DNA from: Campylobacterales bacterium
GTDB taxonomy: Bacteria; Campylobacterota; Campylobacteria; Campylobacterales; Sulfurimonadaceae
Direction of reading: 5' to 3'
Assembly: GCA_016938735.1 (NCBI GenBank)
Contig: JAFGUB010000009.1
Coordinates: 1 to 64,000 of the forward strand
Length of the DNA: 64,000 nucleotides
How positions within the stretch are numbered: the first letter of the stretch is position 1; each line of letters begins with the position of its first letter. Both the position numbers and the translations under genes were made by a program. The notes beneath the pieces are model-generated. The model had not been told where the DNA came from. It did not search any database and saw only the letters and a program-made list of their open reading frames with translations. Below are positions 1 to 64,000 of this stretch, piece after piece.

Positions 1-34
1 TCTAGCGAATCTAGCGAATCTAGCGAATCTAGCG
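1..34 (+). repeat. 9-bp tandem repeat (coding Ser-Ser-Glu)
   Basis: The unit TCTAGCGAA is repeated about 3.8 times without error and probably continues upstream of the window. It is in frame with the histidine kinase that follows and encodes Ser-Ser-Glu units. Being a multiple of three, changes in copy number would lengthen or shorten the protein without shifting the frame. Confidence 0.9.
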
Positions 35-2217
35 CGGCCTCTTCAGAACCTGCAAAAGTGGCCGAGCCTTCGCTTGTAATAGAAGCGACGCAACCCAGTA
101 GTGTGTATGCGGCATCATCAAGTGTGCCGCATAGCGTTGCGGTGATCGGTGACACTCAGGCATCGAGCCAGAAGGCGTCGTTTGGTGTTTGGAATTGGGT
201 TGTATGGCTTTTGACGCTCTTGCCGGGCATTGGTGCGCTCTGGTTATGGCGCAGTAATCGCGGCTTGCGTCGGCGCGTGCAGCAGCTTGAATCTCAGTTG
301 GCCCATCAAAACAGTGATGCGATCAGTAAAGAGGCCTTCTTGTCGCGGATGAGTCATGAGATCCGCACGCCAATGAATGCCATTATTGGCTTTAGCCATG
401 TTCTGCTTGAAAGCAGGCTTGATACAACACAAACGCAATATGTTCAAAACGTTCAAAATGCCGCTGCTTTGCTGCTCTCCATTGTTAATGATCTGCTTAA
501 TTACTCCAAGATCGAAGCCGGACAGGTTGGCCTTGAGAAGCGTCAATTTAATATCAATGCTATGCTCGATAATGTCTCTGCGCGATTTACCCAAAAGGCT
601 GCCGATAAGAGGCTGGAATTTATCTTTGAAATTCACAACAATGTTCCTTCGCGCATCGTCGGGGATGAAGCAAAACTTGAGGCGGTACTCAACAACCTGC
701 TCGGCAATGCGATCAAGTTTACCTACAAAGGCGAGGTGCTGCTCAAGATCAAGCGCCTGAGTGCATCAGAAAAACAGATTCTCTTAGAATTTAGAGTGTG
801 TGATACGGGTATCGGGATTCGATCTGAACAGCTTGAGATGCTATTTGACTCTTTCAAACAGGCCGACAGCTCGAAGTCGCGCTCGTTTGACGGTATGGGG
901 CTTGGGCTTTCGATCTGTAAAGAGTATGTGGGCATGATGGGTGGTGCGATCGAGGTGCAAAGCGCGCCTGATAAAGGGAGCTGTTTCATCTTTACGGTGC
1001 TCTTTGATGCGCCTGAGCAGATCGAATTGCGTAACTACCGTCTGCCTGATCGTAGCATCATGAACAAGCGGGTGTTGGTGGTGGACAATAATACCATCGC
1101 AGCCGGTGCTTTGCAGCGTATGATCGCTTATTATCACTATCATGCCGACATTGTTGCCAGCGAAGATGAAGCGTTACGTGTACTCAAAAACCGCGAATAT
1201 GACATCGTCTGCCTGGATTCAAAGCTTTTGGAATCGGAAAATGCCGATACGATTCAGCGCTTCAAAGAGTACACCAACGCCAAAATCGTATTGCTGGAAA
1301 ACAATGTTGTACGCGCTTTAAGCGGAGCCGTCGCGGGAGTGGATGCGGAGCTTAAAAAACCTTTTAGCCAACAAGATCTTTTTAATACCATCATCAACCT
1401 TTACAGCGAGCGCCCCACTGCGCAAGAACAGATCCCGCAGCACGGCATTAAGGAACGGCTCAAGGCATTCGAGGGGCGAAAAATCCTTCTGGCCGAAGAC
1501 AATGCCATCAACCAGAATGTGATTTTAAGCCTGCTTAAAGAGAGCGGCATTAAGCTGATGATCGCCAACAATGGTCAAGAGGCGGTTGAGTTGCTTGCAG
1601 AGCATCCCGATGTGGGTATGGTCTTTATGGATATCTCCATGCCGGTGATGAACGGCTATGAGGCAGCGCGTGCCATTCGTGCGCAGCAGCGCTTCGCTTC
1701 GATTCCTATTGTAGCGCTGACGGCCAATATCCAGCCCAGCGACGTGCGCCAAAGCTTTGAAGCGGGGATGCAAGAGCACATCGGAAAACCGTTTAACGTC
1801 AGCGCTTTTTATGAAGCGATTGTGAAGTACATGGGCGATGGAATTCATCTCGCACCGCTTCTTGAGTCTGAAGTGCCTGTGCGGGATGTTGATCTCTATC
1901 TGAATAAAGAGCGCGGCTTGGAGTTGGTAGGCGGCGATACCGCACTTTTTGAGGAGCTGCTGGGTGAGTTTGTCGGGATGTTCGGGGGTGCACCCCAAAG
2001 CATTGCGACTTTGATCGTTGAGGGCTCTTTCGAAGCAGCCGTCAAGTTGGTACACGACATTAAGGGCGTTTCGGCCAACCTCGGCGCGATGAAGCTGCAC
2101 GAGGTTGCCAAAGCGCTTGAAGCGACCTTGAAGCGGGCGGATGCGCGTCTTGCGGAAGAGGAGCTGGCGCATTATAGTGAGGTGCATCACGCCACGATAG
2201 CGGCCATGAGCGCATGA
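1..2217 (+). CDS. Hybrid sensor histidine kinase with two receivers and HPt (5' end outside window)
   Basis: The reading frame is open from base 1, so the GTG at 58 is unlikely to be the true start and the N terminus is missing. Counting codons from base 1: Ser-Ser-Glu repeats (1-11), a Ser/Ala-rich linker, one membrane helix (about 61-83), a HisKA domain with H119 in SHEIRTPMNA, and a HATPase with N box LNNLLGNAIKFT and glycine boxes DTGIGI and GMGLGLS. A first receiver (about 357-465) has VVDNN instead of the usual acidic pair but keeps D406 and a KP motif. A canonical second receiver follows (phospho-acceptor D544 in FMDISMPVMNG), then an HPt domain with H685 in HDIKGVSANLG. This is a complete phosphorelay chain; the final output regulator is not in view. 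Its stop overlaps the next gene by 4 bases (ATGA). Confidence 0.93.
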   Translation, partial: SSESSESSESSAASSEPAKVAEPSLVIEATQPSSVYAASSSVPHSVAVIGDTQASSQKASFGVWNWVVWLLTLLPGIGALWLWRSNRGLRRRVQQLESQLAHQNSDAISKEAFLSRMSHEIRTPMNAIIGFSHVLLESRLDTTQTQYVQNVQNAAALLLSIVNDLLNYSKIEAGQVGLEKRQFNINAMLDNVSARFTQKAADKRLEFIFEIHNNVPSRIVGDEAKLEAVLNNLLGNAIKFTYKGEVLLKIKRLSASEKQILLEFRVCDTGIGIRSEQLEMLFDSFKQADSSKSRSFDGMGLGLSICKEYVGMMGGAIEVQSAPDKGSCFIFTVLFDAPEQIELRNYRLPDRSIMNKRVLVVDNNTIAAGALQRMIAYYHYHADIVASEDEALRVLKNREYDIVCLDSKLLESENADTIQRFKEYTNAKIVLLENNVVRALSGAVAGVDAELKKPFSQQDLFNTIINLYSERPTAQEQIPQHGIKERLKAFEGRKILLAEDNAINQNVILSLLKESGIKLMIANNGQEAVELLAEHPDVGMVFMDISMPVMNGYEAARAIRAQQRFASIPIVALTANIQPSDVRQSFEAGMQEHIGKPFNVSAFYEAIVKYMGDGIHLAPLLESEVPVRDVDLYLNKERGLELVGGDTALFEELLGEFVGMFGGAPQSIATLIVEGSFEAAVKLVHDIKGVSANLGAMKLHEVAKALEATLKRADARLAEEELAHYSEVHHATIAAMSA

Positions 2218-2792
2218 TCCGTGCCTACGCCATTACCGATCCGGCCTATTACGGATCGACACCTGAGTTGTTGTGTGAGGTTGCAACGCGCCTGATTGTT
2301 TCAGGAAGCTGCGATTTTCTATGTTACCGTGACAAGCGGCAGCCTCGATATGAAGCGTTTGCACAAGCGTTAGCGCTTACATGTAAGGAACTTGGATTTG
2401 CGCGTCTGCTGTTGCATAACGAAGCGGCGCTGGCCCGAAGCGTCGGGGCGTTTGGTGTCCATTTGAGCTCAGAGCGCTCTGATAGGATCGAAGAAGCCAA
2501 GGGTTTGGGGCTTTTTACGGTTTACAGTGCTCATAGCGAGGGGGATTTAAAGCGTGCATTTGATCTCGGCGCAGACGCTTGTACCTACAGCCCGATCTTT
2601 CCTACACCGCATAAAGGCGCCCCCAAGGGTTTAGAGGATCTAAAAGAAAAAACGGCTAAAATGGGGCCCAAAATCATTGCGCTCGGCGGCATTACTACCC
2701 CTTTACATGTAAGGCAGGTGGAGGAGGCGGGCGCTTTTGCCTTTGCATCGATACGCTATTTTGTGCCATTTTTAGAGGAGACGCATGTTTGA
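2214..2792 (+). CDS. ThiE/TenI-like thiamine phosphate synthase family protein
   Basis: 192 aa TIM-barrel protein of the thiamine phosphate synthase/TenI family. Recognisable elements are CYRDKRQP (counterpart of the QLR.K loop), VHLSSERSD (counterpart of VHLGQ.D), YSAHSEGD, and [15 protein letters not shown] (the GP.F.T.TK phosphate-binding loop). The INDR position reads LHNE and the aspartate after VHL is replaced, so the catalytic site is less canonical than in the second family member at 41197. It may be a TenI-like isomerase or a diverged ThiE. It is coupled to the kinase upstream (4-base overlap) and to gatB downstream (8-base overlap). Two TTACATGTAA copies lie inside it (2377, 2703). 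Confidence 0.8.
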
Positions 2793-4209
2793 AGTCATTA
2801 TCGGCCTAGAGGTCCACGTCCAGCTCAATACCAAAACCAAGCTCTTTTGCTCCTGCCCCACCAGCTTCAACCACACCCAAAACACCAACACCTGTCCCAC
2901 CTGTCTGGCACTGCCCGGAGCGCTGCCTGTCTTTAACCGTGAAGCGCTGCACAAGGCGGTGATGTTTGGCACGGCCATTGATGCGACGATCAACCGAACC
3001 AGCTACTTTGACCGCAAAAGTTACTTCTACCCCGACAGCCCCAGTGCCTATCAGATCACCCAGCTCTATACGCCCGTGGTGGAGCACGGCCATCTGATGA
3101 TCGATTTTGAAGACGCCAGCCAAAAGCGCATCCGCATCAACCGCGCCCATATCGAAGCCGACGCGGGCAAAAACATCCATGAGGGTGATATCTCCAAGGT
3201 AGACCTTAACCGCGCCGGAACCCCGCTGCTCGAAATCGTGAGCGAACCCGATATGCGCAGCGCCGATGAGGCGATTTTGTACCTTAAAAAGTTGCACTCC
3301 ATCGTGCGCTACCTGGACATCTCTGACGCCAACATGCAAGAGGGCTCTTTTCGCGTTGACGTGAACGTCTCGATCCGCCCCAAAGGCGAAGAGAAGCTCT
3401 ACACCCGCGTCGAGATCAAAAACATCAACAGCTTCCGCTTTATCCAAAAAGCGATTGAGATCGAGGTGGCGCGTCAGATCGAAGCGTGGGAGGATGGCGT
3501 CTATGCCTCTGAAATCGTGCAAGAGACGCGGCTGTTTGATCAGGCCAAGCAGGAGACCCGCTCCATGCGCGGCAAGGAAGAGGCGGCGGATTACCGCTAC
3601 TTCCCCGAACCTGACCTGCTCAAAGCGGTGGTTGATGATGCGATGTTTGCAGCAGCGACGCAGATTCCCGAACTGCCCGACGCCAAACGTGAGCGATTTG
3701 TGCAAGAATACGCCATGAACGCCTACAATGCGGAGGTGATTACTTCGCTGCCCGAGATGGCCCGCTATTTCGAGACGATGGTGGCGCTGGGGGCCAGTGC
3801 CAAAAACAGTGTCACATGGCTCACCGTAGAGCTGCTTGGACGGCTCAAAAACGGTGTGACGATCGAGACTTCACCCGTACGCGCCGCGACCCTTTCGATG
3901 ATCGTCAAGCGCATTGAAGACGGTACCATTAGCGGCAAAGCGGCCAAAGAGGTGCTTGACTACCTGATGGAGCACGATGCAGAGGTGGACGCGGTCATCG
4001 AGAAGCTGGGACTCAAGCAAGTCAGTGACAGCGGAGCGTTGGAAAAGATCGTAGATGAGGTGCTCTTGGCTAATCCGGATAAAGTCGCCGAATACCGCAG
4101 CGGCAAAGATAAGCTCTTTGGCTTCTTTGTCGGTCAGGTGATGAAAGCCTCCAAAGGGAGCGCCAACCCTCAAAGCGTCAACGATATCGTCAAAGCCAAG
4201 CTGGGCTAG
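2785..4209 (+). CDS. gatB: Asp-tRNA(Asn)/Glu-tRNA(Gln) amidotransferase subunit B
   Basis: 474 aa, full length for GatB. It belongs to the GatCAB complex, which converts Glu-tRNA(Gln) and Asp-tRNA(Asn) into the cognate amidated tRNAs; GatB is the tRNA-binding kinase subunit. Diagnostic motifs are [11 protein letters not shown] at the N terminus, four cysteines in the CSCP...CPTC zinc region, [15 protein letters not shown], and YRYFPEPDL, followed by the helical GatB/YqeY tail. The ATG start lies inside the end of the preceding gene. gatA and gatC are not in the window. The codon choice is clearly GC-rich and the gene carries no TACATGTA copy. Confidence 0.97.
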
Positions 4210-4215
4210 GCGCTG

Positions 4216-5802
4216 ATGCATCAGGGTGGCAGTGCTTCTGAACCCTTCGGTCACTCCTTACATGTAGCGGTACGTATGGCCTACGCTTTGCAGGCCAGTG
4301 AGCGCTATCGCCGCTTCAAACACCGCATCCACGATCTGCTCGAAAACAACGCCAACCCGTACAAAAAAGTGCTTGACGCGATGATGATTATGCTGATCTT
4401 CATTAGTGTCGTGATTTTGATCCGTGAGGTCAAAAATCATGTGGCGGACGGATGGCTCTTTTTTAACAATTATGTGATCTCGATGATCTTTTTGACGGAG
4501 TATCTGTTGCGTCTGTGGGTGCACAGTAGCGCTACCGCGCGCATCATCGAGCAGTATGAGCGCGACCTCTTCGTACAGCGCCCCTTTCGGCTCTTGAGCG
4601 CCCTTGGCGCGGTGATGCGCGAGAAGTTCAGTTACATGCGTAAACCTGTAGCCATTGTCGATTTGATGGCGATTGTCCCTTTTTTTCACGAGATGCGGCT
4701 GTTGCGCATCTTTATCATTTTTCGTGTCTTCAAGCTCTTTCGCTACACCAAAAGTCTGCGCCAGCTCCTCTCCATTCTCTCCAGCAAGCGCTTTGAGCTC
4801 TTAACGCTACTCATCTTTGCCTCCATTGTGGTGTTTGTCTCCGGGGTCATGATCTACGTGATGGAGGCGAACAATCCGGATTCGCCCATCAATACACTTT
4901 ATAAGGCGCTTTATTGGTCAGTCGTAACGATTTCGACGGTGGGATACGGCGATTTCGTCCCTGCGACGAATGAGGGGAGGGCGGTGGCGATGGTGGTCAT
5001 CATCACGGGGATCGCGGTGCTCTCGTTTAGTACGTCAATCGTGGTGTCGGCGTTTACCGAGCAGATGGATGAGGTGGTGCGCACCAAAACCATACAAGAC
5101 GCGCGGGCGTTGTCTCAGTTTTATCTGGTGTGCGGGTATAGCGAAATCGGCGCACTCGTGGCGCGGCGTCTGCGCACGCGGGGGCGCAAGGTGGTGGTGA
5201 TCGATAGGGATGAACGCGCGGTGCGCAGCGCGAAAGAGCAGGGGTTGATTGCGCTTGTGGGGGATCCCGGATCCCTTGAGAGCTATAAGGCGCTTAAGAT
5301 CGATTTTGCGCGCCAAGTGCTGTGCGTGCTCTGTCTGGATGAGAGCGATATCGCCAATGTCTCCACCGCGCTGACGCTTCGCGCCATGCATCAAGAGGTG
5401 CGTATCCTTTCGGTGCTGGAGCATGAAGCCAACCGTAAGCGGCTCAAGCTTGCTGGGATCAATGAGGTGCTTTATGTTCAGGAGATGATCGGACTCGTGG
5501 CGGCAGAGTTTGGCGGTAAACCTGTGGCGTTCGAGGCGATTCATGCGCTCAGCTCCGAGCAAAGCGAGGTCGTCACGGATGAGATTACGCTTGATGAGCA
5601 TGTCGCCCGCCGTTTGGGAACCGTTGAGGCATTACATGTAAAGCCCTTTCGTCTCATTTTACTGGGGGTGTATGATTTGGCGGAGCGCCATTTTGCGTTT
5701 CATCCACCCAAAGAGTTTGCGCTTCAAAGTGGTCATATTCTCATTGTGATGGGAATGGCCCATCTGATCCGCGAATTCAAAGCCGATCTGCATTTGAGGT
5801 AG
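4216..5802 (+). CDS. Voltage-gated-type potassium channel with RCK (TrkA-N) domain
   Basis: Up to 528 aa. The N-terminal half has six membrane helices, with an Arg-rich S4-like stretch around RLLRIFIIFRVFKLFR. The pore loop carries the K+ selectivity filter TVGYGD at residues 241-246. After the pore helix comes a cytoplasmic RCK domain with a Rossmann nucleotide loop (VCGYSEIG) and a TrkA-C-like tail. The start is uncertain: the ATG at 4216 has only a weak upstream AGG, and an in-frame ATG at 4276 (reading MAYALQASERY) would remove 20 residues that look non-conserved. A TTACATGTAG copy lies between the two possible starts. The following gene encodes a second RCK-like protein. Confidence 0.9.
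   Translation: MHQGGSASEPFGHSLHVAVRMAYALQASERYRRFKHRIHDLLENNANPYKKVLDAMMIMLIFISVVILIREVKNHVADGWLFFNNYVISMIFLTEYLLRLWVHSSATARIIEQYERDLFVQRPFRLLSALGAVMREKFSYMRKPVAIVDLMAIVPFFHEMRLLRIFIIFRVFKLFRYTKSLRQLLSILSSKRFELLTLLIFASIVVFVSGVMIYVMEANNPDSPINTLYKALYWSVVTISTVGYGDFVPATNEGRAVAMVVIITGIAVLSFSTSIVVSAFTEQMDEVVRTKTIQDARALSQFYLVCGYSEIGALVARRLRTRGRKVVVIDRDERAVRSAKEQGLIALVGDPGSLESYKALKIDFARQVLCVLCLDESDIANVSTALTLRAMHQEVRILSVLEHEANRKRLKLAGINEVLYVQEMIGLVAAEFGGKPVAFEAIHALSSEQSEVVTDEITLDEHVARRLGTVEALHVKPFRLILLGVYDLAERHFAFHPPKEFALQSGHILIVMGMAHLIREFKADLHLR
4258..4267. repeat. TACATGTA palindrome copy (TTACATGTAG)
   Basis: Copy of the iterated palindrome with one outer mismatch. It lies just before the alternative start codon (4276) of the potassium channel gene, so it may be leader rather than coding sequence. 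Confidence 0.7.
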
Positions 5803-5806
5803 AATC

Positions 5807-6499
5807 ATGGAATCAACGGTGCTGATTTTCGGTTACAGCGAATACGCGGTTCAGATCGCCAAGCAGGTGCGCTCTTTGCACCATGTGCGCATCTTTGTGC
5901 ATACCGATGGGGAGGCACAGCGTGCTTTGGAGGACGGTTTCGAGGTTGAGCGTTTTGATTTTAGCGATCGGTGGCATGATGATGCCCAGCATTACGACGC
6001 GTTCCAGAATGTACTCTATTGCGCCCTTGAGGGGCGTGAAGAGAATCTTTTTTTGACCCTCTCTCTGCGCGACGCTTTTGTACGTTCTACCATTGTGGCT
6101 TTGGCCGGCAACCACGAAGATGTGCATAAGCTGAAGATGGCAGGTGCGGATAAGGTCTTTCCGATAGTGCAGATGACGGCTGATTTGATTGTCGATTTGA
6201 TAGAGAAACCCATTGTCACAGACGTGTTGCACAAGATACTGTACGAAAAAAGCGATCTTCAAATCGCCCAGATCACCATCACAAAAGGCTCTTGGCTCTG
6301 CGGTAAACGCACCCACGACCTGCTGTGGGAGGGCGACTTGGAGGTGATCATCATCGCCATCGTCGATCTGGAGCTGCATTCGACCTTTGTCTTTACGGCT
6401 AAAGGGCTCAACCACCACATCGACGAAGGAGACATTTTGGTCGTGATTGGCTATCATGGGCAGATTGAAGCGTTTAGGGCGAGCATAGGAGGAGCATGA
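5807..6499 (+). CDS. Soluble RCK/TrkA-type nucleotide-binding regulatory protein
   Basis: 230 aa with no membrane segment. It has an N-terminal Rossmann-like RCK_N fold (VLIFGYSEYAVQIAKQV, a G.S/Y.G-type loop) and a C-terminal TrkA-C-like domain (about residues 150-225) with ITKGSWLCGKRTHDL. It starts 4 bases after the channel gene, so the two are very likely co-expressed. The simplest inference is that it gives the channel a second RCK layer, since functional gating rings need two RCK domains per subunit. Its stop overlaps gpsA by 4 bases. Confidence 0.82.
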   Translation: MESTVLIFGYSEYAVQIAKQVRSLHHVRIFVHTDGEAQRALEDGFEVERFDFSDRWHDDAQHYDAFQNVLYCALEGREENLFLTLSLRDAFVRSTIVALAGNHEDVHKLKMAGADKVFPIVQMTADLIVDLIEKPIVTDVLHKILYEKSDLQIAQITITKGSWLCGKRTHDLLWEGDLEVIIIAIVDLELHSTFVFTAKGLNHHIDEGDILVVIGYHGQIEAFRASIGGA

Positions 6500-7389
6500 T
6501 GGAGCGTATCGCGGTGATTGGAGCCGGAAAATGGGGGCAGGCGCTCTATTTTGCCCTTTCAGGGCGCAATGACGTCTGCATCACCTCCCGCACGCCGCGC
6601 GCGATGGAGGGCTTTGTGCCGCTCGAGGAGGCCCTTACATGTAAGCTTCAGGTGATCGCCATTCCGGCGCAGCAGATTGACGGATGGCTGAAGGCTAACT
6701 TTGTGGATCACGGCCAGCGCGTTTTGGTGGCGGCAAAGGGGATCGAGGCGCAGAGCGGTCGTTTTCTCAATGAGATCTACGCTGCTTATCTGAGCATCGA
6801 GCGCACCGCTTTTCTCTCCGGTCCATCCTTTGCCGCAGAGGTGATGCGCTCACTACCGACGGCTCTGGTGGTCAATGCCCACGATACGCAGACGGCTCAG
6901 GCCTTCGTCGCGCTCTTTCCCGAATCGATCCGCACCTATGTCAGCCATGACGTGATGGGCGCGGAGGTGGCCGGAGCCTACAAAAACGTCATCGCCATCG
7001 CGGCGGGGATTAGCGACGGATTAGAGCTGGGCAACAACGCCCGCGCGGCGCTTTTGGCGCGGGGGCTGGTGGAGATGAGCCGCTTCGGTTTGGCGTACGG
7101 TGCCGATATCGAGACCTTTTTGGGCCTTAGCGGAGCGGGGGATCTTTTTTTGACCGCCTCTTCGACGCTCTCACGCAACTACCGCGTAGGGTTGGGGCTT
7201 GCTGCGGGCAAAAAAAGAGACGAGATCGTAGCGGAGCTAGGCGAGGTGGCCGAGGGGATCGGGACGGCCTATGCGCTCTTTTTGATTGCAAAGCGAAAGG
7301 CGCTTTATCTACCGATTGCTCGAGAGGTTTATGCCATTTTAGAGGGCAAATCTCCGCATGAGAGTATCAAGGATCTCTTAAGCCGATGA
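6496..7389 (+). CDS. gpsA: Glycerol-3-phosphate dehydrogenase [NAD(P)+]
   Basis: 297 aa cytoplasmic enzyme that reduces dihydroxyacetone phosphate to sn-glycerol 3-phosphate for phospholipid synthesis. It has an N-terminal Rossmann loop AVIGAGKWGQAL (GAGKWG where most GpsA have GAGSWG), SGPSFAAEV, the lysine motif GAYKNVIAIAAG, and LSGAGDLFLTASS with SRNYRVGLGLAAGK. It is slightly shorter than the E. coli enzyme. The first ATG overlaps the preceding stop, and the end overlaps the next gene by 4 bases. It contains a TTACATGTAA copy at 6635, read as Thr-Cys-Lys. Confidence 0.96.
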   Translation: MMERIAVIGAGKWGQALYFALSGRNDVCITSRTPRAMEGFVPLEEALTCKLQVIAIPAQQIDGWLKANFVDHGQRVLVAAKGIEAQSGRFLNEIYAAYLSIERTAFLSGPSFAAEVMRSLPTALVVNAHDTQTAQAFVALFPESIRTYVSHDVMGAEVAGAYKNVIAIAAGISDGLELGNNARAALLARGLVEMSRFGLAYGADIETFLGLSGAGDLFLTASSTLSRNYRVGLGLAAGKKRDEIVAELGEVAEGIGTAYALFLIAKRKALYLPIAREVYAILEGKSPHESIKDLLSR

Positions 7390-8747
7390 GCGCTTCTGTG
7401 CAGATGCGGCCTTTGGTGTGGGGCTTGGTCGTTGCTGTGGCGATGGGTTCTGGCATGTTGCTTTGGCTATCGCCTTTGCAAGCTGCTCTGGTCGGGGCGG
7501 TGACGCTTCTGGTGCTGCTTTGGAGCAACGAGGCGCTGCCGCTGGGTGTAGTCTCGCTCTTGCCTATTTTGCTCTTTCCCGCACTGGGCATCTTGGAAGT
7601 GAAAGCGACGACGGCGCACTATGGTAATCCGATCCTTTTTCTCTTTTTGGGTGGTTTTATGCTGGCCATTGCGGTGGAGAAGAGCGGTTTGCACCGCTGG
7701 ATTGCCGCGCGTATACTTTCACTTTTTCCTTCGACGGCGCGGGGGATGATTCTTTCACTGATGCTCAGTGCGGCGCTACTGAGCTCCCTGCTCTCGAACA
7801 CCGCGACGGCGCTGCTGCTGATGTCGATTGCACTCTTTTTGAGCGAAGAACGGCGTATCAAGATGCGTTTTGCCCTCGCCATCGCGTATGGATCGAGCAT
7901 CGGCGGTATCATGACCCCCATCGGTACCCCGCCCAATCTGATTCTATACGGTTTTATGCAGGGTAAAGCGATGGAGATGATCCCTTTTGTGCAGTGGATG
8001 TGGATGGTTGCGCCGCTGGCGTTTGCGATGTTGCTGATGGGCGCTTGGTTGCTGGGTATCGGTGTCAAAGGGGTGCAGATCGACCATCCCGCTCACCCGC
8101 AGGGGCTAAGCAACGATCAGTTGCGGATGCTATGGGTATTGGGTGCGCTGATTGTGCTCCTGCTGCTCAATGCGCCCATACGCCCCTATTGGGAGGGGCT
8201 TGGAATGAATGAGTCGTTGTTGCTGCTTGGCGTCGGACTTTCGCTCTTTTTTCCGCCGCTGCGCCAGCTTGAGTGGCAATCAGATGCGCGCAAAGTGCCT
8301 TATGAGATCATGTTTCTTTTTGGCGCCGGTTTTTCGATTGCGCACGCTTTTGCCCAGACGGGGCTGGCGAGCACCTTTGCCGATTCGCTGCTTGGCTTCA
8401 CCGCGCTTGAGCCCCTGCTTTTACTACTGCTTGTGGCCGTACTCATCACCTTTGCGACCGAACTGACTTCCAATACCGCACTGATCTCCATTATGCTGCC
8501 GGTGATCTATGCCCTCTCAATGCAGTCAGAGACGCTCGATACGACGCTGGTGATGATGGTTGCTACTGTCTGCTCCTCTTACGCCTTTATGCTGCCCATC
8601 GCTACCGCGCCCAATGCCATTGCGATGAGCAGCGGCGCTGTTGAGACCAAAGAGATGATGCGCTATGGCTTGGTGCTCAATCTTGTAGGCATCGTGCTGA
8701 TCGTCTCGGTTGCGTGGCTCTTTTGGCGGATTGCTCTAGCGCCGTGA
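7386..8747 (+). CDS. SLC13/DASS-family anion transporter
   Basis: 453 aa with about 11 to 12 predicted membrane helices. The paired signature motifs of divalent anion:sodium symporters are present: SNTATALL followed by PIGTPPNLI in the first half, and TSNTALISIMLP followed by IATAPNAIA in the second. The family carries dicarboxylates, sulfate or phosphate; the substrate cannot be told from sequence. It is coupled to gpsA through a 4-base overlap, which does not itself suggest a substrate. Confidence 0.9.
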   Translation: MSASVQMRPLVWGLVVAVAMGSGMLLWLSPLQAALVGAVTLLVLLWSNEALPLGVVSLLPILLFPALGILEVKATTAHYGNPILFLFLGGFMLAIAVEKSGLHRWIAARILSLFPSTARGMILSLMLSAALLSSLLSNTATALLLMSIALFLSEERRIKMRFALAIAYGSSIGGIMTPIGTPPNLILYGFMQGKAMEMIPFVQWMWMVAPLAFAMLLMGAWLLGIGVKGVQIDHPAHPQGLSNDQLRMLWVLGALIVLLLLNAPIRPYWEGLGMNESLLLLGVGLSLFFPPLRQLEWQSDARKVPYEIMFLFGAGFSIAHAFAQTGLASTFADSLLGFTALEPLLLLLLVAVLITFATELTSNTALISIMLPVIYALSMQSETLDTTLVMMVATVCSSYAFMLPIATAPNAIAMSSGAVETKEMMRYGLVLNLVGIVLIVSVAWLFWRIALAP

Positions 8748-8792
8748 GCACTTTTTATGCTACCCTTTGGGCTATCATTGCAAGGAGGTAGG

Positions 8793-9254
8793 GTGTCGGC
8801 GTTTTACAATCTGCTCGAGCATCAGTGGCTCTACAAAGAGATCTACACCAAACTCTCCCTCTCCGCGCCCGCGTATCGCTATTGGCAAAGCCCGACGCTC
8901 AAACTCAACCGTTACCTCTTTTTGCAAAAAGGCTCGCTGCCTGAACGCTACAGCCATATCGAGCCTGAACTGACCGATCTTTCGGGCTATCTGCCCACAC
9001 TTTACGCGTCGCAGCAGATGGGGATGGACAGCCATATTTTCAACTACAAAAAGATGCGTCTCTACGGTCGATTCGAGTACAAATTCGTCGGCGACGTGAA
9101 ATTTGTGAATCTGCGCCGTTTTTTTCTGGAGCACAACATCCGTATCAAAAAAGAGAGCATCGTGCGCCTTGGCCGCCTCGATGAACTGGTAATTTTAAGC
9201 GATGCGACCTTCTACCGCATCGATGATCAGTACGGTGTCGTGGTGTATGGATAA
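8793..9254 (+). CDS. Conserved hypothetical protein (153 aa, GTG start)
   Basis: I do not recognise a family. The frame opens at an ATG at 8757, but a perfect AGGAGG (8783-8788) sits just before the in-frame GTG at 8793, so I take the GTG as the start. The product is soluble, rich in Tyr, Leu, Arg and Phe, with no signal peptide or membrane helix. A central stretch reads FNYKKMRLYGRFEYKFVGDVK and the C-terminal half looks like alternating beta strands. It follows the transporter by 45 bases on the same strand and precedes hemH. Confidence 0.7.
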   Translation: MSAFYNLLEHQWLYKEIYTKLSLSAPAYRYWQSPTLKLNRYLFLQKGSLPERYSHIEPELTDLSGYLPTLYASQQMGMDSHIFNYKKMRLYGRFEYKFVGDVKFVNLRRFFLEHNIRIKKESIVRLGRLDELVILSDATFYRIDDQYGVVVYG

Positions 9255-9303
9255 ACGCATCGATGTAATGCCTTCTTCTCAGCCCAAACAGATACAATAG
9301 CGC

Positions 9304-9309
9304 TACAAT
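9304..9309 (+). promoter_or_regulatory. Candidate -10 box for hemH
   Basis: TACAAT at 9304-9309 follows a second TACAAT at 9293-9298. Either could act as a sigma-70 -10 element. The downstream one would place the transcript start at about 9316, immediately before the TTACATGTAA copy at 9319. No convincing -35 box is visible, which is normal for Campylobacterota. Confidence 0.45.
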
Positions 9310-9318
9310 CCCGCAACA

Positions 9319-9328
9319 TTACATGTAA
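9319..9328. repeat. TTACATGTAA copy merging into the hemH ribosome binding site
   Basis: Perfect copy, followed directly by GGAAAAAAGC and the hemH ATG. The 3' end of the palindrome supplies the AAGGA Shine-Dalgarno sequence (about 9327-9331). The same arrangement recurs at 49854 and, on the other strand, at 13803. Confidence 0.9.
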
Positions 9329-9338
9329 GGAAAAAAGC

Positions 9339-10286
9339 ATGAAAGAGGCGATTGTTTTACTCAATATGGGCGGTCCCAATTCGCTTGACGAGGTCGAGGT
9401 TTTTTTGACCAATATGTTTAATGATCCCAATATTCTGACCATGAAAAGCACTCTGTTGCGTCGATTCGTGGCGACGATGATCACCTTTTTTCGTACCGAA
9501 AAGTCTCAGGAGATCTACCGCCAACTCGGCGGGAAATCGCCGCTGGTCGGTCATACGCAAAAATTGGTGGATGCTTTACAGGCGCGCCTTGAAGGGGTAG
9601 TGATCGATTTTGCGATGCGCTACACGCCCCCCTTTGCCGATGCGTCGGTTGCGCGGCTCAAGGCGGCGGGTGTGGAGCGCGTTTATCTCATTCCGCTCTA
9701 TCCGCAGTACTCCACCACCACGACCAAATCGTCGCTGGAGGATTATGAAGCGGCGATGCGCCGCGGTGGATTTGACGCGACGACGGTGGAGATCAAACAC
9801 TTCTTTGAAAACGAGCGCTACAACGCTTGTATCTGCGCGCGCCTGGCTGAAGCGATGGAGGGTGAGGTGTACGGCGATTTTGATCTGATCTTCTCCGCGC
9901 ACGGATTGCCGCAAAAGATCGTCGATGCGGGTGATCCCTACGCCTTACATGTAAACCGCCACGCCGCGCTCATTACCCGTCAGCTCGAAGCTTTGGGGAT
10001 GCGCTTTGCCGCCGTACATGTAGCGTACCAGTCCAAAGTGGGACCCATGAAGTGGCTGGAGCCTTCGCTCGAGACCAAGCTCAAAACCATCAGCAACCGT
10101 AAGGTGCTCATCTGCCCCATCGCCTTTACGATTGACAACTCCGAAACCGATTTCGAGTTACATGTAGAGTATGCCGAGGTGGCGCATGAGCTGGGTTATG
10201 AGTCGTACCGCGTGAGCCGTTGTCCTAACGATCATCCGCTCTTTGTTGAGAGCCTGCTGGAACTTTACGAGAAGATGCGCCCTTGA
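9339..10286 (+). CDS. hemH: Ferrochelatase
   Basis: 315 aa, typical length. It inserts Fe2+ into the porphyrin ring in the last step of haem synthesis. Motifs: LLNMGGPNS at the N terminus, LYPQYSTTTTKSS, the catalytic H188 in FSAHGLP, AYQSKVGP.KWLEPS, and PIAFTIDNSETDFEL with the conserved acidic residue. The ATG has an AAGGA ribosome site that partly belongs to the palindrome at 9319. Three further TACATGTA copies are inside the gene (9945, 10014, 10158), the densest cluster in the window. The end overlaps the next gene by 4 bases. Confidence 0.97.
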   Translation: MKEAIVLLNMGGPNSLDEVEVFLTNMFNDPNILTMKSTLLRRFVATMITFFRTEKSQEIYRQLGGKSPLVGHTQKLVDALQARLEGVVIDFAMRYTPPFADASVARLKAAGVERVYLIPLYPQYSTTTTKSSLEDYEAAMRRGGFDATTVEIKHFFENERYNACICARLAEAMEGEVYGDFDLIFSAHGLPQKIVDAGDPYALHVNRHAALITRQLEALGMRFAAVHVAYQSKVGPMKWLEPSLETKLKTISNRKVLICPIAFTIDNSETDFELHVEYAEVAHELGYESYRVSRCPNDHPLFVESLLELYEKMRP

Positions 10287-10912
10287 AACTCGTTATTTTC
10301 GATATGGACGGAACGCTGATCGATTCGCAGCATGACATTACCGTATCGATCAATCATGTACGCGCCGAACGCTATCAACTTCCTCCGCTTACATGTAGCT
10401 TTGTCGTCGAAGCGATCAACCGCGAGGAGCGCAACCTTGCCGAGCTATTTTATGGAACTAAACTCTATGAGCCGCACGCCAAGGCGCTCTTTGAGGCGCA
10501 TTATCATGAGCAGTGTGTACAAAACAGCAGACTTTATGAGGGTATCAACACGCTGCTTGAGGCGCTCGTGCAAGAGGGCTATCGACTGGGTGTGGCCACC
10601 AATGCCCCCTCTGTTTTTGCTCATAGAATGCTTTCACATTTGGGCGTTGCCGGGCACTTTTGTTTGATCGTCGGTGCCGATATGGTTGAGCGGCCCAAAC
10701 CTGACGCACAGATGCTCCATCTGATTTTCGCTCAGTGCGGATTTGATGTGGATCGTCACCAAGCATGGATGATCGGGGATAACAGTAAAGATATGGAAGC
10801 AGCGCGTCAGGCCGGAATTAAAAGCGTGTTTGCAACGTGGGGGTTTTCATCAGAGGGGAGGGGTGATGCACTCTGTCATCACCCTTTGAAGTTGTTAGAA
10901 CTGCTTAGTTAG
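10283..10912 (+). CDS. HAD-family hydrolase, phosphoglycolate phosphatase-like
   Basis: 209 aa. HAD motif I is FDMDGTLIDSQ (both nucleophile aspartates), motif II lies near TNAPS, motif III lysine in RPKPDA, and motif IV is MIGDNSKDMEAA. The cap domain between motifs I and II is the alpha-helical C1 type, as in Gph. The start is a TTG overlapping the hemH stop by 4 bases. The substrate is not determined; phosphoglycolate or a related small phosphate is the usual assignment. Its end overlaps the end of the leftward small gene by 8 bases. Confidence 0.88.
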   Translation: MKLVIFDMDGTLIDSQHDITVSINHVRAERYQLPPLTCSFVVEAINREERNLAELFYGTKLYEPHAKALFEAHYHEQCVQNSRLYEGINTLLEALVQEGYRLGVATNAPSVFAHRMLSHLGVAGHFCLIVGADMVERPKPDAQMLHLIFAQCGFDVDRHQAWMIGDNSKDMEAARQAGIKSVFATWGFSSEGRGDALCHHPLKLLELLS

Positions 10913-11105
10913 CTTTTTTACGGCCGCGTGCGGGGAAGATGTCGCGGTTGTTCTCTTTAATCGCTCTGATCTCATCGGAGAGGGCGATTTTTTCTGCTTT
11001 GAGGGCTTCGATTTTTTCATCGATTTTGGCCATATCCAACTCTTTTTTATTGATTTGGAACTCAAGAAACTCTCTCTTTGTAACTTCATATTTTTCTTGT
11101 GACAT
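10905..11105 (-). CDS. Small coiled-coil protein (66 aa)
   Basis: Short, highly charged protein that is almost all helix. A heptad-like region covers about residues 15-50 (Ile/Leu spaced within Lys/Glu), followed by a basic tail ending ARGRKKAN. The ATG has a good AAAGG ribosome site 6-8 bases upstream on its strand. No family is recognised. The basic tail could bind nucleic acid, but that is speculation. It diverges from the coiled-coil membrane protein at 11193. Confidence 0.72.
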   Translation of the reverse strand: MSQEKYEVTKREFLEFQINKKELDMAKIDEKIEALKAEKIALSDEIRAIKENNRDIFPARGRKKAN

Positions 11106-11192
11106 AGTGAACCTTTCGTTTTGGGATTTTTTTCGAAAAAGTAGCGTATTATAACAAGTAGAATATGAAAAATCAAATAGAGGAAATAAAAA

Positions 11193-12440
11193 ATGTTTGA
11201 TCTTGATTTAATCATCACTTTTGCAATAATGGCCTTGCTTTTTTTACGACAAATTGCCATTTATAAAGAGCCCGGAAAAATCAATTATACCCCGCTGCTT
11301 TTAGGCATTGGTGCGATCGGTTCGATGAGTCATATTTTGCTTCATCCCGAGCACAACAATATCGCGGTTCTTTTGCGAGAAGCACTGCTTCCTTTGCTCT
11401 TTGGATTGCTACTTTATCTGATTATGAATGTGCTGCATCAAACCCAAAAAGGGCTTCAACAAGCGCAGCATGATCTAACGCTTAGATCGGTGGCGGAACA
11501 GTTTGAAGAGATCAATAAAAATACTCAGCACACAGATATACGTTTGAGATCCCTGCAGCAGATGGAAGAGCAGATTGCCAAAACCATGGAGAAGTTTATC
11601 TCTATCGACTTCTCGGCATTAAAAAGTATTGAAACGAATCAAGTGGCTTTTTTTGGAAAATTTGAGGTCCTTTTTGAGCAGCAGCAAGAGGTGCTCAAAA
11701 GCTTTGAAAATTTCACCAACCAGAAGATGCCGGATGTTGATGCGGTGATGCATCGCCATATCGATCTGCTTCGTATTGCAGAACAAGACCACTACAAGCA
11801 TCTACAAAAGGGATTTTCAACCCTGATTGAAGCGCAAAAGGGTTTGAACGATGCCTTTGAACGGATGGCCGATAAAGCGCCGTCTGTGCAGTTGGATGAA
11901 GGGAAGCTCAAGGAGATCGTACTTAAAACCGATACCCTATTACAGCAGGTAGTGAATGACTTCGAACGTCAGATGATCGCTTTAAGGGCGCAGAGTGAAG
12001 GGATCGCTACGGCGATGGCGGAGAGCGATCATCTGATTACGACGATACGGACCCAAGAGCAGGAGATGCTTTCGCAGATGATTGCGGGTGCCAAACAGTT
12101 GCAGCATCTCTGGACGCAATCAGATCGATTACAAACTATCTATGCGCCGATCGAGCAGCTGGCGGGGCGAATGGAGCGCATTAGAGAGGATTATGCCGCT
12201 TCGAAGCTGCGGCTGGACATGCTCACCGATTCCCTGCAGAGTATCGACACCTTTCAGTTTGAGAAGATTCGATCGCATATAGAGTCGTTGACACAGACCC
12301 TCTCAGAGCGTATCGACGCCTCGCTCTCTGAGCTGCACGAGCACTATAATATCGCGCAAAAGGATATCACCAAGACGGTACAAGAGCTCTCAACTAAAGC
12401 GCGTCTTTCACGAGGCTACGGCGAGGATCACTCGGCGTAG
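11193..12440 (+). CDS. Membrane-anchored coiled-coil protein, unknown function
   Basis: 415 aa. Three hydrophobic segments lie in the first 85 residues (about 4-24, 32-50, 60-82), followed by a long cytoplasmic region rich in Gln, Glu and Leu that is predicted helical and coiled coil (about 90-400). The architecture resembles chemoreceptor or RmuC-type proteins, but I see no MCP hairpin tip or nuclease motif. A GAGGA ribosome site precedes the ATG. It faces the small coiled-coil gene across an 87-base divergent gap, and its end overlaps the leftward protease gene by 13 bases. Confidence 0.75.
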   Translation: MFDLDLIITFAIMALLFLRQIAIYKEPGKINYTPLLLGIGAIGSMSHILLHPEHNNIAVLLREALLPLLFGLLLYLIMNVLHQTQKGLQQAQHDLTLRSVAEQFEEINKNTQHTDIRLRSLQQMEEQIAKTMEKFISIDFSALKSIETNQVAFFGKFEVLFEQQQEVLKSFENFTNQKMPDVDAVMHRHIDLLRIAEQDHYKHLQKGFSTLIEAQKGLNDAFERMADKAPSVQLDEGKLKEIVLKTDTLLQQVVNDFERQMIALRAQSEGIATAMAESDHLITTIRTQEQEMLSQMIAGAKQLQHLWTQSDRLQTIYAPIEQLAGRMERIREDYAASKLRLDMLTDSLQSIDTFQFEKIRSHIESLTQTLSERIDASLSELHEHYNIAQKDITKTVQELSTKARLSRGYGEDHSA

Positions 12441-13789
12441 GTGCCGTTCATTGCCCCCATAAAGGTCAGCACCAGAGCGTTTAGCCCTGTATAGTCCTCT
12501 GAAGCGAGTGCGTCCACTTTGGTATTGAAATTTTCCAAGGTCAGGGCATCTTCATCGTAGAGCGGTCCCGTATAGCTTTCGATCCAATCAATGTAGTTGT
12601 TGACACGGGTATAGACACCCGGATAGTTGGCTGCGCCGCAGGCTTGTGTGTCGCTACCGCCGAAGCTGACGATACCTCCTAAATAGAAGATTTCGCCTTT
12701 AGCAACGATCAGAGGCCCGCCGCTGTCGCCTTGGCAGGTGTCTTTGCCCCCTTGCATATAACCCGCGCAAAACATGTTTGGGGTGAGTGCCTGATACGAG
12801 GCGTTGCAGGTATCAAAGGGGATGACGGGGAGCATAACCTCTCTGAGCTCATCGGGATAAATGTCGGTTTTGATGGAGATATTCCCCCATCCGGCAGCTT
12901 CCATCGTCGTGCCGTTCGCAGGCAGTGAGGTAGAGAGCCGGATCGGATCGATGCTGTTGATAGGTGTTTTGAGTTCCAGCAGCGCGATGTCGTTATCGAC
13001 GCTCTGCTCATCGTAATGTGGATGACGATAAGCCCTTTGGACCTCCACGCGCGATCCGCCCGAGGCAAGATCATAGCTGCCGTAGTAGATGTGTGAGGGG
13101 GCAGGATCGACGCAGTGTGCCGCCGTTAACACCCACTTCGGTGCGATCAGTGAACCCCCGCAAAAAGGGCTGTAGCTGCTGATTTTTGGATTGTAGTCTT
13201 GCAAAGAGACGATAAAATGCCACTGTGGATCTTGTGATGCGACTGGTGTGCCTTGAATGATCCGTAAAGATGCGGCGTTTGAAGCGGACTGCTGTAGATC
13301 ACTGAGATAAAGGGCCGCTTTGGCACTCTCTTTGGCGATCTCGTAAGCGTGCAAGCCTGCTTCGACGACATCGAAGTCAAAATCGCTGCGGTAGGCGTAG
13401 GATGCGGGGTAACGCTCGCGCAGCGCAGCGCTACCCAGCAGACCCAGCAGTGTCGTTAAAGGAGTGATGTGGGTGTAGCCTTTGGGTGCGCTCATCTGCG
13501 GGGCATAGGGCTCGCCTATGTCGCTTAGCCCATTGGAAGGGGCGATGTCATTGACGCCGCCGCTCACACTCACCTCTTGCGTCAAGGCTGCATTGAAACG
13601 GTACCAGCCTGCTCCTTTGGCCGTATCTTCTTGGGCAATCAGCGAACCTGAGCGCACGGTGGCATCCAGTACATAGCCGTCGCTGATGCGGACGAAATAG
13701 CGTGGAACGTTGCTTGAGGAAGAGCCGCCCGATCCGCAGCCGGTCAGGATTGCAGATGCGATAACACAGAGGGTTGATACCGTTTTCAT
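12428..13789 (-). CDS. Trypsin-like serine protease, lipoprotein zymogen
   Basis: 453 aa from the ATG at 13789. I prefer this start because it gives a clean lipoprotein signal (MKTVSTLCVIASAILTGC, lipid-modified C18), and an AAGGAG ribosome site lies upstream, partly supplied by the palindrome at 13803. A 176-residue N-terminal region of unknown fold precedes a complete chymotrypsin-fold domain. The activation site R176-IIQG matches the trypsin R-IVGG pattern. The triad is H225 (LTAAHC), D267 (DNDIAL) and S356 (GDSGGP). D350, six residues before the serine, predicts cleavage after Lys/Arg. Expected location is the outer membrane or cell surface. Cysteines flank H225 and S356 as in animal-type trypsins. 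Confidence 0.92.
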   Translation of the reverse strand: MKTVSTLCVIASAILTGCGSGGSSSSNVPRYFVRISDGYVLDATVRSGSLIAQEDTAKGAGWYRFNAALTQEVSVSGGVNDIAPSNGLSDIGEPYAPQMSAPKGYTHITPLTTLLGLLGSAALRERYPASYAYRSDFDFDVVEAGLHAYEIAKESAKAALYLSDLQQSASNAASLRIIQGTPVASQDPQWHFIVSLQDYNPKISSYSPFCGGSLIAPKWVLTAAHCVDPAPSHIYYGSYDLASGGSRVEVQRAYRHPHYDEQSVDNDIALLELKTPINSIDPIRLSTSLPANGTTMEAAGWGNISIKTDIYPDELREVMLPVIPFDTCNASYQALTPNMFCAGYMQGGKDTCQGDSGGPLIVAKGEIFYLGGIVSFGGSDTQACGAANYPGVYTRVNNYIDWIESYTGPLYDEDALTLENFNTKVDALASEDYTGLNALVLTFMGAMNGTYAE

Positions 13790-13802
13790 AATAAAATTCT
13801 CC

Positions 13803-13812
13803 TTACATGTAA
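13803..13812. repeat. TTACATGTAA copy at a gene junction
   Basis: Perfect copy. On the minus strand it encodes the last codons Tyr-Met-stop of the membrane protein at 13803-14195, and its continuation (TAAGGAG) forms the ribosome binding site of the protease gene. One copy thus supplies a stop codon and the next gene's Shine-Dalgarno sequence. Confidence 0.92.
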
Positions 13813-14195
13813 AGTGCGACAAAGAGCATCGGCGGATAGATCAGCAGCGGAACATAAGGCAGGTAGTTGCCCAGAGGGGTGAGTAGCATCAGGGTCATCT
13901 TCTGTGAAAGCCGCCGTTTGATGAACACCTGCTCGATGAGCACGATTTTGGTAGCGATATCAAAGGTTTTCACAAAAAGGATGACCCCAAGCAGCGGCGA
14001 GAGTCCCTGTTCCAACACCAAAAAAATAACAAAATAAAAAGTTGGATGCATCAGCAAAAAGAGTACAACGCTGCGTGCATAATAGCGGTGCATACGCAGC
14101 AACATCCCCATCATCGAATCGGCTTTTTGCCATAGAATCTCATAAGACTCCAGCGCAAAATAGATGGCGATATAGATCCATAAAAGTGTATTCAT
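13803..14195 (-). CDS. Small integral membrane protein, unknown function
   Basis: 130 aa with four predicted membrane helices (about 3-18, 40-60, 62-80, 103-128). No family recognised. Its start overlaps the stop of the HD-GYP regulator by 4 bases (ATGA on the minus strand), so translation is probably coupled. The C terminus Tyr-Met-stop is encoded entirely by a TTACATGTAA palindrome. Confidence 0.78.
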   Translation of the reverse strand: MNTLLWIYIAIYFALESYEILWQKADSMMGMLLRMHRYYARSVVLFLLMHPTFYFVIFLVLEQGLSPLLGVILFVKTFDIATKIVLIEQVFIKRRLSQKMTLMLLTPLGNYLPYVPLLIYPPMLFVALYM

Positions 14196-15562
14196 GCAGC
14201 TTGTTCGGTTGATAATCGGTGCAAAATAGCGGTGAAGCGGTTGATGTGCTTGAGAAAGAGGCGTACCAGTTTAGGATCAAAGGCTTTCCCGGACTGCTCT
14301 TGAATGTAGCTTAAGACGTCATGCATCATCCAAGGCTCTTTGTAAACCCGGCGATTCATCAATGCATCAAAAGTATCGACCAGTGCAACAACACGGGCAT
14401 AAAGGGGAATATCCTCTCCTGCAAGCGCACAGGGGTAGCCCGTACCGTCGAAATGTTCGTGGTGGGCATAGGCGATATCGATGGCGATACGCTCTTTTTT
14501 CGGATCGGATTTAAACGCCTCTTCTAAAATCTTTTTGCCGTAGTTGGCATGGGTTTTGATGATCTCAAACTCTTCAGGCGTGAGTTTGCCGGGTTTGCCT
14601 AAAATGGAGTCGGAAATGGCGATTTTTCCGATGTCGTGCAACGTAGCCATTTTGCCGATCATCCGCGCCTCTTCTTTTGACGCCCCTAGAAGCTGAGCCA
14701 TCAAGGCGGTGTATTCACTGATACGGCGGATATGCGAGCCGGTTTCGGCACTTTTGTATTCGGTCACTTCGCAGAGAACATGAATAATGTCGTGTTCGAA
14801 ATGTTTTTTGACCTGATTAAAGATTTCGATGTCGTCAATATTTTGATAGATACGTGCATAAAATTCGTCGCGGGAGAAGGGTTTGGTGATGTAGTCGTTG
14901 GCCCCCTCTTTGAGAAAGCGGCTGGTGGCGTACGAGCCTGTATCGCTCGAGAGGGCGATGATGGCCATCTCTTTTTTGTTGTGTTTCCGCCGGACGCGGC
15001 GGGTGAGCTCCAGCCCGTCCATGATCGGCATGTGATAGTCGGTGAGGATCAGCTCGATATCGGGGTGCTCATTGATGATGCGCAGTGCCGCTTCGCCGTT
15101 GGCGGCTTCAAAGATGCGGAATTGATGCATCGCCAGATTATTTTTCAGATAGAATCGATAGGTGAGTGAGTCATCCACAATCAGCACCTTTTTGTGCCGA
15201 TTGGCCTCAAGCTGCAGGAGCTTTTCGACGACGTAAATAATGTTGTCATAGCGCTCTTTGAGGACGTAGTCGATAATGTTGGAGCTCTCAAAAGTGTCGC
15301 GCAGCACTTCGTCCATATCGGCAGTGAAGATGATGGGAGCGATGTCGTAGCGGTTGACGAGTGCGACGATTTGACCGTCGTTAGCATCGGGTAGGTGCAG
15401 ATCGGTGATGGCAAAATCGTAGGTGTGCTGCCGCAACAGTGCCTCTGCCTCGGCGTAGGTGGCGGCGATGTCGTAACGAAAATCGGTATATCGATCCATC
15501 AGTTCGCTGATGATACGGCACAACATTCGACTGTCTTCGACGATCAGCACACGAATTTTCAT
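14192..15562 (-). CDS. Response regulator with two receivers and HD-GYP phosphodiesterase domain
   Basis: 456 aa. Receiver 1 (about 1-120) has VEDSR and the phospho-acceptor region ITDLHLPD; its usual terminal lysine is in LKERY rather than KP. Receiver 2 (about 123-245) is canonical, with IVDDS, LTDYHMPIMDG and TKPFS. The C-terminal HD-GYP domain has HDIGK and the full HHEHFDGTGYP signature, which supports real c-di-GMP hydrolysis. RpfG-type proteins of this layout control motility and biofilm. It heads a leftward group with the membrane protein and perhaps the protease. Confidence 0.94.
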   Translation of the reverse strand: MKIRVLIVEDSRMLCRIISELMDRYTDFRYDIAATYAEAEALLRQHTYDFAITDLHLPDANDGQIVALVNRYDIAPIIFTADMDEVLRDTFESSNIIDYVLKERYDNIIYVVEKLLQLEANRHKKVLIVDDSLTYRFYLKNNLAMHQFRIFEAANGEAALRIINEHPDIELILTDYHMPIMDGLELTRRVRRKHNKKEMAIIALSSDTGSYATSRFLKEGANDYITKPFSRDEFYARIYQNIDDIEIFNQVKKHFEHDIIHVLCEVTEYKSAETGSHIRRISEYTALMAQLLGASKEEARMIGKMATLHDIGKIAISDSILGKPGKLTPEEFEIIKTHANYGKKILEEAFKSDPKKERIAIDIAYAHHEHFDGTGYPCALAGEDIPLYARVVALVDTFDALMNRRVYKEPWMMHDVLSYIQEQSGKAFDPKLVRLFLKHINRFTAILHRLSTEQAA

Positions 15563-15673
15563 AGGCAGTCTCTATTTTTTTAAGATCATTGTTCCTGAAG
15601 ATAGCTTAAATCGTGTTTGCTTGTGGAGAGCTTCTTTGGTGATATGATGCGGTTCCGGTTAAGCAAGGGTGGT

Positions 15674-15679
15674 TATAAT
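15674..15679 (+). promoter_or_regulatory. Candidate -10 box for the HDOD gene
   Basis: TATAAT lies 31 bases before the ATG at 15710, inside a 147-base divergent gap. A transcript start near 15686 and a GAGAG ribosome site fit. Confidence 0.55.
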
Positions 15680-15709
15680 TGAACCCCAAAAATCCCCAAA
15701 AGAGAGTCA

Positions 15710-16525
15710 ATGAAAAGTTCGATTCTTGAAAGTATCAAGTCGCTTCCGCCACTGCCCAAAACACTGCTGGACGTACAGCGCATCTGTAATGATCCTGACG
15801 CCTCCATTGCCAATTTGGTGAAGGTGATTGAGCCTGACCCGATGATCGTGGCCAATTTGCTCAAAGCTGCTAATTCGCCGCTCTACTTTTTCGGGCGTGA
15901 GATCCGCAATGTGTCACAGGCGGTTGCGCTTTTTGGGATGACGATGACCCGCTCGATCGTACTGGGCAATTCGGTGCGCAAACTGCTTAACGTCGATATG
16001 GAGCCTTATGGCATCACCTCCGAGAAGTTCGCGGAGATCTCGGCCAAGCAGGCTTCGCTGATGAACAAGTGGTACCGTAAGATCAGCCGCGAAAAGGCGG
16101 ATAAGCTCTTTTTGACCGCCTTTTTGCAAGAGACCGGAAAGATTATTATCGCCAGCGATATTATTCAAGAGAACCTCACCACCAACTTTCGATCCGAGAT
16201 CGAGATGGCCATCAATATCGCGCTGGTGGAACGCTCTTATGTCAATGATACGACGGCCACGGTGACGGCGGCGATTTTCGAGCATTGGAATTTCGATAAA
16301 AGTTTTGTCGAGATGATCCAGTACGCCGACAACCCAGCCAGTGCGCCCGATCACGTGCGCGAATTCTCAACGGCGCTCAACATTGTCAAGACTATCGTGC
16401 CCGTCAATGCTCCCTTTGGTGACCATGCGATCAATTTCGGACTGCAAAAAGCGGAGCAGGCGGGCTATGACGCGGCGTGGCTTGAAGAGTGCGTGAATGA
16501 CTTTTTCAAGCTTCCCGAGGCGTAA
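15710..16525 (+). CDS. HDOD domain protein
   Basis: 271 aa, essentially a single HDOD domain (a non-catalytic HD-like signalling module). Family features: SLPPLPKTLLDVQRICNDPD at the N terminus, PDPMIVANLLKAANSP, and VSQAVALFGM. HDOD proteins are common in motile Proteobacteria and often act with c-di-GMP or chemotaxis circuits, which fits the HD-GYP regulator transcribed divergently next door. The last base of its TAA stop is the first base of the polA ATG. Confidence 0.88.
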   Translation: MKSSILESIKSLPPLPKTLLDVQRICNDPDASIANLVKVIEPDPMIVANLLKAANSPLYFFGREIRNVSQAVALFGMTMTRSIVLGNSVRKLLNVDMEPYGITSEKFAEISAKQASLMNKWYRKISREKADKLFLTAFLQETGKIIIASDIIQENLTTNFRSEIEMAINIALVERSYVNDTTATVTAAIFEHWNFDKSFVEMIQYADNPASAPDHVREFSTALNIVKTIVPVNAPFGDHAINFGLQKAEQAGYDAAWLEECVNDFFKLPEA

Positions 16526-19215
16526 TGTCCAAGCCTGTTCTCACCATCATCGACACCTTCGGCTTCTTCTTCCGCTCCTTTTATGCCCTGCCGCCGCTGA
16601 GCAACAGCGCGGGCTTTCCCACGGGGTTGCTCACCGGTTTTGCCAACTTCATTAGTAACCTTCACCGCGAACACGGCAGTGACTACATCGCCTTTGCGCT
16701 TGATGCCAAGGGGCCGACCTTTCGCAGCGAGATCGATCCCAACTACAAAGCCAACCGCCCCAGCCCGCCTGAAGAGCTGGTGCTGCAACTGCCCGTCGCC
16801 ATCGATTGGATCGAAAAGATGGGTTTTACGACGCTGAGCCGCAGCGGTTTTGAAGCGGATGATATCATCGCCTCACTCACGCAAGAGGCGCTGCGTGCGG
16901 GGATGAATGTGCGGATTGTTTCGCACGATAAAGACCTCTATCAGCTCATCGAAGATGACCATGTGGTGCTCTATGACGCTATCAAACGCAAGATCATCAA
17001 CGAAGCGGAGTGTTTGGAGAAACACGGTGTGCATCCCGCGCAATTTACCGATTTTCAGGCACTGCTGGGCGACAGCGCGGACAATGTTCCCGGCGTCAAA
17101 GGGATCGGCAAGGTGACGGCTCAGAAGCTGATTGAGACCTTTGGTTCGCTCTCGTCGATCTACCGCAATATCGACGCGGTGACCCCCGCAGGCGTGCAAA
17201 AAAAGCTGCGCGAAAACGAGCCGAACGCCTGGATGTCGCAAAAGCTCGTGACCCTACGGCGTGATCTGTTCGATACCTTCGATTTTGAGCCGCTGCGCAT
17301 GCAAGAGCAAAACCCCTTCGTCGCCATCGCGCAGGAACTTGCGGAGTATGAGATGAACGGCATTTTGCGTCAACTGCAGGGTAAAAATTTGCTCTCTGCC
17401 CAAGCGCCGAAGGTGCAGTCCAAAACAGAGTCTACGGCTTTTAAGACGACGCTGCTTCAAGACGACGCGGCGCTCTTACATGTAACGAACAAGCTACGCG
17501 CCGATCAGGTAGTCGCCTTTGATACCGAGACGACGGGGCTGGAGCATGAGCGCTCAGAGCTGGTGGGCTTTAGCTTCGCGTTTGAAGAGGGCGAGGGCTA
17601 TTACGTTCCGCTGCGCCACAGTTACCTAGGCGTGGGGGCTCAGGTGGGGCTTGAGGCCGCCAAAGCGGCGGTGGAGAAGATCCTTACATGTAAGGTGATC
17701 GGGCACAACATCAAGTTTGATCTGCACTTTTTAGCCGATTGGCTGGGGCGTGATGATTTCGCGCTGCATGCGGATACGATGATTTTGGCGTGGCTGGATA
17801 ATCCCGAGCAGAGCCTTTCACTCGATGCGCTCTGCGAGCGCCATTTTGCCCATAAGATGATCCGCTTTAGCGAAACGGTCAAAAAAGGGGAGAACTTCGC
17901 CAGCGTAGCGCTGGAAGAGGCGTGTCGCTACGCGGCCGAAGATGCGGTGATGACGCTGCGGCTTTATAAACTGTACCGCGCCAAGCTGCAAGAGCGCGGT
18001 GATATTTTAGGCGAGAACGAGCGGGTCGAGGTGCCCTTTATCTCGACGCTGCTGCGCCTTGAGCGTGCGGGGATTATGATCGATGAAGCGGTGCTTGGGC
18101 GCTTTCGCATCGAAGCATCGGCGCGTCTGGGCGTGCTGTCCGAAGCGATCTACGCCCATGCCGGCGGCTCTTTTAACATCAACTCGCCCAAACAGCTCAG
18201 CACGCTGCTCTTTGAGACGCTGGGGCTGCAAAGCGGCAAAAAGACCAAAACCGGCTACTCCACCGATGAGAGCGTGCTGGCCGCTTTGAGCGGTGCGCAC
18301 CCCATCATCGCGCCGCTGCTGGAGTATCGAGAGCTCTTTAAACTGCTCTCGACCTACATCGACCCGCTGCTTGATCTTTGCGGCGCATCGAGCGACAAAC
18401 GCATCCACACCTCCTTCGTGCATACCGGCACCGCGACCGGGCGGCTGAGTTCTAAAAATCCCAATTTGCAAAACATTCCCACCAAAACCGAGCTGGGGCG
18501 GCGCATCCGCGAAGCCTTTGTCGCGCCGCAAGGACGGCTGCTGATCGGGATCGACTATTCGCAGATCGAGCTGCGGCTCTTGGCGCACTTTAGCCAAGAT
18601 GCGCACCTGCTTGAGGCCTTTAATGCGGGACTGGACATCCACCGTCAAACCGCCGTGAAGCTCTTTGGCGAAGAACAGGCCGATGCCAAACGCTTTGTGG
18701 CCAAAACGATCAATTTCGGGCTGCTGTACGGCATGGGCCCCAAAAAGCTCTCTGAGACGCTTGGCATCGATATGCGCGAAGCCAAGGGGATCATCGATCG
18801 TTACTTCGAGAGCTTCCCGAGCGTGCGGGGCTATTTTGCCTCTATCGTCGAAGGGGCGCGCAGTTCGGGCTATGTGCAGACACTGCTGGGGCGGCGGCGC
18901 TATTTCGATTTTGCTTCCGCCACGCCGATGCAGCGCGCCGCGTATGAGCGCGAGGCGGTCAACACCCTCTTTCAGGGCAGCGCGGCCGATCTGATCAAGC
19001 TGTCGATGAACCATATCGACGCGCTGATCCGCGAAGAGGGCCTACATGTAAAGATGCTGCTGCAGATCCACGACGAACTGCTCTTTGAGGCGCCGAGCGC
19101 TGAGGCACAACAGATCAGCGAACGCTTCGGCGAGATTATGGAGCGGATTTATACCTTACATGTAACGCTCAAAACATCGCGTAATATCGCTCCGCACTGG
19201 GGCGCACTTAAATAA
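16525..19215 (+). CDS. polA: DNA polymerase I
   Basis: 896 aa, full length. The 5' nuclease domain (1-290) has DTFGFFFRSF and GFEADDIIASL. The 3'-5' exonuclease domain (about 320-500) keeps the metal ligands in FDTETTGLEHE and the HNIKFD motif, so proofreading appears intact. The polymerase domain has motif A DYSQIELRLLAHFS, motif B KTINFGLLYGMG and motif C LQIHDELLFE. Its start is fused to the HDOD stop (TAATG). Four TACATGTA copies lie inside (17476, 17684, 19042, 19156), the most of any gene here. Confidence 0.98.
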   Translation: MSKPVLTIIDTFGFFFRSFYALPPLSNSAGFPTGLLTGFANFISNLHREHGSDYIAFALDAKGPTFRSEIDPNYKANRPSPPEELVLQLPVAIDWIEKMGFTTLSRSGFEADDIIASLTQEALRAGMNVRIVSHDKDLYQLIEDDHVVLYDAIKRKIINEAECLEKHGVHPAQFTDFQALLGDSADNVPGVKGIGKVTAQKLIETFGSLSSIYRNIDAVTPAGVQKKLRENEPNAWMSQKLVTLRRDLFDTFDFEPLRMQEQNPFVAIAQELAEYEMNGILRQLQGKNLLSAQAPKVQSKTESTAFKTTLLQDDAALLHVTNKLRADQVVAFDTETTGLEHERSELVGFSFAFEEGEGYYVPLRHSYLGVGAQVGLEAAKAAVEKILTCKVIGHNIKFDLHFLADWLGRDDFALHADTMILAWLDNPEQSLSLDALCERHFAHKMIRFSETVKKGENFASVALEEACRYAAEDAVMTLRLYKLYRAKLQERGDILGENERVEVPFISTLLRLERAGIMIDEAVLGRFRIEASARLGVLSEAIYAHAGGSFNINSPKQLSTLLFETLGLQSGKKTKTGYSTDESVLAALSGAHPIIAPLLEYRELFKLLSTYIDPLLDLCGASSDKRIHTSFVHTGTATGRLSSKNPNLQNIPTKTELGRRIREAFVAPQGRLLIGIDYSQIELRLLAHFSQDAHLLEAFNAGLDIHRQTAVKLFGEEQADAKRFVAKTINFGLLYGMGPKKLSETLGIDMREAKGIIDRYFESFPSVRGYFASIVEGARSSGYVQTLLGRRRYFDFASATPMQRAAYEREAVNTLFQGSAADLIKLSMNHIDALIREEGLHVKMLLQIHDELLFEAPSAEAQQISERFGEIMERIYTLHVTLKTSRNIAPHWGALK

Positions 19216-19231
19216 AACAACAAGGTTATCG

Positions 19232-22200
19232 ATGAACACGATCATAAAACTGCTAGGCTCCATGCCGACCATGGCCATCTTAATGATGGTCTTTGCCCTC
19301 TCGATCGGGACGGCCACTTTTATCGAGAACGATTTTGGCACCGAAACGGCCAAGGTGGTCGTTTACAATGCCAAATGGTTCGAGTTGTTGCTTGGCCTGT
19401 TGGCGGTGAATTTGCTCATCAACATCTTCAAGTTTAGAATGTACCGCAAGGAGCGCGCGCTGGTGTTGCTCTTTCACGTCTCCTTTTTCGTGGTGCTCAT
19501 CGGCGCGGCGATCACCCGCTACTGGGGCTTTGAGGGGGTGATGCACATTCGTGAGGGCGAAGTGCAAAACGAGATGCTCAGCGCCGAAAACCATCTGGGT
19601 TTTGTGATTGAGGCGCAGGGTAAACGCGAACACTTCTCCGTACCGCTCTACCTTTCCAAAATCACCCAAAACAGCCAGCGTTTTAGCGCCGAGGTAGGGG
19701 GCAAGCCCTTTGAAGCGCATATCGTTGAGTATATCCCCGATGCGACGGAGAAGCTGGTCGCTACCGAGGGCGGCGAAGCGATGGCCAGTCTGATGCTCAC
19801 CGGAGAAGGGATGGCGCCTGAGCAGATTTTGCTGCGTAAAGGGGAGGTGTTCGAGACCGAAGCGTTTGTGCTTGCTTTTGAGGCCGAAGGGGTTTTTGAG
19901 AAGCCTGTTATTGCCTTACATGTAAGCGGTGATACGCTGCAGATGAGCCATCCCGTCACGCTGGGGTATCTGAATATGGATGACCGCAGCAGCGGAGAGA
20001 TGAATGCTTCGGAGGCGACGCCGCTACAGATGCGCCGACTCTACAATCATGGGCGTAGCAGTTTTGTTTTGCGTGCCTTTGAGCCGAGTGCCAAAGTGGT
20101 GCTTGCGTCTGCCGATACCATGGGCGCGATGGCGACCAATTTGCGCGATGCACTGCGGCTCTCGCTGCGTCTTGGCGATACAGAGCGTGAGGTGTGGGTA
20201 CGCGGCGTCAAGGGGATGAAGGGCGAGCCTGTAACGGCAGATTTAGGGGATGTTCGCATCGATGTGAGCTATGGTGCTAAGGTGATTCGCCTTCCGTTTG
20301 CGCTGAAGCTGGTTGATTTTCAGCTCGAGCGCTATCCCGGCTCAAACGCTCCGTCCTCGTATGCCAGTGAGGTGGTACTGATGGATAAGAGCGAAGGGAT
20401 AGAGCAGCCCTTTCGTATCTACATGAACCACATCCTCGATCACCGCGGCTACCGCTTTTTTCAGTCTTCGTACGACCGCGACGAGCAAGGCACGGTGCTC
20501 TCGGTGAACAACGACCCCGGTACTTTGCCGACCTATATCGGCTATGCGATGATGGCGCTTGGGATGTTCGGCGCGCTCTTTGTTTCGGGCGGGCGTTTTT
20601 CCAGATTGGCCAAAAAAGCGCGCGAAGCGTCGATGAGCGCGGCCGCGCTGCTTGCACTGCTCTATCTGGGCACGCCAAACGCCGCGCAGGCTGAGCAGCT
20701 CGATCCGATTATCAAGCGCGTTCTCTCTTTTGATAAGGCGCACGCAGAGCAGTTTGGCGGCTTGATCGTCCAAGATGCGCAGGGGCGGATGAAGCCGATG
20801 GATACGCTCAGCAGCGAGATCGTCGCCAAGGTCAATCGCGGCAGCTCTATTCTTGGGCTCAGCCCCAATCAGATCGTATTGGGGATGATGCTCTCGCCTG
20901 ATGCGTGGCGCGAGATAGCGATGATCCGCACCGGCAATGAAGCGCTCAATAAGCTGCTGGGGATCGATAGCAAAGCCAAATACACCTCATTTTCTCAGTT
21001 TTTTGAATTTCCTTCCGAGATGGGCGGCTATAAACTGGCTGCGGCTGCGGATGAGGCGAGCCGCAAGGCACCGGGCAAGCGCAACACCTTCGATAAAGCC
21101 GTCTTGCAAGTCGATGAGCGGGTCAATGTCGCGTACATGGTTTATACGGGCGCGCTGCTGCGTATCTGGCCGGCACCGAGTGACCCGGGCAACCGCTGGA
21201 TGGCGACCATCGAGGCGCTCCAAAACCTCGATCAGCAAAGCACGGAGGTCATTCGCTCGCTTGCCGTGAACTACTTCAACGCCATCGACGAAGGGGTGGC
21301 CAAAGGGGACTGGAGTAAAGCCGACGCGGCGCTTGAAGCGATTAAGGCGCATCAGCAAAGTGTGGGTGCGGCGGTCTATCCCTCAGGCACCAAGATCGAA
21401 GCCGAGCGTCTGTATAACCGTCTTAATGTTTTCGAGCGCTTGTGGCCGTGGTTTTTCCTGATCGGCTTTGTGCTGCTCTTTCTCTCATTTGCACGTATTA
21501 TCCAGCCAAAACTGCGCATTGAGTGGGCAACGCGTATCACGATGGCCCTGCTCATTCTCTTTTTTATCGCGCTCTCTGCGGGGCTGGCGATGCGCTGGTA
21601 CATTTCGGGGCACGCGCCGTGGTCGGACGGGTATGAGTCGCTGATCTACATCTCGTGGGCAACGGTGCTGGCGGGCTTTATCTTCTCCAAAAACTCTCCC
21701 ATCACCTTGGCGGCGACGGGGATTTTGGCGGGGCTCACCCTCTTTGTGGCGCATCTAAGCTGGATGGATCCGCAGATCACCAATCTGGTACCGGTGCTCA
21801 AATCCTACTGGCTCTCGATTCACGTCTCGATGATTACCGGCAGCTACGGGTTTTTGGGGCTTGGCGCGCTGCTGGGCTTTATCGTGTTGATTTTGTTTGT
21901 GCTTAAAAACCCTGCCAACGAGAAGCGCATCGGTGCCTCCATCAAGGAGCTTGGGGCCATCAACGAGATGAGCCTGATGATCGGTCTGGCGATGCTCACG
22001 ATCGGCAACTTCCTAGGCGGTGTTTGGGCCAACGAGAGTTGGGGGCGCTACTGGGGGTGGGACCCTAAAGAGACTTGGGCATTGGTGACGATTTTGGTCT
22101 ATGCGGTGGTGATCCATTTGCGCTTTATCAAGTCGGTCTACTCCGATTACGCCTTTGCGGCGATTTCGCTGCTGGCCTTTACGTCGGTGCTGATGACCTA

Positions 22201-22342
22201 TTTCGGGGTGAACTACTATCTGGCGGGGATGCACTCGTATGCCAAGGGTGATCCGGTGCCGGTGCCTGATTTTGTACCTGTCACTTACGGTATCGTCTTT
22301 GCGATCATCGCTGTTGCCTACCGCAACCGACGTCTGGCTTAG
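19232..22342 (+). CDS. ccsBA: Fused ResB-ResC (CcsBA) cytochrome c synthase, System II
   Basis: 1036 aa single-chain fusion of ResB/CcsB and ResC/CcsA, as typical in Campylobacterota. The N-terminal half has membrane helices and a large periplasmic ResB part. The C-terminal half is a multi-spanning CcsA with the WWD haem-handling loop, NESWGRYWGWDPKETWALV (about residues 930-950), and histidines in adjacent helices. It exports haem and attaches it to CXXCH motifs of periplasmic c-type cytochromes, so it indicates a respiratory chain rich in cytochrome c. It follows polA by 16 bases. Confidence 0.97.
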   Translation: MNTIIKLLGSMPTMAILMMVFALSIGTATFIENDFGTETAKVVVYNAKWFELLLGLLAVNLLINIFKFRMYRKERALVLLFHVSFFVVLIGAAITRYWGFEGVMHIREGEVQNEMLSAENHLGFVIEAQGKREHFSVPLYLSKITQNSQRFSAEVGGKPFEAHIVEYIPDATEKLVATEGGEAMASLMLTGEGMAPEQILLRKGEVFETEAFVLAFEAEGVFEKPVIALHVSGDTLQMSHPVTLGYLNMDDRSSGEMNASEATPLQMRRLYNHGRSSFVLRAFEPSAKVVLASADTMGAMATNLRDALRLSLRLGDTEREVWVRGVKGMKGEPVTADLGDVRIDVSYGAKVIRLPFALKLVDFQLERYPGSNAPSSYASEVVLMDKSEGIEQPFRIYMNHILDHRGYRFFQSSYDRDEQGTVLSVNNDPGTLPTYIGYAMMALGMFGALFVSGGRFSRLAKKAREASMSAAALLALLYLGTPNAAQAEQLDPIIKRVLSFDKAHAEQFGGLIVQDAQGRMKPMDTLSSEIVAKVNRGSSILGLSPNQIVLGMMLSPDAWREIAMIRTGNEALNKLLGIDSKAKYTSFSQFFEFPSEMGGYKLAAAADEASRKAPGKRNTFDKAVLQVDERVNVAYMVYTGALLRIWPAPSDPGNRWMATIEALQNLDQQSTEVIRSLAVNYFNAIDEGVAKGDWSKADAALEAIKAHQQSVGAAVYPSGTKIEAERLYNRLNVFERLWPWFFLIGFVLLFLSFARIIQPKLRIEWATRITMALLILFFIALSAGLAMRWYISGHAPWSDGYESLIYISWATVLAGFIFSKNSPITLAATGILAGLTLFVAHLSWMDPQITNLVPVLKSYWLSIHVSMITGSYGFLGLGALLGFIVLILFVLKNPANEKRIGASIKELGAINEMSLMIGLAMLTIGNFLGGVWANESWGRYWGWDPKETWALVTILVYAVVIHLRFIKSVYSDYAFAAISLLAFTSVLMTYFGVNYYLAGMHSYAKGDPVPVPDFVPVTYGIVFAIIAVAYRNRRLA

Positions 22343-22353
22343 GCGACCGTGTC

Positions 22354-23331
22354 ATGCTATGGCGCATCACGCTTTTCATAGGGCTGCTGGGCGCTTGGCT
22401 TGAGGCGGGCTACCACAACTGCGACTTTCGCTTTGAACCTTATGAGGCGGTTTGCAAAGAGGCGGTGAAACTCGGCGCAAGCTATGAGTATATCAACCGT
22501 TTTTTGCTCTCCAAGCGCTCAAACGAACGCGACGTACGCAGCGCGGAGCTCTTTGCACCCGAGCAGATTCCCATGCACCGTGCCAACGAGAAGCGTGCCA
22601 ACATAGCGATGGCGCAGCGCATCGACGAGATGGTCGCGCACCTCAAACGCTACCGTGAGGCGTATGCGGAGGCGAAGCGCCGATACGGGGTGAGTCCTGA
22701 AATCGTCGCTGCTATTTTGATGAAAGAGTCGCGTCTGGGGAGTGCGCCGCTGGGGCATGAGGCCTTTGCGGTCTTTAACACCCTTTTGCACCGCTCTACG
22801 CCCAAAACGGGGCGCGAAAAGCGACTGCAAGCCATGGCGGTACTCAATATGGCCTATCTGCTCCATCACTGCGAACGCAGCGGCAGGGGTGTTGATCAGT
22901 GCCGGCTGGAGAGCTCTTATGCGGGGGCGATCGGCATACCGCAGTTTATGCCTCAAAATCTGCGCTACGTCGAAGCCTACGGCGAAGGAGAGGGCAATTT
23001 GAGCAAGCAAGAGGACGCCATCGTCTCCACGGCACGCTATCTGCATGATGTTGCAGGGTTCAGCGCGCCGATTGACTGGGAGGCGGTCGGCGATATGCGT
23101 GCCATCGAGGCGCAGTGGTACGATTACGCCCAAAAGCACAAAAACGCTTCGTTCGCGCTGGAAACCAACCGAGACGGCAAGGCGCTAAGGTGCTTTACAT
23201 GTAAGGAAACGTCGATGCGGGAGGTGGGTGAAGCGGTGCGCAAGCTGATGCGCTACAACCACTCCTCCCATTACGGTGTGGGGGTACTGCGGCTTGCGTA
23301 TGAGGCGCAGATGGGCGTTTCCAAGCCTTAG
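22354..23331 (+). CDS. Lytic murein transglycosylase, MltB-like
   Basis: 325 aa with an N-terminal signal-like hydrophobic segment (1-18). It has an SLT_2/MltB fold: catalytic Glu in YGVSPEIVAAILMKESRLG, then SYAGAIGIPQFMP and DAIVSTARYLH. The enzyme cleaves peptidoglycan glycan strands non-hydrolytically, leaving anhydro-muramic ends, in the periplasm. No lipobox is evident, so it may be soluble or held by the signal anchor. A TTACATGTAA copy (23195) is read as Thr-Cys-Lys. The gene ends overlapping the leftward gene by 4 bases. Confidence 0.92.
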   Translation: MLWRITLFIGLLGAWLEAGYHNCDFRFEPYEAVCKEAVKLGASYEYINRFLLSKRSNERDVRSAELFAPEQIPMHRANEKRANIAMAQRIDEMVAHLKRYREAYAEAKRRYGVSPEIVAAILMKESRLGSAPLGHEAFAVFNTLLHRSTPKTGREKRLQAMAVLNMAYLLHHCERSGRGVDQCRLESSYAGAIGIPQFMPQNLRYVEAYGEGEGNLSKQEDAIVSTARYLHDVAGFSAPIDWEAVGDMRAIEAQWYDYAQKHKNASFALETNRDGKALRCFTCKETSMREVGEAVRKLMRYNHSSHYGVGVLRLAYEAQMGVSKP

Positions 23332-24248
23332 TGCTTAAAACGGCGCTGCTCTATTTTGTAGCGGTTCCAGAACCAGGCACCGGGGATGCTCGCAAGTATA
23401 AGCAGCAGACCGTAAAGTACGGAGACGACCAGCACGATCTCTTTTTGCGCCCCTATCAGCAGTAAAATGCCCACCATGCCCCCTTCGCGAACCCCCCATC
23501 CGGCCAGTGAAATCGGCACAATGGTGAGCAAAAAGACGGGCGGAATGGCGACGAGCAGGGTGGTGAGCGATAGGTGCGCATCGACGCTCAGCGAGAGCAT
23601 GTAGATCGAAAGCACGGTAAGCAGGTGTACGGCGACGGTGATGGCGATATGCCGAAGCAGCATCACGCGATCAGCGTAGAGGCGGTTAAAGCGGCGCGAG
23701 AGGCGCACAAAGAGATTCGAGAAGCTAAAGCGGCTCAAAAAGCTAAAGCGTTCCATCATAAACAGTAGCGCAAACCCCCCGATGCCTCCGAGCGTGATGA
23801 GGTAGAGCAGTTGGTGCAGCCATGCGGGGAAGGTGCCGTAAAAGAGGGTGTTGGCGATGAGGTTGAGCACCAAAAGCCCCACGAGACCGATGACGCGATC
23901 AGCCAAAATCCCTGAGAGCACCTCTTTTTTGTCATACCCTTTTTGTACCAACTCGATGGCGCGCACCGCGTCGCCGCCGATGCTGCCGGGGAGCACCTGA
24001 TTGAAAAAGGTGCCGCGAAAGTAACTCTGTACATAAAAACGCACCGGCTCATTAAACTCCAGCTCGCGCATAATGAGCCGCCAGCGGTAGGCTGCCAGCA
24101 GCGTGGATGCGATCTGCAGCACAAAAGCCAAAGCTATCCAACCGCCGTGCGATTTGGCAAGTACATGTAATACGTGATCGAAATCGACGTATTGAAAGAG
24201 CAGATAGAAGATCCCTACGGTAATGAGGAGTTTGAGCGCTGTTTTCAT
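23328..24248 (-). CDS. Flippase-like membrane protein (LPG_synthase_TM/UPF0104 family)
   Basis: 306 aa with about 8 membrane helices. It has the family signatures NQVLPGSIGGDAVRA and ADRVIGLVGL. Members are membrane parts of lysyl-phosphatidylglycerol synthases or partners of lipid-linked glycosyltransferases. No synthetase domain is attached. The neighbouring GT39-type glycosyltransferase on the same strand suggests lipid or lipopolysaccharide modification, but the substrate is unknown. Confidence 0.86.
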   Translation of the reverse strand: MKTALKLLITVGIFYLLFQYVDFDHVLHVLAKSHGGWIALAFVLQIASTLLAAYRWRLIMRELEFNEPVRFYVQSYFRGTFFNQVLPGSIGGDAVRAIELVQKGYDKKEVLSGILADRVIGLVGLLVLNLIANTLFYGTFPAWLHQLLYLITLGGIGGFALLFMMERFSFLSRFSFSNLFVRLSRRFNRLYADRVMLLRHIAITVAVHLLTVLSIYMLSLSVDAHLSLTTLLVAIPPVFLLTIVPISLAGWGVREGGMVGILLLIGAQKEIVLVVSVLYGLLLILASIPGAWFWNRYKIEQRRFKH

Positions 24249-24273
24249 CGGGCCATTTTATCCAAACTCCGCT

Positions 24274-25656
24274 TTAGGGCGCGACGCGGTAGATGTAGAA
24301 GGTTTTGTGCCCGTCAAGCCCCTTTTTGACGCTGAGGGTGTCGATCAGCGCTACGCTGGTGAAGTGTTCCAAAAGCGCTTTTTCCAGAGGCTTTTTGCCC
24401 AAAAAGAGCCCTTTTTGCTGCGGCGGGTTTGGATACCACAGATCGTATTGGCTCATGCGGCTGCTGATCCCGACCCGCGCACTGGGATGGTTCGGCAGGT
24501 AGTAGCTCAGCAGCGCGGCGGTGGTGAGGTGGTCGCCGTAATAGGCGTCGTCGGCCTCTGCGTGGCTATGCAGCAGCTCAATCGCCGCTTCATAACCGTA
24601 CATGCGCTCTTGAACCACCTCCAGATGGCTCAGCAGCAAAACGCGCAGCGTTAGGCTCATGGCAAGGGCGATCCCCAAAGCGATTTTGAAGAGCCGCTCA
24701 TGACCCTTTACATGTAAGGCCAGTAAGACGGTAGCGCCGAGGTACGCCGGTGCGGTATAGTTGAGTTCGAGCACCGAAAAGAGGCTTTTGTAGCCAAAAA
24801 AGAGCAGGGGGGTGAGCGCGGAGAGGGCCAGATAGAAGCGCCGCTCATCGCTAAAATAGGCGCGTTGCTTGGCGAGCAGATAAAAGAGCCATAGGCCAAA
24901 CAGCGGGCTAAAGAGGCCGAATTGCCCCCCGAAATACTCCAAAAAGCGGCCAAAATCGACCCCTGTGGCCTTGGCGCTGCCGTGTTGGAGCTGAAACAGG
25001 AAGCTGATCCACTCATGGCGGTAGTTCCACCACAGCATCGGCGAGACGATGAGCAGCGCGATGAGCGCGACGCCGTAAACGCGCCGATCCGCCAAGAGGT
25101 CGCGGCGCTTGAGCAGGGCAAAAAGCAGCAGAAAAAACACAAACAAAATGGCGCTGTATTTGCCCAGCATCATCAGCCCCAAAGCAACCCCCAGCAGCCA
25201 AAAAGAGGGGGTGTGGTTCTCAAAAAGGGCGCGGTAGCCGTAAAAGAGCGCCATCGACCAAAAGAGCACCAGCGCTGCGTCGGGGGTGATAATCGTGAAG
25301 CCTACATGTACCATCGCGACGCTGAGGTAGATGAAGAGTGCCGTAAGGGCGGTAGCGGGGTTGGAGAGCTTACATGTAAGCGCATAGAGATACCACCCCG
25401 CGCCGCTCATCCCCAGCACCGCCCAGAGCCGCACCCCCCAAGTCGATTCGCTGATGAGGTTGCTGAGCGCGATGAGCCACGCCAGCAAGGGGGCGTGGTC
25501 GAAGTAGCCGCTTTGGAGGCGGTGGCTCCAGACCCAGTAGTAGGCTTCGTCGCCGTGTAGCGGCAAGTAGGCGTTATAAAAGGTGCTTAAAAGCCCAAAA
25601 AGCAGCAAGATGGCCCCTGCGCTGCGCTGCGGATGTGCCAAAAGAAGGTCTCTCAT
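24274..25656 (-). CDS. GT39/ArnT-like membrane glycosyltransferase
   Basis: 460 aa with about 10 to 12 membrane helices. The first periplasmic loop carries GDEAYYWVWSHRLQSGYFDH, matching the DE motif and YFDHPP-type motif of ArnT/PMT_2 enzymes that use polyprenyl-phosphate sugars. Likely role: addition of a sugar to lipid A or another envelope lipid. Its start overlaps the deaminase gene end by 4 bases. Three TACATGTA copies are inside (24708, 25302, 25370). Confidence 0.88.
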   Translation of the reverse strand: MRDLLLAHPQRSAGAILLLFGLLSTFYNAYLPLHGDEAYYWVWSHRLQSGYFDHAPLLAWLIALSNLISESTWGVRLWAVLGMSGAGWYLYALTCKLSNPATALTALFIYLSVAMVHVGFTIITPDAALVLFWSMALFYGYRALFENHTPSFWLLGVALGLMMLGKYSAILFVFFLLLFALLKRRDLLADRRVYGVALIALLIVSPMLWWNYRHEWISFLFQLQHGSAKATGVDFGRFLEYFGGQFGLFSPLFGLWLFYLLAKQRAYFSDERRFYLALSALTPLLFFGYKSLFSVLELNYTAPAYLGATVLLALHVKGHERLFKIALGIALAMSLTLRVLLLSHLEVVQERMYGYEAAIELLHSHAEADDAYYGDHLTTAALLSYYLPNHPSARVGISSRMSQYDLWYPNPPQQKGLFLGKKPLEKALLEHFTSVALIDTLSVKKGLDGHKTFYIYRVAP

Positions 25657-26228
25657 GCGACGCCTCCGTTGTAGCGCAGAGCGCCTTGATCGCTGTAGCG
25701 CCGTAGCTGATCGGCCGCTTCAGCACGCAGCAGCGATTCGACCACTTCGATGCCGCGACTTTGCAGGTTTTGTTGCCAATGCGGCGGCTTGTCGCCTTCA
25801 TCAAATCCCGCCGCGCGGGCGTCGGCGTCTTGAGCGGCGCAGATCAGGCTGCGAATACCCGACCAAGGGAGCGCACCTAGGCACATGGCGCAGGGTTCGC
25901 AGGAGCTGATGAGTTGATACTCCCCGTGCGCGGTCAGATTGTAACTGCCCACGATGCGCTGCGCGAGCATCAGCGCTACCATTTCGGCGTGCAGGGTGCT
26001 TAACCCCTCTTGAACGACCAGATTGACCCCCAGCGAGATGAGTGTGCCGCTGTGCGCTTCAAAAACGGCGGCGGCAAAAGGGCCTCCGCCGTGCGCGATA
26101 TTGCGTTGTGCCGCCCCAAGCACGAAGCGCATCCGCTCTATGGGATGCTCAAGGGTATCAACGGTTTGCATGTAGTGGGTGATCCACGCGGGCAGGTGCA
26201 GGGTGAGGCTTTGGGGTTGATCGGCCAT
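25653..26228 (-). CDS. Cytidine/deoxycytidylate deaminase-fold nucleoside deaminase
   Basis: 191 aa. The zinc site has HAEMVAL (His ligand plus catalytic Glu) and SCEPCAMC (two Cys ligands). The GFDEG motif near the end of the core is more like guanine deaminase-type members than TadA, and TadA-specific tRNA contacts are not evident. I therefore call it a nucleoside or guanine deaminase with TadA as an alternative. It heads a leftward group of three overlapping genes. Confidence 0.85.
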   Translation of the reverse strand: MADQPQSLTLHLPAWITHYMQTVDTLEHPIERMRFVLGAAQRNIAHGGGPFAAAVFEAHSGTLISLGVNLVVQEGLSTLHAEMVALMLAQRIVGSYNLTAHGEYQLISSCEPCAMCLGALPWSGIRSLICAAQDADARAAGFDEGDKPPHWQQNLQSRGIEVVESLLRAEAADQLRRYSDQGALRYNGGVA

Positions 26229-26290
26229 ATCAGCCTCCTTGTGGGTCGATTTCGGGCGCTTATGATAACAGTTTCGGGATTAGCAGAGGC

Positions 26291-26296
26291 TATAAT
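26291..26296 (+). promoter_or_regulatory. Candidate -10 box for the PAP2 gene
   Basis: TATAAT overlaps the first ATG (26295). If used, the transcript would start near 26302, making the gene leaderless or moving translation to the ATG at 26304. Confidence 0.45.
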
Positions 26297-26966
26297 GCTG
26301 CGCATGAAAGCTACGATTCAATCCGTCTCTCCCCTTATTTGGGGGCTCTTTATCTTCTCATCGCTGCTGTGGGTGCTCTACCCTCAGATCGATCTACATG
26401 TAACGCGTCTGCTCTATACCGAAGGGGTCGGTTTTACGCTGCGCTATAGCTGGTGGGAGCAGCTGCTCTATCACAGCGTCAAGGTGCTGCTCATCGGCGT
26501 GAATGTGGGGGCGCTGTTGCTGTGGCTCTACAACCGCATCACTAAGCGTGCGCTTTTGGACTTTACGGGTCAGAAACTGCTTTACGTGCTTTTGGTGCTG
26601 GCTTTGGGTTCGGGGCTGATGGTGAATGCGCTGCTCAAGGAAAATTGGGGTCGCGCCAGACCCGTTCAAACTCTTGATTTTGGAGGCAAAGCGACCTTTA
26701 CACCCGCGTTTGTGCTGAGCGATCAGGGGGGCAACTCCTTTGCCTGCGGCCACGCTTCGGGGGCTTTTGCCTTTATTGCCTATGCGATGCTTGCAAACAG
26801 TAGGCGGAGGCTGTGGATGGCGCTCGCACTTGGGTACGGTTTTGCGGTAGGCTTTGCACGTATGGCGGCAGGCGGGCACTTTTTAAGCGACGTCTTTGTC
26901 TCCTTTTTCATCCTCTATATTACGGCGCGGATGCTCTATTACGCGATGTTTGAGCGGGCTTCTTAA
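26295..26966 (+). CDS. PAP2-family phosphatase, membrane-bound
   Basis: 223 aa from the ATG at 26295 (a second ATG at 26304 is equally possible). The frame is open further upstream to 26010, but that part runs antisense to the deaminase gene and lacks a start signal. Lipid phosphatase motifs are all present: KENWGRARP (motif 1), CGHASGAF (motif 2), and ARMAAGGHFLSDV (motif 3, His-Asp). About five to six membrane helices. Likely dephosphorylates a lipid phosphate such as undecaprenyl pyrophosphate, phosphatidylglycerol phosphate or lipid A. It is divergent from the envelope-modifying group at 23.3-26.2 kb. Confidence 0.88.
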   Translation: MLRMKATIQSVSPLIWGLFIFSSLLWVLYPQIDLHVTRLLYTEGVGFTLRYSWWEQLLYHSVKVLLIGVNVGALLLWLYNRITKRALLDFTGQKLLYVLLVLALGSGLMVNALLKENWGRARPVQTLDFGGKATFTPAFVLSDQGGNSFACGHASGAFAFIAYAMLANSRRRLWMALALGYGFAVGFARMAAGGHFLSDVFVSFFILYITARMLYYAMFERAS

Positions 26967-26978
26967 TACGCTTTGTGC

Positions 26979-26984
26979 TATTAT
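26979..26984 (+). promoter_or_regulatory. Candidate -10 box for motA
   Basis: TATTAT lies 29 bases before the motA ATG, followed by a leader with AAAGGG. It resembles the housekeeping sigma-70 type rather than the sigma-28 or sigma-54 flagellar promoters. Confidence 0.45.
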
Positions 26985-27013
26985 AGGCGCAATTTTTTTA
27001 AAGGGCTGGGTGG

Positions 27014-27778
27014 ATGGATTTAGGTACGGTCATAGGTCTGGTATTGATTTTGGGTCTGCTCTTCAGTGCAATGGCGATGGGGGTCGGGATCGGGCCTTAT
27101 ATCGACATCCCCTCCGTTTTGATCGTTATCGGCGGCTCCATCGGGGCGCTGATGGTATCGTTCAAGATGGAGACGATGAAAAACTTCGTCAAGATCTTTA
27201 TGATCGCCATCAAACCGCCCCAAGAGGACAAGCTGGCCCTTATCAAAAAGCTGGTCGATTTTGCCACCTCCGCCAGACGTGACGGCATTTTGTCACTTGA
27301 AGCCGCGGCCAATGCCGAATCCAACGCTTTTTTGAAAAAAGGGCTTTCGATGGCAGTAGACGGCAATGAGCCCGATGCGATTCGAGAGCTGCTTGAGATC
27401 GAGATGGAGCAGACCAGCAAACGTCATCAGATGAACGCGGCGGTTTTTAGCCAGTGGTCGGGTCTTGCCGGAGCGATGGGGATGATCGGAACCCTGATCG
27501 GTCTGGTGGCGATGCTGCTCAATATGGCTGACCCTTCGGCGATCGGACCTTCGATGGCGGTTGCTCTTTTGACCACGATGTACGGTGCAATGATCGGAAA
27601 TATTTTCGGCGGACCGATCGCCAATATCCTCAACATCCGCAACACTGACGAAGAGCTTGTAAAGCAGATGATTTTGGAGGGCATTATGTCGATTCAGGCC
27701 GGAGATAATCCTAGAACGCTTGAAGGAAAGCTGCTCTCCTTCTTGCCGCCCAACGAACGCGTCAGCCAGTTTCAGTAG
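27014..27778 (+). CDS. motA: Flagellar stator protein MotA (PomA-like)
   Basis: 254 aa, four membrane helices with a large cytoplasmic loop after the second. The N terminus MDLGTVIGLVLILGLLFSAM and the segment VLIVIGGSIGALMVSF align with PomA-type stators. The C-terminal pair of helices includes LAGAMGMIGTLIGLVAML. With MotB it forms the ion-driven stator around the flagellar motor. It has its own likely promoter and is followed by motB after 6 bases. Confidence 0.94.
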   Translation: MDLGTVIGLVLILGLLFSAMAMGVGIGPYIDIPSVLIVIGGSIGALMVSFKMETMKNFVKIFMIAIKPPQEDKLALIKKLVDFATSARRDGILSLEAAANAESNAFLKKGLSMAVDGNEPDAIRELLEIEMEQTSKRHQMNAAVFSQWSGLAGAMGMIGTLIGLVAMLLNMADPSAIGPSMAVALLTTMYGAMIGNIFGGPIANILNIRNTDEELVKQMILEGIMSIQAGDNPRTLEGKLLSFLPPNERVSQFQ

Positions 27779-27784
27779 GCGAGC

Positions 27785-28558
27785 ATGGGAAAAAAAAAGT
27801 GCCCCGATTGCCCTGTCTGTATGCCGGAGTGGCTGGCCGCGTTTGGCGACCTGATGAGTCTGCTGCTCTGCTTTTTCGTGCTTTTGCTCTCTATGTCGAG
27901 TATGGACGCCAAAAAAGTCTCCGAGGCGATCGGTTCGCTTGCGGGGGCGATGAGCGTGCTGGAGGGGGGTACCAAAACGGAGGTCTCCAAGCGCCGTATT
28001 CAGGAATCGACGCCTATTGAAGAGCAGGACGAAACCAACGAGCAGGTTAATCTGATTCAAGCGGCGATCGCGGATGCGAATGAGATGACCAAAAAAGGTC
28101 AGGGGCCTGCCGTGACGCTTGAAGAGTCGCAAGAGGGGTTTGTCATTGAACTGCCTGCGGCGCTGCTGTTTAAAGAGGGGAGTGCCAAAATCGACAATGA
28201 AGACGCCATACTCTTTTTGAAGCGCATGGCGCTGATCGTCGATACCTTGCCAAATGAGGTTGAAGTCAGCGTTCAGGGGCACAGTGACAATGCGCCTCCG
28301 GGGGTGAATTCTCTCTTTAAAGACAACTGGGAGCTTTCCAGTGCGCGCGCCCTTGCAGTTTTATATGAATTACTCACCAACGGTGTCGATCCCAAGCGGA
28401 TTCATGCGGCAGGATATGGGGAGTTTAGGCCCAAGGCAAGCAACGCCACACCTAAGGGACGCGAAGCTAATCGAAGGGTAGAGCTCCATTTTTACGGCAG
28501 AAAAACCGACATTCAAGATAAGGTCGAAAGCTCCGTCTTACAGCAGCAGGCTCAGTAG
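27785..28558 (+). CDS. motB: Flagellar stator protein MotB (PomB-like)
   Basis: 257 aa. One membrane helix with the ion-binding D22 in AFGDLMSLLLCFFVLLLSM, followed by a periplasmic linker and an OmpA/MotB peptidoglycan-binding domain (VQGHSDNAPP, and NRRVELHF near the end). The segment matches PomB of Vibrio (FADLMSLLMCFFVLLLSF) better than E. coli MotB, which hints at sodium coupling. The N terminus is unusual in having three cysteines, KKKCPDCPVCMPEW. Its stop shares a base with the fliP GTG start. Confidence 0.94.
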   Translation: MGKKKCPDCPVCMPEWLAAFGDLMSLLLCFFVLLLSMSSMDAKKVSEAIGSLAGAMSVLEGGTKTEVSKRRIQESTPIEEQDETNEQVNLIQAAIADANEMTKKGQGPAVTLEESQEGFVIELPAALLFKEGSAKIDNEDAILFLKRMALIVDTLPNEVEVSVQGHSDNAPPGVNSLFKDNWELSSARALAVLYELLTNGVDPKRIHAAGYGEFRPKASNATPKGREANRRVELHFYGRKTDIQDKVESSVLQQQAQ

Positions 28559-29286
28559 TGCGCATCTTTTTGACGCTTTTTGTTTTGTTTGGCTCTTTGT
28601 GGGGTGCCGAGCCGATCCCTACGATGAATTTTCAGCTCAGCGCCCCCGATACCCCCCAGCAGCTCGTCACCTCCTTGAATGTGCTGATCGCGCTGACGAT
28701 CCTATTTTTGGCACCCTCTTTGGTGCTGGTGATGACCACGTTTACCCGTTTTGTGATCGTCTTTGGTTTTTTGCGTCAGGCGCTGGGCACCCAGCAGGTG
28801 CCGCCGACCCAGCTTTTGGTGATGCTGGCTTTGGTGCTGACCATCTTTGTGATGGAGCCTGTGGGGATCAAAGCGTACGAAAACGGAATTCAGCCCTATT
28901 TGCAAGAGAAAATCGGCTACGAAGAGGCATTTGAGAAGAGCGCCGCACCGTTTAAGGATTTTATGATCCGCAATACCCGCGAAAAGGATCTGGCGCTTTT
29001 TATCCGCATCCGCAAGCTCGAAAACCCGCAGAGCATCAGCGACGTGCCGCTTTCGGTGATTGTTCCCGCTTTTGTGATCAGCGAACTTAAGACCGCTTTT
29101 GAGATCGGTTTTTTGCTCTTTTTGCCCTTTTTGGTGATCGATATGGTCGTGGCGTCGGTGCTGATGTCGATGGGGATGATGATGCTGCCGCCGGTGATGA
29201 TTTCGCTGCCGTTTAAGATCTTGGTTTTTGTGCTGGTGGATGGATGGAATTTACTGATTGGCAATCTGATTGCCAGTATCAAATAG
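28558..29286 (+). CDS. fliP: Flagellar export apparatus protein FliP
   Basis: 242 aa with a cleavable signal (1-17, ending near WGAEP), then the FliP/SctR core: APSLVLVMTTFTRFVIVFGFLRQ, LVMLALVLTIFVM, and the C-terminal helices FLVIDMVVASVLMSMGMMMLPP. FliP forms the gate of the flagellar type III export channel with FliQ and FliR, which are not in the window. The start is GTG overlapping the motB stop by one base, so motA-motB-fliP is an operon. Confidence 0.96.
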   Translation: MRIFLTLFVLFGSLWGAEPIPTMNFQLSAPDTPQQLVTSLNVLIALTILFLAPSLVLVMTTFTRFVIVFGFLRQALGTQQVPPTQLLVMLALVLTIFVMEPVGIKAYENGIQPYLQEKIGYEEAFEKSAAPFKDFMIRNTREKDLALFIRIRKLENPQSISDVPLSVIVPAFVISELKTAFEIGFLLFLPFLVIDMVVASVLMSMGMMMLPPVMISLPFKILVFVLVDGWNLLIGNLIASIK

Positions 29287-29298
29287 GAGTGCCTTGTT

Positions 29299-30414
29299 TT
29301 GGAGTGTGGTTATTTCGGGAAGTGCGGCAGTTGCCGCGATTATGCACAGGGGTACGAGGGGCAGTTTGAACGTAAAAAGGCGCAGACGCTAGAGGAGTTT
29401 AGCGATGCTTATGAGGGAGCGATAGCGTGCTTCGCGTCGCCGCAGGCGCACTTTCGCGCCAGAGCGGAGTTTCGCATTTGGCATGAGGGGGATCGCAGCT
29501 TCTATGCGATGCACGGCTTAGAGGCCAAAACGACGGTGATGATCGAGCGTTGCGGTATCGTGCGCGACGCCATTGATGCGTTGATGCCGCGTTTGCTAGA
29601 GGAACTGGAGCGCCGCGCAATGACGCGCAAGCTTTTTGGCATCGACTTCCTCTCATCCCGCAGCGGCGAGATCGCCGTGACGCTCATCTACCACACCAAG
29701 CTGGATGCACAGTGGCGTGCTCTGGCGCTGGAGCTATCAGAGGCTTTGGGGGTGCATATCATCGGGCGCAGCAGGGGCGAGAAGGTGGTATTGACGCAGG
29801 ATTATGTGACGGAGTCCTTACATGTAAGGGATAGAACCTTTCACTATCGCCACATTGAAAACAGTTTCACCCAACCCAACCCAGCCATCAATGAAGCGAT
29901 GATGACGTGGGCGATGGAGCAGTTTGAGGGTGCGCGGGGGGATCTGCTGGAGCTGTACTGCGGGGCCGGAAACTTCACGATTCCCTTTGCGACGCATTTT
30001 GATCGGGTTCTGGCTACGGAGATATCCAAAGCCTCGATTGCGGCGGCCAAAGTCAATATGGAGCTTAACGACGTGCACAACATCGACTTTGTGCGTCTGG
30101 GAGTAGAGGAGTTTGTGCAGGCGCTTGAAGGGGTGCGCAGTTTCAGGCGGATGGAAGGGGTGGAGCTTGGGCGCTACCGCTTAAGCTCTTTGTTCGTCGA
30201 TCCGCCGCGCGCGGGAATGGATGAGAACTCGCTGCGGCTGGCCCGAAAGTTTGAGACCATTGTCTATATCTCCTGTAATCCGCAAACCCTGAAGCGGGAT
30301 CTCGATGCCCTCTCTTCCACCCATGGCGTTGCGGCTATGGCGCTGTTTGATCAATTTCCTTATACGCACCATCGAGAGATGGGCGTCAAACTGATCCGTA
30401 AAGAGCCCGTATGA
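29299..30414 (+). CDS. trmA: tRNA (uracil-54-C5)-methyltransferase with extra N-terminal Cys cluster
   Basis: 371 aa. Most of the protein aligns with E. coli TrmA: FRARAEFRIWHEGD, ENSFTQPN, the SAM loop LLELYCGAGNFT, VDPPRAGMD, the catalytic Cys in SCNPQTLKRD and the TrmA-type end LFDQFPYTHH. Unlike E. coli TrmA, the N terminus has Cys-X5-Cys-X2-Cys (residues 3, 9, 12), resembling the iron-sulfur cluster ligands of RlmC/RlmD enzymes. The start is TTG, 9 bases after AGGAG. It methylates U54 of the T-loop to ribothymidine. Its end overlaps the next gene by 4 bases. Confidence 0.93.
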   Translation: MECGYFGKCGSCRDYAQGYEGQFERKKAQTLEEFSDAYEGAIACFASPQAHFRARAEFRIWHEGDRSFYAMHGLEAKTTVMIERCGIVRDAIDALMPRLLEELERRAMTRKLFGIDFLSSRSGEIAVTLIYHTKLDAQWRALALELSEALGVHIIGRSRGEKVVLTQDYVTESLHVRDRTFHYRHIENSFTQPNPAINEAMMTWAMEQFEGARGDLLELYCGAGNFTIPFATHFDRVLATEISKASIAAAKVNMELNDVHNIDFVRLGVEEFVQALEGVRSFRRMEGVELGRYRLSSLFVDPPRAGMDENSLRLARKFETIVYISCNPQTLKRDLDALSSTHGVAAMALFDQFPYTHHREMGVKLIRKEPV

Positions 30415-31067
30415 AGGGTGTTTGGTGCTTAGCGTTCGGCGCTTTGTTTGCATGGTCGCAGGAGCTAGAGCCTATGGAGCAAATCGTGCGGGATGTGACC
30501 GAATTGCGACAAAAGTACGAAACCTGCCAAGAGGCACTCTCACACATCGAAACCAAGCCTATGGAGTGCGAGGTCAATAAAGCGGAGCTGTTGATGCGAC
30601 AAAAGGAGCAACTCTCATGCGAAGAGCGTTTAGAGCGGTTGGTATCGGCGCCAACCCAGCCGTGCCAAGCGAGCAAATCTGATGGGCTTGAGGCGAAGAT
30701 CAAAGCCCTGGAGAAGGAACTCAAGGCATCCAAGCAGCGTTATACGCAGTTGCAGACGCAGCATGAGTCGCTTCGTATGGATTATGAGGGGCTCAAACAG
30801 CAGCAGAACTACAAGCCGCAAAAGGCGGCAAGCAACGCACCTTTTTCATGGAGTGAGGCGCGGGCCTATCGTCTGCTGCGCGAAGCAGAGATTTACGATG
30901 CCCCAAACGGCAAGGTGGTGGCACGTTGGGAGACGCAGCGTTCGTTTACGTCGATGCAAGGGGAGGGAGAGTGGGTGCGGATTACCGGCTATTTTGTGAA
31001 CAAACAGTGGCGACCCTCCAGAGAGGAGTCGCTGTGGGTCAAAGCGGAGGATGCCCTTCGGCGCTAA
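30411..31067 (+). CDS. Exported coiled-coil protein with SH3-like C terminus
   Basis: 218 aa with a short hydrophobic N terminus that looks like a signal peptide (1-16). A coiled coil with several cysteines follows (about 20-135), and then a bacterial SH3-like domain (about 145-215) with the pattern AEIYDAPNGKVVARW and WVRITGYFV. SH3 modules of this type often bind peptidoglycan. The function is not known. It is translationally coupled to trmA. Confidence 0.72.
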   Translation: MKGVWCLAFGALFAWSQELEPMEQIVRDVTELRQKYETCQEALSHIETKPMECEVNKAELLMRQKEQLSCEERLERLVSAPTQPCQASKSDGLEAKIKALEKELKASKQRYTQLQTQHESLRMDYEGLKQQQNYKPQKAASNAPFSWSEARAYRLLREAEIYDAPNGKVVARWETQRSFTSMQGEGEWVRITGYFVNKQWRPSREESLWVKAEDALRR

Positions 31068-31073
31068 ATGCGC

Positions 31074-31589
31074 TTACTGGCCGCCCCAGGGCATAGACTC
31101 TTTTTGCCAGCCGAAGATAAAGTCCTCATCGAGGTTGTAGGCTTCGACGCCCTCTTTGGCCAGCATATTGGCCGCGGCTTTGGAACGCGGCCCGCTGCGG
31201 CAGACCAAAATGACTTTGGAGACGTTGCTTAGTTTCATCGCCTTCATTACTTCGGAGACGAAATTTTTGTTCTCCACCTCTTTGGCGTCATAGAGTTTTT
31301 GGGCCTGAATATGGTCTTTGACGACCCCTTTTTCTATCTCATACTGAGCACTTTTGACGCGGGTTTCGACTGATTTGGGCTCATACATCCAGTCGAAGAC
31401 GGGAATATTGATAAAGCCTTCACCATGCCCGGTGTAGATATACTCAAGCGTCGTGCGTACGTCTACGATGATCGCTTCGCCTTTTTTCTGCATTTCGTAC
31501 GCCTCTTTGGCGCTCAGATCGTCTTTGTAGCTATCGGCGCCAAAGAGTGTGACCGCCAGCAGCAACAGTGCCGTTGCAATACGTTTCAT
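31074..31589 (-). CDS. Periplasmic rhodanese-like sulfurtransferase
   Basis: 171 aa with signal peptide (1-18, ending LFGADS). Single rhodanese domain: IIVDVRTTLEYIYTGHGEGF and the active-site loop VCRSGPRSKAA with the persulfide-carrying cysteine. Likely moves sulfane sulfur in the periplasm, which would fit a sulfur-metabolising Campylobacterota. It is divergent from the DUF4395 gene and tail-to-tail with the SH3 gene. Confidence 0.9.
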   Translation of the reverse strand: MKRIATALLLLAVTLFGADSYKDDLSAKEAYEMQKKGEAIIVDVRTTLEYIYTGHGEGFINIPVFDWMYEPKSVETRVKSAQYEIEKGVVKDHIQAQKLYDAKEVENKNFVSEVMKAMKLSNVSKVILVCRSGPRSKAAANMLAKEGVEAYNLDEDFIFGWQKESMPWGGQ

Positions 31590-31659
31590 CTCTTTTCCTT
31601 ATGTCGTGTGATTCAATTGAGGCGTAATGGTATCGAAAAAAGATTAAGCCATCTTTCCT

Positions 31660-31669
31660 TTACATGTAA
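31660..31669. repeat. TTACATGTAA copy in a divergent promoter region
   Basis: Perfect copy in the 171-base gap between the rhodanese gene (left) and the DUF4395 gene (right). It lies 71 bases upstream of the rhodanese start codon and 92 before the DUF4395 start. Confidence 0.9.
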
Positions 31670-31760
31670 GGATAATCAATACACTACTAAAACGGTAATA
31701 ATACTTGACTATAAAAGATACTTATGTGAGAATCCTCCATCACATTCAAGGAAGCCCTCT

Positions 31761-32198
31761 ATGGATCAGGTATGTCCCCTGAGTTTTAAATCGATTGACG
31801 CGACGACGGTGCGTATCGTCTCGCTTTTTATGTTTGCATTGACGGCGCTCATGATATGGAGCGAATCGCTGGTTCTGGCCTTGTTGCTCGTATTGGATTT
31901 TATGATACGGCTCTATGTCAGCCGCAGCTACAGTCCGCTCTTCTGGTTTGCGGGTAGATTGCAGTATTTTTTAAAGCTTTCGCCGCGCTACGAAGATGCT
32001 GCGGCAAAGCGTCTTGCTGCCCATTTTGGGTTGTTGTTCATGCTGCTTTTTGCGCTCTTGATCGCGCAGCAACAGTGGCTCTGGCTTTATGGCGTGGCGG
32101 CACTCTTTTTTACATGTAGCGCGCTTGAGGTGCTCTTTGGCTACTGTATCGGATGCAAAATCTACCATCTCTACGTTTTGCTCAAAAAGGCATTGTAG
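31761..32198 (+). CDS. DUF4395 integral membrane protein
   Basis: 145 aa from the ATG at 31761, which has AAGGAAG 6 bases upstream; a longer open frame back to 31425 is antisense to the rhodanese gene and is rejected. Four membrane helices, an N-terminal CPLSFKSID element and the C-terminal GYCIGCKIY motif fit the DUF4395 family. Conserved cysteines and its position opposite a periplasmic rhodanese suggest handling of sulfur or thiols at the membrane, which is inference. It is directly followed by the Rrf2 gene. Confidence 0.82.
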   Translation: MDQVCPLSFKSIDATTVRIVSLFMFALTALMIWSESLVLALLLVLDFMIRLYVSRSYSPLFWFAGRLQYFLKLSPRYEDAAAKRLAAHFGLLFMLLFALLIAQQQWLWLYGVAALFFTCSALEVLFGYCIGCKIYHLYVLLKKAL

Positions 32199-32603
32199 AT
32201 GTCCGGCATCACCTCAAAAGGGATTTACGGCCTTGCGGCGATGCACGTGCTCTCCCATGCACCCAAAAACCGTACCATGCAGATCAAAGAGATTGCGGCG
32301 ATGACGCAGATATCGGCCGGATATCTGGAGCAGTTGATGCTGATGCTCAGGCGTGCCCATCTGGTGGTGAGCACGCGGGGCATCAACGGCGGCTACCGCC
32401 TTGCCAGAGCGGCGCACGAGATCGAGGTGCGTGAGATCATCGAAGCGCTGGAGGGGAACTTCTACGCTTTTGAGGGGAATCTGGGTGCGAGCATTATTTT
32501 GGAGTACTTCTGGGCTGATCTACAACAAAAAATCAGAGCCCTTTTTGAGCTCAAACTCTCGGAGATCGATCAGGCGTATCAACCGCACTATTATGAGATT
32601 TAG
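32199..32603 (+). CDS. Rrf2-family transcriptional regulator
   Basis: 134 aa, starting at the base after the DUF4395 stop. The winged-helix domain contains KGIYGLAAMHVL, IAAMTQISAGYLEQLMLMLRRAHLV and STRGINGGYRLAR, the Rrf2 signature. It lacks the three cysteines used for the iron-sulfur cluster in IscR and NsrR, so it probably senses through another route or a partner. It may control the DUF4395 and rhodanese genes. Confidence 0.9.
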   Translation: MSGITSKGIYGLAAMHVLSHAPKNRTMQIKEIAAMTQISAGYLEQLMLMLRRAHLVVSTRGINGGYRLARAAHEIEVREIIEALEGNFYAFEGNLGASIILEYFWADLQQKIRALFELKLSEIDQAYQPHYYEI

Positions 32604-32605
32604 GC

Positions 32606-32615
32606 TTACATGTAA
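32606..32615. repeat. TTACATGTAA copy providing the methyltransferase stop codon
   Basis: Perfect copy. On the minus strand it reads Tyr-Met-stop at the very end of the DNA methyltransferase gene. It lies 2 bases after the Rrf2 stop, between two convergent genes. Confidence 0.92.
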
Positions 32616-33604
32616 GGCTTATGCAGGATGTGCAGAAACTCCGTAGTGCGGTGTGAGGCGGCAGTGGCGTTTTTGGCATTGAAGCGTTTGTGCGGTATTG
32701 TGGCTTGATGATAGGTTCCGATACGGCGCATCAGATGGGCGATGGCGTCGTTGTTGATGATGCCGTCGCTGCTATAGCTTAAGAAGATGTACTCAAAATG
32801 GGCTTGATGCAGCAGGTTGCTAAGGGCCGAAAAGGCGTCTTTACGGCGGCTGTAGGCAGAGCTGTGATACGCTCCAAGCCCCGTTTTGCCTTGCGGTGTG
32901 AAGGGGACATAGTGGGCGATGGATTCGAGTAGGTGGTAGTTGGCACCGTACTGGCGCAGATTGTAAGGGGGATCGAGATAGAGGATCTCACCTTGGAGCT
33001 TGGGCAGCAGCGTGTTGGCGTCGGCGTTGTGAATGAGATGCGGTGAAGCGCGTTGCGGGGTGATCTCAAGCGGTTGAAGCACTAGCGGTTTTTGCGCACT
33101 TTTTTTGAGGGTTTTAAGAAAGGCACTAAAGACGGAGGTGGTATTGGCGACGGCGCTTGCGGCAACGATCAAGGTGGCAAGCAGGAGTCGGTAGCGCTGC
33201 GTATCGATGCGTCCGCTGCGCATCCATGTTTCGATCTCCTGACGGATCGCATCGATGCGCCGCGCGTTTTCATCGTTGAAGTAGAGCCGTCCGCCCTGCG
33301 CGGTATAGTGTTGCGTGATCCACCCTTCGTGCCCTTTTAGGCCGCCTAGTGCGTCGAGCTGTTCTGGGTAATCTTGAAGCGATGCGGTGGCGAGATAGGC
33401 GTGATTGATGAGGTAACTGTAGTATTCGATGTCATTGCACTGCAACTGTGCCACTTGAGGCGCAAAATGGCGCGAGACGCTGCCCGCACCCGCGAAGAGG
33501 TCGCACATTCGGCACTGTTTCAGCGGTTTGCTTACATGTAAAGTGATTTGGGTCTGTAAAAAATCGAGCAGACGCTCTTTGGAGCCGATATAGTGCACCT
33601 TCAA
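32606..33604 (-). CDS. D12-class DNA adenine-N6 methyltransferase
   Basis: 332 aa. Class features: HYIGSKERLLDFL at the N terminus, SAM motif CDLFAGAGSVS, catalytic DPPY in YLDPPYNLRQYGANYH, and LSYSSDG near the end. No restriction endonuclease gene is adjacent, so it appears to be an orphan (regulatory or protective) methyltransferase. The recognition sequence cannot be read from the protein. Its last codons, Tyr-Met-stop, are supplied by a TTACATGTAA copy at 32606 and another copy (33532) lies near its N terminus. It overlaps recO by 4 bases. Confidence 0.9.
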   Translation of the reverse strand: MKVHYIGSKERLLDFLQTQITLHVSKPLKQCRMCDLFAGAGSVSRHFAPQVAQLQCNDIEYYSYLINHAYLATASLQDYPEQLDALGGLKGHEGWITQHYTAQGGRLYFNDENARRIDAIRQEIETWMRSGRIDTQRYRLLLATLIVAASAVANTTSVFSAFLKTLKKSAQKPLVLQPLEITPQRASPHLIHNADANTLLPKLQGEILYLDPPYNLRQYGANYHLLESIAHYVPFTPQGKTGLGAYHSSAYSRRKDAFSALSNLLHQAHFEYIFLSYSSDGIINNDAIAHLMRRIGTYHQATIPHKRFNAKNATAASHRTTEFLHILHKPYM

Positions 33605-34218
33605 AGTCCTTCAAGCAGCACGTACCATAATATCTCGATCTCTTCATCACCCAGATAGAGGGTGCTGAGGCTCTGCATCATGGCTTGATGACGGCTCAGC
33701 GGAATGCTTTTGCGGTGTGAACAGAAGCGGTGCGTGGGCAGGAAGGCACGGATCATCGAGACCTCCTCTTCAATGGGTGCTTCGCAATCAAAGCAGATTG
33801 CCTCATCATGCAGCCGTCCTTCGTGTTGTAGCAGTTTGAGGTAGCTTTCGATCGCAACACGCTTGGGGTTTTGCAGATGCCATTTGGCCGCAGCCGCATC
33901 GAGCAGTTCGAAGTAGAAGTTTCCGATTTCGGGGGCGTCGCGCAGATGCGGATGAAACAGCGCGATAAACTGCTGCCAGACTGCCAGTCGCGCTCGATCG
34001 AGCATCCAGGGAAAGCCCAGATGAATCACGTCGCGCAGCCTCCCGATACCCGAATTGAGGCTTAGTTCGCGTTCAAAGTCGATTTTGAATCCCAGATTGA
34101 TCGCTCCGTGGCGTGCGCCGTAGAATCGATAAAGGGTCTGTAAGTTGTACTGCGTTATGATCGACACGATCAAATCTTCGTCGCGCGACCGAGTGACTTT
34201 GATGATATATCCCTGCAA
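33601..34218 (-). CDS. recO: Recombination mediator RecO (short Campylobacterota form)
   Basis: 205 aa, shorter than the roughly 240 aa of most RecO. The N-terminal OB-fold region reads MQGYIIKVTRSRDEDLIV and YRFYGARHGAINLGFKIDFE, which is the pattern of Helicobacter and Campylobacter RecO. Two cysteines in CFDCEAP and one near HRFCSH remain from the zinc region. RecO helps RecR load RecA during repair of single-strand gaps. Transcribed with the downstream methyltransferase (4-base overlap). Confidence 0.88.
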   Translation of the reverse strand: MQGYIIKVTRSRDEDLIVSIITQYNLQTLYRFYGARHGAINLGFKIDFERELSLNSGIGRLRDVIHLGFPWMLDRARLAVWQQFIALFHPHLRDAPEIGNFYFELLDAAAAKWHLQNPKRVAIESYLKLLQHEGRLHDEAICFDCEAPIEEEVSMIRAFLPTHRFCSHRKSIPLSRHQAMMQSLSTLYLGDEEIEILWYVLLEGL

Positions 34219-34384
34219 TGATGCTTCTTTTTTACTCAGAATTAAATTTTGTTTCTTCTTTATGCTGCTATTTTATGAAATTTTAACAGCTAAAAAGTTA
34301 AAATTACCCTCAACGTCTCTAAATAAGATAATTTTCTTTAAAAAGAGATTAAATAATAGAAAATTGATACAAAAAGGTTGATGC
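34219..34384 (+). promoter_or_regulatory. AT-rich divergent intergenic region upstream of gltB
   Basis: 166 bases, clearly more AT-rich than the flanking genes, between recO (left) and gltB (right). It must contain promoters for both. AATAAT around 34352 is a possible -10 for gltB, with an AAGG ribosome site just before the ATG. No palindrome copy is present. NtrC-like or other nitrogen-control sites cannot be assigned by eye. Confidence 0.45.
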
Positions 34385-37300
34385 ATGCTAGAACATCATG
34401 ATCTTCTGCGCTCGTTTAAAGACAACTGCGGTTTTGGATTGATCGCCAACATCAAAAACCGCGCGAGCCACGAGAACCTTGAAAATGCCATCACGGCCCT
34501 TGAACGCATGATGCACCGCGGTGCGGTCGCGGCCGATGGCAAGACAGGTGATGGCAGCGGTCTACTGCTCTCGATGCCGCACGAGTTTATGCGCTACGTC
34601 ACTAAAACAGCCGGCGTAGAGTTGCCTGAAATGTACGCAGTAGCGACTGTCTTTACCAAAGATAAGAGCCAACTGCTCACGATCGCTGATATCTGCTTAG
34701 AGAATGATCTCAAGGTGATTTATGAGCGCGTTGTCCCCGTGAATACCAACGCCTTGGGAGAGCAGGCGCTCTCAAGCTTACCGTTGATCGTACAGCTCTT
34801 CATTATCCCCAACTCCATCATGGCGACGCAGCGTTTTGAAGCGCTGCTCTATCTGAGCCGCAAAGAGTCCGAGCACCATTTTATCGAAGATGAGGATTTT
34901 TATATCGCCTCGATGAGCTCCAAGGTGATCTCGTACAAAGGGCTGGTGATGCCCACGCACATCAAAGAGTTTTACAAAGATTTTCAAGATGAGCGTTTTA
35001 AAATCTCTTTTGCCCTCTTTCACCAGCGCTTTTCGACCAATACGCTTCCCAAATGGCGTCTGGCCCAGCCCTTTCGCGCGATTGCGCACAACGGAGAGAT
35101 CAACTCTGTCGAGGCCAACCGCTACAACGTGGATGTGAAGTCTGAGTCGATTAAAAGTGAAGTCTTTACTAATGAAGAGATCGCGCGGATTTTACCGATC
35201 CTTCAGCCCTACGCTTCTGACAGTGCCAGTGCGGACAACTTTTTTGAGTTTCTGATCGCCAACGGCGTCGATTTTTTCAAAGCGGCCCGCGCCGTTATTC
35301 CGGCACCGTGGCAAAACGCACCTTATATGGACCCCGAACTGCGCGCTTTTTACGAGTACCAGTCAACGGTATTTGAGGCATGGGACGGTCCTGCCGCCTT
35401 TTCGCTTACCGATGGGCGCTATATCGGCTGTGTACTCGACCGTAACGGTCTACGCCCATCCAAATACATCATCACCCATGACGACACCCTGCTCATCGCC
35501 AGCGAATACGGTGTAATCGACATCCCCGAAGAGAAGATCAAAGAGCGCGGTCGTCTGCAATCAGGCGAGATGATCGGGCTGGATCTGAAGTTTGGCAAGG
35601 TGCTCAAAAACGAGGAGATCAACCACTACCTCAAATCCTCCAATCCCTACATGAAGTGGCTCAACGAACATATGATCTATTTACAAGAGCATGTGGATAG
35701 TCAATACGCCAAGGGTTGCGATTACAACGGTGCCGATCTGGTACCGATGCAGCGTTTTTTTAATATCACCCATGAAGTGATCGAGCAGGTCATCGAGCCG
35801 ATGGTGCGTGATGGCAAAGAGGCGGTCGGCTCTATGGGAGATGACACGCCGCTGGCGGCGTTTAGCGATAAGCAGCGTATGTTTAGCGACTACTTCAAGC
35901 AAAAATTTGCTCAAGTGACCAATCCGCCGATCGATCCGATCCGCGAAAAGGTGGTGATGAGTCTCAATACGGGCTTTGGAGAGGTGCACAATATTCTTGA
36001 TGAACTGCCCGAACACGCCCACCGCCTCAAGGCGATCTCTCCGATCATTACCAGTGAAAAACTCGACGTGCTCAAATCGTTTGGCGACATCAAATCGCCG
36101 CGTTATCAGTCGCATTACCACAACACCACCTTCTCAACCGCGTACAAAGGCGATCTTAAAGAGGCGCTAGAGGCGTTGGTGAAGCGGGTGTCCGATTCGG
36201 TACGCAACGACCAAACCCGTATCGTCATTCTTGATGACGCGGAGTTGAGCGCTGAGATGCCTGTGATGCCGATGTTGATGGTGGTGGGGCGTCTGAATCA
36301 GGCCCTGCGAGCAGCCAAAATTCGCCATCTCGTTTCAATCGTTACATGTACCTCCGAAGTGATCGATTCGCACAGTGCGGCGACACTACTCGCCTACGGC
36401 ACTAGTGCGGTTTATCCCAAACTGCTCTATGCTACGACATTGGAGTTTGCGCAGCGGCACAAAAACGAGTTTACGTGTCATGAAGCGCTCAAATCGGTTC
36501 ACGCCACGCTTAATGCCGGCTTGCTCAAGATCATGTCCAAGATGGGTATATCGACCATTGCGTCATACCGCAATTCGGGCCTCTTTGACGTACTCGGACT
36601 AAGCCGCGAGATAGTGGAAGAGTGCTTTGGAGACTCGCAGGCACTCGTACCCGGACTTGGATACAAAGAGATAGACGCACGCATCAAAAAAGCGCATAAA
36701 GAAGCCTACGCCAAAAGCGGTTTCAATACCGTTTTTCCGCTCAACATCGGTGGCTTTTACAAGTTTTACCACGGCCAAGAGCACCACGACTTCGGTCCCG
36801 ATGTGATCCATGCCATCCACGCGGTCGCCAAAAACGGCACCAAAGCCGATTATGACCGTTTGCGCAAAGTGGTCAATGGGCGCGGGCTGAAGTTTATCCG
36901 CGACTTTTTCGAGTTTCAATCGGATCGTGCCGCTATCAGCATCGATGAGGTTGAACCTAAAGAGCAGATTTTCAAGCGCTTCGCCTCTGCGGCGATGAGT
37001 TTGGGCTCTATCTCCCCCGAAGCGCACGAAACCCTTGCCGAAGCGATGAATACGATCGGCGCGAAGTCCAATTCGGGTGAGGGTGGCGAAGATTCGGCGC
37101 GCTTTGGGACCATTTTAAATTCTAAGATTAAGCAGGTCGCATCGGGGCGCTTTGGGGTGACTCCGGCCTATCTACGCTCTGCCGAAGAGATTCAGATCAA
37201 GATCGCACAGGGGGCAAAGCCCGGTGAGGGCGGACAGCTTCCGGGGCATAAAGTGACGGCGCTGATCGGTCGCTTGCGCCACACGGTACCCGGTGTAACA

Positions 37301-38821
37301 CTGATTTCTCCGCCGCCGCACCACGATATCTACTCTATTGAGGATCTGGCGCAGCTTATTTTTGATATGAAGCAGGTCAATCCCAAAGCGACGGTTGCTG
37401 TGAAGCTGGTATCGACTTCGGGCGTTGGTACGATTGCCGCAGGCGTGGCCAAAGCGTACGCCGATAAGATCATCATCTCCGGCGGAGACGGCGGTACGGG
37501 TGCCGCGCCGCTCACATCGATTAAATTTGCGGGCAATCCGTGGGAGCTTGGACTCTCCGAAGCGCACAACGCGCTCAAGGCCAACAATCTTCGAGAGCTC
37601 GTACATGTACAGACCGACGGCGGACTCAAAACGGGTCTGGATGTCATTAAAGCCGCGATGCTGGGTGCCGAGAGTTACGCTTTTGGTACGGGCGTGCTCA
37701 CCATCATCGGCTGTAAGATGCTGCGCATTTGTCATCTTAACCGCTGTTCTGTGGGTGTCGCTACCCAAAACCAGATGCTGCGCGATGAGCATTACCGTGG
37801 GAATGTGCAGCAGGTAATCAATTTCTTTAACTTTTTGGCGGAGGATGTGCGCACCATTTTGGCCTCTTTGGGATATCGCTCGCTCGAAGAGATTATCGGT
37901 CGTTCCGATCTGCTCAAAGTGGTGGAGGATCCGTTTGCAAAACAGTTCGACTTTTCAGCCGTGCTGCACCGCGAAGAGGGAGGCAATACATGCAAGCAGC
38001 CTTCCAATCCGCCGTTTGATGATAATGCGTTTGAGGTGTCGGTACTTGAAGAGGCCAAAGCCGCGATCAAATATCCTGAACATCCGATCCGCATCAAGCG
38101 TGCCATTACCAACCTCAACCGCAGTTTCGGTGCCCGCATCAGCGGTGAGATCGCGCAGTACTACGGTGACGCCGGACTCAAAGAGGGCACCATCACGATT
38201 GCGCTGCAGGGAATTGCGGGTCAGGCGCTTGGCGCCTTTTTGATCAATGGAGTAGATATTCGGCTGGACGGATATGCCAACGACTACATCGGTAAAGGGA
38301 TGCACGGCGGTAAAATCGTCATTACGCCGCAGTGTCAGGGTGAGCAGTTTAGCGCGGGCGGCAATACCTGTCTTTACGGTGCGACGGGTGGCAAGCTCTA
38401 CATCAGCGGTTCCGTCGGCGAGCGTTTCGCGGTGCGCAACTCGGGTGCTTTGGCTATTGTCGAGGGTACGGGTGATAATGCCTGTGAGTATATGACCGGC
38501 GGCGTCGTGGTCATTTTGGGCAAAACCGGCGTGAACTTCGGCGCGGGAATGACCGGCGGCGTATCGTTTGTTTATGACGCGGATCACACCTTTATTGAAA
38601 ATGTGAACCGTGAATTGGTTGAAGCGGTGCGCATCGATACCGACGACGGTGACGAAGCACGTCATTTCCTGAAACGGCTGCTCAAAGACTATAGTATTGA
38701 GATCGGTAGCATTTGTGCTAAAAAACTTTTGGATAACTTCCGTGTAGAGATTCGAAATTTCTGGCTGGTGCGTCCGAAGAATCTCAAAAAACTACCGCTT
38801 AACATCGACAAAGGAGACTAA
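34385..38821 (+). CDS. gltB: Glutamate synthase, large subunit
   Basis: 1478 aa, normal length. Class II glutaminase domain with nucleophile C15 in DNCGFGLIA after a short propeptide, the central domain, the FMN/TIM-barrel domain (LIGRLRHTVPGVTLISPPPHHD, SGGDGGTGAAPL), the 3Fe-4S cysteines in GCKMLRICHLNRC, and the C-terminal beta-helix GXGXG domain. It transfers the amide of glutamine to 2-oxoglutarate. It forms an operon with gltD 1 base downstream. Two TACATGTA copies are inside (36342, 37601), neither a perfect 10-mer. Confidence 0.98.
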   Translation: MLEHHDLLRSFKDNCGFGLIANIKNRASHENLENAITALERMMHRGAVAADGKTGDGSGLLLSMPHEFMRYVTKTAGVELPEMYAVATVFTKDKSQLLTIADICLENDLKVIYERVVPVNTNALGEQALSSLPLIVQLFIIPNSIMATQRFEALLYLSRKESEHHFIEDEDFYIASMSSKVISYKGLVMPTHIKEFYKDFQDERFKISFALFHQRFSTNTLPKWRLAQPFRAIAHNGEINSVEANRYNVDVKSESIKSEVFTNEEIARILPILQPYASDSASADNFFEFLIANGVDFFKAARAVIPAPWQNAPYMDPELRAFYEYQSTVFEAWDGPAAFSLTDGRYIGCVLDRNGLRPSKYIITHDDTLLIASEYGVIDIPEEKIKERGRLQSGEMIGLDLKFGKVLKNEEINHYLKSSNPYMKWLNEHMIYLQEHVDSQYAKGCDYNGADLVPMQRFFNITHEVIEQVIEPMVRDGKEAVGSMGDDTPLAAFSDKQRMFSDYFKQKFAQVTNPPIDPIREKVVMSLNTGFGEVHNILDELPEHAHRLKAISPIITSEKLDVLKSFGDIKSPRYQSHYHNTTFSTAYKGDLKEALEALVKRVSDSVRNDQTRIVILDDAELSAEMPVMPMLMVVGRLNQALRAAKIRHLVSIVTCTSEVIDSHSAATLLAYGTSAVYPKLLYATTLEFAQRHKNEFTCHEALKSVHATLNAGLLKIMSKMGISTIASYRNSGLFDVLGLSREIVEECFGDSQALVPGLGYKEIDARIKKAHKEAYAKSGFNTVFPLNIGGFYKFYHGQEHHDFGPDVIHAIHAVAKNGTKADYDRLRKVVNGRGLKFIRDFFEFQSDRAAISIDEVEPKEQIFKRFASAAMSLGSISPEAHETLAEAMNTIGAKSNSGEGGEDSARFGTILNSKIKQVASGRFGVTPAYLRSAEEIQIKIAQGAKPGEGGQLPGHKVTALIGRLRHTVPGVTLISPPPHHDIYSIEDLAQLIFDMKQVNPKATVAVKLVSTSGVGTIAAGVAKAYADKIIISGGDGGTGAAPLTSIKFAGNPWELGLSEAHNALKANNLRELVHVQTDGGLKTGLDVIKAAMLGAESYAFGTGVLTIIGCKMLRICHLNRCSVGVATQNQMLRDEHYRGNVQQVINFFNFLAEDVRTILASLGYRSLEEIIGRSDLLKVVEDPFAKQFDFSAVLHREEGGNTCKQPSNPPFDDNAFEVSVLEEAKAAIKYPEHPIRIKRAITNLNRSFGARISGEIAQYYGDAGLKEGTITIALQGIAGQALGAFLINGVDIRLDGYANDYIGKGMHGGKIVITPQCQGEQFSAGGNTCLYGATGGKLYISGSVGERFAVRNSGALAIVEGTGDNACEYMTGGVVVILGKTGVNFGAGMTGGVSFVYDADHTFIENVNRELVEAVRIDTDDGDEARHFLKRLLKDYSIEIGSICAKKLLDNFRVEIRNFWLVRPKNLKKLPLNIDKGD

Positions 38822-38822
38822 G

Positions 38823-40202
38823 ATGCGCGAATTTATAACTACAGGACGTCTCGACCCCTCCAAACGTCTGGTGGTGGAGCGTACGAAAGATTTCAAAGAG
38901 ATCTATGAGTTTTTTGACTCCTCCGAAGCGTCGCAGCAGAGCGAGCGCTGTATACAGTGCGGCGACCCTTTTTGTCTCAATAAATGCCCTTTGCACAACT
39001 ATATTCCTCAGTGGCTCAAATCGGTTGCCGAAAAGGATCTGGAGTTTGCATTTCGCCTCTCCAATGAGCCTTCTCCCTTTCCTGAAGTGATGGGGCGCGT
39101 CTGTCCGCATGATCGGCTGTGTGAGGGTGACTGTACGCTCAATGACGGACACGGTGCCATCACCATCGGCGCTATCGAGACCTTTATCAACGAAGAGGGC
39201 TTTAGACAAGGTTTGAAGCCCTATTTTCCGGGTATCACCTCCAATAAGCGCGTGGCGATTATCGGTTCAGGGCCTGCGGGGCTCTCTGCCGCAACCTATC
39301 TGCTGCGCTCGGGTGTCGGCGTGAGTATGTATGAGCGCTCTGATCGCGCCGGCGGCTTGCTCACCTACGGTATTCCGGGTTTCAAGCTTGATAAAAAAGT
39401 GGTGGCGCGTCGTGTCGATCTGCTGATTGAAGCGGGTATGAAGCTACATGTAAGCACCGAAGTGGGCAAGGACATCACCTTTGAAGAGATTGCGGGTAGT
39501 CATGATGCGATCTTTGTCGGTATCGGCGCGACCAAATCGAAGCGTGCTGGCATCAACGGAGAAAATGCACCCAACGTTTTTGCGGCGATACAGTATCTTA
39601 CGGCCATTCAGCGCAAAATTTTCAAAGAGAGCTATGACAAGGTCTTTGATTTTAAAGATTTGAGTGTCGTGGTGATCGGCGGCGGGGATACCGCTATGGA
39701 CTGCGTCCGTACCGCCAAGCGTGAAGGGGCGCGCAGCGTAGCGTGTCTCTATCGACGCGACGCGTACAACATGCCCGGAAGCCAAAAAGAGTACAAAAAT
39801 GCGATGGAAGAGGGGGTTGAGTTTACCTTTCACGCTGCTCCCAAAGAGATTGTCCTCGGCGAAAACGGCAGAGCGGTGGCGATCACGATGATCAAGACCG
39901 TTTTGGGTGCCAAAGACGAAAGCGGACGTCAGCGCATGGAAGAGGTGCGCGGCAGCGAGTTTCAGGTGAAGGCGGATGTCATCATCATGGCGCTCGGATT
40001 CGATCCTGCAGTGCCTTCGTTTTATGCTGAAAACGGTATAGAAACCAACAATTGGGGCGGCGTCGTGATCGATCACAATTTTCAAACCACTACTCCGGGC
40101 ATCTTTGCCGGGGGTGACTGTAGACGCGGTGCCGATCTGGTCGTTACCGCCGTTTATGACGGCAGAGAGGCAGCGCGCGCTATTGCCGCTTCGCTAAAAT
40201 AG
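38823..40202 (+). CDS. gltD: Glutamate synthase, small subunit
   Basis: 459 aa. The N-terminal cysteine-rich part coordinates 4Fe-4S clusters (CIQCGDPFCLNKCP and CPHDRLCEGDC). Two Rossmann folds bind FAD (IIGSGPAGLSAATYL) and NADPH (VVIGGGDTAMDCVR). It supplies electrons from NADPH to GltB. The ATG follows an AAGGAG site at the gltB end. One CTACATGTAA copy at 39444. Confidence 0.98.
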   Translation: MREFITTGRLDPSKRLVVERTKDFKEIYEFFDSSEASQQSERCIQCGDPFCLNKCPLHNYIPQWLKSVAEKDLEFAFRLSNEPSPFPEVMGRVCPHDRLCEGDCTLNDGHGAITIGAIETFINEEGFRQGLKPYFPGITSNKRVAIIGSGPAGLSAATYLLRSGVGVSMYERSDRAGGLLTYGIPGFKLDKKVVARRVDLLIEAGMKLHVSTEVGKDITFEEIAGSHDAIFVGIGATKSKRAGINGENAPNVFAAIQYLTAIQRKIFKESYDKVFDFKDLSVVVIGGGDTAMDCVRTAKREGARSVACLYRRDAYNMPGSQKEYKNAMEEGVEFTFHAAPKEIVLGENGRAVAITMIKTVLGAKDESGRQRMEEVRGSEFQVKADVIIMALGFDPAVPSFYAENGIETNNWGGVVIDHNFQTTTPGIFAGGDCRRGADLVVTAVYDGREAARAIAASLK

Positions 40203-40209
40203 TCTCTTC

Positions 40210-40222
40210 GGCGCGCAGCGCC
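40210..40222 (+). terminator. Possible weak terminator hairpin after gltD
   Basis: GGCGC-GCA-GCGCC is a perfect 5-bp stem 7 bases after the gltD stop. There is no U-run directly behind it, so Rho-independent termination would be weak; it might instead be a pause or mRNA-stability element. Confidence 0.3.
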
Positions 40223-40238
40223 GTTGCGCTTTCCCGCG

Positions 40239-40248
40239 TTACATGTAG
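40239..40248. repeat. TACATGTA palindrome copy (TTACATGTAG)
   Basis: Intergenic copy with one outer mismatch, between gltD and accD, about 35 bases upstream of a candidate accD -10 box (TACAAT, 40283-40288). Confidence 0.75.
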
Positions 40249-40282
40249 GCCCCCATTCAATAAAGTAGAGGCGCTTTTTAGG

Positions 40283-40288
40283 TACAAT
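40283..40288 (+). promoter_or_regulatory. Candidate -10 box for accD
   Basis: TACAAT 63 bases before the accD GTG, followed by a leader with AAGGAT as ribosome site. No clear -35 box. Confidence 0.35.
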
Positions 40289-40351
40289 GCGCCATCTTAA
40301 ACTATCCGCTAACACTTTTTTGACATTTTCGACACTACAAGGATCTTTACC

Positions 40352-41197
40352 GTGAGTCTTTTCGGTCTATTTAGCAGCTCCATCACGAAGCGCCAACCCA
40401 GCAAGGAAGAGGCACCGTCTCATTGGATCAAATGCACCTCCTGTCAGGCTTTGATGTACTACAAAGAGATCGAAGCGCAAAATTATGTCTGCCCAAAATG
40501 CGGTTTTCATCTACGTATCGCTGTAGCGGAGCGCATCGCATTGCTTGCTGATCAGGGGACATTTGAGGAGCACGATGTCCATTTGCGTCCGGTCGATCCT
40601 CTGAAATTTGTCGATAAAAAGAGTTACGTCAAGCGTGTCGAGGAGAGCCATAAGAAGACGGGTAACTACTCTTCGGCCATCAGCGGTTCGTGCCGTATCG
40701 GCGGCGTTGCGGCGCAGTTGGTCATTTTCGATTTTAACTTCATGGGCGGCTCTTTGGGTTCTGTAGAGGGTGAAAAGATCGTGCGCGCCGTCAATCGGGC
40801 CATCGAGCGGCGCGAAGGATTGGTCATTTTGAGCGCCAGCGGCGGAGCGCGGATGCAAGAGAGCACCTTTTCGCTGATGCAGATGAGCAAAACTTCCGCA
40901 GCACTGGCCAAACTCGCCGATGCGAAATTACCCTATATTTCGATTTTGACCGATCCGACCATGGGCGGCGTGAGTGCCTCCTTTGCGATGCTAGGTGACA
41001 TCATCATTGCCGAGCCGGGGGCGCTGATCGGTTTTGCGGGGCAGCGTGTCATCAAGCAGACGATCGGCTCCGATCTGCCCGAAGGATTTCAACGGGCTGA
41101 GTTTTTGCTCGAAAAGGGTTCGATCGACATGGTCGTCAACCGCAATGAGATGAAAACGACGATCAGCGATCTGCTTAAGCTGCTTTTGGGTCATTGA
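40352..41197 (+). CDS. accD: Acetyl-CoA carboxylase carboxyltransferase, beta subunit
   Basis: 281 aa, GTG start with AAGGA upstream. The N-terminal zinc ribbon has C28, C31, C47 and C50. The crotonase-fold carboxyltransferase core includes LSASGGARMQES and LTDPTMGGVSASFA with the oxyanion glycines, and ends DLLKLLL. With AccA it carboxylates acetyl-CoA to malonyl-CoA, the first step in fatty acid synthesis. Its stop overlaps the following ATG (TGATG). Confidence 0.97.
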   Translation: MSLFGLFSSSITKRQPSKEEAPSHWIKCTSCQALMYYKEIEAQNYVCPKCGFHLRIAVAERIALLADQGTFEEHDVHLRPVDPLKFVDKKSYVKRVEESHKKTGNYSSAISGSCRIGGVAAQLVIFDFNFMGGSLGSVEGEKIVRAVNRAIERREGLVILSASGGARMQESTFSLMQMSKTSAALAKLADAKLPYISILTDPTMGGVSASFAMLGDIIIAEPGALIGFAGQRVIKQTIGSDLPEGFQRAEFLLEKGSIDMVVNRNEMKTTISDLLKLLLGH

Positions 41198-41760
41198 TGC
41201 AGCTTTATGCGCTGTGCGATCAGACGCTGCTTGATGAACGGGGAGTCGAGTTGGAGGAGTTCGTGCATATAGCGGTCTCCAAGGGTGCGACGATGTTGCA
41301 ATACCGCCATAAGAGTGCTGATATTGCCGAGATCAAGTCACGACTTATTACTTTACGTGCTTTATATGACGGATATTTGATCGTCAATGACCACTATGAG
41401 CTGGTCTCTTATTGCGATGGTGTGCATATCGGTCAGGAGGATCTGCGTGAGATCGATGCTGACCCGAAGCGTGCCGTTACGGTGATGCGTTCCATCATCG
41501 GTTCAGACAAGATTTTGGGCTTGTCCACCCATTCTGCTGAGGAGATCGAGATTTCCAACACACTTGATGTCAATTATATCGGTCTGGGTGCTTACCGCGA
41601 TACTGCGACAAAGCAGGTAGGAGTCGTTTTGGGTGATCGGCTGGATGTGCTGGCGAAGCGTTCGCTCCATCCGGTGGCGGCCATCGGCGGGGTGCGTTTG
41701 GATGATCGCTTTGAACATGTTCGTTATTTGGTGATCGCCAGAGGTCTGCTTGAAGATTAA
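41197..41760 (+). CDS. thiE: Thiamine phosphate synthase (ThiE family)
   Basis: 187 aa from the ATG that overlaps the accD stop; a TTG one codon earlier is also possible. It keeps more ThiE features than the copy at 2214: [20 protein letters not shown] (INDR region), [14 protein letters not shown], and the phosphate loop region [11 protein letters not shown], although the canonical GPIF is GLGAY. ThiE joins the thiazole and pyrimidine moieties to give thiamine phosphate. It overlaps rlmH by 11 bases. Confidence 0.86.
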
Positions 41761-42208
41761 TCTCATCACGATCGCCAAAAAAGAGCGTACGATTTACGAT
41801 CCCCTCTATCAAGAGCTGATTAAGATGATTTCGCGCTTTGCGCAGATCGAGGAGATTGAGCTATTTCCCAAAGAGGTACTCAAGGCGCATACCCAAAGCG
41901 CTGCTATCGCTCAGGCATCCTACACGACGGTGTTCACGCCGTACTTAAGTAAAGGTTATAGCGTAGCACTTCATCCGGCAGGAAAAAACATCGACAGCAT
42001 AGAGTTTAGTAAGCTATTAAGTGATAAAATGTCACTCAATTTTTTCGTGGGGGGCGCGTACGGATTCGAGGACTATTTCGTGGCATCGTGTCAACAGGCG
42101 CTCTCGTTAAGCGCTTTGACGATGAGCCATAAAATTGCCAAAGCGGTGCTGCTCGAGCAGATCTATCGCGGTTTTTCGATTCTAGACGGACACCCCTATC
42201 ACAAATGA
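41750..42208 (+). CDS. rlmH: 23S rRNA pseudouridine-1915 N3-methyltransferase
   Basis: 152 aa SPOUT enzyme. Start is TTG inside the thiE end. It has the SAM-binding knot with [11 protein letters not shown] and the invariant C-terminal HPYHK that contacts the ribosome decoding region. RlmH methylates pseudouridine 1915 in helix 69 of mature 70S ribosomes. Confidence 0.93.
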
Positions 42209-42218
42209 AGGAGATGGC

Positions 42219-42572
42219 TTGAGAGAGCACGAACTGAAGTACTTCAAAGATATTTTGTTGGCCCGTAAAGAGCAGATTGTAAAGAATATCACGGGCGTTA
42301 CCGAAGAGATGATGCAGCTGCAATCGCTTGAGCTTAACGACGAAGGCGATTACGCTTCGGTCAGCAATAACAACATGGTCGAGAGTGCTATCGGTACGCA
42401 GCAGCGCATGGAGCTAACGGAGATCGAAGCGGCGCTGGGTAAGCTCAAGCATGGACAGTACGGGATTTGCGAAATGTGCGAAGAGGAGATCGGCGTGCAA
42501 CGGCTTAAAGTGAAGCCGCATGCCAAGTACTGCATCGACTGTCGAGAGATCGTCGAAAAAAACAACAGTTAA
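42219..42572 (+). CDS. dksA: DksA/TraR-family transcription factor
   Basis: 117 aa, shorter than E. coli DksA (151 aa). The coiled-coil tip region is present (ELNDEGDYASVSNNN) and the C-terminal zinc finger has four cysteines, CEMCEEEIG and YCIDC. Start is TTG with AAGGAG at 42208-42213. DksA modulates RNA polymerase with ppGpp in starvation. Confidence 0.92.
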   Translation: MREHELKYFKDILLARKEQIVKNITGVTEEMMQLQSLELNDEGDYASVSNNNMVESAIGTQQRMELTEIEAALGKLKHGQYGICEMCEEEIGVQRLKVKPHAKYCIDCREIVEKNNS

Positions 42573-42582
42573 GGAGAAGATG

Positions 42583-43611
42583 ATGCATATCAAACGCTAC
42601 GCGGTGGCCGCCCTTGTTTTGATTTTACTGGTGGGGTGGTATGTGTATGCCTTTGTGTCTCAAGCATCTATCTCGCTCGACTTTTTCGGGATTACCTTCC
42701 CGATGATGCCTGTTGCTCTCTGGGTCACGGTGCCGCTGCTGCTGCTCTTTGCGGCCACTTTGCTGCATCTAAGTTATTACGGTGTCGTGGGTTCGCTCGT
42801 CACTAGACGTAGTGTTAAAGATCATCAGAAGCTTTTGCAGGCACTGCGCGAGAGACTGCTGGGAAAAAAGAGCACCCATGTAGTCTACAAAACTGAGCCC
42901 TATGCCGTTTTGGGCCATCTGATCGAGGGGTGCACCATCACGCCTATGCAGACACTAGAGGGGAGTGAAGATCCTGAAATTAACGCCGCTCTGGCGCTGA
43001 TTAGGGATATTGAAGCGGGTAAAAGTGTCGATATCAAAAAGTTCTACCTTGAAAACGATAACCCTCTGGTGCTCAAAAACCACTGCAACCGTTATCAGCG
43101 CGGTGAGGTGACGCCTGAAGATATTTTGGCTAAGCCTGAGCGTTTCCATAAAGATTTGGCGGTATCGGCGTATCGAGATTTTGTCAAAACGGCTCCGTTG
43201 GTCGGAATCGTGAAATACAAAAAATACATGTCTCGAGAGGCGATCGAGCAGATTCTGAGACGTATCAATGCCGATACGCACATTCTCTCTATCGACAATG
43301 AGACGCTCATTGATCTGATTCATCAGATCGATGTGAGTGAAGACGACTACATCTGCGGCTCGATCATTCTAGCGCAGCGTATGTTGCCGCAGCAGCGTAT
43401 GAAGCTCTTTGAACAGCTCAGTGAACGCCGTGAAGAGGCGATGGCTGCATACATCTACACGCTTTATGATCTTGAAGTGGTAGAAGAGGCCAATAACCTG
43501 CTTGACGGTGCCCGTGACGATGAGTTTTTGCCCTTTCGTGCCTACCGCGCGCTCAAAGAGGCCAACAAAAATTACAGCATCAATCTCTTTACCCCAAAAG
43601 TCTGCAGATAA
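42583..43611 (+). CDS. Membrane protein with LapA-like N terminus, unknown function
   Basis: 342 aa. The start could be ATG 42580 or 42583; the AAGGAG at 42571 gives better spacing to 42583. Two membrane helices (about 7-26 and 42-62) flank a short periplasmic loop, an arrangement like the LapA/DUF1049 fold. A long soluble region with no recognised domain follows, with predicted helices and TPR-like character toward the end. Probably in the dksA operon. Similar unnamed proteins are expected in Campylobacterota, but this is recollection, not a search. Confidence 0.7.
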   Translation: MHIKRYAVAALVLILLVGWYVYAFVSQASISLDFFGITFPMMPVALWVTVPLLLLFAATLLHLSYYGVVGSLVTRRSVKDHQKLLQALRERLLGKKSTHVVYKTEPYAVLGHLIEGCTITPMQTLEGSEDPEINAALALIRDIEAGKSVDIKKFYLENDNPLVLKNHCNRYQRGEVTPEDILAKPERFHKDLAVSAYRDFVKTAPLVGIVKYKKYMSREAIEQILRRINADTHILSIDNETLIDLIHQIDVSEDDYICGSIILAQRMLPQQRMKLFEQLSERREEAMAAYIYTLYDLEVVEEANNLLDGARDDEFLPFRAYRALKEANKNYSINLFTPKVCR

Positions 43612-43620
43612 CCTGCAGCC

Positions 43621-43630
43621 TTACATGTAA
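43621..43630. repeat. TTACATGTAA copy directly before dus start
   Basis: Perfect copy occupying the position where a Shine-Dalgarno sequence should be: only two bases separate it from the ATG at 43633, and no other ribosome site is visible. Confidence 0.92.
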
Positions 43631-43632
43631 CC

Positions 43633-44583
43633 ATGACCGATAAACTCTCCTTTGACCGTCTCCTGTATGTTTTAGCGCCGCTGGCCGGCTATACCGATCT
43701 ACCCTTTCGCAGTGTGGTTAAAAAATTCGGTGCCGATTTGACCGTAAGCGAAATGATCAGTTCAAATGCGCTGGCGTACGGCTCATCCAAGAGCTTCAAG
43801 ATGCTTGAAAAAAGCACCAACGAAGATCCCTATTCGGTGCAGATCGCCGGTGCGGATCCTGAAGTGGTGGCCAAAGCGGTCTCCTTGCTTAACCCTATAG
43901 AAGGGATCGACATCATCGATTTCAACTGCGGCTGTCCGGTGCCCAAGATCGTCTCACACGGATCGGGAAGCTCGCTGCTGCGCGATTTGAAGCTGATGGG
44001 AAGTTTAATCCGTACGATCAAAGAGACGTCACAAAAATCGACTACATCGGTGAAGGTGCGGCTGGGGTTTGATGAGAAAAACCATATTGAGATCGCCAAG
44101 GTGGTAGAGGAGAGCGGGGCGGATTATATTGCCGTGCATGGCCGCACCCGCGCCGGAAAGTTCAAGTCCGAGGTGGATTACGACGCGATTGCGCAGATGA
44201 AAGAGGCCGTTTCGATTCCGGTGATCGCCAATGGCGACATTGACTCTTTTGAGAAGGCGCAGTGGGTGCTGCGTCATACCAAAGCCGACGGCGTGATGAT
44301 CGGGCGGGGGGCGGTGGGTGCACCGTGGATCTTTCATCAGCTCAAAACCGGTGAAGCGCAGATCGATCTGACGATCAAACATGCCATCATCATGGAGCAC
44401 TTTGACCGCATGATCGAGTTTTACGGCGCGTACGGGGTGCCGATGTTTCGCAAACATACCCATACCTACTCCAAAGGCTACGCCGGGGCTTCTGTGATGC
44501 GCGACGCCGTAAACCGCATCGAAGATGTCGCCACCTATCGTAAGGTGATCGACGAATTTTTTGCCACCTCTACAATGGTTTAG
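43633..44583 (+). CDS. dusB: tRNA-dihydrouridine synthase
   Basis: 316 aa FMN enzyme with the TIM-barrel Dus signature: LAPLAGYTDLPFR, DFNCGCPVPKIV with the catalytic Cys, VKVRLGFDE, VHGRTRAGKF and MIGRGAVGAPWIF. It reduces uridines in the D-loop of tRNA. The B class is the most likely because of the overall sequence pattern, but subclass is not certain. There is no usual ribosome site; the palindrome takes its place. Confidence 0.93.
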   Translation: MTDKLSFDRLLYVLAPLAGYTDLPFRSVVKKFGADLTVSEMISSNALAYGSSKSFKMLEKSTNEDPYSVQIAGADPEVVAKAVSLLNPIEGIDIIDFNCGCPVPKIVSHGSGSSLLRDLKLMGSLIRTIKETSQKSTTSVKVRLGFDEKNHIEIAKVVEESGADYIAVHGRTRAGKFKSEVDYDAIAQMKEAVSIPVIANGDIDSFEKAQWVLRHTKADGVMIGRGAVGAPWIFHQLKTGEAQIDLTIKHAIIMEHFDRMIEFYGAYGVPMFRKHTHTYSKGYAGASVMRDAVNRIEDVATYRKVIDEFFATSTMV

Positions 44584-45410
44584 CCCGAAGCCTTCTCTTT
44601 ATAACTCTCAAATAATCCCTCTTCCCTGGGGGTATCGAGTTGTAAGTAGGTCTCAAGTTGCGCTTCGTTTTTCTTGAGCATCGTCTCAAAATCGTTCTGC
44701 GTGACCGGTTTGTCACCGTAAAACTTATCCAGCACGATATTGTTGTTACCGATGATGACGAGATAGCTTGATTCGGCGTATTCGAGCATAACGACACTGT
44801 TGTGCGCATCAAGCGCTTTTTGAAAGCGGATGGTTGCACCCTGAGAAGTTGAAGTGGGGCTGTTTTTCGCAAAGAGCGAAGGTTTGGTTCCGGTTGCGAC
44901 ACCCTGTTGCATCCCTCGTTTGAGCCACCAGACGATCACAATTCCTACGATAAGGATCAAGGCAACGATGATGTAATTGTCCTCCATGGCCGACTCTTTT
45001 TTGGTTGGAAGGGTTGAATTGAGCGTGGGTTGATCGGAGGAAGCTTGACTGTTCGAGCTTGCGCTCAAGAAACGGAGTCTAAGACCGTAAGCATCGGCAG
45101 TTTTGGATGCCTGCATCTGTACATGTAAAGGCGTTTTGGCGATGATCTGGGTGCCGCTGTCTGAGGGTGAGAGGGTAATGGAGCTCAAAAAGGGTGAGGA
45201 GAGGCTCTTTTGTTTGACGGATTCGATCTGGGCTCCGTCGAGTTTGATGATGACAGTGTCGTTTTGACGAAGCTGGCGCAAAGTCCCTTCGAATGGGGTG
45301 TCGAAGGTAAGCATAATATCGACGCGGTCGGAACGATCATAGACGTTGTAGCTTAGAATCTGCGAAGCGAAGAGCCAAAACGGGATCAAAAGCAGAATGA
45401 ATATTCTCAC
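44580..45410 (-). CDS. FliO-like flagellar membrane protein with AMIN-like N terminus
   Basis: 276 aa. Signal peptide (1-15), a periplasmic region (about 17-116) with beta-strand character similar to AMIN domains, a low-complexity Ser/Thr linker, one membrane helix (146-163), and a cytoplasmic domain with LEYAESSYLVIIGNNNIVLDK. The cytoplasmic part resembles FliO (a short beta domain after a single helix), and the gene follows fliN with a 4-base overlap. The assignment as FliO is inference from layout and position. Confidence 0.68.
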   Translation of the reverse strand: MRIFILLLIPFWLFASQILSYNVYDRSDRVDIMLTFDTPFEGTLRQLRQNDTVIIKLDGAQIESVKQKSLSSPFLSSITLSPSDSGTQIIAKTPLHVQMQASKTADAYGLRLRFLSASSNSQASSDQPTLNSTLPTKKESAMEDNYIIVALILIVGIVIVWWLKRGMQQGVATGTKPSLFAKNSPTSTSQGATIRFQKALDAHNSVVMLEYAESSYLVIIGNNNIVLDKFYGDKPVTQNDFETMLKKNEAQLETYLQLDTPREEGLFESYKEKASG

Positions 45411-45742
45411 ATTCGCTCCTTGGATAGATAGTAGATGACGGCACTAGAGTCGAGGACTTCGTTGATCCGTATGGCGAGGTTCTTTTCATAGACCATCACC
45501 TCTCCCTTGCCGATGATGCGGCCGTTAACATAGGATTCGACGCTCTCGCCGGCGGGTTTATTCAGATCGATGACGGAGCCTTTTTCGAGCTTCAGGATAT
45601 TGGCGATGCTCAGCTCCGTCTCTCCCAGATCGGCGACGAATTCGATCTCCATATCCAGCAGCCCTTCATAATTCATCCAGCTCAGCTCTTCAGGCGTGAA
45701 GTGTTTTTCAAGCATTTTGGCGACGTTGAGTTCTTCGGACAT
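45407..45742 (-). CDS. fliN: Flagellar motor switch protein FliN
   Basis: 111 aa. Compact SpoA/FliMN C-terminal domain: DMEIEFVADLGETELSIANI, then KPAGESVESYVNGRIIGKGEV and the final IRINEVL. FliN forms the base of the C-ring, binds CheY-P and docks export cargo. It starts one base after the stop of the CheX-like gene and overlaps the FliO-like gene, so the three form an operon. Confidence 0.93.
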   Translation of the reverse strand: MSEELNVAKMLEKHFTPEELSWMNYEGLLDMEIEFVADLGETELSIANILKLEKGSVIDLNKPAGESVESYVNGRIIGKGEVMVYEKNLAIRINEVLDSSAVIYYLSKERM

Positions 45743-46168
45743 TTAGCGCAGTTCCTTTAAGGCGATCAGCATGGTGTCGCTGCCGATGCGCAAGACGGCT
45801 GTCGTATCGCAGGGCAGATCAAACCGTTCAAAGGCGACAAAGTGTGGCGTCGTAATGCTAAAAGGGTTGACGCCCCGCTCTTCGGAGATGACTTTAGCGC
45901 TGCCGATAACCATATTGGCAACTTCCAGTGAAACATCCCGAAGCGTTACTTCATCACTCTCCTCTTCATCTAAAAAGAGTGATGCAATAGTGCGCATCAG
46001 GGCTTCATCGCAAGCGACGTAGGCGCGGTGCGCGGCTCCTGCTTGATCGGTTATGTCGATGTAAGCAATAAGCGTTCTCACTTCCGGTAGATCGTGTAGC
46101 AGTGCAGAGGCGGCCTCAAGCTGATGCTGTGCGAAGTTTTGGGCTGCCGTAATCAGATCATCGATCAT
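45743..46168 (-). CDS. CheX-like chemotaxis phosphatase family protein
   Basis: 141 aa from the ATG at 46168. A TTG at 46195 would give 150 aa, but a likely -10 box (46198-46203) puts the transcript start at about that TTG, so I prefer the ATG. The CheC/CheX-type signature E-x2-N is in LEVANMVIGSAKVISEE. CheX proteins remove phosphate from CheY-P. Its place in front of fliN suggests it acts near the switch, similar in logic to CheC-FliY fusions. Confidence 0.78.
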   Translation of the reverse strand: MIDDLITAAQNFAQHQLEAASALLHDLPEVRTLIAYIDITDQAGAAHRAYVACDEALMRTIASLFLDEEESDEVTLRDVSLEVANMVIGSAKVISEERGVNPFSITTPHFVAFERFDLPCDTTAVLRIGSDTMLIALKELR

Positions 46169-46197
46169 ATCATGTCCGTTTGGTGTGAAATCCAAAG

Positions 46198-46203
46198 ATT
46201 ATA
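46198..46203 (-). promoter_or_regulatory. Candidate -10 box for the cheX-fliN-fliO operon
   Basis: TATAAT read on the minus strand, 30 bases before the preferred ATG. It faces the TATAAT for the transporter gene 51 bases away. Confidence 0.55.
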
Positions 46204-46254
46204 CGCAAAGCGGTGTAAAACTATGATTAATATCCAACCTAAGCCCGAACGGGG

Positions 46255-46260
46255 TATAAT
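46255..46260 (+). promoter_or_regulatory. Candidate -10 box for the TauE/SafE gene
   Basis: TATAAT 24 bases before the ATG at 46284, with AAGGAG between. Divergent with the flagellar operon promoter. Confidence 0.6.
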
Positions 46261-46283
46261 CGCGCCTTTGCAAAAGGAGATTG

Positions 46284-47030
46284 ATGGGCTTTGAGCTGGC
46301 GCTGCTAGGGGTCTTTGTTGGGGTGCTTTCGGGCTTTTTCGGTATCGGCGGCGGGACTATTTTGGTGCCTGCGCTGCTGCTTTTGGGGCTGGATATCAAA
46401 GCAGCGATCAGCATCTCCATCGTGCAGATGGTCTTTAGCTCCATCTATGGCAGCTACCTCAACCAAAAAAAGGGGACGCTCGAGATGAAGACCGTCCTCT
46501 TTACGGGGATCGGGGGCTTTGTCGGCGGACTCTTTAGCGCGGCCATTATAGCTGCTTTTAGCGCGACGCTGCTAGAGGCGATCTTTTTGGGCTTTGTGCT
46601 CTTTGCGCTGTTGCGGCTGATGATGACCTCCGTACATGTAAAGGTGGCCGAGATACGCAAAGCCCATCCGGCGATTCTACTCTCTATCGGCGTGGTGCTG
46701 GGCGCTTTTGCCACCTCTATCGGGGTGGGCGGATCGATTTTGCTGGTGCCGCTGCTGGCGAGTTTCTTACATGTACCGATCAAAAACGCCATCTCTGCGG
46801 GGCTCTTTTTTGTCGTATTCTCCTCCATTTCGGCGCTCATCTCCTTGGCCTATTCGGGGATGATCGATTGGGAGCACGGCATTATGGTGGGGCTTGGCTC
46901 ACTTGTGGGGGTCTACATCGGGATCTGGCTCAAGCACCGCAGCAGCGACCGGCTCTCCAAATACGCACTGATCGTTTTTTACGTCCAGATCGCCGGTTAT
47001 CTGGCTTATCGACTCATTACAGGAGCATAA
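46284..47030 (+). CDS. TauE/SafE-family sulfite or organic anion exporter
   Basis: 248 aa with eight membrane helices in two repeats. Family motifs [18 protein letters not shown] and the second-half counterpart [20 protein letters not shown] use the ATG at 46284 rather than the TTG one codon earlier because AAGGAG lies at 46274-46279. Substrates in this family include sulfite, sulfoacetate and other sulfur anions; specificity is not visible. Two TACATGTA copies (46632, 46767). uvrA follows after 3 bases. Confidence 0.88.
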
Positions 47031-47033
47031 AAG

Positions 47034-49850
47034 ATGAAAAACAGCATCAAAATCTTCGGAGCGCGGGAGAACAACCTTAAAAACATTTCGCTGGAGATTC
47101 CCAAAAACGCTCTGGTGGTCTGTACGGGGCTCAGCGGCAGCGGCAAATCGACGCTTGCTTTTGACACCCTCTACGCCGAAGGGCAGCGCCGCTATATCGA
47201 GTCGCTTTCAAGCTACGCCAGACAGTTTTTGGACCGCATCGGCAAACCCGATGTAGACAAGATCGAAGGGCTGACCCCTGCCATCGCCATCGATCAGAAA
47301 AGCACCTCCAAAAACCCCCGCTCGACGGTGGGCACCATCACCGAAATCTACGACTATTTGCGCCTGCTCTATGCACGGATTGGCGTGCAGCACTGCCACC
47401 TCTGCGGCAAAAAGATCACGCAGATGAGCGCTGCTGATATCATCGAGCAGGTGATGTGTCTACCCGATGGTGCCAAAGTGGCGATCATGGCGCCGCTGGT
47501 GCGCGAAAAAAAGGGGAGCTTTAACGATCTGATCGCTTCGCTGGTGCACAAAGGGTATGTGCGCGCACAGATCGATGGGGTACATGTACGCCTCGATGAG
47601 GAGGTCGATCTCTCCAAAACCAAAAAACACACCATCAAAGCGATCATCGACCGCACCGTCATCCGCGAAGAGAACCGCGACCGCATCGCTCAAGACGTCG
47701 AAAAGGCGCTCAAGGAGAGTTACGGCGAAGTGGAGCTGGAGGTGTTCAACCCCGAAGAGGTGGGCATGAGCGAAAAGCTGATCCACTATAGCGAGCACAA
47801 CGCCTGTTTTGACTGCAAGGTGAGCTTCGAGCCGCTGGAACCGCTCACTTTTTCGTTTAACTCACCCAAGGGAGCGTGCAGCGAGTGTGACGGGCTGGGC
47901 ATCCGCTACGCACTCGATCATGACAAGATCATCGACCGCGACCTCTCCATCGAAAAAGGGGCGGTGCGGATTATGTACGGCTTCAATAAAGGGTACTACT
48001 TCTTGTTCCTCAAAGCCTTCTGCGCGAGCGCGGGCATCGATACGCAGATCCCTTTTGATGCGCTGGAGCCGCATCAGCAAAAAGCGATCATGCATGGCGG
48101 CATCGAAGAGGTGACCTTCAAGTGGAAAGAGCACCCCGTGACGCGCGTCTGGCCGGGGGTGATCAAGATCGCGTACGATATGTTCAAAGACGAAAAAGAG
48201 CTTGCCGACTTTATGAGCGAGAAGCCCTGCAGCGTCTGCGGCGCGAACCGTTTGCGGCGTGAAAGCCTGGCCGTGAAGGTCAAGGATAAGGGGATTGCCG
48301 ATGTGATTTCGCTGCCCATCGAGCAGAGCTACCGCTGGTTTAGCGACGCATCGAATTTCGACTATCTGCGCCCACAAGAGCGTATGATCGCCGAACCGAT
48401 TCTCAAGGAGATCAACGAGCGCCTCTTTTTTCTCTTTGACGTGGGCTTGGGCTACCTCACCCTGAGCCGCGACGCACGCAGCATCAGCGGCGGTGAAGCG
48501 CAGCGTATCCGCATCGCTTCGCAGATCGGCAGCGGGCTGACGGGGGTGATGTATGTGCTGGATGAACCCAGCATCGGGCTGCACGAGCGCGATACGCTCA
48601 AGCTCATCCGCACCCTGCGCTCTTTGCAGGAGAAGGGCAATACCGTGATCGTGGTGGAGCATGACAAAGAGACGATTGAGCACGCCGATTTTATCGTCGA
48701 TATCGGCCCGGGAGCAGGGCGATTCGGGGGTGAGGTGGTCTTTAGCGGCACGCTTGATGAACTGCGCAAAGCCGATACCCTTACGGCGGATTACCTCAGC
48801 GGAAGAAAGAAGATCGAGTATTTTTACCGCCGCGCCCAAGAGCACTGGATCGAGATCAAAAACGTCTCGCTCAACAACATCGAGGACTTACATGTAAAGC
48901 TTCCGCTGCACAACTTCGTCTGCGTCACGGGGGTGAGCGGCAGCGGCAAGAGTTCGCTGATTCTCCAAACCCTGCTGCCCACCGCGCGCGAAATCCTCAA
49001 CCACGCCCGAAAGGTGAACAAGGTCGCGGGCGTCGAGATCACGGGGCTAGAGAAGCTTGACAAGGTGATCTATCTTGATCAAAGCCCCATCGGCCGCACC
49101 CCGCGCTCGAACCCCGCCACCTACACGGGCGTGATGGATGAGATCCGAGAGCTCTTTGCCAAAACCAAAGAGTCACAGATTCGTGGGTATAACACGTCGC
49201 GCTACAGCTTCAACGTCAAAGGCGGGCGCTGCGAAAAGTGCCAAGGCGAGGGGGAGATCAAGATCGAGATGCACTTTTTGCCCGATATCATGGTCAAGTG
49301 CGATGAGTGTAAGGGGCATCGCTATAACCTCCAGACACTTGAGATCAAGTACAAAGGCAAAAGCATCTCCGACGTGCTGCGCATGAGCGTCTCCGAGGCG
49401 CTGGAGTTTTTTGCCCCCGTGCCCAAGATCAATATCAAGCTGCAGACGCTTAGCGACGTGGGGCTAGGCTACATCACGCTGGGCCAAAACGCCGTGACGC
49501 TCAGCGGCGGCGAAGCGCAGCGCATCAAGCTGGCCAAGGAGCTTAGCCGCAAAGACACGGGCCAGACCCTCTATATTCTCGATGAGCCCACAACGGGGCT
49601 GCACTTTGATGACGTCAACCGCCTCACGCGTGTGCTGCACCATTTTGTGGAGCTGCGCAACAGTGTGCTGGTGATCGAGCACAACCTCGATATGGTCAAA
49701 AATGCCGATTACATTATCGACATGGGGCCTGAGGGCGGCAGCGGCGGCGGACGGATTATCGCCGAGGGCAACCCTGAAGCAGTGGCGCTCTCGCATGAGC
49801 AAACAGGAAGTTATACGGGTAAATATCTTAAAAAAGAGCTGGGCCTTTAG
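47034..49850 (+). CDS. uvrA: Excinuclease ABC subunit A
   Basis: 938 aa, full length. Two ABC modules: Walker [13 protein letters not shown] and [11 protein letters not shown]; signatures [16 protein letters not shown] and [15 protein letters not shown]; and zinc-finger cysteines in [22 protein letters not shown] and CEKCQGEGE...CDECKG. It recognises bulky DNA damage and loads UvrB. Probably cotranscribed with the transporter. Two TACATGTA copies (47580, 48888). Confidence 0.98.
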
Positions 49851-49853
49851 GCC

Positions 49854-49863
49854 TTATATGTAA
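49854..49863. repeat. Degenerate palindrome copy (TTATATGTAA) before the Dabb gene
   Basis: One central base differs from the consensus, but the outer flanks CC and GG match the extended 14-mer. It is followed by GGAAAAAAAG and ATG, the same design as upstream of hemH, so it is probably a decayed copy that still provides the Shine-Dalgarno sequence. Confidence 0.7.
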
Positions 49864-49873
49864 GGAAAAAAAG

Positions 49874-50164
49874 ATGATCAAACATATCGTGATGTTTCAA
49901 TTCAAAGAGGAAGATAAAGCGCACAACCTGCTCAAAGTCAAAGCGATGCTTGAAGCGTTGCCGCAGCAAATCGAGCCGCTGCGTCAGATGGAGGTGGGGA
50001 TCAACATCATCCCCGGCGAACGCGCCTTTGATCTGGTGCTCACTTCGGTTTTTGACGATATGGCGGGTCTGGAGATCTACCGCGACCATAGTGCACATCT
50101 GGAAGTGGTGGCCTTTATCAAGCAGGTGACAACCGCGAGCAAAGTGGTGGATTACGCGCTTTAG
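49874..50164 (+). CDS. Dabb-domain (stress responsive alpha/beta barrel) protein
   Basis: 96 aa, a single Dabb ferredoxin-like domain: MIKHIVMFQFKEE at the start, a central VGINIIPGERAFDLVL, and YRDHSAHLEVVAFI. Such dimeric small proteins occur in stress responses and as small enzymes; the role here is unknown. The ribosome site comes from the degenerate palindrome at 49854. Ends tail-to-tail with the EAL-like gene (4-base overlap). Confidence 0.87.
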   Translation: MIKHIVMFQFKEEDKAHNLLKVKAMLEALPQQIEPLRQMEVGINIIPGERAFDLVLTSVFDDMAGLEIYRDHSAHLEVVAFIKQVTTASKVVDYAL

Positions 50165-51399
50165 AGCGATTGCAGCATCTCTTCAAAGCGGTTCACCCGT
50201 TCCATCGCTTCGACGATGAGCAGGTTGATCTGCCCTATGTCGATCTGGTAGGCGTGTACAAAGGGCAGCAGGGCGTCTAGGTCGGCGTGCTCGATGGAAC
50301 GGGTCATGGTGAGCAAGACGCCCCAACTGCTTTGGGCTTCGAACATCGCCTCTTCGATCTCGCTTGAGACGTTGAGTTTGCGCAAAAAGTTGCGGTGATC
50401 GACGCCGAGCAGCAGGTGGATGAGCGAGAGCATGCCTACCAGATAGGCGGTGTGCATCATCTCTCTGGTGGGGTTTTTGTAGCGCAGGCGTAAGAGCCCC
50501 TGCATGATTTCGGTGCGGTTGATCACCATCAGCAGCAGGGGGTGGTTTAGCCCTTTGCGGTTGTGTTTGGAGAGCATGATCAGCAGCAGCCAGTCGCCCA
50601 GCGGCTTGCGCCCCAGCAGGGTGACGATCTGTGCGATGGAGGTGATGGGGCGCGAGAAGGAGAAGAACGAAGAGTTGATAAACTGCATGAGCTGAAGCGC
50701 GAGCACATGATGCCGCTCGATGGCGCTGACGATCGTCTCGACGCTCTCGTCGCTTTGAAGCTGGGCACGGATCTGCAGAATCGACTCTTGGTCGCTGCTA
50801 AGCGAGTCGCTCTCCATGTCGCTGGGGCGTTCGATGTAGTAGCCCTGAAAATAGCGCACGCCGCCGTTTTGATACTGCTGCATCAGGGCATCGTTTTCGA
50901 TCTTGGAGGCGATGACGGTGGTGCCTCGGTGCTGCAGGGCTTGGGCGAGTTTAAGCGCTAAGGCGGGGTTGCTGCGTAGTGCGTCGATCTTGAGCGTATC
51001 GATGTAGCGCAGCAGGGGCTTGAGGATCGAAGCGGCGTCGGGCTTGACGAAAAGATCGTTGATGGCGAAGCGGTAGCCTTGAGCGTGCAAACGCTCCAGC
51101 AGGGGTGGTAGGCTTTTGTCGCGTAGGCTCTGCTCTAAAAGGCTGAGCACAAAGCGCTCTTTGGGGATGGCGCCGATGAGGTCATTACTCAAAAAAGCCG
51201 TATCGACTTTTAAAAAGCCCTTGTAACTCCCCAAAACCCGCTCGATCCCAAAGGTATGCAGCAGTTGATCGAGCACTGACGCGGTGATGGAGATATCGCT
51301 GTAGATCCCCTGATCGTCACGCTCTTGTCGGTAGAGAATATCGTACCAGCAGATGTTTTTGTCTGATCCGATAATCGCCTGACGACCGATCATGCCCAT
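50161..51399 (-). CDS. EAL-like/HDOD signalling protein (YuxH-type)
   Basis: 412 aa. The N-terminal half is an EAL-like fold in which the catalytic EAL triplet is replaced (CWYDILYRQ), and other metal ligands are not evident, so it is probably a non-catalytic c-di-GMP sensor or scaffold. The C-terminal half is an HDOD domain (ILQIRAQL, LMQFINSSFFSFSRPI, SIAQIVTLLG). Domain order matches YuxH-like proteins. It is the third HD/HDOD-type signalling gene in the window, with 14192 and 15710. Confidence 0.87.
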   Translation of the reverse strand: MGMIGRQAIIGSDKNICWYDILYRQERDDQGIYSDISITASVLDQLLHTFGIERVLGSYKGFLKVDTAFLSNDLIGAIPKERFVLSLLEQSLRDKSLPPLLERLHAQGYRFAINDLFVKPDAASILKPLLRYIDTLKIDALRSNPALALKLAQALQHRGTTVIASKIENDALMQQYQNGGVRYFQGYYIERPSDMESDSLSSDQESILQIRAQLQSDESVETIVSAIERHHVLALQLMQFINSSFFSFSRPITSIAQIVTLLGRKPLGDWLLLIMLSKHNRKGLNHPLLLMVINRTEIMQGLLRLRYKNPTREMMHTAYLVGMLSLIHLLLGVDHRNFLRKLNVSSEIEEAMFEAQSSWGVLLTMTRSIEHADLDALLPFVHAYQIDIGQINLLIVEAMERVNRFEEMLQSL

Positions 51400-51402
51400 G
51401 GA

Positions 51403-51954
51403 CTACTCCAGACCCTCAAAAAAGGCTTCGACCTCGAGCTCGCCTTCGATGCACGGAGTAAGCGAAAGCATCTCGCCGCCGCTAAAACCGCGTACATACC
51501 AGTAACGACCCTCAAGCAGCCGGTAGTGATCGACGATGTGGTTTTCGGGATCGACAAGGTAGTAGTTTGGGATAGCGCAGAGTTCATAGAGCTCTTTTTT
51601 GACCCCTTTGTCTTTTTTGGCGGTAGAGGGAGAAAGGACTTCGAATAGGGCGCAGGGGCGTTCAGTGCTCGCACACCAGAGCATCACGTCAGGTTGGACT
51701 ACATGGGTAGTGCCGCGACACTGTAGTTTGATATCAAACGGGGCGATGCGGGCTTTACATGTAGGCGTTTCGCGGGTGAGGTTTTTGAGTAGGGTTGCGA
51801 TGTTAAGTACCGCATCTTGATGCGCCGCGCTTGCGCCCGCCATCACGTGAATCTCCCCAAAAATCAGTTCGCAGCGCTCACCCTCGGGCAGACTTTGATC
51901 GATGGCGAGATACTCTTCGTAGGTGTAGGTATTGAGTCGTCGTGCTTCATCCAT
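51403..51954 (-). CDS. Uma2-family PD-(D/E)XK endonuclease-like protein
   Basis: 183 aa. Uma2 (DUF820) signature: YTYEEYLAI, CELIFGEIHVMAG, PDVMLW, FEVLSPSTAKKDKGVKKELYE and YYLVDPE. The conserved acidic residues and lysine suggest an intact nuclease core. Biological role is not known; the family is expanded in cyanobacteria and probably moves between phyla. A TTACATGTAG copy (51755) is in the gene. Its start overlaps the end of the MtfA-like gene by 8 bases. Confidence 0.88.
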   Translation of the reverse strand: MDEARRLNTYTYEEYLAIDQSLPEGERCELIFGEIHVMAGASAAHQDAVLNIATLLKNLTRETPTCKARIAPFDIKLQCRGTTHVVQPDVMLWCASTERPCALFEVLSPSTAKKDKGVKKELYELCAIPNYYLVDPENHIVDHYRLLEGRYWYVRGFSGGEMLSLTPCIEGELEVEAFFEGLE

Positions 51955-52792
51955 GAGAAACTCCTTGTGCGTTGATTATAGCACTTGAGGCTTCAAAAGG
52001 GGCTTCGCAGCCCCATGTAAGGGGATCAAAGCCGTAAAAAAGGACAAGGGCGTCGTAGAGTTTGCCAAGGTCGCGTTTGAGCCTTGCGGGGGTTTGGATG
52101 AAGCGCTCGGAGGCGACAGCGAAGAATTCCGCGTCATTTTCAAAAGCGTATTCGCCCAGCACGCGGCAATCATCCGGTAGATGGCCGGTTGGTGCCACCT
52201 TGTCGCTAAGCTGCTCGAAGCAATCCAAAAGCGCTTCATCCAGATCCTCTGCCTCATCGATGATGTGGGCAAGTTCATGAATGATCACATTGTGTTCGCT
52301 TGAGCCAAACGCCTCATCCCGCGCCTCGTGCCAAGAGAGCGCTATGCTCTCTTCATAGGCCTGACCGTCAAGCTCCGCAAAGCCTCTTGAGACAATGCCG
52401 CCCTCATCGATCACCTCCTCATAGACAAAGCCTTCGGCGTAGAGAATGACGTGACGCGGATACTCCAGACGCTCTGGTCGTCCCAGCGACAATACGGCGG
52501 CATAAAAAGCAACTGTGACGCGCATCTCGTCGCTTACATGTAAGCCTACGCCCTCAAAGCTGCAGGTGTGGATAAAGCGAAGGATGCCGCGCTCTATGGT
52601 GGCGCGCTCTAGGGCGCTTAGGGCACGAAAAAGGGCGATACGCTCTAGGATGCTACGCCACGACGTTGGAAAGGCCATCTGCGTTAGACGCGCCTCTAGC
52701 CGTCGCCGCGTTTGCACGCGCCACAGATAAAAAAAGAGAAAAATCGCAAAAAACGTTGTGATGATCAGCGCGAGTGCGAGATCATAACTCAT
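51947..52792 (-). CDS. MtfA-like zinc metallopeptidase (M90)
   Basis: 281 aa. One N-terminal membrane helix (about 6-24) not found in E. coli MtfA, then the M90 domain with zinc motif H172-E173-L-A-H176 in IIHELAHIID and the third-ligand region FENDAEFFAVASERF. MtfA relieves glucose-PTS repression through Mlc in enterics; no Mlc is expected here, so the target is open. Contains a TTACATGTAA copy (52534). Confidence 0.88.
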   Translation of the reverse strand: MSYDLALALIITTFFAIFLFFYLWRVQTRRRLEARLTQMAFPTSWRSILERIALFRALSALERATIERGILRFIHTCSFEGVGLHVSDEMRVTVAFYAAVLSLGRPERLEYPRHVILYAEGFVYEEVIDEGGIVSRGFAELDGQAYEESIALSWHEARDEAFGSSEHNVIIHELAHIIDEAEDLDEALLDCFEQLSDKVAPTGHLPDDCRVLGEYAFENDAEFFAVASERFIQTPARLKRDLGKLYDALVLFYGFDPLTWGCEAPFEASSAIINAQGVSHG

Positions 52793-52794
52793 CC

Positions 52795-54744
52795 CTAATC
52801 ACCGCGCTCGATCTGCTCTTTTTTCTCTTCGATTTCAAGCAGTTGCTCAACCTTGGCTTCATAGGCGGCTTCGAGCGCTTCTAGCTCTTTGGCCAGTGCG
52901 CTTAGGCCCTTCTCCTGGTAGCATTTGGGGTCGCTAAGGCAGCTTTTGAGTGATGCGATCTGCGCTTCGATGGCGTCGATCTCTATCGGGAGCTTTTCGA
53001 GCAACTCTTTTTCTTTGTAGCTAAGCTTGAGGGCTTTGTCGCTTTTGGGCCTTACATGTAAGGGTTTCTCCTCTTTGACCTGCTCGCGCTCCATCTCATC
53101 AAGCTGGCCGATTTCGCGCTCGATTTCGAGGTATTCGGTGTAGGGCTGGTAGGACTCTTCGATGCTGCCGTCGCCTTTGAAGATGAAGAGCTTTTTGGCG
53201 ATTTTATCCACAAAAAATCGGTCGTGGCTCACCAGTACCACCGCGCCGGGGAAGTTTTGGAGCTGCTCTTCGAGGATGTTGATGGTGGGGATATCGAGGT
53301 CGTTGGTGGGCTCGTCGAGAATCAGACAGTCCACCTTTTTGGCAAAGAGCAAGGCAAGGGCGACGCGGTTTTTTTCGCCGCCGCTGAGGATGCCGACCTT
53401 TTTATCCAGAAACTCTTTGGGAAAGAGAAGATTTTTCAGATAGCCGTAGACATGGTAATTTTTGCCCTGCACCTCGATGCGGTCTCCGCCGAGCGGACAG
53501 AAGGTTTCGATAAGGTTTTTTTCATCATCGAGCATTTCGCGGTGCTGATCGAAATAGCCGACGCTAAATTCCCCTTGTTTGATCACGCCCGATGTGGGTT
53601 TGAGTCGGCCCAGAAGGGCTTTGAGCAGGGTCGATTTGCCACTGCCGTTGGGGCCGACGATGGCGATGACATCTTTTTGCAAGATGCGCGTCGTAAAATC
53701 AGAGATGAGGGTGCGGCCGCCCAGCGTGATGCCCAGATGGTTTACCTCAAAGAGCATCTTTTGGCGGTTGACGCTTTTGTCGCGGTTGAAGTGTTTGGCT
53801 TCGCGCTGCAACTCGACCTTCATTTTATGGATCTGCGCGGGGTTGGTTTTGGCCGCTTCGCGCAGTCCCATTAGCCGCTCTTTGCGCCCTTCGTTGCGCT
53901 TGAGCCGCGCTTTGACGCCGCGCGAAAACCACGCATTTTCGGCTTTGAGCAGGCGCAGAAGGTCTTCGTGGGTTTTTTGCATATTCTCCAGCAGTGCCTC
54001 TTTTTGCTCCAGATAGCTGCTGTAGCCGCCTTTGAATTCTCGTAACTGCGCATTGTCCACTTCGACGGTTTTGGTGGCGATCTGATCGATGAAATAGCGA
54101 TCGTGAGAGATGAAAACGAGGGTAAACTTCTCTTTGAGAATCAGCTCTTCGAGAAACTCCACCATGTAGACATCAAGGTGGTTGGTCGGCTCATCAAGCA
54201 GCAAGACGTCGGGCTTTTGCAGCAGCAGCGAGGCCAGAGCGACGCGGCGCTGTTCACCTCCGCTGAGCATCGAGACGGGCTTGTTTTCAAAATCTTGGAG
54301 TTGAAAGTGCAAGATGATACGTGAGATTTTGTCATCGAGGTTCCATGCGTTGTGGTGGTCTAGCAGGTGGGTGACGCGGGCGTGTTCGGCAAGCAGCTCA
54401 GGGTTGTCAAAATGATCCGCAAGGAGCAAGGAGAGTTCGTCAAAGCGTGTTCTGGCTGTTTTAAGTTCGTCAAGCCCCGCTTCAACCGCTTCACGTACAC
54501 TGTGGCCCTCGGCAAATTTCGGCACTTGCGAGAGCATTTTGATCTGGAGGTTCTGACGTGTGATGCGCTCACCCGCGTCAAAGTCGAGTGAGCCTTCGGC
54601 GATTTTCATTAAAGTGGACTTACCGCTGCCGTTTTTGCCGACGATGACGATGCGCTCCCCTTCATCGACGTGAAAGGAGACGTTTTCAAGGATTTTTTGG
54701 GCTTCGAAATTTTTGGAGATATTAAGCAGGTCGATCAGGGCCAT
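52795..54744 (-). CDS. ABC-F ATPase (Uup-like)
   Basis: 649 aa, no membrane segments. Two ABC domains (GKNGSGKSTL with LSGGEQRRVALA, and GPNGSGKSTL with LSGGEKNRVALA), an interdomain linker, and a C-terminal coiled coil (about 565-645). This is the Uup layout. ABC-F proteins act on ribosomes or branched DNA rather than in transport. A perfect CCTTACATGTAAGG copy at 53052 lies in the hinge before the coiled coil. Confidence 0.92.
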   Translation of the reverse strand: MALIDLLNISKNFEAQKILENVSFHVDEGERIVIVGKNGSGKSTLMKIAEGSLDFDAGERITRQNLQIKMLSQVPKFAEGHSVREAVEAGLDELKTARTRFDELSLLLADHFDNPELLAEHARVTHLLDHHNAWNLDDKISRIILHFQLQDFENKPVSMLSGGEQRRVALASLLLQKPDVLLLDEPTNHLDVYMVEFLEELILKEKFTLVFISHDRYFIDQIATKTVEVDNAQLREFKGGYSSYLEQKEALLENMQKTHEDLLRLLKAENAWFSRGVKARLKRNEGRKERLMGLREAAKTNPAQIHKMKVELQREAKHFNRDKSVNRQKMLFEVNHLGITLGGRTLISDFTTRILQKDVIAIVGPNGSGKSTLLKALLGRLKPTSGVIKQGEFSVGYFDQHREMLDDEKNLIETFCPLGGDRIEVQGKNYHVYGYLKNLLFPKEFLDKKVGILSGGEKNRVALALLFAKKVDCLILDEPTNDLDIPTINILEEQLQNFPGAVVLVSHDRFFVDKIAKKLFIFKGDGSIEESYQPYTEYLEIEREIGQLDEMEREQVKEEKPLHVRPKSDKALKLSYKEKELLEKLPIEIDAIEAQIASLKSCLSDPKCYQEKGLSALAKELEALEAAYEAKVEQLLEIEEKKEQIERGD

Positions 54745-54765
54745 GAAGCTACTTTTTGGCGCATT

Positions 54766-54915
54766 TTAGCACAAACGGCGCTTGGCGACCCAGCAGGCGA
54801 GGGCGTAATCGGAGTAGGGTTGCTCGAATTGTTTGGGCGGGATGGCGTAGGAGCGCAGTTTGGAGCGCACGATCCCCATCACCACATACCCCACCAAAAG
54901 GGCAAAAAAAGCCAT
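54766..54915 (-). CDS. Small membrane protein (49 aa), tentative
   Basis: Short open frame starting MAFFALLVGYVVMGIV (one membrane helix), then RSKLRSYAIPPKQFEQPYSD and a basic end. It ends 21 bases before the ABC-F start, on the same strand. No clear Shine-Dalgarno sequence, so translation is uncertain, but the helix followed by a charged tail looks protein-like. Confidence 0.42.
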   Translation of the reverse strand: MAFFALLVGYVVMGIVRSKLRSYAIPPKQFEQPYSDYALACWVAKRRLC

Positions 54916-54933
54916 AACGGCATCATAACGCCA

Positions 54934-55055
54934 TTAAACGATCAAGGCGATTAGCAGAGCCGCGCTTTTGAGCGCAGCGGTAATCAACCAGACATAAACC
55001 TTACATGTAAGGGTGTCGGTGTGGATTCAATCATGTCAATAGTGTGCTGTTCCAT
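54934..55055 (-). pseudogene. Possible frameshifted small membrane protein
   Basis: An ATG at 55055 opens a 23-codon frame (MEQHTIDMIESTPTPLHV...) ending at 54984. A second frame, shifted by one, reads TLTCKVYVWLITAALKSAAL and continues hydrophobic to a TAA at 54934. Joined, they would make a roughly 40-residue single-helix protein. The switch point falls at the CCTTACATGTAAGG copy (55001-55010). It could also be non-coding leader sequence. Confidence 0.3.
55001..55010. repeat. TTACATGTAA copy (full CCTTACATGTAAGG) in intergenic region
   Basis: Perfect 14-base palindrome in the 279-base space between 54916 and 55194, about 45 bases downstream of a minus-strand ATG and -10 box. Confidence 0.92.
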
Positions 55056-55062
55056 GTCTGCT

Positions 55063-55068
55063 ATTATA
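55063..55068 (-). promoter_or_regulatory. Candidate leftward -10 box upstream of the ABC-F gene group
   Basis: TATAAT on the minus strand. It lies 7 bases before an ATG (55055) and is the only good leftward promoter signal ahead of the small ORFs and the ABC-F gene. Confidence 0.45.
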
Positions 55069-55194
55069 GCGCAGTAGGTGACGAAATAAATATGTATTAT
55101 GTTTACTTAATCCGTCAGTATAGTTTTAATCGTTTAAGTCGGAATTATAAAAAAAAGGTATCCTTTGCTAAATTTTATATTCAAGGATCAAATA

Positions 55195-55383
55195 ATGCGT
55201 GAACCTTCACTCGATCAAATCGAAGACTATAACACCCTCAAGGGAGAAAAGAAACGAATCGTATGGGCGGTGATTATCGCAGGTCTGATTATCGGCGTGG
55301 TTTTTGCTACGGCAAAATGGGTCTACGGCAACGTGGATGACGAGATCCAGACCGAGAAGATCGGCAAGATGCCGGTACGATAG
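55195..55383 (+). CDS. Small single-helix membrane protein (62 aa)
   Basis: The ATG at 55195 has AAGGA 7 bases upstream; an in-frame ATG at 55165 lacks such a site. Charged N terminus (MREPSLDQIEDYNTLKGEKK), one membrane helix (about 22-41), and a short charged C terminus. Family not recognised. It precedes the M48 protease by 29 bases and could be its partner or substrate-recruiting factor, which is speculation. Confidence 0.68.
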   Translation: MREPSLDQIEDYNTLKGEKKRIVWAVIIAGLIIGVVFATAKWVYGNVDDEIQTEKIGKMPVR

Positions 55384-55412
55384 ATGGTACAATTGCGCCA
55401 AAAAGGACTACG

Positions 55413-56672
55413 ATGATCGTGACGCTTATGGCGCTGTTTACTCTGTATGCCGTGCTCAAACTCTACATCAGCGTGATGCAGATCGGCTATATCAAAGAGC
55501 GAATGAAGGGGGAAGCCGTGTTGATGTCGCCGCGCCGATTTCACGATGCAGCGCTCTACGCCGTCGAGCGTGAAAAGCTCTCGATGGTTTCTACTCTGAT
55601 TGAATATGTACTTTTTGTGCTTTGGATCGGTGCTCTGTTAGTATGGTTAGCCGATGCGACGATGACTCTTTCGCCGATAATGCAAAGCATTGTGGTGGTG
55701 ATGGGATTTGTGCTGATTGGAGGGATCGTCTCCTTGCCGCTGGAGTGGTACGGCAAATTCGTCATCGATGCGCACTTTGGTTTTAACCGCTCTTCGTACG
55801 CGCAGTATATTAAAGATACACTGATTGCTACCCTTCTAACCCTTATTTTTGGTTCGCTGGTGATCGCCGGCGTGCATCTGATCATTGCCAATGCGACGCT
55901 GTGGTGGTTGTGGAGCTTTGGCTTTATCTTTGCGGTAGTGATTGCCATAAATATGCTCTTTCCCACCGTTCGTGCCCTCTTTTTTGACAAGCTTACCCCT
56001 TTGCAAGACGCAGAACTGGATGCGCAGATCGCACAGATGATGCGTGAAACGGGATTTCAAAGCAGCGGCGTTTTTGTGAGCGACGCCAGCAAGCGCGATG
56101 CGAAGCTAAACGCCTATTTCGGCGGTTTGGGTAGAAGTAAACGGGTGGTGCTTTTTGACACCTTGCTGCAAAAGCTGAACCACAAAGAGCTTCTGGCGGT
56201 GCTTGGGCATGAGCTGGGTCACTTTGCCCACGGTGATATTTACAAAAATATCGCTTCGGTCGGAGCAATGCTCTTTGTGATGTTCGCATTTTTTGGAAAT
56301 CTGCCTGAATCGCTCTATCTGGAGCTGGGCATCGCCGAAACCCCCGGAATTGTTATGGTGCTCTTTTTACTTTTGATGTCTCCGCTTGGTTTTGTGATGA
56401 TGCCGCTGATGGGCCTGCTTAGCCGTCACAACGAGTTTGAAGCCGATCGTGAAGGCGCGCGCCTAGGCGGGAGTGAGTATCTAGTCGGTGCGCTTAAAAA
56501 GCTGGTGGAGGAGAACAAGAGTTTTCCCTATACCCATCCGCTCTATCTCTTTTTTTACACAACGCATCCGCTGGTTTTAGAGCGTTTGAAGGCTCTGGGT
56601 GCCGACTTGGGTGCGCAGAGCGAATCCCATGAAGTAGATGACTTAGGCGGACTATGGCCGAGCGGACGATAG
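55413..56672 (+). CDS. M48-family membrane metallopeptidase (Ste24/HtpX-like)
   Basis: 419 aa with about six to seven membrane helices. Zinc site H266-E267-L-G-H270 in GHELGHFAHGD and the downstream Glu ligand in NEFEADREGA. The length and the N-terminal transmembrane bundle are closer to Ste24/CAAX-prenyl protease 1 than to the shorter HtpX. Likely role is membrane protein quality control. It overlaps prmC by 19 bases. Confidence 0.92.
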   Translation: MIVTLMALFTLYAVLKLYISVMQIGYIKERMKGEAVLMSPRRFHDAALYAVEREKLSMVSTLIEYVLFVLWIGALLVWLADATMTLSPIMQSIVVVMGFVLIGGIVSLPLEWYGKFVIDAHFGFNRSSYAQYIKDTLIATLLTLIFGSLVIAGVHLIIANATLWWLWSFGFIFAVVIAINMLFPTVRALFFDKLTPLQDAELDAQIAQMMRETGFQSSGVFVSDASKRDAKLNAYFGGLGRSKRVVLFDTLLQKLNHKELLAVLGHELGHFAHGDIYKNIASVGAMLFVMFAFFGNLPESLYLELGIAETPGIVMVLFLLLMSPLGFVMMPLMGLLSRHNEFEADREGARLGGSEYLVGALKKLVEENKSFPYTHPLYLFFYTTHPLVLERLKALGADLGAQSESHEVDDLGGLWPSGR

Positions 56673-57487
56673 CGCAGCTGCAAAGTGAGGCGACGACGGC
56701 GCTTCAAGGCGTCGTAGACGCTCCAAGGCGTGAGGCGCAGCGTCTGCTGGAGGCTTTTTTGGGGTGCGACGCGCTCTATCTGCTGGCTCACGCCGATGAG
56801 CGGGTGGAGGAAGCGGAGCGCTTTTTGGGGTGGGTCGAGCGGCGCAGCCGTGATGAGCCGCTGGAGTATATCGTCGCTACGGTGAGCTTCTATTCGCAGA
56901 ACTTTTACATTGACGCAGGAGCGCTCATTCCGCGTCCCGAGACAGAGCTGCTGATTGATGAGGTGTTAAAGCGTGTGCATGCGGATGCCGATGTGTTGGT
57001 GTGTGAGGTGGGTATCGGCAGCGGCGTGATCTCGATTGTGTTGGCGCAGCATTTGCGCAAGGCCCGTTTTATCGGTGTGGATATCAGCGAAGCGGCCTTA
57101 CATGTAGCCAAAGAGAATGTCAGACGTTTTGGCTTAGAAGATCGCATCGAGCTGCGGCTGGGTCATCTGCTTGATCCCGTGAGTGAATCTATAGATCTGC
57201 TGGTCTCCAATCCGCCCTATATCGCCGAAGATGCGCCGCTGGAGCGCACCCTCTCCTACGAGCCTCAAAACGCCCTCTTTGGTGGAGTAGTCGGTGATGA
57301 GCTGATCGGCGAGTTGTGTAGGATTACATGTAAGCGTCAAATCAAGATGTTCGCGTGTGAAATGGGATACGATCAGCAAGAGAAGGTGCGCACGCATTGG
57401 CGCTCATGCGGCTACGCGTCGCTGGAGTTTTACAAAGACTACGCCGGTTTTGATCGTGGATTCGTGGTCCAATTAAAGGAGAAGTGA
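56654..57487 (+). CDS. prmC: Release factor glutamine methyltransferase
   Basis: 277 aa. N-terminal helical domain, then a class I SAM fold with VCEVGIGSGVISIVLA and the catalytic NPPY in LLVSNPPYIAED. It methylates the GGQ glutamine of RF1 and RF2. The ATG lies inside the protease gene. Two palindrome copies (57098, 57324). Its TGA overlaps the next ATG by one base. Confidence 0.95.
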   Translation: MAERTIAQLQSEATTALQGVVDAPRREAQRLLEAFLGCDALYLLAHADERVEEAERFLGWVERRSRDEPLEYIVATVSFYSQNFYIDAGALIPRPETELLIDEVLKRVHADADVLVCEVGIGSGVISIVLAQHLRKARFIGVDISEAALHVAKENVRRFGLEDRIELRLGHLLDPVSESIDLLVSNPPYIAEDAPLERTLSYEPQNALFGGVVGDELIGELCRITCKRQIKMFACEMGYDQQEKVRTHWRSCGYASLEFYKDYAGFDRGFVVQLKEK

Positions 57488-57957
57488 TGCCAAACGGACG
57501 TTTTACTGCGGATGTTGTCTATTTACTGGTTTTGGGTGCCACATTGGGGGCGGTGTTGGTGCTGGGTATCTTTACGGCTCCGGTCGTCTTTCACGCACCG
57601 ATGCTTGAGCGCTATGATCAAGGGGTGATTATGGCGGAGATTTTTCGTCGTTTTACCTATTGGCTGTATCTGAGCATGGCGGCTGTGGTGCTTTATGAGG
57701 GGTATCAATTCAAGCTTTTTAAACGTGACAGCGTCAGTATTTTGGCATCGTTGAGCCTCCTTGGGACGGTTTTGCTCTTTAATGCCGTCTATACGCCGCG
57801 CATCTTGCAGATGCAGCAAGAGGGGGTAGACGCGACGCAAAGCGAAGCGTTTGCCAATATTCACGCCGCAAGCGAGTTTGATTTTAAACTGCTTGCCATA
57901 GCACTGCTGGTGCTGTTTGTGCGCCGCTATTACGTTATCACCCATCCAAAGCGTTAA
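57487..57957 (+). CDS. DUF4149 membrane protein
   Basis: 156 aa with four membrane helices (about 9-31, 54-74, 82-102, 130-150). The pattern GATLGAVLVLGIFTAPVVF near the start and TPRILQMQQEG with ASEFDFKLLAIALLV fits DUF4149. Start ATG shares a base with the prmC stop and has AAAGGAG just upstream (a GTG one codon earlier is too close to it). Function unknown. Confidence 0.82.
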   Translation: MPNGRFTADVVYLLVLGATLGAVLVLGIFTAPVVFHAPMLERYDQGVIMAEIFRRFTYWLYLSMAAVVLYEGYQFKLFKRDSVSILASLSLLGTVLLFNAVYTPRILQMQQEGVDATQSEAFANIHAASEFDFKLLAIALLVLFVRRYYVITHPKR

Positions 57958-57976
57958 AAGCTTGTTTTTTTAACTT
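57953..57976 (+). terminator. Possible weak intrinsic terminator after DUF4149 gene
   Basis: AAGC and GCTT can pair across a 7-base loop, overlapping the stop codon and followed by a run of Ts. The stem is only about 4 bp, so this is a weak candidate. Confidence 0.28.
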
Positions 57977-57984
57977 TACTCAAC

Positions 57985-57990
57985 TATAAT
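57985..57990 (+). promoter_or_regulatory. Strong candidate -10 box for the small gene at 58014
   Basis: TATAAT with a short leader containing AGGAGG and then ATG at 58014. One of the clearest promoter plus ribosome site pairs in the window. Confidence 0.6.
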
Positions 57991-58013
57991 GTAAGCAAAC
58001 AGGAGGTGGAGTT

Positions 58014-58235
58014 ATGGAAATCACACAATACGCTTCTCAGTCTTCCTACCCTCAACAGGTTCAGGTCGGGAAGCGTGATCCTTCAAGCCAACAGAGTGAT
58101 CGTGCCCAAGATGAGAGCATGAAGTTGGCGACTGAGTCAAATCAGACGGTACGTGACGCAGAAGTATTGGCCGCGCAACAACAGCAAGAGCGCGAAAGTG
58201 TTGCGGGCGGACGACTGTTGGATATGTATGCATAA
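58014..58235 (+). CDS. Small Gln/Ser-rich soluble protein (73 aa)
   Basis: ATG preceded by AGGAGG and a TATAAT box, so expression is likely strong. The composition is polar (many Gln, Ser, Glu, Arg), predicted mostly helical or disordered, ending GGRLLDMYA. No cysteines and no membrane segment. No family is recognised. It is separated by only 12 bases from the ABC ATPase gene. Confidence 0.68.
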   Translation: MEITQYASQSSYPQQVQVGKRDPSSQQSDRAQDESMKLATESNQTVRDAEVLAAQQQQERESVAGGRLLDMYA

Positions 58236-58247
58236 GTTTGACGTTTG

Positions 58248-59000
58248 ATGATTCGATTTGAGAACGTTCACAAATCGTTTGGATCGAGGGCAATCCTTAA
58301 GGGGGTAGATCTTGAGATACCTTCACATCAGACGACCGTTGTTTTTGGGGTTTCAGGCGGTGGTAAATCGACGATCATCAAACACATTGTAGGCTTATTG
58401 CAGCCTGATAGCGGTTCGATTTATGTGGACGGCATCAAGGTCAATGGCGCCGATGAAGCAACGCTTTTACATGTAAGAAAAAAAGTTGGCTTTTTATTTC
58501 AAAGCGGCGCACTTTTTGACAGCATGAATGTGCGTGATAATGTTGCATTTCCGATTATGGAACATCAAAGGCTCTCTACGTCTGAAGTGGATCGTATGGT
58601 TGATGAGAAGCTTTCAATGGTTGGTCTTGATCCCAAAATTGTCCGCGATCTTTTTCCTGACGAGTTAAGCGGCGGGATGCGTAAGCGTGCGGGCTTGGCC
58701 CGTACCTTGGCGCTTGAACCGGAGGTCATCTTGTATGATGAACCGACTTCTGGACTCGATCCCGTCACCAGCGATTTGATTACGCAGATGATACGTCGTC
58801 TGCAAGAGAAGTTGGGAGTCACTTCTATATTGATTTCACACGATATCAAAGAGAGCTTCAAGGCCGGAGATCATTTCGCCATGCTCTTTGATGGGCGTAT
58901 CATTGCTATGGGTGATCGCCACTTCTTTGAAACCACTGACCATCCGGTCATCTCTCAATTCATTAATGCCCGCTCCGTCGGGCCCATCTCCTTTGAGTAG
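58248..59000 (+). CDS. ABC transporter ATPase, MlaF-like
   Basis: 250 aa from ATG 58248 (a TTG one codon earlier is possible; neither has a clear ribosome site). Walker A GVSGGGKSTIIKHIVGL, signature LSGGMRKRAGLARTLA, Walker B VILYDEPTSGLD and switch HD in ISHDIKESF. The pattern GGMRKRAGLAR is typical of MlaF/Ttg2A, the ATPase of the Mla phospholipid transport system. No permease (MlaE) or MCE protein (MlaD) gene is next to it. One TTACATGTAA copy (58467). Confidence 0.86.
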   Translation: MIRFENVHKSFGSRAILKGVDLEIPSHQTTVVFGVSGGGKSTIIKHIVGLLQPDSGSIYVDGIKVNGADEATLLHVRKKVGFLFQSGALFDSMNVRDNVAFPIMEHQRLSTSEVDRMVDEKLSMVGLDPKIVRDLFPDELSGGMRKRAGLARTLALEPEVILYDEPTSGLDPVTSDLITQMIRRLQEKLGVTSILISHDIKESFKAGDHFAMLFDGRIIAMGDRHFFETTDHPVISQFINARSVGPISFE

Positions 59001-59031
59001 GAGAATCTATCACATCTACTGAGGAATTTTA

Positions 59032-59796
59032 ATGCAACGACTTGTCATCAAAGTAGGCAGCGCCGTTTTGACTGAACACAATGAAATAGCCAAAGGGAGA
59101 ATGTTGCATCTGGTGACGCTGATTGCCGATCTACGGCAGCAATACAGTGTGGTGCTGGTAACATCAGGAGCCGTTGCTGCCGGATACAGTGCGCTTAAGC
59201 TTGACAAAAGTAAGAATATCGGTAAAAAAGCACTTGCAGCCGCAGGACAACCGATCTTGATGTCGAGCTACAAACGAAAATTTGATATTTTTGACATCGA
59301 TACCGCGCAGATTTTACTCACCGAAGATGACTTTGATTCACGAAAACGGACTAAATCTTTTCAAGAGATCATTGAAGCTCTGCTTGAAAATGATATTCTG
59401 CCCATCATCAATGAAAATGACATCACCTCAACGCCAGAGCAGCTCTTTGGAGATAATGATCAGCTTTCGGCCAATGTTGCATACGCTATTGATGCACCAC
59501 TGTTGGTGATTCTGAGCGATGTTGACGGATATTTTGATAAAAATCCAAGAATATATTCCGACGCCTCAATACGCAAAGTGGTTACAACACTGATGCAAGA
59601 AGAGCTTATAGGTGAAGAGACACCCAATAACAGCTTTGCAACCGGGGGCATTGTCACAAAGCTCAAGGCTGCCGATTTTATGATGCGGCGTGATCGAGAG
59701 ATGTTTTTGTGTAGCGGTTTTGATTTAAGTGCTGCGAGATCGTTTTTACTTGAAAACGAACACCATTTAGGAACACTTTTTACCCCAAAAGGCTAA
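59032..59796 (+). CDS. proB: Glutamate 5-kinase without PUA domain
   Basis: 254 aa. Amino acid kinase fold: VIKVGSAVLTE, VTSGAVAAGYSAL, INENDITS, FGDNDQLSANVAYAI, LSDVDGYFDKNP and FATGGIVTKLKAA. The C-terminal PUA domain of E. coli ProB (367 aa) is absent, as in Campylobacter. It catalyses the first step of proline synthesis. Ribosome site GAGGA before the ATG. It ends overlapping the leftward J-domain gene by 4 bases. Confidence 0.95.
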   Translation: MQRLVIKVGSAVLTEHNEIAKGRMLHLVTLIADLRQQYSVVLVTSGAVAAGYSALKLDKSKNIGKKALAAAGQPILMSSYKRKFDIFDIDTAQILLTEDDFDSRKRTKSFQEIIEALLENDILPIINENDITSTPEQLFGDNDQLSANVAYAIDAPLLVILSDVDGYFDKNPRIYSDASIRKVVTTLMQEELIGEETPNNSFATGGIVTKLKAADFMMRRDREMFLCSGFDLSAARSFLLENEHHLGTLFTPKG

Positions 59797-60083
59797 CTCG
59801 GACCAAAGTGCTCGTACCACCACTCGTTTGGATTTTGGATTGATTTTTTGAGATTATCTTCGTCAAAAGGGTAGCGAAACGCATTGCAATAGCTCATGAC
59901 GGTTTCATAAGCTTGATTGATCTGCGCACTCATTTCGTGGGCGACTTGCGGGTCTTGCGGGTGCTTGTCCGGATGCCACTGTTGCATCATCGATTTGTAA
60001 CGGCTTTTGATTTCTGAGCGTGAAGCCTTCTCGTGTAGACCAAGGAGTGTTTTGGCCTTGACGAGGGCTTCAAAAGAGGGCAT
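59793..60083 (-). CDS. Short J-domain protein
   Basis: 96 aa. Single J domain with the HPD motif in MMQQWHPDKHPQD and helices matching DnaJ residues 1-70, but without Gly/Phe, zinc or C-terminal domains. It probably recruits DnaK to a particular client. It is next to ftsZ on the same strand, 9 bases after the ftsZ stop, so it may be cotranscribed with the division genes. Confidence 0.88.
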   Translation of the reverse strand: MPSFEALVKAKTLLGLHEKASRSEIKSRYKSMMQQWHPDKHPQDPQVAHEMSAQINQAYETVMSYCNAFRYPFDEDNLKKSIQNPNEWWYEHFGPS

Positions 60084-60092
60084 GAAGCTCAG

Positions 60093-61208
60093 CTAGTCTT
60101 TTTGCTGGCGCATATAGGTAGGCACGTCGAGGTAGTCTTCAGAGATCGCATCCCCGCCGACAACGAGACGAGGACGAAGAATAGGGCGTTTGGTCTCCTC
60201 TTTTTTAGTTTCAAATTCGGAGTTATTCTTCTTTTGTTGCTCAAAACCGGTTGCCACAAGTGTGATACGTACATAATCTTCGGGCAATGCCTCGTTGGTT
60301 GAGGTTCCAAAAATTACATCGGCATCCACATCGGCGCTGTCATGAACGACATTCATCGCCTCATTGAGCTCCATCATTGGAAAGTTCGGGTGCATATGGA
60401 AGTGGACCAATACGCCCATGGCGCCGTTGATAGACATGTTATCTAGCAGAGGCGATTCAATGGCTGCTTTAATCGCTTCGTAAGCCGCGTTTTCACCTTG
60501 GTGTTCGCCCACACCCATCAGCGCCATACCGCGGTGGCTCATAACCGTCTGTAGGTCTGCAAAGTCAAGATTGATATCGTTGTCGCCGCTAGAGAGGATA
60601 ACGCCCGAAGTACCGCTGACAGCTTGGGCCAAAACGCTATCGACGATTTTAAAGCTGTCTTTCATACCCAGTTTGCGATCAATAATGGAGAGGAGCTTGT
60701 CGTTTGGAATCACGACAATGGAGTCGCTGGTTTCGCGAAGCGCTTTAAGCCCCTCTTCGGCCAATGACATCCGTTTTTTACCTTCAAATCCGAATGGCTT
60801 TGTGACCACAGAGATGGTAAGCGCACCCAACTCTTTAGCAATGCCGGCAATGACGGGAGCAGCACCTGTGCCCGTTCCGCCGCCCAAGCCCGCGGCTACA
60901 AAGACAATATCGGCTCCTTGAAGCGCATTGCGCAGTTCGTCATAGCTTTCAAAAGCGGAATCTTTGCCGACCTCGGGCTTCATTCCGGCTCCAAGACCTT
61001 TGGTCAGTTTGGCACCGATTTGGATCTTTATGGCGGCAGCCGACTGTGACAATACCTGTGCATCGGTATTGGCAATGATGAGCTCGATACCGCTGACGCC
61101 TTCTTTAAGCATATGACCGATCATGTTCCCACCGCCTCCGCCGACACCTACGGCAATGATGCGTGCTCCTGCTTGCGTTACTGACTCTTTGATATAAAAC
61201 GGTTCCAT
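60093..61208 (-). CDS. ftsZ: Cell division protein FtsZ
   Basis: 371 aa from the ATG at 61208, which has AAGGAG at ideal spacing; a GTG two codons earlier is too close to it. Tubulin-like GTPase: GVGGGGGNMIGHML, the signature GLGGGTGTGAAPVIAGIA, and NFDFADLQTVM-like synergy loop region (NLDFADLQTVM). Variable linker, then a C-terminal tail ending DVPTYMRQQKD that binds FtsA. No palindrome copy. Confidence 0.98.
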   Translation of the reverse strand: MEPFYIKESVTQAGARIIAVGVGGGGGNMIGHMLKEGVSGIELIIANTDAQVLSQSAAAIKIQIGAKLTKGLGAGMKPEVGKDSAFESYDELRNALQGADIVFVAAGLGGGTGTGAAPVIAGIAKELGALTISVVTKPFGFEGKKRMSLAEEGLKALRETSDSIVVIPNDKLLSIIDRKLGMKDSFKIVDSVLAQAVSGTSGVILSSGDNDINLDFADLQTVMSHRGMALMGVGEHQGENAAYEAIKAAIESPLLDNMSINGAMGVLVHFHMHPNFPMMELNEAMNVVHDSADVDADVIFGTSTNEALPEDYVRITLVATGFEQQKKNNSEFETKKEETKRPILRPRLVVGGDAISEDYLDVPTYMRQQKD

Positions 61209-61220
61209 TCTCACACTCCT

Positions 61221-62594
61221 TTAAAATAGCTGGGTAGCCCAATTCCAAAACTTGCCGACAGTGCCTGCTTCATCGCCTTTTTTCTCTTTTTTGGGCGGTA
61301 GTGTCGCCAGATCGTTTTTGATCTCTGCGCTGGTTTCTTCGGCGGGAGGCATTGTCATGACAGCCATATCTGCCGTGGCGCCTAAATTGATCGGTTTGAT
61401 ACGTTCTCTCTCTTCGTTGCGGTGGCGCATCTGCTTGTTGACGTCAATCTCATAAGGAGTGAAATGTCCTGCCGCATATTTAACGAGTCCGATCGCCGTA
61501 GAATAGGCCGGGTCGCGTAGAGTGTCAAAAAGCCCGCCGATATCGCCCGGTTTGGCCAAACGTACGGGAACGTTATCGAAGATGGCAACCGCCAGTTCGC
61601 GCAACCCCTCCATTTTGGTAAAGCCTCCGGTAAGCACTACGCCCGCGCCGATATGATCCTTAAGACCGCTCTTTTCAATGGATTGAGCAATAATCATCAG
61701 TGTCTCTTCGACTCTAGCATATATTACATTGTGTACTACGTCCAAAGAGACTTCATGTGTGGTTCTCTCATCACCGATTATGGGTAGCTCGATGAGTTCG
61801 CTACTGGGTTCGTGTAGTGAACCGTAGGTCATTTTGACATTGTTGGCAACGTCAAGAGGGGTATGGAGTGCCATAGAGAGGTCGCTGGTAATATGGTTGG
61901 AACCGACACCTAAAAAATCATTAAACCGGATGGCATTGCCTGAGTGAATTGCGATATTGCTCGTACTACCGCCCATATCTACTAATGCGACGCCCAGTTC
62001 TCGCTCGTCGGCATTAAGGACCGCTATGGCCGAAGCATAGCCGTTGAGAATGATGTTTTCAACTTCTACGCCGGCAGCACGCACTGCTTTGCGAAGATTG
62101 TTGAGATTGCTTTTTTGGGTTGTGATAATGTGGGTTTCTACTTCAAGCCGTGACGCATTCATACCAACAGGATCTTCGATAAAGTCTTGATCGTCAACTT
62201 TAAAGTTAAACGGCAGGGTGTGCAATACCTCATATTCATTGGGAATGTTGGCATTGTAAAGAGAGGTGTGCATCACACGGTTGATCTCTTTGACCGTGAT
62301 CTCTTTGTTGGGGATATTGACGATGCCACTAGAATTTTGACTTTTGGTGTAGGCGCCGGAGATAGAGACAGTCGCGCTTTTGAGCTCCATGCCGGCAACG
62401 CGTTTGGCATCACTTAAGGCTTGTTTGATCGATTTTGAAGCCAATTCGATGTTGGTAATGCTGCCTTTTTTCAGGCCCTGTGCCTTTGCAAAGCCGGCAC
62501 CGATAATCTGAATATTGCTTTCAGCATCTACATCGGCAATGATGGCGGCGATTTTTGTTGAGCCGATATCGATGGCTAAAACCGTGTTATTCAC
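61221..62594 (-). CDS. ftsA: Cell division protein FtsA
   Basis: 457 aa actin-like protein. ATP-binding motifs VLAIDIGSTKIAAI, VDMGGSTSNIAI and GVVLTGGFTKMEGL. The C-terminal amphipathic helix (GKFWNWATQLF) is the membrane tether. It anchors FtsZ to the membrane. It lies 12 bases upstream of ftsZ and 2 bases after the PpiD-like gene, the order ppiD-ftsA-ftsZ known from Campylobacter. Confidence 0.98.
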   Translation of the reverse strand: MNNTVLAIDIGSTKIAAIIADVDAESNIQIIGAGFAKAQGLKKGSITNIELASKSIKQALSDAKRVAGMELKSATVSISGAYTKSQNSSGIVNIPNKEITVKEINRVMHTSLYNANIPNEYEVLHTLPFNFKVDDQDFIEDPVGMNASRLEVETHIITTQKSNLNNLRKAVRAAGVEVENIILNGYASAIAVLNADERELGVALVDMGGSTSNIAIHSGNAIRFNDFLGVGSNHITSDLSMALHTPLDVANNVKMTYGSLHEPSSELIELPIIGDERTTHEVSLDVVHNVIYARVEETLMIIAQSIEKSGLKDHIGAGVVLTGGFTKMEGLRELAVAIFDNVPVRLAKPGDIGGLFDTLRDPAYSTAIGLVKYAAGHFTPYEIDVNKQMRHRNEERERIKPINLGATADMAVMTMPPAEETSAEIKNDLATLPPKKEKKGDEAGTVGKFWNWATQLF

Positions 62595-62596
62595 GA

Positions 62597-64000
62597 CTAG
62601 AGTCCTTTGACATAAATCTCAGTTGGAAACTTTTTCTCAAGTGTTTGCACCAGACCTCGATCCAGTAGCATCGACTTAATACCAGCAGCATCTTGTCCCG
62701 AGACCGTTATATTGTTATCAAGCATCTTTTGTTCCAAAATGGCGTAAAGAACCACCTTACCACTTGCAAGCTCGACAAAACCGCGTTTGTTTTTACTTAC
62801 GAACATTTTAGCAAGAAAATCACTTGCTTCAGGTGTTTCTAGCAGTTCTATTTTGCTAATATCGTCTTGTGTTAGGAAATCTGTAGTCTTGCCCTCGAAA
62901 TTTGCGAGTTTGCTTTGGGCTTCTTGAAGCAGTTTGTATTGTTTTTGTTGGGCTGTGTACTCTGCGAGTACTTCCGTGCGTGCATCCTCAAAGCTTTTTG
63001 GTTTTGAAGCTTCGTAGGCGCTGAGTTTAAAGACCTGATAGGTATCGCCTACCTTTCTAGGTTTGAGGTATGGATCTTGCAGCGTTAGTGCGCTTAGCTC
63101 CTCGTACAGTGCTGTATCGAAGCTATGGTTTTGTTCGTCAATTTGTATCCGAGAGGCATTAAGGCCCTCCAGCGTATTCCCTTTTTTGAACTCAATATAT
63201 GCTTTTAGGGCCGCTTTGTTTGCCGCTTTATCGTCAAGCGCCGACATGACTGCGGCTTTGGCTTGATCGAGTGCTAGAAGTTTTCCTTCACTGTCGGCAA
63301 ATGAGAGTTTGTTGGTCTCATGGTGTTCAGCAATCTCCTCATCGGTGTGTGCACCTTTCGCGATGGGGATAGTGAGCACTTCCAAGGTGTATGTAGGGAG
63401 TGTCATATAAGTGAATTGTCGCTCCTCCCAGTATTTTTTGATCTCCTCTTCGGAAGGAGCAACGGTGATATACAGTGGATCCAGGACGGAGTAGCTGATG
63501 CGATCAGCAATCTTTGCGCCGACGTCAAGCGCTGTATTCTCTAGGGATGTCGGTTTGGTACTCAGAAGATTGATGATTTTTTGTATGAGCAGCGACTGAC
63601 GCATATCCTCTTCATACTCTTGAATACTCATACTGTTTTGGCGTAGTACATTGGCATAGGTCTCTTTGTCAAAAGAGCCGTCTTTGAAAAAGTAGCTTTG
63701 GGTTTTGAGAAGGTCGAACAGCTCTCGGTCGCTGACGCTAAGATCCAGACTTTTAGCAAGGTTAAGGATGAGTGCGGCATCGATCAAGGATCTTAATGCT
63801 TGTTGCTGCAAGCCAAACTCTTTGGCGCGGGTGTCGTCGAAATTGCCTTGGAAGAGCTGGTTGTATTGCGCATAAAGGCGACCGTATGCCTGTTGGAAGT
63901 TGCGCTCGGTGATCGGTATCGATCCGACACGAGCGATAGCACTCGCCTTATCACCATAAGAGTATTGTCCCCAGCCGACAAATCCTGCACCGACAAAAGC
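62597..64000 (-). CDS. PpiD/SurA-like periplasmic chaperone (5' end outside window)
   Basis: 467 residues visible; the frame is open to the window edge, so the TTG at 63811 is not the start. The visible N-terminal part (AFVGAGFVGWGQ) is the end of a membrane anchor, followed by a SurA_N-type domain (about residues 15-170), a PPIC-like region and a C-terminal domain. This corresponds to the PpiD-like protein (Cj0694 type) upstream of ftsA in Campylobacter. It acts in folding of exported proteins. Codon use is more AT-rich than in the left half of the window. Confidence 0.9.
   Translation of the reverse strand, partial: AFVGAGFVGWGQYSYGDKASAIARVGSIPITERNFQQAYGRLYAQYNQLFQGNFDDTRAKEFGLQQQALRSLIDAALILNLAKSLDLSVSDRELFDLLKTQSYFFKDGSFDKETYANVLRQNSMSIQEYEEDMRQSLLIQKIINLLSTKPTSLENTALDVGAKIADRISYSVLDPLYITVAPSEEEIKKYWEERQFTYMTLPTYTLEVLTIPIAKGAHTDEEIAEHHETNKLSFADSEGKLLALDQAKAAVMSALDDKAANKAALKAYIEFKKGNTLEGLNASRIQIDEQNHSFDTALYEELSALTLQDPYLKPRKVGDTYQVFKLSAYEASKPKSFEDARTEVLAEYTAQQKQYKLLQEAQSKLANFEGKTTDFLTQDDISKIELLETPEASDFLAKMFVSKNKRGFVELASGKVVLYAILEQKMLDNNITVSGQDAAGIKSMLLDRGLVQTLEKKFPTEIYVKGL

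What the first reader, a model, noticed from the sequence alone, without database searches (positions are those of the whole stretch)
12428..13789. Animal-type trypsin zymogen displayed as a bacterial lipoprotein
The protein has a lipobox cysteine, a 176-residue pro region, an Arg-IIQG activation site, an intact triad with the Asp before the active Ser, and the S1 Asp six residues before it. All elements of a trypsin-like zymogen are present, which is unusual in Campylobacterota. The N-terminal domain is unassigned. It suggests surface proteolysis, perhaps of host or neighbour proteins, with self- or trans-activation.
Basis: partly seen in the sequence, partly recalled or inferred. Interest (0 to 1): 0.52.

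Follow-up and report, generated by a model that had tools for sequence, protein, structure and literature searches.

The report
Trypsin zymogen on secretion-linked lipoprotein
A Campylobacterota bacterium encodes a standard trypsin-type protease built into a lipoprotein whose two end pieces come from a secretion-system gene cluster, which suggests that the inactive enzyme is carried to the cell surface and switched on, and perhaps let go, by one cut.

Summary
In detail: the minus-strand gene at 12428-13789 encodes a 453-aa lipoprotein with an Arg176|Ile177 activation site, an intact His225/Asp267/Ser356 triad and the S1 Asp350. The protease domain is an ordinary bacterial S1A trypsin. All Campylobacterota copies form one clade (100/99 support), apart from the animal trypsins. 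It is rare in the phylum (2 of 397 sampled genomes).

The new point is the "unassigned" N-terminal domain. With the short C-terminal tail it is the lipoprotein module of a type II secretion (T2SS) surface cassette. Homologues without protease sit directly after gspI/gspJ in this genome, in relatives and on Nitratiruptor plasmids. The post-lipobox residues CGSGGSSS match the Gly/Ser sorting motif of T2SS-exported lipoproteins in Acinetobacter. A sister genus fuses the same trypsin clade to a different cassette module.

Best reading: a T2SS-exported, lipid-anchored zymogen, activated by tryptic cleavage. The anchor is on the propeptide and no cysteine ties it to the protease, so activation should also free the enzyme from its lipid. 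Export, activity and release are untested. It is a new variant of a known kind.

The parts
12428..13789 (-). gene for the 453-aa lipoprotein trypsin zymogen (stop codon included)
13739..13789 (-). lipoprotein signal peptide, residues 1-17
   Evidence: sequence MKTVSTLCVIASAILTG before Cys
13736..13738 (-). lipobox cysteine Cys18 (LTGC)
13715..13735 (-). Gly/Ser-rich P2'-P8' residues GSGGSSS, matching the T2SS lipoprotein sorting motif described for Acinetobacter baumannii
   Evidence: PMC12802150
13289..13693 (-). N-terminal cassette domain, residues 33-167, shared with T2SS-cluster lipoproteins
13259..13264 (-). activation site Arg176|Ile177
12575..13261 (-). S1A protease domain, residues 177-405
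13115..13117 (-). catalytic His225
12989..12991 (-). catalytic Asp267
12740..12742 (-). S1 specificity Asp350
12722..12724 (-). catalytic Ser356
12431..12547 (-). C-terminal tail, residues 415-453, ending FMGAMNGTYAE, resembling the tails of T2SS-cluster lipoproteins
   Evidence: E = 2.2e-6
13799..13802 (-). GGAG ribosome-binding-like site, 9 nt before the start codon and directly after the upstream stop codon
   Evidence: sequence printed
13803..14195 (-). 130-aa membrane protein, probably co-transcribed upstream gene; homologous gene upstream in G022
14192..15562 (-). response regulator with receiver domains and HD domain, first gene of the presumed operon
11193..12440 (+). 415-aa convergent downstream gene, overlapping the end of the protease gene; homologous gene in G022

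Best explanation
The gene makes a bacterial S1A trypsin zymogen carried by the lipoprotein module of a Campylobacterota type II secretion cassette. Steps shown from sequence: lipoprotein signal; Gly/Ser-rich residues after the lipid cysteine; an N-terminal domain and a C-terminal tail that also occur, without protease, in lipoproteins encoded next to the T2SS genes; a complete trypsin domain with Arg|Ile activation site. Steps inferred: the protein is acylated, exported as inactive zymogen through the T2SS secretin and anchored outside by its N-terminal lipid; it is activated by cleavage after Arg176, by itself or by the second, secreted trypsin of the same genome; cleavage separates the protease plus tail from the lipidated N-domain, because no disulfide can hold them together, so activation also releases the enzyme from its lipid unless the tail or N-domain holds it non-covalently. 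Its likely job is Arg/Lys-specific proteolysis at or near the cell surface, for feeding or for trimming surface proteins of the cassette.
For: T2SS in the same genome on contig C53: GspC above its NCBIfam cut-off, GspD with Secretin, Secretin_N and N0 domains, GspE, GspF, GspH- and GspK-like pseudopilins. Profile of 11 protease-free cassette lipoproteins finds the window protein at E = 1.2e-36 (best domain) and none of 80 named-locus trypsin ORFs or 200 shuffles. Tail profile E = 2.2e-6, best of 500 shuffles 0.39. N-domain lipoprotein lies right after the gspI/gspJ-like genes in 7 genomes of 4 genera and on 2 Nitratiruptor plasmids. Gly/Ser-rich P2'-P8' (>= 4) in 3 of 11 predicted lipoproteins in 346 kb of this genome: the target and the two T2SS-cluster lipoproteins; the motif is that of T2SS-dependent lipoproteins (PMC12802150). 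The sister genus fuses the same trypsin clade to another cassette module, E = 5.8e-22. VesB, a trypsin-like T2SS substrate of Vibrio, is exported as zymogen and autoactivates on the surface (PMC6219818, passages). No Cys in the mature propeptide besides Cys18.
Against: No export, acylation, activity or release was measured. The protease gene is not in the T2SS cluster but on another contig. The gene at the gspN position has no detectable sequence homology to GspN (hhalign probability 4.7%; PF01203 absent). The related G186 protein lacks the Gly/Ser motif (CGTQDAQK) and G001 has only 4 of 7. Two of the 9 trypsin-bearing genomes of the family had no GspC match, though they are the least complete (65% and 74%). 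GspC itself is common in the family (134 of 228), so co-occurrence alone says little. Two complete g17 genomes have the T2SS without an adjacent N-domain lipoprotein. The tail profile used tails picked by eye and does not find the plasmid lipoproteins. The N-domain fold is unknown: low-confidence models.
Confidence: 0.62

Rival explanations
1. The protein is an outer-membrane lipoprotein that faces the periplasm and does housekeeping proteolysis there, in the way of a lipid-anchored HtrA; the shared N-domain is only an inherited lipoprotein shell and the T2SS is not involved.
For: The protease gene is not in the T2SS cluster. A lipobox alone does not prove surface exposure. N-domain-like stretches occur weakly in many lipoproteins of the family.
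Against: Gly/Ser sorting motif and strong N-domain matches are confined to the cassette lipoproteins and the lipoprotein trypsins in the sample. A sister-genus trypsin is fused to another cassette module. An unregulated trypsin in the periplasm would be harmful (inference); an HtrA-like protease is already present.
Confidence: 0.22
2. The trypsin was acquired from an animal host and acts on host proteins.
For: Best solved-structure matches are vertebrate trypsins; trypsin is rare in the phylum.
Against: All 14 Campylobacterota rows form one clade at 100/99 and the two animal trypsins lie elsewhere. Structure databases are rich in animal trypsins. Many bacteria carry trypsins related to it (34-43% identity outside the phylum). 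No AU test was run.
Confidence: 0.03
3. The N-domain stays bound to the protease after activation cleavage, by non-covalent contacts or through the tail, so that the active enzyme remains on the surface; there is no release. (A variant of the best explanation that differs only in the last step.)
For: N-domain and tail occur together also in protease-free lipoproteins, so they may pack together; the related surface trypsin VesB stays cell-associated, by another anchor (passages of PMC6219818).
Against: No interdomain disulfide is possible: the propeptide has no cysteine besides Cys18. No structural evidence for packing (N-domain pLDDT mostly under 60).
Confidence: 0.4

Closest known systems
VesB / VesC of Vibrio cholerae (T2SS-secreted trypsin-like proteases; structures 4lk4, 6bqm)
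   Same: S1A trypsin domain, Arg|Ile zymogen activation, T2SS context, surface-associated life; weakly grouped with the Campylobacterota clade in the careful tree (65/92); zymogen and surface facts from PMC6219818 (passages).
   Different: VesB is held by a processed C-terminal GlyGly-CTERM; here the anchor is an N-terminal lipid on the propeptide and there is no GlyGly-CTERM, so activation should separate enzyme and anchor.
T2SS-dependent surface lipoproteins (PulA of Klebsiella, InvL and others of Acinetobacter baumannii)
   Same: Lipobox signal peptide followed by a Gly/Ser-rich P2'-P8' motif (CGGGSSSG and the like, against CGSGGSSS here); T2SS in the genome.
   Different: None of the lipoproteins listed in that paper's Table 1 is annotated as a protease; recognisable GspN not found here; different domains.
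Protease-free N-domain lipoproteins of the Campylobacterota T2SS cassette, including Nitratiruptor plasmids pNitYY0918_PLS and pNitYY0826_PLS
   Same: Same N-domain and similar post-lipobox residues (plasmid sequences printed); in the chromosomal ones also the tail.
   Different: They carry Ser-rich stretches in place of the trypsin domain; the plasmid cassettes encode a separate S8 peptidase.
Vertebrate pancreatic trypsinogens
   Same: Fold, triad, S1 Asp, activation chemistry.
   Different: Not sister in the trees; long lipidated propeptide domain instead of a short one; no acidic run before the activation Arg (sequence LSDLQQSASNAASLR; the acidic run of vertebrate trypsinogens is recalled).

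Membership tests
S1A trypsin (PF00089, chymotrypsin fold) | profile match above the curated cut-off | tested here: met
   192.5 bits, cut-off 20.6
S1A trypsin (PF00089, chymotrypsin fold) | His/Asp/Ser triad, Asp before Ser, S1 Asp at Ser minus 6 | tested here: met
   His225, Asp267, Asp350, Asp355, Ser356
S1A trypsin (PF00089, chymotrypsin fold) | Arg/Lys | Ile-Ile/Val-x-Gly activation site | tested here: met
   LR176|I177IQG; RIING or RIIQG in all 12 Campylobacterota rows of A1
S1A trypsin (PF00089, chymotrypsin fold) | proteolytic activity after Arg/Lys | not testable with these tools
   no assay
bacterial lipoprotein | signal peptide with lipobox and Cys | tested here: met
   MKTVSTLCVIASAILTG|C
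T2SS-dependent surface lipoprotein | Gly/Ser- or Asn/Asp-rich P2'-P8' motif | tested here: met
   7 of 7 residues Gly/Ser; the 8 other non-cassette lipoproteins in the sample have at most 3
T2SS-dependent surface lipoprotein | T2SS in the genome | tested here: met
T2SS-dependent surface lipoprotein | GspN | tested here: inconclusive
   conserved 172-179-aa gene between gspM-like and gspC, but hhalign probability 4.7% and no PF01203 hit
T2SS-dependent surface lipoprotein | loss of surface exposure without gspD | not testable with these tools
   experiment needed
GlyGly-CTERM protease (VesB type) | C-terminal Gly/Ser motif, hydrophobic helix, basic end | tested here: not met
   C-terminus is LNALVLTFMGAMNGTYAE, acidic end
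animal trypsin | grouping with animal trypsins in a tree | tested here: not met

The most novel reading that the evidence does not exclude
A bacterial T2SS surface cassette arms itself with exoproteases by domain fusion, in at least two ways with S1A trypsin. In the window lineage the lipid anchor sits on the activation propeptide, so one tryptic cut both switches the protease on and sheds it from the cell: a self-releasing surface zymogen, whose active copies could set off neighbouring copies.
Probability: 0.33. Interest if true: 0.68.

Novelty: new variant of a known kind. Interest (0 to 1): 0.5.

Why it matters
It gives the unassigned N-terminal domain a context: a T2SS cassette with a PMT-type O-mannosyltransferase, found in several Campylobacterota and on small Nitratiruptor plasmids, for which my paper searches found no description. 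If right, it is a surface zymogen whose activation cut is also its release cut, unlike VesB, whose anchor survives activation. It also offers a case for testing whether the T2SS lipoprotein sorting motif known from Acinetobacter works outside Pseudomonadota.

Tried and rejected
Animal origin: rejected by two trees. Mobile element or phage origin of the protease: no near match in plasmids or phages (best places under 60% identity). GspN by homology: not shown. N-domain by Pfam: nothing; by solved structures: only weak, repeat-like matches to designed Pizza proteins, taken as chance. N-domain fold: single-sequence AlphaFold2 failed (mean pLDDT 33.8); with trypsin homologues only the protease part was confident. 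A shared C-terminal signal 'NP[AS]VLMYLLN' was followed for the second trypsin: only 2 matches in the genome, in two nearby genes, so not a general signal, and absent from the target. The idea that trypsin replaces the S8 peptidase of the Nitratiruptor cassette: not supported, as S8 peptidases occur in 19 of 22 genomes checked, with and without trypsin. Promoter and terminator scans gave little more than shuffles do (5 against 3.4, sd 1.9, and 5 against 3.0, sd 1.5). Taxonomy below phylum was not settled; no named collection at hand allowed a 16S comparison.

Rows dropped: 2 of 80 named loci (L061, a copy of a G026 row; L108, no GDSGG motif); one search used 51 of those 95 rows, one of 12 chosen lipoproteins (L059_920) gave no slice. 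In one search the 10 tails were chosen by eye; G186 (L018) did not match the profile. Alignment A2 used 35 of the 80 named loci.

Full report
WHAT IS THERE. The gene lies on the minus strand, 12428-13789, 453 codons. Residues 1-17 form a lipoprotein signal peptide, Cys18 is the lipobox cysteine (LTGC), and the next seven residues are GSGGSSS. Residues 33-167 form a domain with no Pfam or NCBIfam name. The activation site is Arg176|Ile177; the triad is His225, Asp267, Ser356; the S1 residue is Asp350. PF00089 matches at 192.5 bits. The best solved relative is the trypsin 1a0j. With 35 homologues AlphaFold2 gives most of the protease part a pLDDT over 90, but a poor N-domain; Foldseek returns kallikrein, factor XI and trypsin. 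The 415-aa gene downstream and the 130-aa gene upstream are both kept around the 74%-identical orthologue in another species of the genus. In the window the 130-aa gene ends 13 bases before the start codon, with GGAG between, and it overlaps the end of a response regulator with HD domains, so the three are probably one operon (co-transcription is inference).

THE PROTEASE. They are rare in Campylobacterota: 2 of 397 evenly drawn genomes at E <= 1e-10. In the window's own family 9 of 228 genomes have a match over the trypsin part (my reading of the match table): G000, G022, G001, G002, G024-G027 and G186. In the careful tree all 14 Campylobacterota rows form one clade (100/99) apart from the two animal trypsins; a wider quick tree of 95 rows agrees. 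The clade lies weakly (65/92) with gammaproteobacterial rows that include VesB and VesC. So the protease entered or arose in this phylum probably once, from other bacteria as far as the tree can say, and then diversified; no test of one clade against another was run. This genome has a second, secreted trypsin with a short propeptide on contig C47.

THE N-TERMINAL DOMAIN AND THE TAIL. The window protein's N-domain also matches two Ser-rich lipoproteins in its own genome, at C53, 43% and 39% identity. These sit in a T2SS cluster: T2SSF, T2SSE, Secretin with GspD N0 domain, GspC (TIGR01713, 103.4 bits, cut-off 101.6), GspK- and GspH-like pseudopilins, then the lipoprotein, a PpiC-like gene, a small lipoprotein, the second N-domain lipoprotein and a 448-aa unassigned exported protein. 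The GspD score, 333.9, is just under its NCBIfam cut-off of 351.35. A profile from 11 protease-free lipoproteins finds the window protein at E = 1.2e-36 (best domain) and also G022, G001, G002 and, weakly (1.7e-6), G186; none of 80 named-locus trypsin ORFs and none of 200 shuffles does better than 0.7. A tail profile from 10 lipoproteins matches 4 of 5 lipoprotein trypsins (2.2e-6 for the window; best of 500 shuffles 0.39), not G186; the tails were chosen by eye and the plasmid lipoproteins are not found. In g2 the trypsin is followed by a Ser-rich linker and then this tail, the same layout as the protease-free lipoproteins.

THE CASSETTE. An N-domain lipoprotein lies directly after the last pseudopilin-like genes in 7 genomes of 4 genera: G000, G221, G222, G223, G025, G026, G029. 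In two complete g17 genomes the T2SS is there without it. Strong N-domain matches (E <= 1e-20) are in 10 of 228 family genomes, all in g1, g2, g10 and g17, and weaker or partial ones in others; in the phylum sample 6 of 397. For pNitYY0918_PLS the T2SS and cassette genes match those of C53 nearly gene for gene (GspE 71%, GspD 52%, GT2 63%, PMT 49%, surface protein 37%). The Ser-rich linkers are therefore candidate O-glycosylation targets (inference).

SECOND FUSION. In genus g10 the trypsin has no N-domain but a 140-aa C-terminal domain. That domain recurs at the end of a 649-aa protein encoded between the N-domain lipoproteins and next to the surface protein of the g10 cassette (E = 5.8e-22; locus). 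The Nitratiruptor S8 peptidase shares its C-terminal part with a large protein of the C53 cassette (36%, E = 4e-22). Proteases have thus been joined to cassette modules more than once. I take this as the best indirect evidence that these trypsins belong to the cassette's secretome.

EXPORT SIGNAL. In A. baumannii, T2SS-dependent lipoproteins carry a Gly/Ser- or Asn/Asp-rich stretch at P2'-P8', needed but not sufficient for surface transport (PMC12802150: abstract, sections 5, 7 and 11, and part 1 of section 10 read). In 346 kb of this genome a simple predictor finds 11 lipoproteins; only 3 have four or more Gly/Ser there, namely the window protein (7 of 7) and the two cassette lipoproteins (a stricter first version found 6, with the same 3). 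G022 and G002 also have it, G001 has 4 of 7, G186 has 1. The paper ties this route to GspN. The gene between gspM-like and gspC is conserved but shows no detectable homology to GspN, and PF01203 finds nothing in the genome. This point is open.

MECHANISM. VesB is exported as zymogen by the T2SS, autoactivates after outer-membrane translocation and stays on the surface through a modified C-terminus (PMC6219818, passages). The window protein should work alike up to activation: P1 is Arg, the S1 residue is Asp, and no acidic run guards the site. But its anchor is on the propeptide. The mature propeptide has no cysteine besides Cys18, and the protease part has six, which fit three internal disulfides (pairing is inference). 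After cleavage nothing covalent joins enzyme and lipid. Activation therefore means release from the lipid, unless the N-domain or the tail holds on. Only one Lys/Arg, Lys424, follows the protease domain, so the tail offers few tryptic sites.

VERDICT. Observation confirmed; 'animal-type' not supported; lipoprotein zymogen supported; surface display likely through a T2SS cassette; substrate unknown. Papers: I found no description of this cassette or of lipoprotein trypsins in Campylobacterota in the searches (of the papers listed there I read passages of PMC10092412 and PMC10045233, which mention T2SS genes only in expression lists); subscription papers are mostly not in that library.

Noticed in passing
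L009 2468-3676 and 4173-4979 (own genome C47): Second trypsin (268 aa) and a neighbouring CSLREA-type protein both end in NP[AS]VLMYLLN; the G022 relative ends NPSILLYLLN and g10 small trypsins end similarly. A possible shared C-terminal signal.
   Followed up: partly
L041 from about 4422, + strand (G022:C233): 711-aa protein that joins an HExxH metallopeptidase-like part, a Ser-rich linker and an S1A trypsin.
   Followed up: no
L184 and L185 (Nitratiruptor plasmids pNitYY0918_PLS, pNitYY0826_PLS): Small plasmids carrying a T2SS surface cassette with PMT mannosyltransferase and S8 peptidase, largely collinear with the chromosomal C53 cassette of the window's genome.
   Followed up: partly
L172 2392-3738 (own genome C53): 448-aa exported protein with no Pfam match, conserved in the cassettes (37% to Nitratiruptor); a candidate surface-layer or fibre protein of the T2SS.
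   Followed up: partly
L145 6559-7098: Conserved 172-179-aa membrane-anchored gene between gspM-like and gspC; candidate GspN analogue without detectable sequence homology to GspN.
   Followed up: partly
L145 13651-14403: PpiC-type prolyl isomerase-like gene repeatedly next to the N-domain lipoprotein; may be its chaperone.
   Followed up: no
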